Shown: positions 1-24,474 of the stretch, one piece after another
Position numbering within the stretch: the first letter of the stretch is position 1
Layout of the letters: every line of letters starts with the position of its first letter
IMG/VR virus record: IMGVR_UViG_3300010373_000135
Coordinates: 1-24,474 of that record
Reading direction: 5' to 3' (one strand)
From: a virus
Length of the DNA: 24,474 nt
The notes under the pieces: generated by a model
The model's input: only the letters and a program-made list of their open reading frames with translations
Database searches by the model: none
Told to the model about the DNA's origin: nothing
Made by a program: the position numbers and the translations under genes

Positions 1-32
1 AGCTTGATGATGAAATCCAGAAAAGTTTTCAT
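1..32 (-). CDS. Start of an unidentified gene, cut by the left edge
   Basis: An ATG on the minus strand opens a frame that reads MKTFLDFIIK and runs off the left edge. It follows an A/G-rich stretch with AAAGAG a few bases before the ATG, and it continues the late operon after the 70-aa gene to its right. Only ten codons are visible, so no function can be given. A lysis gene would be a natural guess at this place in a late operon, but nothing in the residues shows it. Confidence 0.35.
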   Translation of the reverse strand, partial: MKTFLDFIIK

Positions 33-63
33 GACTCTTTTTTCTTTCTAAAATGCCTATGAA

Positions 64-117
64 GCCATCCGAAGAGATGACCGACGAGGTAGGAAACAAT
101 CATCTGCTTCGGATGGC
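64..117 (-). terminator. Long inverted repeat after the last complete late gene
   Basis: GCCATCCGAAG (64-74) and CTTCGGATGGC (107-117) are perfect 11-base complements. AGATG (75-79) and CATCT (101-105) extend the stem to 16 pairs with one bulged base and a loop of about 21. It begins 6 bases after the stop of the preceding minus-strand gene. On neither strand is it followed directly by a T-run, so it is not a textbook intrinsic terminator. It could be an RNA processing or stability structure or an attenuator before the next gene. Confidence 0.5.
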
Positions 118-123
118 ACATAA

Positions 124-336
124 TTAGGCCGGAATCTTCGAGATCAGGCTTGCGAAAGCCGATTGAAGTGCCGGTTCGACGGCCGGGAAGACAACGGCTT
201 CAATTGCGGAAACAGTTCCGTTTCCTTTGGAAAGATCCTGAACTTCCGCAATGACTGCCGGAACAAGACCTTGCAGCAAAATTTGCAAATCCGCTGCTTC
301 CATCTTTTTAAGAACCGCTACGAGTTGAGCATCCAT
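124..336 (-). CDS. Small hypothetical protein downstream of the tail fibre
   Basis: This is a 70-aa protein starting MDAQLVAVLKKMEAADL. The ATG at 336 is chosen because AAGGAGAAG lies just upstream; a further upstream start would add an Arg/Lys-rich peptide with no RBS of its own. The protein is helical-looking and hydrophobic in patches (LQGLVPAVIAEV, AIEAVVFPAVEPAL) but has no clear transmembrane span, signal peptide or cysteines. It follows the tail fibre gene and is followed by a strong inverted repeat. I do not recognise a family. A small virion or chaperone-type protein is possible by position only. Confidence 0.7.
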   Translation of the reverse strand: MDAQLVAVLKKMEAADLQILLQGLVPAVIAEVQDLSKGNGTVSAIEAVVFPAVEPALQSAFASLISKIPA

Positions 337-411
337 TTTTCTTCTCCTTCGTTTAACTCTCAATTCAAATCGAGAGGTGTTCGGCTTGGATCATTCCTTA
401 GCCGTAAGTTT

Positions 412-1629
412 TTAAATTTCATAAGCCACCAACACCACGTATTGAACATCCATGTATGGAGATCCATTCAGTGAAAGCGGTGCTACCTGAAGCGAATATG
501 TGTAAGTCCCTGCCGCGGGAGTATCTAGAAACTGAATCGAACTCGCCGGGATAGTTAGCGCCTGACCTGCGGTCGGACTTCCTGCGCTGATTTCCATGTT
601 CTCCTCCGCTATAGCAGTAGATCCGCGGTAGAGAAGGAAGAATCCAGAAACAGGATCGGTCGAAGTATTGGCCACAATTACTCGTGTCGGGTTTCCCGCA
701 CTACCGTCGCTTTGCAGGAAAATCCTGACAGGCCTTCCTGTGGTCGTAATCGTCACAGAAAGATTTGTTACAGGAGTAAAACTGGTAGAAGTTGTGCTGA
801 AAGTCCCGGAACTAGCCGAAATAGCGACACCACCGGCAGCAACAGTCGATCCCGTGCTCCTCGACGCAAGCAGTGCTTGAGTAATCGCCTGCGCCGCGAT
901 GTTGGACGTTGAAATCGGCGGATTAGCAACGGTATCCCATGATGTTCCGTTGTTTCTAAAACTCTGACCCATCTGAGACGACAGAGTATTCGACCAAACG
1001 TTATTTCCGTCGATGAGATCGGTACCAGATCCCTTGACGCTCGTCGTATTTCCTCCGGTTCCGACATCCTTTACCGTGACTAGAAGTCCGATGGGGTTTG
1101 TCGAACATGGAGGTAGCGTATGGGTGAGGCTTCCTGCAGTGCTGTTCGACCTCACCATGTTGTCGGTGACAGCAAGAGTCGTATTGCTTGAAAGAGTCCT
1201 TACGTTTCCGGCGAACAAGCGCCAGAACGAAATATTCGAAAGAGCGTTTCCGGTGTTGCTATTGGTCAGAGAAACGTAGAGAAGACCCTGACCAGATGAA
1301 TCCTGGACGATATTTCCTTGCGAGTAGGTCGTCGTAGAGCTCCACGATGCGAGTCCAGAAACGCTCGGAAGAACGTTATCAACGGTCCACTGAAGATTTC
1401 CGCTCGCGTCCTTGAGGACAAACTTGTAAGACAGCGTCGGATCAAGCCAAACGTCGGCGTACCCTGAGGAATCTAAAACGACCGGATTCGTATTCGTCGT
1501 TCCAGATTGGTTCGAGTAAGAAACCTGAGGCGTGGTGGTTCCAGCGATGTAGGTAAATAGCTGTCCCCCCGCGAGCGGAACACCGTTCGAATCGAAAAAC
1601 CGCTGTCTAAGAAGTGGAGATAGGTTCAT
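412..1629 (-). CDS. Tail fibre / tailspike-like protein with podoviral N-terminal domain
   Basis: This is a 405-aa protein. Residues about 1-90 (RFFDSNGVPLAGGQLFTY, TTTPQVSYSNQSGT, NPVVLDSSGYADVWLD, YKFVLKDASGNLQWTVDNV) match the short N-terminal domain common at the head of podoviral tail fibres and spikes, which attaches the fibre to the tail. The rest is Ser/Thr/Gly-rich beta-type sequence without a recognisable catalytic domain. The C-terminus (about 270-405) looks like a jelly-roll-type binding domain, though that is inference. The ATG at 1629 overlaps the upstream stop as ATGA; a TTG twelve bases upstream would add MGSR and is less likely. It closes the virion block, the place P22 puts its tailspike. 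It likely binds the host surface. Confidence 0.8.
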   Translation of the reverse strand: MNLSPLLRQRFFDSNGVPLAGGQLFTYIAGTTTPQVSYSNQSGTTNTNPVVLDSSGYADVWLDPTLSYKFVLKDASGNLQWTVDNVLPSVSGLASWSSTTTYSQGNIVQDSSGQGLLYVSLTNSNTGNALSNISFWRLFAGNVRTLSSNTTLAVTDNMVRSNSTAGSLTHTLPPCSTNPIGLLVTVKDVGTGGNTTSVKGSGTDLIDGNNVWSNTLSSQMGQSFRNNGTSWDTVANPPISTSNIAAQAITQALLASRSTGSTVAAGGVAISASSGTFSTTSTSFTPVTNLSVTITTTGRPVRIFLQSDGSAGNPTRVIVANTSTDPVSGFFLLYRGSTAIAEENMEISAGSPTAGQALTIPASSIQFLDTPAAGTYTYSLQVAPLSLNGSPYMDVQYVVLVAYEI

Positions 1630-3263
1630 CCTTGACCCCAACCTTTCTGAATCTGATCCATGATTTGAGCGAGAGCTCGGCTATTAGGTTTGAAGCTCGA
1701 AGCCTGAATGGCGAGCTGTTTTCCCTTAGGGTCCGCTAGAACCTTTGCCGCAGTTTTCGGATCAAGCCCTAGATTCTGGATTCCTTGACGAGCCCATGCA
1801 TCTGGACCGGTTTGGGGCGCGACTTGTGCGGCATTTGGAAGTGCTACAACCGCTCCCGGAGACGAAACAGCGGACTGAGCTGCGGGAACCTTCGCGATCC
1901 CGCTTGCGGCCGATCCAATCTCTGACGGATTCGATTTCAGCAGGTTTCCGGCAAAGTCTGCGGCACCAGCCATTGTAGCGGCGCTACGGCTCGCTGCGGC
2001 CCTTCGGATAATAGGCGCCGCGAAAGCTCCAGGAGCTCCCGCAAGGCCTTCGCCTGCGATCATCGTTGCGGTATCGAGAAGTCCTCCGTGAGGACTTTGA
2101 TTGAGCGTGGATGCACGCCTCGTCGCCGCCTCTTCGATGGGAGACAACAGACCATAAGCCTTCTTTTGATCCATAAACAGCTTTGCCGTGTCGGGATCAG
2201 CCTTGGTCGCCGCATCCTCAACCACTTTCTGATAGATACCCGAGACTTCTTTCGCGTGTGATAAATCGGCCGGAGCGGAATTGAAGTTTGCACCCGCCTG
2301 AAATCCTCGCTTTGTAGCCTCGGCCTCGCTGATGGGAACCGATAGTTTTCCGCCATTGGCCTCGATCATGGCCTGCATTCTGTCAGCGGTCTTATTCAAA
2401 GAATCGGCGACACCGAACTGCGCTGGATCTTTTCCAAGCTTTTTAGCGCGTTGCCTGATGGCATCAACAATGTCTTGCTGTTCAACCGTTACGCCCTTGG
2501 AATCGAGACTCGATAGAGCATCTCCTATCTTTTTGCCGGAAGCCTCGAGTGCGGCAGCGGCTTTATTGGCGACTTGTGCTTGGCTATTTCCAAATCCTAC
2601 GATTCCCTGATCCAAAAGCTCTCTACCTGCATTTGGAGCGAATTTGGCCGCCTGGGCGCCCGTGGCTCCTGTCGATGCGATAGCCTTCTTTTCCGCGAAT
2701 CCCTTAAGCGCATCCCCGGCGACATTCGATGCGCCTTCAACCACATCACCGACAGGCACGTAATTGATAGGATTCGCTCCAATGTCGATTCCTGCCCCGA
2801 CGATTCCTGCGGGGCTGGCGCCAGTCGCTTTTTCAACCGAGCCTGGCGCGACGGCATTCGCTACGAATCCGATCGGAGATCCTTTAGCCATAGCTGCGAG
2901 CATTTTCTGATTTTGAGGCGAAAGGATCGAGCTCGTCGAAAGACCGGCCTTGGCAGCGATATCTTTTCCAGTCGGGGCCGTACTCGGATCGGCGCCAAAC
3001 TGAGATCCGAAAGCGGAGATCGGGTTTTGTCCGGACATCGCAGCAGAAATGGCAGCTCGTGTGGGAGCGCCAGTGTAGCTGTCCACGGCATTTCCAATCC
3101 GGTTCGCTCCCGATGCTACCGCGCTTCCGATTTGAGAAATCAGTCCAGGGCTGGATTCATCCGCGACCGGATGTTGATCCCAGTTGAAACCAGACGATCC
3201 AGGCTGAACAGTGTCCGGATCAGCCTCGTCGTATTGGCTCCAACTGAATTTAGCTCCGGCCAT
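1626..3263 (-). CDS. Large ejection (internal virion) protein candidate
   Basis: This 545-aa protein is rich in Ala, Ser and Gly and has alternating helical stretches. Residues about 200-390 are predicted-helical with coiled-coil character (AAAALEASGKKIGDALSSL, ADSLNKTADRMQAMIEANG, LFMDQKKAYGLLSPIEEAA). Residues about 395-450 are small and hydrophobic (GEGLAGAPGAFAAPIIRRA) and could insert in membrane. It is last of three consecutive proteins that sit where P22 encodes gp7, gp20 and gp16, which leave the capsid with the DNA and form a conduit across the envelope. No lysozyme or transglycosylase motif is visible. The start overlaps the upstream stop as TAATG. The role is inferred from composition and position, not from a clear family match. 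Confidence 0.65.
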   Translation of the reverse strand: MAGAKFSWSQYDEADPDTVQPGSSGFNWDQHPVADESSPGLISQIGSAVASGANRIGNAVDSYTGAPTRAAISAAMSGQNPISAFGSQFGADPSTAPTGKDIAAKAGLSTSSILSPQNQKMLAAMAKGSPIGFVANAVAPGSVEKATGASPAGIVGAGIDIGANPINYVPVGDVVEGASNVAGDALKGFAEKKAIASTGATGAQAAKFAPNAGRELLDQGIVGFGNSQAQVANKAAAALEASGKKIGDALSSLDSKGVTVEQQDIVDAIRQRAKKLGKDPAQFGVADSLNKTADRMQAMIEANGGKLSVPISEAEATKRGFQAGANFNSAPADLSHAKEVSGIYQKVVEDAATKADPDTAKLFMDQKKAYGLLSPIEEAATRRASTLNQSPHGGLLDTATMIAGEGLAGAPGAFAAPIIRRAAASRSAATMAGAADFAGNLLKSNPSEIGSAASGIAKVPAAQSAVSSPGAVVALPNAAQVAPQTGPDAWARQGIQNLGLDPKTAAKVLADPKGKQLAIQASSFKPNSRALAQIMDQIQKGWGQG

Positions 3264-4540
3264 TAGTTTACAACCTCACCGCCAGCGGCAATTGCTTCGC
3301 CTTTCATTGCCTTTGGAATCCAGCGCGATTTCCCGTCAGGTCCGCGCATTTTGATCATTCCTTCTGGAGTCGTTGAGCCACTCGATGCGACTTGTTTTTG
3401 TGATCCAGCCGGTTCAGACGGGCTTTTAGGAGCTGCTAGCGGAGCCGCGATCTTTTCCATCCGGTCCGGAAAATATTTCTGAGCGTAGGGATAAGCCGCG
3501 GCGGCCTGATCCTTGATCTGCTGAAGTCTGCTTCTCGAGAAATCGCCGAGTTGCTTAGCGGCATCGACATACCCTTTTAGTAGGGCGCCTTGGTTCGCCG
3601 GAGTAGGCTCAGCAGTGAACTTCTGCTGCAGGTTCGCAAGACTTGCCTGGATCGTATCTGGAGCGAGCTTTCGTTGAAGTTCCTCGGGAGGAACCCCGCC
3701 GTTCATGATCGAAGCAAGCGATGCACTAAATTCCTGCGCAAGCTGCGGGGTGACATTATTGAGACGAGCGATCTTTTCCTGATCGGTTTCGTTAGGCTTG
3801 GCGCCTACGTTTGCAAGAGCCTGAATCCGGTCAGCGCGATTGATTGTGTCGGTTAGGCTTCCCGTGATTTTACGGCTACTGGGATTGTTGACGTCCTCAT
3901 TGAACTTGCTGAGTTCTTCCGCGCCCTTTGAAACTCCTACCTGCTGATTCTCGGTTTGAGTTTTCTGAGTTTGAGCCGCCGTGAGTTGGTTCGCGAGATA
4001 GTCTTTAGACTGCTTAGCGGTCTGGTAGGCTTGTCTAAACCATGCGGGATCATACTCAGGTGGGACTTGATCCATCGGGACGCCTTGCGCGGCTACCTGC
4101 TTCATCACACCGTGATATGCGGCAGATCTCTGATCCTCTGGCATTGATGCAAGATGCTCAAGAGCTGGTTCCGTAATGCTCAAGATCTTTTGCGCAGTTT
4201 CTACCTGCTGCTGTTTAGCCTCGGCCTGAGCTTTATCGTTTTCGGCGAACTGCTTTTGATATCCTGGGACTTGTGATGCGGCGTACGGTTTTTTTCCTAG
4301 ATCCGACAGAAATCCCTGTCGGTTCAGATTTCCATTTTGATCGGTGTTGTCTGAGTAGGCTTGTCTTACCGCCTGAGCCGCGGCAAATTGTTGCTGTTGC
4401 TGGAGGCGCTGATACTGAAGCGCCTGATTCTGCATCCCGAGCTGTTTGAGCGTAATGGCTTTGGTCGCCGTATCAACGGGAGATGGCATGTTGACTTGCG
4501 GCACTTGCACGTTTCCGTACATCGAAGTATCTACAGCCAT
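3263..4540 (-). CDS. Gln/Ala-rich coiled-coil protein, probable ejection protein (gp20 position)
   Basis: This 425-aa protein is Gln-rich and predicted mostly helical. Residues about 30-60 hold a Gln run (LQYQRLQQQQQFAAAQAVRQ), and about 80-200 contain AENDKAQAEAKQQQVETAQ and NQLTAAQTQKTQTENQQ with coiled-coil character. The C-terminal tail (about 365-425) is Pro/Ser-rich and ends in a small region around MRGPDGKSRWIPKAMKGEA, a motif of the type DGKxxxIP often seen at the ends of phage virion proteins. GGGAG stands 7 bases before the ATG. It lies between the gp7-like gene (3 bases apart) and the 545-aa gene (TAATG overlap), the P22 gp20 slot. Function as an ejection protein is inference from position and composition. 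Confidence 0.65.
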   Translation of the reverse strand: MAVDTSMYGNVQVPQVNMPSPVDTATKAITLKQLGMQNQALQYQRLQQQQQFAAAQAVRQAYSDNTDQNGNLNRQGFLSDLGKKPYAASQVPGYQKQFAENDKAQAEAKQQQVETAQKILSITEPALEHLASMPEDQRSAAYHGVMKQVAAQGVPMDQVPPEYDPAWFRQAYQTAKQSKDYLANQLTAAQTQKTQTENQQVGVSKGAEELSKFNEDVNNPSSRKITGSLTDTINRADRIQALANVGAKPNETDQEKIARLNNVTPQLAQEFSASLASIMNGGVPPEELQRKLAPDTIQASLANLQQKFTAEPTPANQGALLKGYVDAAKQLGDFSRSRLQQIKDQAAAAYPYAQKYFPDRMEKIAAPLAAPKSPSEPAGSQKQVASSGSTTPEGMIKMRGPDGKSRWIPKAMKGEAIAAGGEVVN

Positions 4541-4543
4541 TGG

Positions 4544-5353
4544 TCAGCTCCCTGCGATTCCAAGGTTATAGTCGCTACCGGATCCATAGGTCGAAGATCC
4601 GAGCTCCGGCATGGTGATCTGTCCCGACCCGTAGTTATTTGAAGGTGCGGCCATGTATCCGCTATTCATCGGCATAGAGCCGTAGTTATTCATGTTGTTG
4701 TTGTAGGCGCTCAGCATTTGTTGCTGCATGAGATAGTTACCCATGCTCCCGCCGAGGTTGCTGGTTCCCCCTCCGACAATGTTTCCTTGCGCGATTTGAG
4801 ATGCCGCTGCGGCATTTCCAGCACCGATGGTGTTCGCGCTGATGTTGTTTGCCGTATTCATTCCCACTTGAGCGGCCTGACCGTTTGCGGTCTGTCCGAT
4901 CTGAGCTTGAGAGGCAAGTCTATTAAACCGCTGAGTTTGGTCATTATTGAATCGGTTGTAGGCGTTCTGATATTCGTTCGATGCCATTCCCTGCGTATAG
5001 TTGGCCATGTCCTTCATCATGCCGCCGCTTGCGAGTCCTCCTCGAGCCGCAGCGGATCGTTCAATGGCTTGCTGGCCCTGCTGAAGATCGAATTGATATC
5101 CAGGGTCTTGCTGAAAGTCAGACATATTGAATGTCTGCTGAAAATACGGGTCAGCCATCTCAGAGAGAGCTCTCTGACCGGCGAATCTCCATGGCGCCTG
5201 GGCGGACATCTGCTCATTGAATTCATTCGTTTGGGTTTGATTCGCGCTCTGAGCCGCCTGTTGCTGAGCGTCGTTCGCGTTGCTTGAATTGATGTAACTG
5301 ATGGTCCCGCCAATGATTGCGGCACCTGCAATTGCTGTCGCTACGCCGGACAT
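4544..5353 (-). CDS. gp7-like DNA transfer (ejection) protein
   Basis: This is a 269-aa protein. The N-terminus has a short hydrophobic segment (VATAIAGAAIIGGTISYI, residues 4-21). The core DPGYQFDLQQGQQAIERSAA then GGLASGGMMKDMANYTQGMA, NEYQNAYNRFNND and FNRLASQAQIGQTA is a pattern I recognise from phage proteins annotated as DNA transfer protein p7. These are packaged in the capsid and ejected with the genome. The C-terminal third is Asn/Gly/Met/Ser-rich and low in complexity. A G-run (GGGGGGG) upstream may serve as the RBS, and the start overlaps the cupin-SET stop by 13 bases. P22 gp7 is of similar size. Confidence 0.8.
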   Translation of the reverse strand: MSGVATAIAGAAIIGGTISYINSSNANDAQQQAAQSANQTQTNEFNEQMSAQAPWRFAGQRALSEMADPYFQQTFNMSDFQQDPGYQFDLQQGQQAIERSAAARGGLASGGMMKDMANYTQGMASNEYQNAYNRFNNDQTQRFNRLASQAQIGQTANGQAAQVGMNTANNISANTIGAGNAAAASQIAQGNIVGGGTSNLGGSMGNYLMQQQMLSAYNNNMNNYGSMPMNSGYMAAPSNNYGSGQITMPELGSSTYGSGSDYNLGIAGS

Positions 5354-6240
5354 GGTATTGCCCCCCCGATCGTTTGCGCGCTGGCAAAGGTTAGGTAGTA
5401 ATCCGTGGTGATCTCTTCTCCGTCTCCGATGTCTTTGGAGGCGACGAGGTAAACACTTCCGTTTTCAATCGTGATCATTTCGGCATTCGGGTCTGCGGCG
5501 TGATTGCAGTATCTTCCGGCAGGCGTTCTCATTCCTTGGACCCTAGCGGGAGCAATGACTTCCCCGCGTTTAAACCCGCATGCTGAAAACACGCCTTTTC
5601 CATGGATCGGTGATTCTTTGATTTCGACTGAAACAGGCCAAGGAAACAGGATTTGATCGGAAGCGTTCTCGGATACCGATTTCATTTCATCGGCCGTAGT
5701 GCCGGTGTGAAAGAGAACGTCCTCGATCGTTCGCTTCGAAGAGAGATATCCGTCTTTTGAGCGTCCCTGCCAGGTGATGACATCTGGATCTGGTTGACGA
5801 GACCCGGATTGAGGAACGCCGTCGAAGGTCTCGGAAAAAAGCATTTCTTCTAGCTTATCGATGTCTCGCTCATTCGCAGGATTGGCGTGAACCGTAATCC
5901 AGACAGTGTCCTCATGCGCGTATCCTGCTCGCTTTAGACCCGGAAACGACCTAATTACTGTCGGTGCTCCGACCTTTTTCAGTCCATCTTCTGTCATGAC
6001 GGAAATGAGTCCTGAGCTGATGACATTGAGATATTCGGTCTTCTGAATTTTTCCGACGAGTGTCGTGTTTTTTGGAATGAAAAGTTCACGAATATAAACA
6101 TCCGGAGCGAACCGGTGCGTCGTCTTGATCTGAACCTGACGATCTGGCATCGAATTCATCACGCGCTCGAGCTGGATGATCTTTCCTCTGAGCTCTGACT
6201 GCGCGCCGTTTTGAGTGGTTGCGAGTTCGTTAAGACTCAT
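5341..6240 (-). CDS. Cupin-like domain fused to a SET-domain lysine methyltransferase
   Basis: This is a 299-aa protein. Residues about 40-120 form a small beta-rich cupin-like domain (HRFAPDVYIRELFIPKNT, VGKIQKTEYLNVISSGLISV, GYAHEDTVWITVHA) of a kind frequent in phage structural regions. Residues about 203-285 carry SET motifs in order: SPIHGKGVFSACGFKRGEVI (substrate and cofactor edge), RYCNHAADPNAE (the N-H-x-x-x-P-N cofactor loop) and GEEITTDY (the catalytic-tyrosine end). SET proteins transfer methyl from S-adenosylmethionine to lysine. AGAAGGAAA precedes the ATG at 6240, which overlaps the previous stop; a 27-residue longer form is possible. No post-SET cysteines are seen. It sits between head-tail joining proteins and ejection proteins, so its target may be a virion or host protein. 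The target is unknown. Confidence 0.8.
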   Translation of the reverse strand: MSLNELATTQNGAQSELRGKIIQLERVMNSMPDRQVQIKTTHRFAPDVYIRELFIPKNTTLVGKIQKTEYLNVISSGLISVMTEDGLKKVGAPTVIRSFPGLKRAGYAHEDTVWITVHANPANERDIDKLEEMLFSETFDGVPQSGSRQPDPDVITWQGRSKDGYLSSKRTIEDVLFHTGTTADEMKSVSENASDQILFPWPVSVEIKESPIHGKGVFSACGFKRGEVIAPARVQGMRTPAGRYCNHAADPNAEMITIENGSVYLVASKDIGDGEEITTDYYLTFASAQTIGGAIPCPA

Positions 6241-6560
6241 GGATTTCCTTCTACTTTCACAAGGATCGATGATGCCGTTCCAAGGCTCAGCGAAATCACG
6301 TTGATTCGTCTGAATCTGCACGGGAAAAAGCCTGCTCCGGTTGATTCAATCAATCCGTTGCCAGGATTCGTATTTGTATGAGTCAGGATCGGCGTCCAAC
6401 TTTCGGTGGAATTACCGGTTAGCGATCCCTCGAGATTAACCGTCCAAGTGGCGCCCGATCCTGCCGGAGCGTCCACCTCTAGAGAAAACGAAGACAGAAG
6501 TGAGCCATCACCGATGAATGGACCCGGCCCTGTCGCTGAAAAGTTTTGTGGTTCGATCAT
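6237..6560 (-). CDS. Small beta-rich virion-region protein
   Basis: This is a 107-aa protein starting MIEPQNFSATGPGPFIG. A GGAGG lies about 6 bases before the ATG, which overlaps the upstream stop (ATGA). The sequence alternates polar and hydrophobic residues (FSLEVDAPAGSGATWTVNLE, SWTPILTHTNTNPGNGL, FFPCRFRRINVISLSLGTAS), suggesting a single beta-sandwich of the type found in small head or tail decoration proteins. Many phages carry similar short proteins with a WTVxLEGSLDG-like strand. I do not assign a named family. It is translationally coupled to the cupin-SET gene that follows. Confidence 0.7.
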   Translation of the reverse strand: MIEPQNFSATGPGPFIGDGSLLSSFSLEVDAPAGSGATWTVNLEGSLTGNSTESWTPILTHTNTNPGNGLIESTGAGFFPCRFRRINVISLSLGTASSILVKVEGNP

Positions 6561-6754
6561 TTCGACCTCCAAAAGGAGCGATGCCAAAACCTGAGAGGCT
6601 TGGCGTGGTGATGAAGGAGCGATTTTTGAACAAAGAACTGATGATCTTTGTCGGTTTTAACGACTACTCTGTCTGGGTTGTGCGTATCGGGTCGCATGAC
6701 ATGCCACACGTTTCCGCAATGAGACAAAAGCTTCATTCCGATTTTCACTTTCAT
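6557..6754 (-). CDS. Small basic hypothetical protein
   Basis: This is a 65-aa protein, MKVKIGMKLLSHCGNVWHV onward, rich in His, Lys and Arg with an aromatic basic C-terminus (KPLRFWHRSFWRSK). AAGGAG is about 8 bases before the chosen ATG at 6754; the longer form beginning at 6793 lacks a comparable RBS and would intrude further into the preceding gene. Start and stop overlap the neighbours by four bases each, so it is co-translated within the virion cluster. The N-terminal half looks like a small SH3-like beta barrel. No family is recognised. Confidence 0.65.
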   Translation of the reverse strand: MKVKIGMKLLSHCGNVWHVMRPDTHNPDRVVVKTDKDHQFFVQKSLLHHHAKPLRFWHRSFWRSK

Positions 6755-7059
6755 GAGTGTGCGCTCCTTACCTGTTGAAGCCAGGCACGCCATTGAACGG
6801 TCGGGGTGCCGTCAGAAGAGATCATTGGAGAGTTGATCGGAGCCGAAGCGACTCCTGATCCCGAAAATTGCGCGAAGAATCCCGCCCATGTTGGCGTCGG
6901 CGTTCCTTTTTCGGTAGAAATGGGCGCATTGATCGGAGCCGGTGCCTTTCCGAGTGATTTTGCGATTTGTCTGAAAAATGAAACCCATGGAACGCTTGGA
7001 GTTCCGTCTTTCTCAGTCATCGTAGAATTCAGAGGGACCGGAGGAATGGCTGTTGCCAT
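6751..7059 (-). CDS. Triple-repeat small protein next to gp10-like gene
   Basis: This 102-aa protein is made of three copies of one unit: PLNSTMTEKDGTPSVPWVSF at about residue 9, PINAPISTEKGTPTPTWAGF at about 42 and PINSPMISSDGTPTVQWRAW at about 76. Each ends in an FFxQ or WLQQ helix tip. The shared pattern is P-[LI]-N-[SA]-x-[MI]-x-x-x-x-G-T-P-[ST]-x-x-W. Similar single units occur in small phage tail-associated proteins, so a tail-adaptor or needle-associated role is possible. The start forms TAATG with the gp10-like stop. No biochemical function can be read from it. Confidence 0.7.
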   Translation of the reverse strand: MATAIPPVPLNSTMTEKDGTPSVPWVSFFRQIAKSLGKAPAPINAPISTEKGTPTPTWAGFFAQFSGSGVASAPINSPMISSDGTPTVQWRAWLQQVRSAHS

Positions 7060-9131
7060 TATGCGACTCCCTCTTCGACATCGAGTTGAGCCCCAACCAC
7101 AGTCACTTTCACCGGATCAGAGATTCTAAGCTTGTAAACGCGGTCTCTCGCGTTTCCGAGCCTGTTCCATTGAACTCGCGGAATCCTTACCCCGATTGGG
7201 CCAATTGGGCGCGTGTGCTCATTTGACCAGGAGTGTCCGGAGTCGTTTGACCAAGAGAGCATGGCCTGAGGATTGACCCCCTGACCGCTTCCGCTCGTTC
7301 CAACGCCTGTTTCAATGTCCAGGCAAAATCTTGAATGGAAAATTCGGTTCAGGTTTTCCGATACGTGAGGAGCGGTCCGCTCTCTCACAATCGGATTTCC
7401 ATTATCAGTGAAGTTATTTACATCGAGCGAGTAGAGCTTTCCGCTTGAGTAATCACCTACGACGTTTGTGTTAAAAGCAAAGGCCGAGCAGTCGCCCAGG
7501 TGGCGCTCGTACTGGCCCGCCGCGAGATAAGCGCGCTCATGCCAGAGCTGCGTCGTCGCGTCAAAAACCCAAGTAGTGCTTGCTCCAGGAAGATTCAGGC
7601 AATAAAAGGCGTGGCCGCCCTGTTGATATGTCCAGCCTCTCGCGCTCGATACGTCGCCAAGGCCCCGAATCATGTTCTCGATCGCGAACGTGCTGATCCG
7701 TTTCGGCTGATACCCGGTGATAGCATAAACGATTCCGCGTCCGTCTTTATCCTGACCGAGCCAGAAAATCGTGTTGTTAATCCTTCCGAGAGAGAATCCG
7801 GAAACAGTTCCGATTCCGATGACAGCGTTTTGAACTCTGGAGAACGGGAAATTAGCGTTTCCGGCGTCATACCAGACTTCAAGGTGTTTCTCGCTGAATA
7901 GATAGACGTTTTCTTGAGAAACAACGACGCCAAGAAGTTCATCTGAACTTGCTTCGGCGGAGGCGACATCAAGCCCATTGAAAGGGGCGATAGAATTGAG
8001 TGGAGACAGAAAAAATTGTTTTGAATTAGGTTGAGTGAATATGAAATACCCATCCATGAACTCGACCTGATTCGCTCCGAGAAAGCTCTGATCCCTGATT
8101 TGTTGAAAGGTGTTCTGGCTCGCGGGATAAGTTTGATAGCTCCACGATGCGACACCGGTACCGCCCTGAGGGTTTTGACAGACGACAGCGATCTGCGTAT
8201 TCGGCTGAACCACTGCGAGCATGTATTGATTCTGCGTATAGGCTGGAGTTCCCCACGAAATAATCCCAGTTCCACCGGATGGATTTGTGCAGGTGAGTGT
8301 GATCTGCGTGTTGGGAGCCATGACCTGAAGGACGTTTCCGCCCGAAGTTTGAACGGTGACGTTTTCCGTAGAGAAGTTCACGAGGATGAAGGCCTCGTTT
8401 GTAACAAGAGTCGCCGCCACTGGCATAACGACCGTTTGGGATTGAGATCCGATCAGAAACTGCTGGTTTTTGCTTGCCGCGGTAAGGGTTGTGGTTCCAG
8501 CCGATGTGGTGATTACCGAATAATTGGTCGGCGCTCCAAACGGAGCCCCAGAAGTTTCAACGACCACAGGCTGAGAGGATAGATTTACGATGTTAAAACC
8601 GTTTCCTTGCGCCATCGTCGTCGCGACGGGAAGAAAAATGAGCTGGTTTTGCGATCCGGTGAAATATTGCTGGTAGTTACTCGATGATGAAAGTCCGGTC
8701 GTTGACGAAGCGGTTTGCGTGGTCGAGTAGCCAGCGGGGAGCGCTCCGGTTGATAGCGTCAGTACCCAGGAATATCCATAGGGACCGTCTACAAGAACGC
8801 CCTCGCTTCCATTGTCCGACATCGACACAGGACCGGATGACGTATTGAGGGTTCCGACCGCAGTCGCGACCCACGCGCTAGAAACCGAGTAAATAGTATT
8901 TCCACCGACCGCCCATAGATTTCCTTGGGTATCGGTATAGGTTCCCCGCACCGGAGCGGTCGGGAGCTCGCACAGAAGCGTGAGTCCGGGAGTAGATACC
9001 AGCGATGCAACTTCGCCCTCGTTTCCAGAGCCCTCTTCGTTGATCTCTGGATAGAGATTAAGCGTCCTCTGACAGTCCACGTTGACGGACTGAAGCGTGT
9101 AGCTTGGGCCGATGAAGTTTCTAAACCTCAT
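7059..9131 (-). CDS. P22 gp10-like packaged DNA stabilisation protein with large insertion
   Basis: This is a 690-aa protein. The N-terminus (FRNFIGPSYTLQSVNVDCQR, TLNLYPEINEEGSGNEGE) and the remaining beta-propeller-like body (NTIFWLGQDKDGRGIVYAI, WHERAYLAAGQYERHLGDCS) match phage stabilisation proteins of the P22 gp10 type. These form the hub that plugs the portal-gp4 channel after packaging. P22 gp10 is about 470 aa; the excess lies at residues about 130-337, which hold two repeats of a receptor-type beta domain (151-196 and 220-265) and two further short copies (PNTQITLTCTNP and PNTQIAVVCQNP). The ATG overlaps the gp4-like stop (ATGA). The call is strong for the family; the insertion is treated separately. 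Confidence 0.85.
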   Translation of the reverse strand: MRFRNFIGPSYTLQSVNVDCQRTLNLYPEINEEGSGNEGEVASLVSTPGLTLLCELPTAPVRGTYTDTQGNLWAVGGNTIYSVSSAWVATAVGTLNTSSGPVSMSDNGSEGVLVDGPYGYSWVLTLSTGALPAGYSTTQTASSTTGLSSSSNYQQYFTGSQNQLIFLPVATTMAQGNGFNIVNLSSQPVVVETSGAPFGAPTNYSVITTSAGTTTLTAASKNQQFLIGSQSQTVVMPVAATLVTNEAFILVNFSTENVTVQTSGGNVLQVMAPNTQITLTCTNPSGGTGIISWGTPAYTQNQYMLAVVQPNTQIAVVCQNPQGGTGVASWSYQTYPASQNTFQQIRDQSFLGANQVEFMDGYFIFTQPNSKQFFLSPLNSIAPFNGLDVASAEASSDELLGVVVSQENVYLFSEKHLEVWYDAGNANFPFSRVQNAVIGIGTVSGFSLGRINNTIFWLGQDKDGRGIVYAITGYQPKRISTFAIENMIRGLGDVSSARGWTYQQGGHAFYCLNLPGASTTWVFDATTQLWHERAYLAAGQYERHLGDCSAFAFNTNVVGDYSSGKLYSLDVNNFTDNGNPIVRERTAPHVSENLNRIFHSRFCLDIETGVGTSGSGQGVNPQAMLSWSNDSGHSWSNEHTRPIGPIGVRIPRVQWNRLGNARDRVYKLRISDPVKVTVVGAQLDVEEGVA
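8121..8681 (-). repeat. Internal protein repeats inserted in gp10-like gene
   Basis: Within the gp10-like protein, residues 151-196 (NYQQYFTGSQNQLIFLPVAT then FNIVNLSSQPVVVETSGA) and 220-265 (KNQQFLIGSQSQTVVMPVAA then FILVNFSTENVTVQTSGG) are copies of one beta unit. A following element occurs twice, at about 270-300 and 307-337 (APNTQITLTCTNPSGGTG and QPNTQIAVVCQNPQGGTG). The copies are diverged at DNA level, so the duplication is not recent. Units like these are common in phage tail fibre and baseplate proteins. Confidence 0.75.
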
Positions 9132-9850
9132 CGCTCGTAACCATCCGTTCTCCAGTTATAAACCGCTGGCATTCCTCTGAGAGCCGAGTCAATGCCTAAA
9201 TAAACCGGTTTCTTGTTGTTTCTCTTGATCGCCGCCAAAGACTCGATTGCGACAGCCGCGACAGTGGGGGGAACCAGTTTCCCGTATTCGGGAGCGAGAT
9301 CGACCGCGAGTCCATACTGAAGCGCGCGAAGGTATCCGGGTGGAAGACTGAACGAGGTATTGAGTGCTGCCGACGTAAGTGGCTTTACGCTATAAAATAC
9401 GAGCGCGTTTGTGGAATCGGTCGGAACCGGCCATACGTTAACATTTCGCTTCGGATATGCGTCGTCAATGTAGCAGAAAAGAGGGAAGTTCGATGTCAGA
9501 GTCTTCAGAATGACTTCGGAATACTGATCGACATTGAGTATCGTCATCGGGAACTCAATGGCAGGCGTGGATCCAGAAAGCTGAATCAGGGCTTTTTGGA
9601 TCCTCATCGGATAAATCGAGTTCAGGTTCCCACCGGTTCCCCATGTGTATGTCTGCTGAAGTCCGATGGAGCTCATCGGGAACACTTCTCGCAGGACAGG
9701 AAACGCGATCAAGCTTTCCGCTGACCAGCTATCGAGCAGGTTATTGAGTGTCGTCAGAGCGTCATTGACATCATCAGACGGCGCAGTCTCGCCCGAGGCA
9801 AGAACTCCGATAAGTCGCATCGCTCCGTTGATGAGGTCTAAGCCAGTCAC
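9128..9850 (-). CDS. P22 gp4-like tail accessory factor
   Basis: This is a 240-aa protein starting from a GTG that overlaps the previous stop as GTGA. The N-terminal helix-rich segment DLINGAMRLIGVLASGETAP then DVNDALTTLNNLLDSWSAES, followed by SIYPMRIQKA and a C-terminal LPPGYLRALQYGLAVDLAPE, are hallmarks of the gp4 tail accessory factor family. In P22 gp4 assembles as a ring under the portal after packaging and connects it to gp10 and the tailspikes; P22 gp4 is shorter (about 166 aa) but many relatives have this length. Its place just before gp10 preserves the P22 order. Confidence 0.85.
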   Translation of the reverse strand: MTGLDLINGAMRLIGVLASGETAPSDDVNDALTTLNNLLDSWSAESLIAFPVLREVFPMSSIGLQQTYTWGTGGNLNSIYPMRIQKALIQLSGSTPAIEFPMTILNVDQYSEVILKTLTSNFPLFCYIDDAYPKRNVNVWPVPTDSTNALVFYSVKPLTSAALNTSFSLPPGYLRALQYGLAVDLAPEYGKLVPPTVAAVAIESLAAIKRNNKKPVYLGIDSALRGMPAVYNWRTDGYER

Positions 9851-10041
9851 TCTTTAGCCTTTTTTGAGGATTTCTTTGGCGCTGGCTCTTCTGACGCGTC
9901 GACAAGCGCGGACTTCTCCTTGATGTGAGCGGGATTGTCTACCCACTCCGCGCCCAGTGCGTCCTCTTCGTTCTTCGATCCCACGACGACGCTTTCTTTT
10001 GTCGCGTGGTATTTCCATTTCGGAAATTCAACTTTTTCCAT
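9847..10041 (-). CDS. Small conserved-type phage protein
   Basis: This is a 64-aa protein, MEKVEFPKWKYHATKESVVV then EEDALGAEWVDNPAH, with a Lys-rich tail (APKKSSKKAKE). The middle follows a pattern I know from short phage head-region proteins (K-Y-H-x...V-V-x-x...E-E-x-A-L-G-x-x-W-x-D-x-P-A). The ATG at 10041 is preferred over a GTG at 10077 because that GTG lies inside a strong hairpin. It is coupled by a GTGA overlap to the gp4-like gene. Function is unknown; a head-completion or decoration role is possible from position. Confidence 0.65.
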   Translation of the reverse strand: MEKVEFPKWKYHATKESVVVGSKNEEDALGAEWVDNPAHIKEKSALVDASEEPAPKKSSKKAKE

Positions 10042-10061
10042 TTTTCTGGCCTTTTTTGAAT

Positions 10062-10100
10062 CCCCCGCCAGATGCACTCGCTAGATACATCCAGCGGGGG
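10062..10100. terminator. Strong hairpin between head-fibre-like gene and next gene
   Basis: CCCCCGC (10062-10068) and GCGGGGG (10094-10100) are perfect complements, with GATG and CATC inside them pairing further. On the plus strand it is followed by TTATTTTTAC, which resembles an intrinsic terminator for rightward transcription. On the minus strand it is followed by ATTCAAAAAAGG, so leftward readthrough is expected. It could limit antisense transcription, or separate the highly expressed coat segment from the tail genes by processing. Confidence 0.5.
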
Positions 10101-10106
10101 TTATTT

Positions 10107-10394
10107 TTACTTGGCGAGAATGCCCAAGTTCTTGAGCGCAATCACGATGTCTCCGATCGTGTAGGCTGTAGAACCAATGCTTCCGTCGAAGGTCGTATTA
10201 ACGAAAACCGAGGTCGTGGCCCCTGGGGTCGGGGTATGGACGTTTCCGCTCGGGCTAGCCGGTTGAACGACCGGCGTAGCTCCGAAGAAACCGACGAGGG
10301 AAGACGCGGACGCGCCGACTTGGACTCCATCGCCAAGGCTGTTCGGGACTTGGCTTTCGTTCGAACTGCTGACGAGACTTGCTTCTGGTGACAT
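10107..10394 (-). CDS. Head fibre / decoration-like small protein
   Basis: This is a 95-aa protein. The first 60 residues are Ser/Pro/Gly-rich and low in complexity (SPSGNVHTPTPGATT). The C-terminal 30 (FDGSIGSTAYTIGDIVIALK then NLGILAK) fit a motif seen at the end of phage head fibre or decoration proteins, in which a short YTIGDIVxALKxxGxLA helix caps a trimerising domain. AAGAAGGAGAAAAG gives a strong RBS. It directly follows the coat gene and precedes a strong hairpin, as expected for a capsid-bound accessory protein. The family name is inferred from motif and position. Confidence 0.6.
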   Translation of the reverse strand: MSPEASLVSSSNESQVPNSLGDGVQVGASASSLVGFFGATPVVQPASPSGNVHTPTPGATTSVFVNTTFDGSIGSTAYTIGDIVIALKNLGILAK

Positions 10395-10412
10395 TTCTTT
10401 TCTCCTTCTTTG

Positions 10413-11642
10413 TTATCCGAAGATTCGACAAGCCCACTCCGGACGGAGTGCGGCATTGCCCCAGAGGATGTCGAGACGACACGGGATCTGGTCGGAGTTG
10501 ATGTCGTACGCGCGGACGATACGAATCGAGAGACCCGATTCTTCGTCTTGCGCGCGAGCAGCGAAATGCACACCTTCCGGAAGCTCCATGTCAGCGCAAG
10601 CCAACGAGAACGCATCCTTATGGCAAAGCATGTTGTTCGCCGTGAGGGTCGAAGCAGACGCAGCAAAGGTCAGAACAGCACCGCTTGCCGGAGAGGCGTC
10701 AACAGTCTGGGTAGAGCCGCTCACGATGATCGACGGGCTGATCGAGATGGTCATGTTTCCAGAACCATCAGACGATCCAACCGCAGTCGCGATGAACTGC
10801 TGAAGAACGCCAGTAGACTGCTTCGTGATCGGGTTGACCTTGTGAACGCCTGCGATCGTGAAAACGTCGCCGACTTGCACACGGGCCGCAGCTGCTGCAG
10901 TCCAGCCGTTCGTGATCAGGCTTGCACCAGTTTGGGATGCGCCGTTCACCACCGGAGATCCACCGAGTTGACCTGAGGTATAGCTCTGAATGTTCTGAGC
11001 CATATACCACTCACCGCCCAGGCCTTCACCCATCATCCCGCTTTCATATTGCTCAGCGATCTTGCTGGAGCTTTGAAAGAGTCCAGAGAATGCCGACACA
11101 GCAGCGACCTGCGCAGCCGGATTGATGAAGAAACAGCGCTCTCCATCCATCGGAGCTGCAAGCTCATCCAACTTCTGTTGGGCTTGAAGGTACGTCTGGA
11201 TTGCTCCGGTAGCGCCGGCGCCGCTCGGAGCGGTTCCGGGAGTACCCACAGCGTTGTAGGTATTCTGATACGCCATCTGGAGGTTGAGCAGATCGACTTG
11301 GTTTGCGACTGCGACGACCGCGGGCTTGATATAGCGCTCAGCGAACTTATCGATCGTGAGGGTCAAGTCCTGAGATGTGAAGGTGAAGTCACAGCCGGTT
11401 TGATTCGAAAGAACCAACGGGACCATTTCTTCGTTCACGTTCTGGATTTGGATCGCGGGACCCGAGCGGGTCGTCGGTCTCCAGGGTTTGCGAATCGTGA
11501 CCGTGTTACCGATCTTTGCGCCGGTTTTCGCGAATTCTTTCGAATACTGCTTATCGATTTTCTTCGTGAATTTCAGGTTGTTTTCGAACATCCGCAACGC
11601 TTCCGCTGCAATGATGCTCGGGGTAAGTAACGAGTTAGCCAT
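10413..11642 (-). CDS. Major capsid protein, P22 coat (gp5) family
   Basis: This is a 409-aa protein with the typical P22-coat opening: MANSLLTPSIIAAEALRMFE, then NLKFTKKIDKQYSKEFAKTG, then AKIGNTVTIRKPWRPTTRSG and FTSQDLTLTIDKFAERYIKP. The C-terminal part (FAARAQDEESGLSIRIVRAY, DILWGNAALRPEWACRIFG) is also characteristic. It builds the HK97-fold shell around the scaffold. P22 gp5 is 430 aa. It follows the scaffold gene, whose stop is 20 bases upstream. The only good Shine-Dalgarno (GGAGG at 11672-11676) is 29 bases away but a hairpin between it and the ATG would reduce the distance to 7 (see separate entry). Confidence 0.92.
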   Translation of the reverse strand: MANSLLTPSIIAAEALRMFENNLKFTKKIDKQYSKEFAKTGAKIGNTVTIRKPWRPTTRSGPAIQIQNVNEEMVPLVLSNQTGCDFTFTSQDLTLTIDKFAERYIKPAVVAVANQVDLLNLQMAYQNTYNAVGTPGTAPSGAGATGAIQTYLQAQQKLDELAAPMDGERCFFINPAAQVAAVSAFSGLFQSSSKIAEQYESGMMGEGLGGEWYMAQNIQSYTSGQLGGSPVVNGASQTGASLITNGWTAAAAARVQVGDVFTIAGVHKVNPITKQSTGVLQQFIATAVGSSDGSGNMTISISPSIIVSGSTQTVDASPASGAVLTFAASASTLTANNMLCHKDAFSLACADMELPEGVHFAARAQDEESGLSIRIVRAYDINSDQIPCRLDILWGNAALRPEWACRIFG

Positions 11643-11649
11643 CTAGCGT

Positions 11650-11671
11650 CGGGCAAAATTATCTATGCCCG
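11650..11671 (-). promoter_or_regulatory. Hairpin between coat Shine-Dalgarno and coat start
   Basis: Reading leftward: GGAGG (11676-11672), CGGGC (11671-11667), a 12-base loop, GCCCG (11654-11650), ACGCTAG (11649-11643), then the coat ATG (11642). The five-pair stem folds out exactly the segment between the SD and the start, leaving a 7-base spacer. The scaffold UAG (11665-11663) lies in the loop. Folding would let the coat be initiated efficiently; a ribosome finishing scaffold would open it. Confidence 0.6.
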
Positions 11672-12664
11672 CCTCCGTTTATTTTTGAGCTCTTCCTCGC
11701 GTTGGCGCTTGTAGGCCTGGAAGTCGGTTCGGGCGAGTTCGTCCAAAGACTTCTGGACTACGGGTCCTTTTCCGCCTCCTACCGGCGCAAGCGGCTTCGG
11801 GGCTGAGCTTGTTTTTTTGGTTTCTGTTTTCGGCGCAGAGGCTTTAGAGGCGATTCGAGCTTCGAGCTTTCCCATTTCACGGGCAGCATCGATCGGAGAG
11901 AGGCGGCAAATGCGTTCGGCCTCCTTCGGATTCTTTGCTAGCTCGTAAAGGAGTTCAGGACCGTTTTCAGACTTGACGAGAACACTTTCGACGGCGGCCG
12001 AGATACGGATGTTTGACACGTTCTCAAGCACTTCGTCGAAATCTTCGGTCTTAGCCTTGAAGGAGTTCAGCCGTTCTTGATAGGTCTGTACCAGCTTTGC
12101 CTGCTCGTCCCTGATTCTCGATTGCTCGAGTTTCTGGTCTCGTTCCTTGAGTTTCTGCTCGGTCTTCCAATCCGCCAAAGCCTCGACGTACTCTGCGTGC
12201 GTGTCGAACTTTGCTGGATCGGGTTTTCCTTCAGAAGTGGCAGTCTTGGCTTCGACTTGGGTCTCTGGTTTGGTCGCGCTAGCGCCTTTAAGCGCCTGCT
12301 GCTTCCAATACTCGATTTCCTGCTGAGCCAAAGTGTTTCTCTGATTCAGCTTGTCGATGCGTCGCTGGAAACCGCTCTTTTTCTTTCCCGGCTTTTCTTC
12401 CTTCGTTCCTTCCGTGGTTTCGGCTCCCTCACTGGCTTCCTCTCCAGCTTGGGCTTCCTGTTCCTCGTGGGATTCTTCGCCTTGGGTTTCCTCTGTTTCT
12501 GCGGTTTCCGAGGTCGCAGACAGTTCTTGCTCAGGGGCGGTTGCCTCCGGCGCGGATCCTCCAGCCGATGCCGCGGCTTTCTCGGGGACCTGTTCCGCGG
12601 GCTTCGGTGCCTCAGGTGCAGGTTGAGTGGGCGTTGGATCATTCGATTGGACGGTGATTGTCAT
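11663..12664 (-). CDS. Scaffolding protein
   Basis: This is a 333-aa protein with strong charge asymmetry and little hydrophobic core. Residues 1-95 are Pro/Ala/Glu-rich and very acidic (TAEETQGEESHEEQEAQAG), about 95-250 are helical and Lys/Glu-rich (KKKSGFQRRIDKLNQRNTLA, DWKTEQKLKERDQKLEQSRI), and the C-terminus is basic (YKRQREEELKNKRRRA). P22 scaffold (gp8, 303 aa) is likewise extended, helical and ends in a basic coat-binding hairpin. It lies between portal and coat, the scaffold slot, and its ATG overlaps the portal stop (ATGA). Sequence identity to known scaffolds cannot be judged by eye, so the call rests on composition and position. Confidence 0.85.
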   Translation of the reverse strand: MTITVQSNDPTPTQPAPEAPKPAEQVPEKAAASAGGSAPEATAPEQELSATSETAETEETQGEESHEEQEAQAGEEASEGAETTEGTKEEKPGKKKSGFQRRIDKLNQRNTLAQQEIEYWKQQALKGASATKPETQVEAKTATSEGKPDPAKFDTHAEYVEALADWKTEQKLKERDQKLEQSRIRDEQAKLVQTYQERLNSFKAKTEDFDEVLENVSNIRISAAVESVLVKSENGPELLYELAKNPKEAERICRLSPIDAAREMGKLEARIASKASAPKTETKKTSSAPKPLAPVGGGKGPVVQKSLDELARTDFQAYKRQREEELKNKRRRA

Positions 12665-14901
12665 GGATTTTCTCCAGGGGTTTGACCCGGTGAAGACCCA
12701 CCGGTAGGGCCGCTCCCGATGTGACCGACACCAGCGTAATTTCCGCCATCGGCTCCTTCGGGATTGAAATCTTGGGGAGCACCGATCGGTTGACCGATGC
12801 CAAGAAGCTTCTCTCGCTGCATAAGTTCTTTGACTTGCGACTCGAGAAGCTTGATTGAGGATTGGGAGCCGAGCTTCGCGAGATTGATCTCGATGTCGGC
12901 TTGGATTTTGGCCATTTCAACGCGTTCGCGATGCTCAAGATCGAGCTTTTTCGTCTCGATGACTTTAGTAGTCTCGTTGAGCTCGTCGGTGAGCTTCTTG
13001 ATGAGCATTTGGGCTTGAGCCATCTGCGCTTGAACGATTGGCGGGATTTGCTTGTTCTTGGGATCGTCTTGAAGTTGAGGAGGGAGGAGTTTTCTCAGGC
13101 GATCAGCGATCTCCTGGGCGCCAGGCCAATCCATGTTTTTCGCAATGAGGTCCGAGCACGCTTGTGCGACTTGCGGGACGGCCTTTGAGAAATCAAGCAT
13201 GGACGCTGCGGCTTCTTGCCTGCGCGTCGCGTAGCTTGGGCCGGTGTCGACGACCACGTCGTAACGTCCTACAGAGAGGTCATAGAGAACCTCTTTTCCG
13301 GTATCCTCATCCTTGTAGGTCTGGTTGAGCTTGACGACTTTTTGGGTGCCGTCCTCTTTTACGATTCGTGCCGCGCGCGCACTGTCGTAAACTTTCGGAA
13401 TGATTTCTACGAGGCATCTACCGGTGTGCCTGATCGACCGCTTCATGTTGTCGAAAAAGTGGAAATTGGAGAGCTGGGTTTGGCTTGCGCGATTTTGAAT
13501 CGCTACACCGCTGACTTCGTTCGATTGCGCGCCCAGAGCTGCGTCGAAAACACCGGTTGTAGCCTTGATATCGTCTGCTGCACCGGCCGCGGCTTGAGTA
13601 ATGGCCTGGACAGCTGGCTCAACGGCTTGTCTTTCTGGGGGAGGAGCGGGCTGACCGTTTAGGCTTGTGGGCTTATATTCGAGATAAGCGTGATTTTTTC
13701 TATTCGCGCTTTCCCATTCGGATTCATGGCCTTCGAACTGGCCTTCAGCCCCGATGAAAGGTGCCCTAGGAGCAAGCGCAATAGCCTCGGTCGCGGCCGA
13801 TTTCCAATAATTGAGCATCCGCTGCGGATCTTTCGCGTGGCGGATGACCGATTCGACGATCTTCTTTCCATTGACGTAGAGTTCGTTTCCGTAGCAGGGG
13901 ATGATCGGTATGAATGATCCGACCCAGATCGTTCGCTCGATGATTTCAATTCCCGTGATTGTGCACCACTTGACGACAGGGATCTTTGTGTCTCGATACC
14001 TTACGACGCTCGCATCAATGCCTGCCGCTTTAGCGCTCGCCTGTCTTGCTTCGAGATCCTTGTCGAGAACTGTTTCGCCGGTCGCGAGAAGGTGAATCCT
14101 GGATGGAGTGAGTTCTTTGTACAAATACTCAGCGACTCGGCAGCTATCTGATTTCACCCAGGTCGGAACGTTGTTTCCGATTGCGCTCCAGTCGGAAGCT
14201 TGCGCAAGTTTGGTTCCCGGATAGCGTGCTTTGTATTCCTCTGGAGACAGATCTTCTACGATGAAGCCCCAATTGGCGTCAGAGCCATCTGGCTCCTGCG
14301 CGTAAGGGTCGAGAAATACTGAAAAAGGATTTCGGATTCGTTTGATGAAAATTTCTTGATCTAAACTTTCCGGATCAACGAAATCGGTGAGAAGGCGCCA
14401 ATATCCGAATCCGCCGCGAGCGGCAGATTCTCCACCAGTATCGTACGCGCTTTCTGCGTTTGAGTTGTACTCGATGTGGCGAATGATTCCCTGGATGAGC
14501 TCCGCGATTTCATCCGTGGCTTCGTCATCGACAGGCGAAACTTTGATCGCAGGCCTATTTTGGCGCTGATCATTCGTGACTTGCTGGACTTGCTGAGGAA
14601 GGCGGTTGACCGTGAGGCAGGGTCTTCGGTCGATGTCCCGCTCCTGCTGAATCTCGAGCGGCCATTGTTTACCCGAAAGGAATTCAAGATCCTCTTGCGC
14701 GGCCTTCCGCATGTCGCTTTCGGCCTCTTCGGCGAGCGCGAAGCGCGCTAGGGCGGTCTCTAGGATTTCTTCATCGGTCGCTTCGAGATTCTCGTCGGGA
14801 ATCTCTCGGCCCGAATCTGCGTCTTTGTACGCAGCAGCGCCTGCTTCGGCTTGGACATCGGCATCAAAGTCCGCGGCGGTTGAAATGGTCGAATCAGCCA
14901 C
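12661..14901 (-). CDS. Portal protein, P22-like
   Basis: This is a 746-aa protein, close to the P22 portal (725 aa). The segment DMRKAAQEDLEFLSGKQWPL then ERDIDRRPCLTVNRLPQQVQ then NDQRQNRPAIKVSPVDDEAT is diagnostic for P22-type portals. Further matches are AESAYDTGGESAARGGFGYW and the middle ATTGVFDAALGAQSNEVSGV. The C-terminal 150 residues form a long helix with QAQMAQAQMLIKKLTDELNE and a Gly/Pro tail, like the P22 barrel domain. The dodecamer forms the DNA channel and binds the terminase. The start is a GTG at 14901 with GGA a few bases upstream; no closer ATG in frame exists before residue 62. The paired CTATAG element is 25 bases upstream, suggesting its own promoter. Confidence 0.92.
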   Translation of the reverse strand: MADSTISTAADFDADVQAEAGAAAYKDADSGREIPDENLEATDEEILETALARFALAEEAESDMRKAAQEDLEFLSGKQWPLEIQQERDIDRRPCLTVNRLPQQVQQVTNDQRQNRPAIKVSPVDDEATDEIAELIQGIIRHIEYNSNAESAYDTGGESAARGGFGYWRLLTDFVDPESLDQEIFIKRIRNPFSVFLDPYAQEPDGSDANWGFIVEDLSPEEYKARYPGTKLAQASDWSAIGNNVPTWVKSDSCRVAEYLYKELTPSRIHLLATGETVLDKDLEARQASAKAAGIDASVVRYRDTKIPVVKWCTITGIEIIERTIWVGSFIPIIPCYGNELYVNGKKIVESVIRHAKDPQRMLNYWKSAATEAIALAPRAPFIGAEGQFEGHESEWESANRKNHAYLEYKPTSLNGQPAPPPERQAVEPAVQAITQAAAGAADDIKATTGVFDAALGAQSNEVSGVAIQNRASQTQLSNFHFFDNMKRSIRHTGRCLVEIIPKVYDSARAARIVKEDGTQKVVKLNQTYKDEDTGKEVLYDLSVGRYDVVVDTGPSYATRRQEAAASMLDFSKAVPQVAQACSDLIAKNMDWPGAQEIADRLRKLLPPQLQDDPKNKQIPPIVQAQMAQAQMLIKKLTDELNETTKVIETKKLDLEHRERVEMAKIQADIEINLAKLGSQSSIKLLESQVKELMQREKLLGIGQPIGAPQDFNPEGADGGNYAGVGHIGSGPTGGSSPGQTPGENP

Positions 14902-14925
14902 GATTCCATGCTGAAGCCGTGATTC

Positions 14926-14948
14926 ACTATAGGGGGGCTATAGATTAG
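14926..14948 (-). promoter_or_regulatory. Paired CTATAG element, copy A, upstream of portal
   Basis: On the plus strand it reads ACTATAG, five G, then CTATAGATTAG. The same arrangement with a different 5-base spacer occurs at 18031-18053 upstream of terS, in the same orientation relative to the late genes. CTATAG is self-complementary, and the two palindromes are 11 bases apart, one helical turn. Leftward, the second palindrome reads CTATAGT, a fair -10 (TATAGT), but no -35 is visible, so an activator or a repressor site is likely. Confidence 0.7.
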
Positions 14949-15062
14949 CTATTGTTACAGATGCCGTACCATTGAGTTGCCGCGGGTGCCTTGCACCTCG
15001 AGGTTCGGCCGAATCAATTCTTCCTTGGAAGGCCCGCGGCGCCAAATCAACCTTGAGGATTC

Positions 15063-15148
15063 GGCTCCGTAGCTCAGCGATTAGAGCGCCCGTCAAAGCC
15101 GTTCGACTCGGCGGCAGGAGGTCGCGAGTTTGAATCTCGCCGGAGCCG
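15063..15148 (+). tRNA. tRNA-like gene with abnormal anticodon domain
   Basis: This 86-base element is antisense to the late genes and ends 2 bases from the terL stop. The acceptor GGCTCCG pairs with CGGAGCC; TA joins the D stem GCTC/GAGC with loop AGCGATTA (one G short of the usual GG pair). The T arm GCGAG-TTTGAAT-CTCGC is canonical, with AGGTC as a variable region and G as discriminator; CCA is not encoded. The middle is odd: CCCGT and GCAGG form only a poor anticodon stem around a 20-base insert. That insert contains a hairpin GCCG-TTCGACT-CGGC (15098-15112), whose loop looks like a second T loop or a Ser(CGA) anticodon. The GCAGG-AGGTC side resembles tRNA-Asp. The amino acid is unresolved; it may be a degenerate or tRNA-mimic gene. 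Confidence 0.55.
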
Positions 15149-15150
15149 CC

Positions 15151-16740
15151 TTATCCCATCCAAGATCCAGAACCCCGGAATGCCTCGCGAGCGCCGCGAT
15201 TCACCTTTGGCTTTTCCTTAGGAAACTCCGCTCCGAGTGCGACATCTAGGATTCTAGCCCTGCAATCGAGCATGTCGTCGTTTACGCACACGGGGAAAGC
15301 CAAGTATTCATCGTCCGTGAAAAGCTGCACGTAATCCCGCGATCTTCCCTCATAGTCGACAAAAGACAGTCTTCGCGGAGAATAAAAGCGTCCTTGCTCG
15401 TAAACGGGGACGAGTCTTCGGATTCGGTCCTCTTTCGGCATGGCCCCGCCCAGCTCGACAATCTCAAAACGATAGTTTTCCTGCTCCATGACGTAGCGCA
15501 TGTGCTCGATATCCGCCTGAAGGCCGTAGCTCTCGTAACCCACTTTCCTGGGCTTATATTTTCGGTGAAATTCAAAGAGCTTCTTTGCGCGCTGAGTGAG
15601 GTTCAGTCGGTCTCGAATGGCATCCAGAAGGTAGTAGTTGCCGTCTGGAGCGAGACCATGAACCTCCATGACCGTGTAATCGCTCGTTACCTTTTTCTTA
15701 CTCGCGGGATCAACCAGAATGTAGACGTTGAAGCCAGAATAGTCGGGCTGGCTCTCATAAAAACGCTGCCATTCTTCCTTGAAGCTCATGGCTTTGTCTG
15801 CGACAGGATCCTGAAGCATTTGAGTACCGAAGGTGTAGGGGCCCATGTCCCTGCGCTTCTTTAGCAGGAGCTCGTCAGACAGAAGAACTGATTTTCCTTC
15901 TGGGGGCGACTTTCCATTGTCCGTCGCCTTGTGAATCCGCGGAACAACCGAATCCCTAGCGATCATCTCGCGGTACGTGTCGTTTACGTGATAGCGCGTT
16001 CCGATGTAACGCCGCTTAGTCCTGTCACCGCTCCCGAGGTTAAGCGACATTTCCCAAGCTTGTGTGGTCTTCTTGATCTGATCTGGCGTACTCACTGATT
16101 CAAGCGTCACCACGTCGTCATAAATCTGGTGAGAGAAGTGACGCGAGGTAGGTTGGCCGTCGACCAATCCCCATGCCTCAATTGTGGCCTCTTTGGGGTT
16201 TGTCTTCCTTTTCACGACAATACCCCCGTCTAGAGACCACTTCGGGGCCTCGACTTGTGGCTTCTGATAGAGAATGTCTGGGAAAAGTGATTTCAGGTAT
16301 TCGTTCTGCTCAAACTCGCGCTTGATCTGCTCGAGGAACGCTTTCGCGATCGGTCTCGTATGGCTAAAGATGCCGAAGGTCGATTCCGGATCGCACAAAA
16401 TGTCCTGGATTGTCTTTGCAAACGTGATGATCGTCGATTTGTAGTGATCGCGCGCCCAGAGATCCAAATGCCCATCGGGGCTTGATTGAACTTCTCGGCA
16501 CCTTGCGTATAACCAGTCTCGGTCAATATCGCGGCGTTTACACGCAACGGTGAGAAGAAAGAACAGATCTGTCCTGCAAAGCTTCCGCTCGGCATGGGCG
16601 TTGCCGGTCTCCATGACCATCCGATAGAAATCGTTGGCCTGCTCGCGATTCATAGCGGAGCAATCGATCTTATCCGCGAACCTTCGCCTCTCGCGCTCTT
16701 CTAGATGCGATAAAAGCTCGAGCTTCTCTTCTTTGGTCAT
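15151..16740 (-). CDS. Terminase large subunit
   Basis: This is a 529-aa protein. The ATPase part has a Walker A-like loop at about residues 96-103 (ARDHYKST, lacking the classical GxxGxGK but typical of one terminase group) and a Walker B-like QIYDDVVT at about 205-212. The nuclease part has YILVDPASKKKVTSDYTVME (D344), KVGYESYG (E403) and NDDMLDC (D488-D492), the acidic triad of RNase H-fold terminases. It packages DNA through the portal and cuts concatemers. No Shine-Dalgarno precedes the ATG, but the stop of a 29-codon ORF overlaps it (ATGA), so translation may be coupled. The gene is separated from portal by the tRNA-like element, an unusual gap. Confidence 0.92.
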   Translation of the reverse strand: MTKEEKLELLSHLEERERRRFADKIDCSAMNREQANDFYRMVMETGNAHAERKLCRTDLFFLLTVACKRRDIDRDWLYARCREVQSSPDGHLDLWARDHYKSTIITFAKTIQDILCDPESTFGIFSHTRPIAKAFLEQIKREFEQNEYLKSLFPDILYQKPQVEAPKWSLDGGIVVKRKTNPKEATIEAWGLVDGQPTSRHFSHQIYDDVVTLESVSTPDQIKKTTQAWEMSLNLGSGDRTKRRYIGTRYHVNDTYREMIARDSVVPRIHKATDNGKSPPEGKSVLLSDELLLKKRRDMGPYTFGTQMLQDPVADKAMSFKEEWQRFYESQPDYSGFNVYILVDPASKKKVTSDYTVMEVHGLAPDGNYYLLDAIRDRLNLTQRAKKLFEFHRKYKPRKVGYESYGLQADIEHMRYVMEQENYRFEIVELGGAMPKEDRIRRLVPVYEQGRFYSPRRLSFVDYEGRSRDYVQLFTDDEYLAFPVCVNDDMLDCRARILDVALGAEFPKEKPKVNRGAREAFRGSGSWMG

Positions 16741-16826
16741 GAGTCAGAAATGATGATCAGGAGGATCATCAAAATGATGAAGCTCAAGAGTCCGATCGGA
16801 TCTGGCGATGCAGCGATATCACTCAA
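16737..16826 (-). CDS. Possible 29-aa membrane peptide overlapping terL start
   Basis: A TTG at 16826, overlapping the end of the SEC-C gene, opens a frame reading MSDIAASPDPIGLLSF then IILMILLIIISDS. The hydrophobic run GLLSFIILMILLIII would form one transmembrane helix. Its TGA overlaps the terL ATG (ATGA), and terL has no RBS of its own, which argues that this frame is translated. A perfect inverted repeat GATGATC-AGGAG-GATCATC (16752-16770) lies within it. It could be a tiny holin or antiholin-like peptide or only a leader that couples terL translation. Confidence 0.4.
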   Translation of the reverse strand: MSDIAASPDPIGLLSFIILMILLIIISDS

Positions 16827-17007
16827 TGAGTCCATACAACTTCATTGTGGCAAGATGCGCGCAAATCTTTGCCAATTCATCGACGGAAATACGGTCCGAC
16901 TTTCCGCAGCAACGTTTAGCCTTTTTATGGCTCCCACACGGGCATTTGATATTTCTGTATTTTCTCAGGGGATTTAGAGCGAGTTGAGGCCGTTCCGATT
17001 GATCCAT
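16819..17007 (-). CDS. Small SEC-C motif zinc-binding protein
   Basis: This is a 62-aa protein with a complete SEC-C motif at about residues 22-35: KCPCGSHKKAKRCCGK, the CxC-x8-CC pattern first described at the C-terminus of SecA, which binds zinc. The rest is Arg/Lys-rich N-terminally and helical C-terminally (VDELAKICAHLATMKLYGL). Free-standing SEC-C domains of this size occur in phages and bacteria and are thought to mediate protein or nucleic acid contacts; the partner here is unknown. The start forms TAATG with the preceding stop, with AGGAA upstream. Confidence 0.8.
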   Translation of the reverse strand: MDQSERPQLALNPLRKYRNIKCPCGSHKKAKRCCGKSDRISVDELAKICAHLATMKLYGLIE

Positions 17008-17198
17008 TAGTGCGTTCTTCCTGTTTTCTTTGCGAAATCCTCGACAAAGGATCTGACAATGAGCCAGTAATCCCGCGTGGAAGGCACGTCGTCATATTGG
17101 GAAATGATTAGATCGATATCCCTGATCGCTCTCTTTCCGAGCCTCATCCAATAGACTGCGGCCATTTTCTGCGGGTGAAACCTCTCAGTCTTTGTCAT
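17007..17198 (-). CDS. Small hypothetical protein in packaging operon
   Basis: This is a 63-aa protein, MTKTERFHPQKMAAVYWMRL then AIRDIDLIISQYDDVPSTRD then a helical end (WLIVRSFVEDFAKKTGRTH). It is soluble-looking, with no cysteines and no signal. Start and stop overlap both neighbours (ATGA and TAATG), so it is part of the terS-to-terL transcription unit. No family is recognised. Confidence 0.65.
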   Translation of the reverse strand: MTKTERFHPQKMAAVYWMRLGKRAIRDIDLIISQYDDVPSTRDYWLIVRSFVEDFAKKTGRTH

Positions 17199-17383
17199 TT
17201 CTTTTTCGGGTGATGAAAGTGTTTCGCGTTCTCAGCGAACTGAGCGCGCTCTCGCTCGAGCGGATTCGTCGAGTGAAGCGCCTGATCAAGTTTCTTCTCA
17301 GGAATCGGATGTCCGTTCTTTACGCCGAGTTCCTTGTGGAGAGCACCTTTTTTAAGATTAGGTATCCAGAGCTTCGTTCCCAT
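17195..17383 (-). CDS. Short conserved-type phage protein (GALHKELGV motif)
   Basis: This is a 62-aa basic protein, MGTKLWIPNLKKGALHKELG then VKNGHPIPEKKLDQALHSTN and a Lys/His tail. The motif W-I-x...K-K-G-A-L-H-K-x-L-G-V then I-P-x-K-K-L and RAxxAxxxK is one I recognise from many short phage proteins of unknown function, often near head genes. The ATG at 17383 is fixed by a strong AAGGAGG six or so bases upstream; earlier in-frame starts lack an RBS. It overlaps the CsrA-like stop by 26 bases. Confidence 0.8.
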   Translation of the reverse strand: MGTKLWIPNLKKGALHKELGVKNGHPIPEKKLDQALHSTNPLERERAQFAENAKHFHHPKKK

Positions 17384-17600
17384 GGTTTCCTCCTTGAATT
17401 GTTCCATCGAGTTTTTCGCGCACGATTTCGACTGAGGCTGGAGCATCAAAGCAAATTTTTGCCCGAATAGATGGGTTTGACTCCGCGATCTTGATTTCGA
17501 CCTCTTGCCCTCCGACAGCCAGAAAGATGCGCTCGCCCTTTTTGAGAACCAAAACGAGCCTTCTGATTCGGTTCGGATCTTCTTTAGGGTTGTGGCTCAT
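17358..17600 (-). CDS. csrA-like: CsrA/RsmA-like RNA-binding translational regulator
   Basis: This is an 80-aa protein. From residue about 16 it follows the CsrA fold: LVLVLKKGERIFLAV (strands 1-2, with the G-E turn), EVEIKIAESNPSIRAKICFD (strands 3-4), then DAPASVEIVREKL, matching the CsrA end APKEVSVHREEI including the RNA-contacting Arg. CsrA dimers bind GGA in hairpin loops and block or protect Shine-Dalgarno sites. It differs from host CsrA by a 15-residue N-terminal extension and a Gly/Asn-rich tail, so it is not simply a copy. AAGGA precedes the ATG, which overlaps the terS stop (ATGA). Being second in the late operon, it could set the timing of virion protein synthesis or alter host translation. 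Family call fairly secure; targets unknown. Confidence 0.75.
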   Translation of the reverse strand: MSHNPKEDPNRIRRLVLVLKKGERIFLAVGGQEVEIKIAESNPSIRAKICFDAPASVEIVREKLDGTIQGGNHGNEALDT

Positions 17601-17995
17601 TCGGAGTCCTTCGCCATCAGCGCCTTGATTTTAGCGTCAAGCTCGTCATCGCTTAGGTCTCGCGAGCTTTTTGTCTCGATCGGTTTTCCGTTTGGTCCGG
17701 AGAGCTCATGCGCGGCCTTGTCCTTCTGATCGAGGTGCTGTTTTCCAAGCCAAATCAGAAGTGCGGGATTCCCTTTTTTCGCGGCCTGCCACTGCGCGCG
17801 GCGAAGTGCGATTTTACCGAGGCTTCGTTTTTGAGCGAAATACTCCGCAAAACTGATTCCGTGCTGTCGCTTACAGGCGCGAGCGAGAGTGTCGACGGAG
17901 ATTTCAAGAAACTCGGCGATCTCTTCCTCTAGACATTGAAGCCTGCAGAGCTTCTGTACCTGGATCCAGTCGATGACTTTCTGGGGTCTCGCCAT
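17597..17995 (-). CDS. Terminase small subunit
   Basis: This is a 132-aa protein. Residues about 8-45 form a helix-turn-helix (WIQVQKLCRLQCLEEEIAEF then ISVDTLARACKRQHG), followed by GISFAEYFAQKRSLGKIALR and RAQWQAAKKGNPALLIWLGK then QHLDQKDK, a series I recognise from small terminases. The C-terminus is acidic and charged. It recognises the packaging site and feeds DNA to the large subunit. It is first in the minus-strand late operon; the paired CTATAG element (18031-18053) lies 36 bases upstream. The CsrA-like gene follows immediately with an overlap, and terL is four genes downstream, an unusually wide separation. Confidence 0.85.
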   Translation of the reverse strand: MARPQKVIDWIQVQKLCRLQCLEEEIAEFLEISVDTLARACKRQHGISFAEYFAQKRSLGKIALRRAQWQAAKKGNPALLIWLGKQHLDQKDKAAHELSGPNGKPIETKSSRDLSDDELDAKIKALMAKDSE

Positions 17996-18030
17996 GAATC
18001 CAGCTTAAACAAGTCATTAACAATAGTACT

Positions 18031-18053
18031 ACTATAGCCACACTATAGATTAG
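18031..18053 (-). promoter_or_regulatory. Paired CTATAG element, copy B, between terS and RHH gene
   Basis: On the plus strand it reads ACTATAG, CCACA, then CTATAGATTAG, matching copy A (14926-14948) at all 18 non-spacer positions. It stands upstream of terS leftward and overlaps the -35 of the rightward promoter of the ribbon-helix-helix gene. Tandem palindromes spaced one helical turn are the usual form of ribbon-helix-helix operators, so autoregulation by the adjacent gene is a natural inference. Confidence 0.75.
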
Positions 18054-18078
18054 ACATTCTAATGCTTGCGTTTATAGT
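18051..18078 (+). promoter_or_regulatory. Sigma70-type promoter of RHH gene
   Basis: TAGACA (18051-18056), a 16-base spacer and TATAGT (18073-18078) each match the consensus at five of six positions. The expected start of transcription is about 18085, at the ATG at 18086, so the mRNA would be leaderless or nearly so. This decides the start codon. The -35 overlaps the paired CTATAG element. Confidence 0.65.
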
Positions 18079-18085
18079 GAAAATC

Positions 18086-18295
18086 ATGAACGGACGAACT
18101 CTGGATCAAATCATGGAAGGCTTCAACCCGAACGCGAGGAAGCGCCAAGAGGAAACCACTTTGACTCTGTGGGTTCCGGTCTCCCTGAAGGACCGATACA
18201 AGGCGATCCAGCGCAAGAGTGGCAGGTCTTTCTCTAAGACCCTTTGCGAGATTGTCGCGGCCGCGATCGAAGCTGCCGAATCGAAAACAGCCTAA
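18086..18295 (+). CDS. Ribbon-helix-helix type small regulator
   Basis: This is a 69-aa protein. After a polar N-terminus (MNGRTLDQIMEGFNPNARKR), residues about 23-64 fit a ribbon-helix-helix unit: a strand (TTLTLWVP), a first helix (SLKDRYKAIQRKSG) and a second (SFSKTLCEIVAAAIEAAE), the layout of Arc, MetJ and related DNA-binding dimers. The ATG at 18086 is chosen because it coincides with the expected transcription start of a good promoter; ATG 18062 and GTG 18077 lie in the promoter. The gene sits beside the paired CTATAG element that also controls terS, so it is a candidate repressor or activator of the late genes. It ends tail-to-tail with the lipoprotein gene. Confidence 0.7.
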   Translation: MNGRTLDQIMEGFNPNARKRQEETTLTLWVPVSLKDRYKAIQRKSGRSFSKTLCEIVAAAIEAAESKTA

Positions 18296-18615
18296 TGCGT
18301 CGAAATCGGGACGAGCTTCGTATGCCCGTAGTCGCGATCGCCGGGAGATAGACACATAAAATTAACTTCCGCGTGCGGGTAGCGCATAAATCCGCCGGAT
18401 TGCTCCTGGGTACTGACCACTTCGATTGTCTTCCCGTTTTTCGCGCAGTAATCGCTCGCCTCGCGGTACGCATCCGCCTTGAGCCCATTGGTCCCGACGA
18501 ACGCGGAGCCTCCCTCGCGAGTGACCATGTACGAATCTGGGCCTGTAGGGACGACCCCGGTGCTTGAGGCGCAGCCTGAAAGCGCAAGAATGGCGACGAG
18601 GATGAGTGTTCTCAT
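18292..18615 (-). CDS. Small outer-membrane lipoprotein (moron candidate)
   Basis: This is a 107-aa protein with a lipoprotein signal: MRTLILVAILALSGCASS, lipobox LSGC with Cys at residue 15 and Ala-Ser after it, favouring outer-membrane sorting. The mature part (SYMVTREGGSAFVGTNGLKA, DAYREASDYCAKNGKTIEVV, MRYPHAEVNFMCL) has two further cysteines that could form a disulfide in the periplasm and resembles small lipoproteins of Gram-negative genomes. It is a single minus-strand gene between regulators, typical of a moron expressed from the prophage. A superinfection-exclusion role, as for other phage lipoproteins, is inference. A start two codons upstream (18621) is also possible; no clear RBS is seen. 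Confidence 0.75.
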   Translation of the reverse strand: MRTLILVAILALSGCASSTGVVPTGPDSYMVTREGGSAFVGTNGLKADAYREASDYCAKNGKTIEVVSTQEQSGGFMRYPHAEVNFMCLSPGDRDYGHTKLVPISTH

Positions 18616-18652
18616 GCCCATTTTTCGGCATTCTGATCAAATAAATGAACCT

Positions 18653-18680
18653 CTAGCCAGTTAAGACTAGCCAGTTAAGA
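18653..18680. repeat. 14-bp perfect tandem duplication upstream of the lipoprotein gene
   Basis: CTAGCCAGTTAAGA occurs twice in direct succession (18653-18666 and 18667-18680), ending just before the repressor stop (18682). It lies about 40 bases upstream of the lipoprotein start. A TTAACT from this repeat with TTTGAT 17 bases away could be a weak minus-strand promoter, so the repeat may be a regulator site or a slippage product. Confidence 0.7.
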
Positions 18681-18681
18681 T

Positions 18682-18972
18682 TTAAGGCTTGGGCAAATTT
18701 TTTTTGACGAACTCGGAAAGAACTTCTAAGGCGGCCCCTGCATTCGGCGGCTTGGTCAGGTCTGGATCTAGGAACAGCTCGGTTTCGCCAATCCCAAGCT
18801 TCTGAGCAATTATCCTGCGGGTTTCTGGGCGCGGAATCTGTCCGTTCTCCAGAGCGTTATACGTGCGTAACGGAATGCCCAGCATGTCGGCCATTTCGGA
18901 CTGCGTGCTTTGACCCCTCAGTCTGCGAAGATGATAGGCAACCACTTCCTCAATAGTTCTCAATATATGCAT
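18682..18972 (-). CDS. CI-like repressor with Xre-type HTH
   Basis: This is a 96-aa protein. The helix-turn-helix spans about residues 20-70: HLRRLRGQSTQSEMADMLGI then PLRTYNALENGQIPRPETRR then IIAQKLGIGETELF. A linker and a helical tail follow (ALEVLSEFVKKNLPKP). There is no LexA-like autoprotease domain, so induction must work differently from lambda CI. It diverges from the Cro-like gene across an 85-base gap containing a long palindrome. The ATG at 18972 has AAGGA about 12 bases upstream, rather far, which suggests weak translation. Prophage maintenance is the likely job. Confidence 0.85.
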   Translation of the reverse strand: MHILRTIEEVVAYHLRRLRGQSTQSEMADMLGIPLRTYNALENGQIPRPETRRIIAQKLGIGETELFLDPDLTKPPNAGAALEVLSEFVKKNLPKP

Positions 18973-19000
18973 TTTAATGGCGCATCCTTCCGTAAGACAG

Positions 19001-19036
19001 GCTGCTTAGTTGCATTTTAATCTTGCAATAAGCAGC
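19001..19036. promoter_or_regulatory. Palindromic operator between CI-like and Cro-like genes
   Basis: GCTGCTTA (19001-19008) and TAAGCAGC (19029-19036) are perfect complements, with TTGCA and TTGCAA inside them. TGCATTTTAAT also occurs twice, near 18968 and 19011. The palindrome spans the -35 and part of the spacer of the Cro-like promoter, so a bound repressor would block it. Confidence 0.65.
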
Positions 19037-19051
19037 TAATCAGCGTATATT
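19023..19051 (+). promoter_or_regulatory. Early rightward promoter
   Basis: TTGCAA (19023-19028), an exact 17-base spacer, and TATATT (19046-19051) form a strong sigma70 promoter. Transcription would begin around 19058, at the ATG of the Cro-like gene, again giving a leaderless message. The operator palindrome overlaps its -35. Confidence 0.7.
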
Positions 19052-19057
19052 TACGTC

Positions 19058-19294
19058 ATGGATCGGCTGAATGCGAAATTTCGCGAATACATCAGAGCAC
19101 GGGGCATCGACGGGAAAGCGGACGTCTGCAAGGCGACCAAGCGCGGAATGCGCACGGTCGAAAGGTGGGCGGAAGTGGAAAACAGCATTCCCGAGACACT
19201 TCGGTACGACGTCGCTGTAACGATCGGCTGTACCCATGAGGAAGCCCTGGAGCTAGCGCAAGAGGGTTGCCCAAGCCAAGGGAAGGCGAGCTAA
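19058..19294 (+). CDS. Cro-like small DNA-binding protein
   Basis: This is a 78-aa protein, MDRLNAKFREYIRARG then GKADVCKATKRGMRTVERWA then SIPETLRYDVAVTIGCTHEE. The middle reads as a helix-turn-helix in which GMRTVERWA would be the recognition helix, similar in layout to Cro and CII-type proteins. It is first in the rightward operon, diverging from the repressor, with no Shine-Dalgarno but a promoter whose start falls on the ATG. It probably turns down the repressor promoter at the onset of lytic growth. Confidence 0.75.
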   Translation: MDRLNAKFREYIRARGIDGKADVCKATKRGMRTVERWAEVENSIPETLRYDVAVTIGCTHEEALELAQEGCPSQGKAS

Positions 19295-19378
19295 CTAATT
19301 TTGTCTTACGCGGGGCAAGACGCCGCGCTTGTACATGCTTGGACGCGATGTGTCAACTTTTTTGTGTGTGGAGTTTGC

Positions 19379-19615
19379 GTGCCGATTCCTTTGATTAAAC
19401 AAGAATACAGGCCGGAAGTGAAAGAAGTGGTTGAGCGCCTTTTGGAGGACTCCCGCTTTGAAGGCTATCTCACTGCGTATGCGGAAGCCGTGCTCGATGG
19501 GTCTCCCTCATCTCAATCCGACGCCCTGAACACGCTCCATATTCTCACCAAGAACCGGATCGGAAACGTAGAAGCTGATTTGATCGAAGAGCATTTCGGC
19601 GGGGAGGGGATATGA
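19379..19615 (+). CDS. Small early hypothetical protein
   Basis: This is a 78-aa protein if started at the GTG 19379 (GGAG five bases before): MPIPLIKQEYRPEVKEVVER, then acidic and helical (DSRFEGYLTAYAEAVLDGSP, NVEADLIEEHFGGEGI). A longer form from a TTG at 19301 would add a Cys-rich peptide with no RBS. It ends by overlapping the next ATG (ATGA). No family is recognised; its place suggests an early function in takeover or replication. Confidence 0.6.
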   Translation: MPIPLIKQEYRPEVKEVVERLLEDSRFEGYLTAYAEAVLDGSPSSQSDALNTLHILTKNRIGNVEADLIEEHFGGEGI

Positions 19616-19914
19616 GTAAGCACACGCCGGGACCATGGGGAACGGAAGAGTCGCTGCCTCGCGGAGACGATGGTCACATCAGCGTATGGGTGTCTCATCA
19701 TGGCAATGGAATCACCGAGATTGTTCGCGGAGAAAATCTTAAAGAACGCAGAGCAAACGCCCGTCTGATCGCCGCTGCTCCGGAAATGCTGGAGGCGCTG
19801 AACCGCGCGCACCTTGAGATCATCGGTCTCTTAAACGATGGCGACTTCAAAACGAACATCACGCTTGATCTGGGGTACATCGTGGATGCAATTGCCAAAG
19901 CAGAGGGCGCATGA
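19612..19914 (+). CDS. HTPGPW-type small phage protein
   Basis: This is a 100-aa protein opening MSKHTPGPW and carrying RRANARLIAAAPEMLEALNR, two marks of a very common phage family of unknown function found in early operons beside recombination genes. Its stop overlaps the start of a 28-codon ORF that repeats its first six residues (MSKHTP), a sign of past duplication and deletion. The start overlaps the preceding stop by four bases. Confidence 0.8.
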   Translation: MSKHTPGPWGTEESLPRGDDGHISVWVSHHGNGITEIVRGENLKERRANARLIAAAPEMLEALNRAHLEIIGLLNDGDFKTNITLDLGYIVDAIAKAEGA

Positions 19915-19997
19915 GCAAGCACACGCCCTCCTGCCTGATCTTTATCTGTAGCTGTCCTAAACCCAAACTCGTGAAAGGTAGTAACAAACATGAGTAA
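19911..19997 (+). pseudogene. Remnant or mini-ORF repeating the MSKHTP start
   Basis: An ATG overlapping the previous stop opens 28 codons, MSKHTPSCLIFICSCP then KPKLVKGSNKHE. Its first 18 bases nearly equal the start of the HTPGPW gene (two silent third-base changes), after which the sequence is unrelated. It ends inside the start of the Gp157 gene. It may be a truncated second copy, or a tiny Cys-containing peptide in its own right. Confidence 0.45.
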
Positions 19998-20490
19998 GTC
20001 ATTGATCCAAATTGCACAAGATTCCGCAGCCCTTGAGGAGCTGCTTCAAGAAACGGGAGGGGAGTTGGATTCAACTCTAGAAACCTTCCTTGCTGAAATC
20101 GAAACCGGTCTGACCACAAAAGCTGACGGATATTACAGCATGATGGACCATTTGAGTGCGACAGGTGAGCGTTACCGCAAGCGCGCAGAGGCGTACCGCG
20201 CTGCCGCTAAGAGTGCCGAAAACGTAGTCGAACGCATGAAAGACCGCATTCATGCCGCCATGGGACTGATGGGCGTGCAGGAGATCGAAGGAAAAACTAT
20301 TCGATTCAAGATCCAGAATTCGCCCGCATCTCTGAAGATCGAAGATGGTTCGAAACTTCCGGCTGACATGACAATAGTAACGGTCACTCCGGATTCCTCA
20401 AAGATCAAAGCCGCCCTAAAGGCCGGAGAAACTATCCCTGGCTGCCGTCTGGAACAGGGAACCCACGTTCGTTCTTATCTGAAGAAGTAA
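19990..20490 (+). CDS. Gp157-family protein
   Basis: This is a 166-aa protein. A long helical first half (LEELLQETGGELDSTLETFL, GLTTKADGYYSMMDHLSATG, RYRKRAEAYRAAAKSAENVV, ERMKDRIHAAMGLMGVQEIE) is followed by a strand-rich end (GKTIRFKIQNSPASLKIEDG, LKAGETIPGCRLEQGTHVRS), matching the siphovirus Gp157 family. Members are frequent next to single-strand annealing proteins, and one was reported to give phage resistance; a recombination-accessory role is the usual guess. It is followed 16 bases later by the ERF gene, supporting that pairing. Confidence 0.85.
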   Translation: MSKSLIQIAQDSAALEELLQETGGELDSTLETFLAEIETGLTTKADGYYSMMDHLSATGERYRKRAEAYRAAAKSAENVVERMKDRIHAAMGLMGVQEIEGKTIRFKIQNSPASLKIEDGSKLPADMTIVTVTPDSSKIKAALKAGETIPGCRLEQGTHVRSYLKK

Positions 20491-20506
20491 AGGAATCTGG
20501 TGATTT

Positions 20507-21181
20507 ATGAGTAGTACAAAAATCTATCAGGCAATTCCCAAACTTATGGCCGAAGTAGGTTCCATCGCAAAAGGAAGACAGAACAAGCAGCAGGGTTATG
20601 TGTTTCGTGGAATTGATGATGTTTACTCCGCCCTTCAGGCCCCTCTGGCAAAGCATGGTGTTTTCTTTGCTCCAAAAGTGCTGGAACAGCACAGAGAAGA
20701 GCGCGCAGCGAAAAGTGGCGGGGTTTTGATCTACACGATTCTAAAAGTTGAATTCGTGTTCTTCGCTGACGACGGGAGCTCGTTTTCCGTCACGACTATT
20801 GGCGAAGGAATGGACTCCGGAGACAAGTCGGCGAACAAAGCCATGAGTGCGGCTTTAAAATACGCGCTTCTTCAGCTCTTTTGTGTTCCAACGGATGAGC
20901 CAAAAGACTCTGAAAACGACTCACCGGAGCCTACACCCAAGAAGGGTGCCGACATTAGGCCGATCAGTGGACATGGGTCTGGACGGGCTTCCTCAGAAGG
21001 AAGCGGCGCTTTTTGTCAGGCATGTAGTGCAGAGCTTCTTATTAGCAAGTCCGGAGCCGGTTATTACTGCCCCAATTTCAAAGACACCTCTGTTGGAGAG
21101 CACACCCGAATTAAGGCGGTTGAACTTGCCGCGTTCAAACAGCACCAAGAATTGAACAATCAACAGGATGTTCCGTTTTGA
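20507..21181 (+). CDS. erf: ERF-family single-strand annealing protein
   Basis: This is a 224-aa protein. Residues about 1-135 form the ERF core: IYQAIPKLMAEVGSIAKGRQ, QGYVFRGIDDVYSALQAPLA, KHGVFFAPKVLEQ, VTTIGEGMDSGDKSANKAMS, AALKYALLQLFCVPTDEP. ERF proteins form rings and anneal complementary single strands in phage recombination, needed in P22 for genome circularisation. A Pro/Ser linker leads to a C-terminal segment with CQACSAELLISKSG and YYCPN, a likely zinc ribbon with a third or fourth Cys, unusual for the family. It overlaps the next gene by four bases and follows Gp157. Confidence 0.9.
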   Translation: MSSTKIYQAIPKLMAEVGSIAKGRQNKQQGYVFRGIDDVYSALQAPLAKHGVFFAPKVLEQHREERAAKSGGVLIYTILKVEFVFFADDGSSFSVTTIGEGMDSGDKSANKAMSAALKYALLQLFCVPTDEPKDSENDSPEPTPKKGADIRPISGHGSGRASSEGSGAFCQACSAELLISKSGAGYYCPNFKDTSVGEHTRIKAVELAAFKQHQELNNQQDVPF

Positions 21182-21570
21182 GCGACGAAGCCATCTTCAA
21201 GAGCATCAGCGAGACCGTGACTCCGATCTTTGATCGGCATAAGGGTCGCCGTCTGGAAATGATGCGCAAACTCCTGCTCTTGGATCAGCGCCAGCTTGGA
21301 GAAAAACTGGGCGTTCCTCCGCAGATGATCTCGAAGCTCGAGCGCGGAGTTACGCCCGTGAGCAAAACACCGATCACGCTCGACAAGTTTTTTTCGGTCT
21401 TTGGCTGCCTCATGGATCACATCCTGAGTAACGCCAATCGCAAGGGTTTCGACTACGAAGATATCAACCTCAAATACTGGAGAGAAAAAGACAAACGAAA
21501 GGGAAATAGAACGGCGAGAATGCCTTATCACCGCTACAAAAGCCGCTGGAAAACTGTTAACAACCGATAG
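21178..21570 (+). CDS. Xre-type HTH regulator
   Basis: This is a 130-aa protein with a TTG start overlapping the ERF stop. The helix-turn-helix is at about residues 22-75: GRRLEMMRKLLLLDQRQLGE then KLGVPPQMISKLERGVTPVS and ITLDKFFSVFG. The basic tail (YWREKDKRKGNRTARMPYHR then YKSRWKTVNNR) could bind nucleic acid. AGGA is upstream. Being in the middle of the early operon, it may control the replication block that follows or the late switch. Confidence 0.75.
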   Translation: MSDEAIFKSISETVTPIFDRHKGRRLEMMRKLLLLDQRQLGEKLGVPPQMISKLERGVTPVSKTPITLDKFFSVFGCLMDHILSNANRKGFDYEDINLKYWREKDKRKGNRTARMPYHRYKSRWKTVNNR

Positions 21571-21956
21571 GTTCAGTTAACATAATATTTAATATGGTTT
21601 TCACAGAGCTTTGACGGAAGCGTCTATCTATTGGCGGAAGCTTTTGGATGGATTGAATAAGGACTATTTATAAATCTCGCCGTTCATTCGTAACGGCATG
21701 AAAAAGAAGAAAAACTCACAAAAATCGTCTTCACAATTGAGAGTGTCACTCAAGACACGCTCGTCTGACAAGAACAATCAAACGAAATCAATAATTCAAG
21801 AGTATTTGCGCTTTCACCCGCTCGCGCGGAAGAGGGCTGCCTAAACCGTATTTGATTTACGGCGTAGGCATGATGCCTCGTCGCACCTACCACGGACGGA
21901 AGCAGTAAGGCTTTTGTGTGGACCTTGCCAGGATCGGCTTGGGCCGGGAGTAGTGT
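21571..21956 (+). other. 386-base spacer in early operon with small hairpins
   Basis: No standard-length gene is seen. It contains a short basic ORF (21698-21844, listed separately), a hairpin GCCGTT-AACGGC (21679-21697) ending at that ORF's ATG, a second hairpin CCGTA-TACGG near 21847, and short palindromic stretches such as GGCATGATGCC near 21868. The first part is AT-rich (AACATAATATTTAATATGG). It could hold a promoter, a small RNA or a degraded gene. None of these is proven. Confidence 0.5.
21698..21844 (+). CDS. Possible 48-aa basic protein
   Basis: An open frame reads MKKKKNSQKSSSQLRVSLKT then RSSDKNNQTKSIIQEYLRFH then PLARKRAA. It is Lys/Ser-rich, basic and could bind nucleic acid. 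No clear RBS precedes it; the hairpin 21679-21697 ends at the ATG and may hide the start. Low-complexity composition makes chance possible, but it sits alone in an otherwise empty stretch of a dense operon. Confidence 0.4.
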   Translation: MKKKKNSQKSSSQLRVSLKTRSSDKNNQTKSIIQEYLRFHPLARKRAA

Positions 21957-22700
21957 GTGGCGAAATACGACGGTGCGACTATCGAAGTCGTCAACTGGGA
22001 CAAATACAACCCGCGAACGGATGCTAAGCGTCCGACATGGTTCCGACTCGACAACACATTGGCGACGAGCGCCGGATTTCACGGACTCGATTGCGAGCAA
22101 AAATGGCTTTGGGTTGTCATCATGTCACTCGTTTCACAGAAGAACGGAGAACCAATCACATGGAACTCCGGTTACGTGCTTGCGATCACAGGAATAAAAG
22201 AAAAGAAGCAAGACGAAACCATTGAAGTGTTTGAGAAATTCGTCCGCTTGCGCGTGTCTCGCGATGTTACTTCAAAGTTACATTCCGAGTCCGTGCGCGA
22301 CTCGCACGCTACGAACATAACGAACGAACATAACGAACATAACGAACAGAACATAACGAACACGGTAACTTTTGATCTTGAATCTATCTATCGTCGGTAT
22401 CCGCGCAAGCTAGGTAAGAGCAAAGGCATTGGTAAACTAGAAAAAGAAATCCGCTCGCAGGAGGATTTTGAAAAGCTGATCGTCGCGGTTGAGAACTATG
22501 CCGCTTCTCGGCGCAATCAAGATCCGCAGTACACCAAGCACTTTTCCACGTTTGTCTCAGAATGGCGCGATTGGGTCGCGTACACGCCAGAACCCCAACC
22601 AATGCCGGATAACTCGGCCACGAGGCGATTAAGAGGCAATCAGTACGCTTTGGAACAGGCATTAGCTTCGATCGGGGGAGACGATGAGCAAGCAAGCTGA
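21957..22700 (+). CDS. Replication initiator (lambda O-like) protein
   Basis: This is a 247-aa protein. Residues 1-110 form a winged-helix-like N-terminus of phage replisome organisers: TIEVVNWDKYNPRTDAKRPT then WFRLDNTLATSAGFHGLDCE and QKWLWVVIMSLVSQKNGEPI. A linker of ITNEHNEHNEQNITN, encoded by tandem DNA repeats, follows. The C-terminal part (SIYRRYPRKLGKSKGIGKLE, ENYAASRRNQDPQYTKHFST, WRDWV) is the common tail of such initiators, probably contacting the helicase loader. The start is GTG with GGGAG upstream. It is coupled to the helicase-loader-like gene by a 17-base overlap, as lambda O precedes P. Confidence 0.8.
   Translation: MAKYDGATIEVVNWDKYNPRTDAKRPTWFRLDNTLATSAGFHGLDCEQKWLWVVIMSLVSQKNGEPITWNSGYVLAITGIKEKKQDETIEVFEKFVRLRVSRDVTSKLHSESVRDSHATNITNEHNEHNEQNITNTVTFDLESIYRRYPRKLGKSKGIGKLEKEIRSQEDFEKLIVAVENYAASRRNQDPQYTKHFSTFVSEWRDWVAYTPEPQPMPDNSATRRLRGNQYALEQALASIGGDDEQAS
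22313..22361 (+). repeat. Four iteron-like repeats inside the O-like gene (origin candidate)
   Basis: GAACATAACGAAC occurs four times, starting at 22313, 22326, 22335 and 22349, two of them overlapping. They encode the linker between the two domains of the replication initiator. Lambda carries its origin iterons at the same place in gene O, so these are candidate binding sites for the protein that contains them. Confidence 0.6.
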
Positions 22701-23211
22701 AATCATGAAGCTCATTGCCGCGCTCGCGGAGTATTACGACAAGGTTCTGAGCCCAGGACAACTGAAGGCTTACACCGAAGATCTTATGTGTCTGGAGCCT
22801 GCGCAGCTTTCACAAGCGGTTCTGACCTACAGGAACGATCCAAGGCATGACCGCTTTCCGCTTCCGGTGAAACTCAAGGCCATGGTCGGAGCGGTCATGG
22901 ACCCGGAAAGCGAAGGCGTTCAGATTGCCGGACGCATTCTCGCGGCGATCACTCAGATTGGTCCCTATCAAGCGCAGCGCGCCCGCGAGTCCATCGGAGA
23001 GATCGGATGGCAAGTAGTCCAGATGGAGGGGGGATGGATGCAGCTTTGCGAGATCCAGACCGATGACATCCCGATTCGGAAAGCCCAATGGCGACAACTT
23101 GCGAAGTCTCTATGCGAGCGAGGCTCACGACAGACATTTCCGCAGATTGACGGACCGGACGGAAACGGCGGCGGAAAGCTACTCGGATTTTTCAAGGAGA
23201 TGCCCAAATGA
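22684..23211 (+). CDS. Helicase-loader-like replication protein
   Basis: This is a 175-aa protein. The N-terminal domain IMKLIAALAEYYDKVLSPGQ then LKAYTEDLMCLEPAQLSQAV then TYRNDPRHDRFPLPVKLKAM fits the helicase loader domain found beside O-like initiators in many phages (G40P-loader-like). The middle (ARESIGEIGWQVVQMEGGW) and C-terminus (WRQLAKSLCERG) are helical. It would deliver the host DnaB helicase to the origin. There is no Walker motif, so it is not an ATPase of the DnaC type. Confidence 0.75.
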   Translation: MSKQAEIMKLIAALAEYYDKVLSPGQLKAYTEDLMCLEPAQLSQAVLTYRNDPRHDRFPLPVKLKAMVGAVMDPESEGVQIAGRILAAITQIGPYQAQRARESIGEIGWQVVQMEGGWMQLCEIQTDDIPIRKAQWRQLAKSLCERGSRQTFPQIDGPDGNGGGKLLGFFKEMPK

Positions 23212-23267
23212 TTTGCGTCGGATGCTGGTTTAAGCCGTGTCGTTGCAAGAAAGGTGGGAAGAGATGA
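23208..23267 (+). CDS. 19-aa Cys-rich micro-ORF
   Basis: An ATG overlapping the previous stop (ATGA) opens MICVGCWFKPCRCKKGGKR. Four cysteines in CxxC and CxC could bind one metal ion. It overlaps the start of the next ORF by four bases, so translation through the chain of overlaps would make it. The size is below usual detection and it could be a coupling leader only. Confidence 0.45.
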   Translation: MICVGCWFKPCRCKKGGKR

Positions 23268-23404
23268 GGTGCGTTTGCGGACGTTCGCATTTTCAGGTTG
23301 GTTATATTTCTAAAATCGATCACGAAAACGGGAAGATTACGGTGACAGCTTTCGATGAATGCCGTGACGCTTGGTTTCGTGAGAACGAATGGAGTGGCCT
23401 GTGA
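23264..23404 (+). CDS. Small protein with CxC and zinc-like cysteines
   Basis: This is a 46-aa protein, MRCVCGRSHFQVGYISKIDH then ENGKITVTAFDECRDAW. It begins with CVCGRSH and has a third Cys at residue 33, suggesting a half zinc ribbon. GGTGGGAAGAG gives a good RBS. Its stop overlaps the following GTG (GTGA). No family is recognised. Confidence 0.6.
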   Translation: MRCVCGRSHFQVGYISKIDHENGKITVTAFDECRDAWFRENEWSGL

Positions 23405-23892
23405 AACTGAAACTCACGAAAGATCAGATTGAAAAAGTTTATAGGCTCCAGCAAGAAGGGCTTTCAAACAATCTCATCGCCATTCGCATCGGGGTTCATC
23501 CCTCGACTCTCGCTCAAGCCTTGCGAAAGGCCGCGCTGACTAAAGGCAATAAATTCTCAGCTGAGGCTGGCGAAGGCTTCCCGTCAAAGCTTGAGGGCGC
23601 AGTCCACCAGATGCTTTTACTGCGTGAACGCGCGAAAGAGATCCGAAATATTCAACGTCAGGTGAGAGTAGAACTCACGAAGTCCGCCATCGCGACAAAG
23701 GTTGATTTCAGTTTCGAAGAATCTCCTCTTTGGGAAACCGTTTACTGCGAAGCCAAGGGAGTGGCTACCGAACGCTGGCAGCTACTCAGAAAGCTTTGGG
23801 CTCATTACGGGCCAGGAAAACTTGAAATTTGGGGCGGCTCTCATCACCGGCCGAAAATAACAGGAATTGTAATTCCGGAGGTATCGGCATGA
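23401..23892 (+). CDS. HTH plus PD-(D/E)XK nuclease-like protein (DUF1064 type)
   Basis: This is a 163-aa protein from the GTG at 23401, which overlaps the previous stop; an ATG at 23389 would add four residues. Residues about 5-50 are a helix-turn-helix (LTKDQIEKVYRLQQEGLSNN then LIAIRIGVHPSTLAQALRKA). Residues about 60-150 show SKLEGAVHQMLLLRERAKEI, IRNIQRQVRVEL, KVDFSFEE and VYCEAKGVATERWQL, the E...D...ExK layout of PD-(D/E)XK nucleases seen in the DUF1064 family. A Holliday junction or nicking role in recombination or replication is likely by context with ERF. HTH fused to this fold is less common. Confidence 0.65.
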   Translation: MKLKLTKDQIEKVYRLQQEGLSNNLIAIRIGVHPSTLAQALRKAALTKGNKFSAEAGEGFPSKLEGAVHQMLLLRERAKEIRNIQRQVRVELTKSAIATKVDFSFEESPLWETVYCEAKGVATERWQLLRKLWAHYGPGKLEIWGGSHHRPKITGIVIPEVSA

Positions 23893-24086
23893 CTCAGAAA
23901 TTGGTAGCCGCAAAGGATCTTACGATCGCAGTGACACGAAGGGCTCTCGGTAGCGCGACTCTCTTCATCCTGAAAAATAACAAGTCACAAGACTCGAAAG
24001 AGATCGTGTCCGGCATTCTCACGCGCAGAAAAGTGAACGATCAAAAGATTTCTAACGCGTGGAAGAAAGTGCGGGGTGAGTTGTGA
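23889..24086 (+). CDS. Small basic hypothetical protein
   Basis: This is a 65-aa protein, MTQKLVAAKDLTIAVTRRAL then GSATLFILKNNKSQDSKEIV. It has GGAGG about 8 bases before the ATG, which overlaps the nuclease stop. It is basic, mixed alpha/beta and shows no motif I recognise. An in-frame start at 23829 is possible but lies inside the nuclease gene without an RBS. Confidence 0.65.
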   Translation: MTQKLVAAKDLTIAVTRRALGSATLFILKNNKSQDSKEIVSGILTRRKVNDQKISNAWKKVRGEL

Positions 24087-24181
24087 CTGCTACACGCGCG
24101 GCGCTTTATCTCGCTTCGTTCATCGTCGGATGGACCGCGATGTATCTCATCGTTGAGCTGCATCTGTGGCGGATGCTTTAG
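24083..24181 (+). CDS. 32-aa single-span membrane peptide
   Basis: A GTG overlapping the previous stop (GTGA) opens MTATRAALYLASFIVGWTAM then YLIVELHLWRML. Residues about 7-26 form one transmembrane segment, with Arg at each end. Such micro-membrane proteins in early operons may affect the host envelope or exclusion. It is too small to assign. Confidence 0.5.
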   Translation: MTATRAALYLASFIVGWTAMYLIVELHLWRML

Positions 24182-24228
24182 AAGTTTAAGAAAAATTGAA
24201 TCAAATGCCCGAGAGCAAAGGAGAAAAT

Positions 24229-24474
24229 ATGAAAAAACACGAAGGTAACTTGGTTGTTTCGAAGGACACGGAAATTGACTTTGAGGAAATCACCGGCTCT
24301 CTGAGAGTCGAATCAGGGGTGAAATTTTCCGCTAAGAAATTGAAGCGGGTCGGTGGATACCTGTACGTCTACTCCAGCGCCACGCTCCCGAAGCTGGAGA
24401 CGGTCGGTGGAGACCTGTACGTCAACTCCAGCGCCACGCTCGATGCTCCGAAGCTGGAGACGGTCGGCGGATAC
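24229..24474 (+). CDS. LRR-like tandem-repeat protein, cut by right edge
   Basis: This is the first 82 codons of a longer protein. The start MKKHEGNLVVSKDTEIDFEE has AAAGGAG about 6 bases upstream. From residue about 41 it consists of repeats of the unit VGGYLYVYSSATLPKLET, each a beta strand and turn as in the LETVGGDLYV family of bacterial and phage leucine-rich-like repeat proteins. No signal peptide is seen, so it is probably cytoplasmic. The end of the gene lies outside the window and its length and role are unknown. Confidence 0.75.
   Translation, partial: MKKHEGNLVVSKDTEIDFEEITGSLRVESGVKFSAKKLKRVGGYLYVYSSATLPKLETVGGDLYVNSSATLDAPKLETVGGY
24349..24474 (+). repeat. Near-identical coding tandem repeats of 54-60 bases
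   Basis: Units begin at 24349 (54 bases), 24403 (60 bases) and 24463 (cut). They differ at only a few bases apart from a 6-base insertion (GATGCT region) in the second. Such near-identity at DNA level means recent expansion and likely copy-number change by recombination or slippage. Confidence 0.75.

Follow-up and report, generated by a model that had tools for sequence, protein, structure and literature searches.

A cupin–SET fusion protein with a pared-down SET domain, encoded among the late genes of a P22-like podovirus

We analyzed a gene on the minus strand of the window, by which we mean the whole stretch of DNA under study, here the complete 24,474-base virus record, which is probably a fragment of a phage genome. 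The phage is P22-like, with family matches to the P22 portal (2.4e-189) and the P22 coat protein (1e-43). The gene, at 5341–6240, belongs to the late operon of this podovirus and encodes a genuine protein of two domains. The protein, its parts, and its neighbors are as follows.

4544..5353, minus strand: gp7-like DNA ejection protein (PHROG 598, 1.1e-37)
5341..6240, minus strand: cupin–SET fusion protein, 299 aa, member of PHROG 34170 (open reading frame, Pfam, PHROG, AlphaFold2, Foldseek)
5398..5628, minus strand: minimal SET domain, aa 205–281 (Pfam, alignment, AlphaFold2, Foldseek)
5641..5733, minus strand: conserved two-helix pre-SET segment, aa ~170–200 (alignment, AlphaFold2)
5734..5796, minus strand: disordered linker between cupin and SET, aa 149–169 (AlphaFold2 pLDDT < 50)
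5806..6183, minus strand: N-terminal cupin (RmlC-like) barrel, about aa 20–145 (PHROG 12032, AlphaFold2, Foldseek)
6237..6587, minus strand: 116-aa gene directly upstream of the cupin–SET gene, without a confident family match
7059..9131, minus strand: head closure Hc3, P22 gp10-like (PHROG 578, 4.5e-116)

The cupin–SET gene begins with an ATG at 6240, 5′ of which lies the ribosome-binding-like sequence AGAAGGA. Its start shares an ATGA overlap with the stop of the 116-aa gene, and at its 3′ end, where the stop codon occupies 5341–5343, it shares 13 bases with the beginning of the ejection gene. The start, the stop, and the ribosome-binding-like sequence bear out the reading frame and coordinates proposed in a preliminary description of this DNA, and the PHROG matches of the Hc3 and gp7-like neighbors agree with its placement of the gene between head–tail joining and ejection genes. 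If a GTG start (to 6321) were used instead, the added length would only cover the upstream gene again; this reading is unlikely.

Elsewhere in the window, the protein encoded at 412–1641 has a start that resembles, by eye, the head-binding domain of the P22 tailspike; its sole family match is to a PHROG of unknown function (7.4e-14). Oriented divergently from the late operon, a plus-strand gene for an ERF-type annealing protein (20507–21181) is overlapped and followed on the same strand by a gene for an HTH regulator (21178–21570).

The two-domain architecture is recovered by family, profile, and structure comparisons. PHROG 34170 spans both halves of the protein (E = 5.7e-55, aa 11–286 of 299 aligned to 10–280 of 296), while PHROG 12032 matches the N-terminal part (E = 2e-37, aa 3–140). 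AlphaFold2 modeling of the full protein with 53 homologues gave two confident domains with a mean pLDDT of 85.8, at a pTM of only 0.55, so that the relative placement of the domains is not fixed by the model. Foldseek matched the full-length model to the cupins 3lag, 3fjs, and 2fqp and to the SET domains of vSET (3kma), MLL1, SETD8, and ASH1L. This agreement among Pfam, PHROG, and AlphaFold2/Foldseek upholds the earlier view that the phage encodes a SET domain fused to a cupin of a structural-block family.

A helix (aa 3–29) precedes the cupin barrel. Foldseek and a cupin-only profile, which matched TM1459 in the PDB (E = 0.0065), both identify the N-terminal domain as the double-stranded beta-helix barrel of the cupin superfamily. 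The family alignment contains neither a cupin metal-binding His/Glu set nor a conserved motif-2 His. The only common metal-ligand candidates among the relatives are H64 (82%) and H70 (86%), and in the window protein these two positions are occupied by K64 and Y70, making a metal site unlikely in this cupin. The pre-SET segment, with the family consensus DYxxxLxExGFxxxxVRxQSENxxDQIxxP, accompanies SET in SET-only genes as well.

When modeled alone, the SET part reached a pLDDT of 85.7 and a pTM of 0.75, with pLDDT above 90 over the domain core. MLL1 and vSET were its best Foldseek matches, and vSET was the best fold match relative to target length (E 4.7e-7, TM 0.55/0.66, the higher value being that by target length; 26% identity). 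Pfam PF00856 matches aa 241–281 with E = 5.8e-10 and 40 bits against a cut-off of 22.4, covering profile positions 61–104 of 105. A six-frame search of the record recovered the same match (E = 2e-10), which together with the Pfam score indicates that it is not due to chance.

The SET residues of the window protein are G214xG216, R238-T239, R243xxN246H247xxxP251N252, and E276xT278xD280Y281. In an alignment of about 52 diverse sequences, S210, G214, G216, R238, T239, N252, E276, and Y281 are 100% conserved, N246 and H247 are conserved at 98%, R243, Y244, and P251 at 96%, and D280 at 92%. The GxG cofactor motif, the RFxNHSxxPN motif, and the ELxxDY motif with its catalytic Tyr are thus all represented, in the forms GxG, RxxNHxxxPN, and EExTxDY. 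These are three of the four classical SET motifs. The preliminary description had credited the protein with all main SET motifs; this holds for these three and not for the fourth, YxG, which is absent along with the SET-I insert from the window protein and from all family members aligned.

The distance from GxG to NH reflects this reduction. Of 106 homologues, 104 show a spacing of 32 residues and two a spacing of 38, compared with 62–66 in four full-length host SET proteins from genomes with related prophages (the value of 66, for the host protein at L116, was counted by eye, since an NH pair at 40 precedes the true motif). Read from alignments, the spacing comes to about 54 residues for vSET and 67 for MLL1. 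Its shortness across homologues of the phage protein indicates that the pared-down SET is a family trait rather than damage in the window, and the missing SET-I and YxG make the protein a SET variant rather than a typical member. In known SET enzymes, SET-I and YxG help to shape the substrate channel, and in some eukaryotic SET enzymes accessory subunits supply the substrate groove. By analogy, a partner protein may provide the groove in place of the lost SET-I.

We compared the protein with previously described systems. Its closest counterparts are other members of PHROG 34170, including Rhodoferax phage P26218 gp30 and Pseudoalteromonas phage PH1 gp49, which likewise contain both domains at full length and precede an ejection gene. 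The window SET differs from most fusions of this type in lacking a GCxGG insertion and in having Tyr282 where most have Arg. The family profile gave its best PDB sequence match to the SET domain of MLL1/KMT2A (7.6e-12, against 5.8e-7 for vSET), with GxG, RFINHS, and DY aligned; unlike MLL1, the phage form lacks both SET-I and post-SET, and it comes from a different type of organism and genomic context. The chlorovirus PBCV-1 protein vSET (A612L) resembles the phage domain in being a small viral SET without a Cys-rich post-SET, but it retains the longer GxG–NH distance and is not fused to a cupin. Moreover, vSET is named as a histone methyltransferase acting on H3K27.

Relatives of the fusion are widespread. 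Scanning IMG/VR with the family profile yielded 458 contig stretches with relatives, fusions and single-domain forms pooled, of which the best 80 were kept; a cupin-only profile yielded 278 stretches, and SET was also present in four of the 80 loci found by the cupin-only query. Cultured or named carriers of the fusion include phages P26218 and PH1, phage zth2-2, and Manatee Spring podoviruses, and nine loci were drawn from assembled bacterial genomes, the majority of them metagenome bins. Phages of Vibrio, Shewanella, and Thalassomonas commonly carry cupin-only homologues, and Bbp23 of BPP-1 is also of this kind.

The fusion family is already clustered in PHROGs without a function, and database names such as "short tail fiber" and "hypothetical protein" hide the SET domain. 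One GenBank record bears the label "pbcV-1 histone H3-lys 27 methyltransferase structure"; in addition, a viral structure library lists one phage homologue under the name "SET domain containing protein". Standalone homologues of the window cupin (PHROG 12032) are named "short tail fiber"; the model of the window protein shows a cupin barrel rather than a fiber, and the gene lies in the ejection block. The names "short tail fiber" and "tail fiber adhesin" (PHROG 12032 and 24280) look unsupported. Our literature search covered open literature. There, no paper on a phage cupin–SET protein was found, podovirus papers mentioning a "SET domain" referred to immunoglobulin C2-set/I-set domains, one Stenotrophomonas phage paper merely listed a SET protein, and a search for "Bbp23" returned unrelated papers only.

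The genomic position of the fusion is strongly conserved. Among loci with at least 600 bases downstream, a gp7-like ejection gene lies directly downstream in 85 of 93 fused loci and in 67 of 74 loci from the cupin-only query, sets that include many near-copies, so that the counts are not independent. In the eight fused exceptions, other proteins with a hydrophobic, Ala/Gly-rich start follow within −16 to +3 bases and are not recognized by the profile. An alignment of the ejection proteins contained no conserved stretches usable for locus search.

The same slot is occupied by cupins that lack SET. The homologous cupins of Thalassomonas phage BA3 and Shewanella phage X14 precede the ejection gene as in the window. 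In T7-like relatives, the cupin lies between tail tubular protein B and a T7_gp14-family internal virion protein. This is the slot of T7 gene 13, whose product Pfam names a probable scaffold protein; in P22, gene 14 fills it. We rejected a homologous relation between the cupin and P22 gp14 or T7 gp13, as hhalign gave probabilities of 0.1 and 0.3 percent and there was no sequence or profile signal; the likeness is a positional analogy only. In BPP-1, the SET-less cupin gene lies elsewhere, after terminase and beside a GNAT gene, an arrangement indicating that the linkage between cupin and ejection genes is strong, not absolute.

SET has been gained or lost repeatedly within this family. On a tree of 85 cupin domains, built from few columns and on which gain and loss are indistinguishable, the fused state changes 10 times, at least 7 of these changes being forced by well-supported branches, and the tree does not support a single origin of the fusion. 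The window cupin belongs to an otherwise SET-less group, joining four SET-less cupins with support of 99/99. The records of these four relatives, for the most part short, yielded no SET. In the SET tree, L025 is the closest neighbor of the window, and its cupin likewise adjoins a SET-less one.

Other arrangements separate the two domains. In Paraburkholderia ferrariae (L111:7692–9139), cupin and SET are encoded as two overlapping adjacent genes, a split fusion after which no recognized ejection gene was found, and a prophage of Comamonadaceae has a SET-only gene ahead of an ejection-like one. The association of cupin, SET, and ejection genes thus outlives the fusion itself. Comparison of close relatives (322 non-independent pairs) gave dN/dS values of 0.084 for the SET half and 0.06 for the cupin half, low enough to indicate that the SET half is kept for function.

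The near-invariant catalytic motifs and the purifying selection on the SET half suggest that this half is probably functional, in line with the earlier suggestion that it may be active, and that it probably acts as a minimal protein-lysine methyltransferase. Recurrence in many phage lineages and strong conservation point to a virus-particle or host protein as its probable substrate. Our preferred reading, to which we assign a probability of roughly 0.45, is that the cupin-tethered SET is an optional SAM-dependent lysine methyltransferase belonging to a protein of the assembly/ejection module and that it methylates a protein at the assembly stage. The cupin barrel would be the core occupant of the position immediately before the first gene for an ejection (internal virion) protein and would serve the ejection module as an assembly or docking factor. 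At the C-terminus, the minimal SET, for which we infer SAM binding and catalysis, would be an optional protein-lysine methyltransferase carried to its substrate by the cupin. The likeliest substrate would be one met during assembly, namely an ejection protein, a neck protein, or the cupin itself, and it would be methylated late in infection.

We considered an ejection protein with one conserved lysine as the substrate and rejected it. Across the fused loci, no lysine position of the adjacent ejection protein is conserved, the best column reaching 36%, and the window copy contains a single lysine. Together these observations make a single fixed site in the ejection protein unlikely, although the absence of a conserved lysine argues only weakly against one. 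Variable sites in the ejection protein, or other virion proteins, are possible substrates.

The missing SET-I and YxG and the short GxG–NH spacing, relative to both host SET proteins and vSET, count against activity, which may need a partner or may have been lost. The main rival to the methyltransferase reading is accordingly that SET is no longer an enzyme and that its fold is kept as a binding or structural module of an assembly factor, where it might bind SAM or a lysine tail but catalyze no reaction. We regard this as unlikely. The motif losses extend to all members, SET is gained or lost freely and so is not essential, and the window cupin offers a parallel in keeping its fold without metal ligands. 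However, at about 30–48% identity between the SET parts of the relatives and that of the window, the residues that remain invariant are those of the cofactor and catalytic sites (GxG, NHxxxPN, ExTxDY) rather than of the core only.

The remaining readings direct the enzyme at the host. An unpackaged late protein might methylate a cytoplasmic host protein in takeover or counter-defense, its place in the late operon serving expression only. SET-only genes away from ejection genes, one beside a holin-like gene (L015) and one at L112, would suit such a role, which we nevertheless judge distinctly improbable, given the tight, recurrent linkage and the fusion to a structural-block cupin in most relatives. 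Docking by the cupin in or on the particle, followed by ejection and methylation of a host envelope, ribosome, or defense protein at the start of infection, would fit both the adjacency to ejection genes in almost all relatives and the optional, patchy occurrence expected of a host-facing accessory. Against it, no report of the protein in virions was found in the proteomic data or literature searched, and a SET-less form of the same cupin occupies the slot in many phages; we consider it very unlikely. The same low standing applies to a virion-borne, cupin-tethered, SET-I-less methyltransferase that would be ejected with the internal virion proteins and act at entry on a host target or the trans-envelope channel.

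Most of what is known of SET enzymes comes from eukaryotic chromatin. The present family places a reduced SET, recurrent and under purifying selection, among the particle-assembly genes of many podoviruses, including the cultured phages P26218 and PH1. If the domain is active, lysine methylation would take part in phage assembly or DNA ejection, and the family would mark the lower size limit of a functional SET; if it is inactive, the family represents a striking reuse of the SET fold.

Several observations concern individual loci. GNAT acetyltransferase genes occur beside the cupin gene in BPP-1 (L204, 8483–9402) and beside an ejection-like gene in zth2-2 (L022:7153–7605), where they represent another possible protein-modifying enzyme near the cupin/ejection module. 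As a recurrent partner in the slot, GNAT enzymes were rejected, the cases being one SET-bearing locus (zth2-2, in a narrow search) and bbp24 of BPP-1. A standalone 106-aa pared-down SET (PHROG 28741) is encoded at L015:5965–6285, on a viral contig, and at L016; it adjoins a holin-looking 134-aa protein, and a separate small cupin-like gene (6698–7039) keeps a His-rich motif. Finally, at L023:3809–5240 (MW202557), the cupin–SET reading frame is unannotated, and a "contryphan-vn-tryptophan" reading frame has been called on the opposite strand, just upstream.

Follow-up and report, generated by a model that had tools for sequence, protein, structure and literature searches.

A tRNA-like RNA with a replaced anticodon arm between the portal and terminase genes of a viral contig

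Introduction

Phage tRNAs were proposed to evade anticodon nucleases through loop mutations (extract of PMC10264068), and other phage tRNAs evaded retron-linked defence (extract of PMC11555353). A review of non-canonical tRNAs (PMC7609411), in whose main text the word 'phage' did not occur, listed in its passages on stem length 6-bp anticodon stems for tRNA-Pyl and a mitochondrial tRNA, and longer ones, with no length given there, for tRNA-Sec-like tRNAs. tRNAOther of Bacillus cereus was reported, in the extract of PMC3399842 that describes it, as a tRNA-like RNA non-functional in translation, and aptamer-tagged tRNAs were dealt with in PMC7590224 (extract). Open-licence PMC papers yielded no description of phage tRNA-likes whose anticodon arm is replaced.

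The window analysed here (the whole 24,474-base stretch, positions 1 to 24,474 of IMG/VR virus record IMGVR_UViG_3300010373_000135) contained one tRNA-like locus, whose RNA (hereafter the window RNA) carried no conventional U33 or anticodon. On sequence comparison, we considered it somewhat better than an even bet that this was a functional, phage-maintained, non-decoding tRNA-like RNA.

The tRNA-like RNA and its body

Position 15063-15148 (+) matched RF00005 over the full model (1-71) in cmscan (47.9 bits, E 1.5e-7; gathering score 29 bits), which fixed exactly the coordinates and strand of the gene originally predicted; it was the sole tRNA match in the window, and ARAGORN made no call there. 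The RNA belonged to RF00005 by a score above the curated threshold together with its acceptor, D, and T arms, all of them as well formed as had been claimed: besides the fully paired acceptor stem (Table 1), the D stem was paired 4/4 and the T stem 5/5 as read from the sequence. The variable loop was of a kind common to many tRNAs. CCA was not encoded at the 3′ end, the bases after 15148 being CCT. The cloverleaf-consistent fold had −35.8 kcal/mol (MFE: −36.7; without the arm: −25.3), so that the anticodon arm added about 10 kcal and the cloverleaf lay less than 1 kcal from the free optimum. With respect to covariance-model scoring, the body was a high-scoring standard fold, but the anticodon arm was nonstandard.

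The D loop AGCGATTA had A instead of G at position 19, and the T loop TTTGAAT had U instead of C at position 56. Among 672 distinct cloverleaves of the loci compared, A19 occurred with U56 in 13/16, U19 with A56 in 4/10, and G19 with C56 in 643/646; moreover, 12 of the 14 loci having D and T loops of the window type possessed an anticodon arm of normal size and were ordinary phage tRNAs. The 19-56 elbow contact of RF00005 was therefore supplied by the compensated variant A19-U56. Because A19 and U56 covaried and the same pair occurred in decoding phage tRNAs, the D-loop oddity was read as a compensated tertiary pair with the predicted elbow intact: the D loop was indeed short of one usual G, as noticed earlier, but this was no elbow defect, since A19 faced U56.

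Table 1. Coordinates of the features in the window and at the corresponding junction of two related contigs
Feature	Coordinates	Strand	Basis
tRNA-like RNA, 86 nt including discriminator G73 at 15148	15063..15148	+	RF00005, 47.9 bits; 89-nt exact match with L001
Acceptor stem 5′ strand GGCTCCG	15063..15069	+	pairs with 15141-15147, 7/7
D arm GCTC-AGCGATTA-GAGC, A19 at 15080	15072..15087	+	sequence reading; RF00005 alignment; 19-56 covariation
Replaced anticodon arm, 30 nt versus 17	15089..15118	+	RF00005 alignment; folding
T-arm-like hairpin GCCG-TTCGACT-CGGC at arm tip	15098..15112	+	10/200,000 arm shuffles; 1/121 elongated arms
Variable loop AGGTC, normal class I size (5 nt)	15119..15123	+	sequence reading; RF00005 alignment
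T arm GCGAG-TTTGAAT-CTCGC, U56 at 15131 pairing with A19	15124..15140	+	sequence; RF00005; 19-56 covariation
249-bp insert carrying the tRNA-like, candidate moron-like unit	14902..15150	+	position between portal and terL; L001 comparison
Portal protein	12661..14901	-	PHROG 156, E 5e-154
Terminase large subunit (terL)	15151..16740	-	PHROG 38, E 5e-57
Phage ABA sandwich genes at terL-portal junction	L005:3499-3978; L008:6518-6886	-, -	domain match

The replaced anticodon arm

From the D stem to the T stem, the segment after position 26 measured 35 nt compared to the usual 22, i.e., 13 nt extra. The arm was composed, in order, of CCCGTC, AAA, GCCG-TTCGACT-CGGC, and GGCAGG; a C-A mismatch interrupted its lower stem (15089-15094/15113-15118), an AAA bulge (15095-15097) and an inner hairpin came next, and it had two near-equal folds. 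The anticodon stem CCCGT/GCAGG, with its single C-A mismatch, was as poor as originally predicted. A 7-nt loop carrying U33 and an anticodon that could be read was absent, and no U33 loop arose unless a segment was excised. The locus was likewise too long for class I and had no class II fold: fewer than four of the 27-31/39-43 pairs formed in the 17-nt register (L001 copy, assigned to EXT4), and the variable loop was AGGTC.

The inserted T-arm-like hairpin noticed earlier proved real. By a criterion applied after the motif had been seen (T-loop consensus TTCRANY, G-C closed, at least three further pairs), such hairpins occurred in 10 of 200,000 shuffles of the window arm and in 0/120 other elongated arms among the matches listed. 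No antisense 12-nt match to the tRNA-like was found elsewhere in the window. With the codon-reading end swapped for a longer hairpin, the job of the RNA would probably be other than protein synthesis.

Extended-arm tRNA-likes in viral contigs and cellular genomes

Viral contigs were examined with two pattern scans for one D-arm/T-arm type, giving 114 and at least 120 stretches, and a cloverleaf filter (acceptor ≥6/7, T stem ≥4/5) was applied, with identical cloverleaves, the window copy included, counted once; at least 209 distinct cloverleaves passed. Among the matches listed, these were 44 EXT, 33 EXT4, 56 with a long variable arm, 44 unclassed, 29 normal, and 3 both. The 121 without a normal anticodon arm, among the matches listed, were taken as elongated viral cloverleaves; 38 of these had all five anticodon-stem pairs plus a 5-nt variable loop, while mismatched-partner controls gave a mean of 1.5 and a maximum of 5 in 200 rounds. 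No rates were given for the class because a single D-arm/T-arm type was scanned and the counts of the second viral scan and of the cellular scan were lower bounds.

The 38 strict viral members kept U33 in 14 and A38 in 15, whereas the cellular look-alikes, nearly all archaeal introns by record title, kept them in 66/69 and 67/69, respectively (both among the matches listed). Bacterial cases noted in the cellular EXT group, among the matches listed, were L281, L292 (two), and L330, of which L281 and L330 resembled tandem duplications; 247 Acidobacteriota genomes gave one match, the seed, itself a tandem duplication. Within the one D-arm type scanned, viral contigs appeared to contain dozens of varied tRNA-likes whose anticodon stem was paired and whose arm was replaced and predicted not to decode. 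The window RNA fitted this class in the broad sense (intact body, normal variable loop, and enlarged paired arm without U33); as EXT4, with 4/5 lower pairs, it stood outside the 38 strict members.

Of the 77 extended-arm viral loci among the matches listed, ARAGORN detected 45, and in 48 the stretch retrieved contained no further ARAGORN tRNA. No common neighbour gene was found among 90 proteins, the terminase large subunit being the most frequent with at most a few occurrences.

Three sorts of candidates were rejected as true members: (i) L125, which resembled tRNA-Lys with a duplicated 5′ piece; (ii) L021, L046, and L048, whose T arms were doubled; and (iii) L132, L151, L194, and L235, which had an anticodon-like loop (e.g., CTTCTAA) followed by an insert complementary to the loop. 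Two further observations were made on the scanned loci: a TTTGCGA/CTTGCGT-like segment was common to the extended arms of the otherwise different tRNA-likes L136, L144, L069, and L175, and phage tRNAs with normal anticodon arms (L016, L023, L030, L037, L051, L104, and others) had long variable regions with GGCGAATAG-like sequence.

The phiC31-like Streptomyces phages

phiC31 and its relatives carried an extended-arm tRNA-like between genes 13 and 14, which was absent from the listed features of the phiC31 record and called tRNA-Gly in Lilbooboo; phiBT1 had a shorter hairpin at this site. The covariation set was composed of nine sequences, namely seven phiC31-like phages plus viral contigs L111 and L226, with phiBT1, TG1, and Shawty left out. 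The arm was paired in 91.7% of cells, and its covariation was 0.347 compared to 0.146 in shuffled sets (0/500 as high) and at most 0.069 in slid controls; pairs changed on both sides were less striking, with 61/500 shuffles as high. The putative non-decoding arm of these phages thus showed compensatory base changes.

Genomic setting

The window RNA split terL from portal and was antisense to the late operon, as originally predicted, both genes lying on the opposite strand (Table 1). Among relatives, L005 and L008 had opposite-strand phage ABA sandwich genes between terL and portal (E 7.5e-14 and 1.3e-14, respectively), while L003, L004, and L006 had little or no room there by tblastn coordinates. 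These ABA sandwich genes suggested that the terL-portal junction takes opposite-strand cargo, which in the window lineage would be the tRNA-like.

A simple scan for sigma-70-type promoters over 14902-15062 passed none, and the folding energy of the whole 249-nt insert was no better than that of shuffles on either strand. At 14923-14947, TTCACTATAGGGGGGCTATAG, reminiscent of a T7-type promoter core, was partly kept in L001; the T7-promoter-like string occurred once, a chance-level frequency, and was for that reason not relied on. Just upstream of the tRNA-like, 14980-15039 presented a candidate folded element, with three short hairpins or palindromes lying inside CCGCGGG/CCCGCGG, in which TTCGGCCGAA of the window was TTGCGCGCAA in L001, both palindromic; a separate RNA was not claimed there, as two changes relative to L001 indicated opposite strands. 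Elsewhere in the window were found a CsrA-like protein gene near the small terminase gene (17358-17600, -; PF02599, E 2.6e-7; L001 copy 83% identical) and a tail-fibre-like protein gene (5341-6321, -; PHROG matches) whose product matched a SET domain at its C terminus (PF00856, E 6.6e-10).

Conservation and competing explanations

A terL scan of viral contigs recovered 14 relatives, only one of which, L001, contained the tRNA-like; the 13 others had no tRNA match. A BLASTN search of phages with the 2.8-kb region gave no match, and one of phages and plasmids with the 86-mer gave just short fragments resembling tRNA or a weak match of 71%. The conservation named as a check in the original prediction was found: when window positions 12001-18800 were aligned with L001, the longest exact run was 89 nt and spanned the tRNA-like, the second longest being 44, and it ended within a few bases of both ends of the tRNA fold. 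Identity to L001 was 82.7% for portal, 76.4% for terL, and 84.4% for the remainder of the intergenic insert, and the enlarged anticodon arm was identical as fully as the tRNA body. This pattern indicated that the tRNA-like was under selection and not decaying. Because the window and L001 were the only two known copies and were mutually identical, covariation in the arm of the window RNA itself cannot be shown.

A role of the fold in RNase P/RNase Z processing or in transcript ending, limited to cutting or terminating + strand RNA that runs counter to the late operon, was judged unlikely. It would suit the intact acceptor and T arm, the gene 13-14 junction of TG1 (L255) and Shawty (L256), which by eye seemed left with an acceptor-like stem and T arm without a D or normal anticodon arm, and the same-strand ORFs flanking both sides of 32/77 extended-arm loci among the matches listed; it left unexplained why the D arm and the new anticodon arm are fully conserved, as well as the covarying phiC31-type arm.

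The original prediction had further offered a decayed tRNA and an intron-like insert. A pseudogene, formerly a phage tRNA and now with a scrambled anticodon arm, would account for the silence of ARAGORN, the poor lower anticodon stem, and the two near-equal folds of the arm; it was contradicted by exact conservation of the RNA amid diverging flanks (76-84% identity) and by the A19-U56 compensation, and the remaining stems were all perfect, which together made it improbable. An intron-containing tRNA, from whose anticodon loop 13 nt would be removed to leave a decoding tRNA, was held to be just as improbable and was poorly supported: among 69 excisions of 12-14 nt, 12 left at least four stem pairs, and only two of these, giving one and the same product, also had U33. 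That product had four stem pairs and the anticodon CGG, and cellular extended anticodon arms were mostly archaeal introns among the matches listed; its loop CUCGGCG was unusual (C37 and G38), however, its stem had a C-A mismatch, and the viral class, among the matches listed, kept U33 and A38 far less often than cellular introns did. A freely drifting intron was also disfavoured by the full identity of the insert with L001.

That the window phage and L001 recently exchanged a single tRNA-like unit, which would yield identity without selection, was considered quite improbable: identity was total and only two copies were known, but a random exchange would not be expected to give an identical block that stopped so close to where the fold does on either side, nor an insert whose remainder was also shared, at 84.4% identity. 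An attachment-site or tRNA-dependent-lysogeny element, whose copy of a tRNA would mend or mark the host tRNA gene on integration, as phages are described to do in an extract of PMC10865867, was the most improbable, since the RNA as it stands has no decoding loop that could give it the same isotype and cannot substitute for a decoding tRNA, a 26-mer from the D half had no exact match in genome_contigs, a one-genome-per-species collection of 84,980 species, and no integrase was among the window proteins scanned (part of the ORFs of a contig that is a fragment).

Proposed role and comparison with known systems

With decay contradicted and an intron poorly supported, the tRNA mimic was favoured from among the original options as what remained, but no target, such as the processing or synthetase enzymes that it had been thought to engage, was identified. 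On the favoured reading, the window RNA would be a selected non-decoding tRNA mimic and moron-like cargo, which perhaps serves as decoy or display scaffold. On this reading of a selected mimic, the RNA would be transcribed on the + strand, host RNase P and 3′ nucleases would trim the transcript, and a host enzyme would add CCA; RNase P and the CCA enzyme would be expected to act on the acceptor/T-arm half, as in established tRNA biology. The product would fold into the L, with a long arm unable to read a codon, and it might then, less certainly, occupy a tRNA-binding protein or present its hairpin on a stable tRNA scaffold. As a first guess by analogy, it could act as a decoy, either for a host defence nuclease that attacks tRNAs or for an enzyme that modifies or charges them, a decoy role being plausible given the known phage strategies against anticodon nucleases and retron-linked defence.

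More tentatively, and with doubt outweighing confidence, phages may repeatedly have made tRNA genes into natural RNA scaffolds, keeping the body for processing, stability, and protein binding and swapping in a lineage-specific functional hairpin (decoy, aptamer, or regulator), the window RNA being a version with a T loop at both ends. If such RNAs are real and non-decoding, a part of the odd phage tRNAs now annotated or discarded would form a separate group of tRNA-mimicking RNAs; the group would include an RNA unlisted in the record of phiC31, a model phage, would bear directly on the long-standing question of why tRNA genes occur in phages, and would permit simple genetic tests in cultivable Streptomyces phages.

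Compared to the window RNA, tRNAOther differed in having a Trp anticodon, a chromosomal location, and a place within a larger RNA (extract of PMC3399842). Archaeal tRNAs with anticodon-loop introns had the same outer architecture, a 5-bp stem plus enlarged loop, but they kept U33 and A38, which the viral class, among the matches listed, mostly did not. Ordinary phage class I tRNAs (D loop of GAT-A type and T loop TTTGAAT; L379, L383, and L385) shared the acceptor, D, and T arms, the variable loop, and A19-U56, but they kept the 17-nt anticodon arm and decoding loop that the window RNA did not. The phiC31-like tRNA-likes resembled it in joining a tRNA body to a longer, apparently non-decoding, hairpin-forming anticodon arm, but their arms displayed CCGG and YGCACGG motifs with a GNRA or UUCG cap and no sequence kinship to the window arm, in which this phiC31-type motif (CCGG ... 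YGCACGG, capped inner helix) was absent, and they lay in line with the flanking genes, while the window RNA lay on the opposite strand. Engineered tRNA scaffolds, too, have a foreign hairpin placed in the tRNA body as in the window RNA, but they are man-made and not natural.
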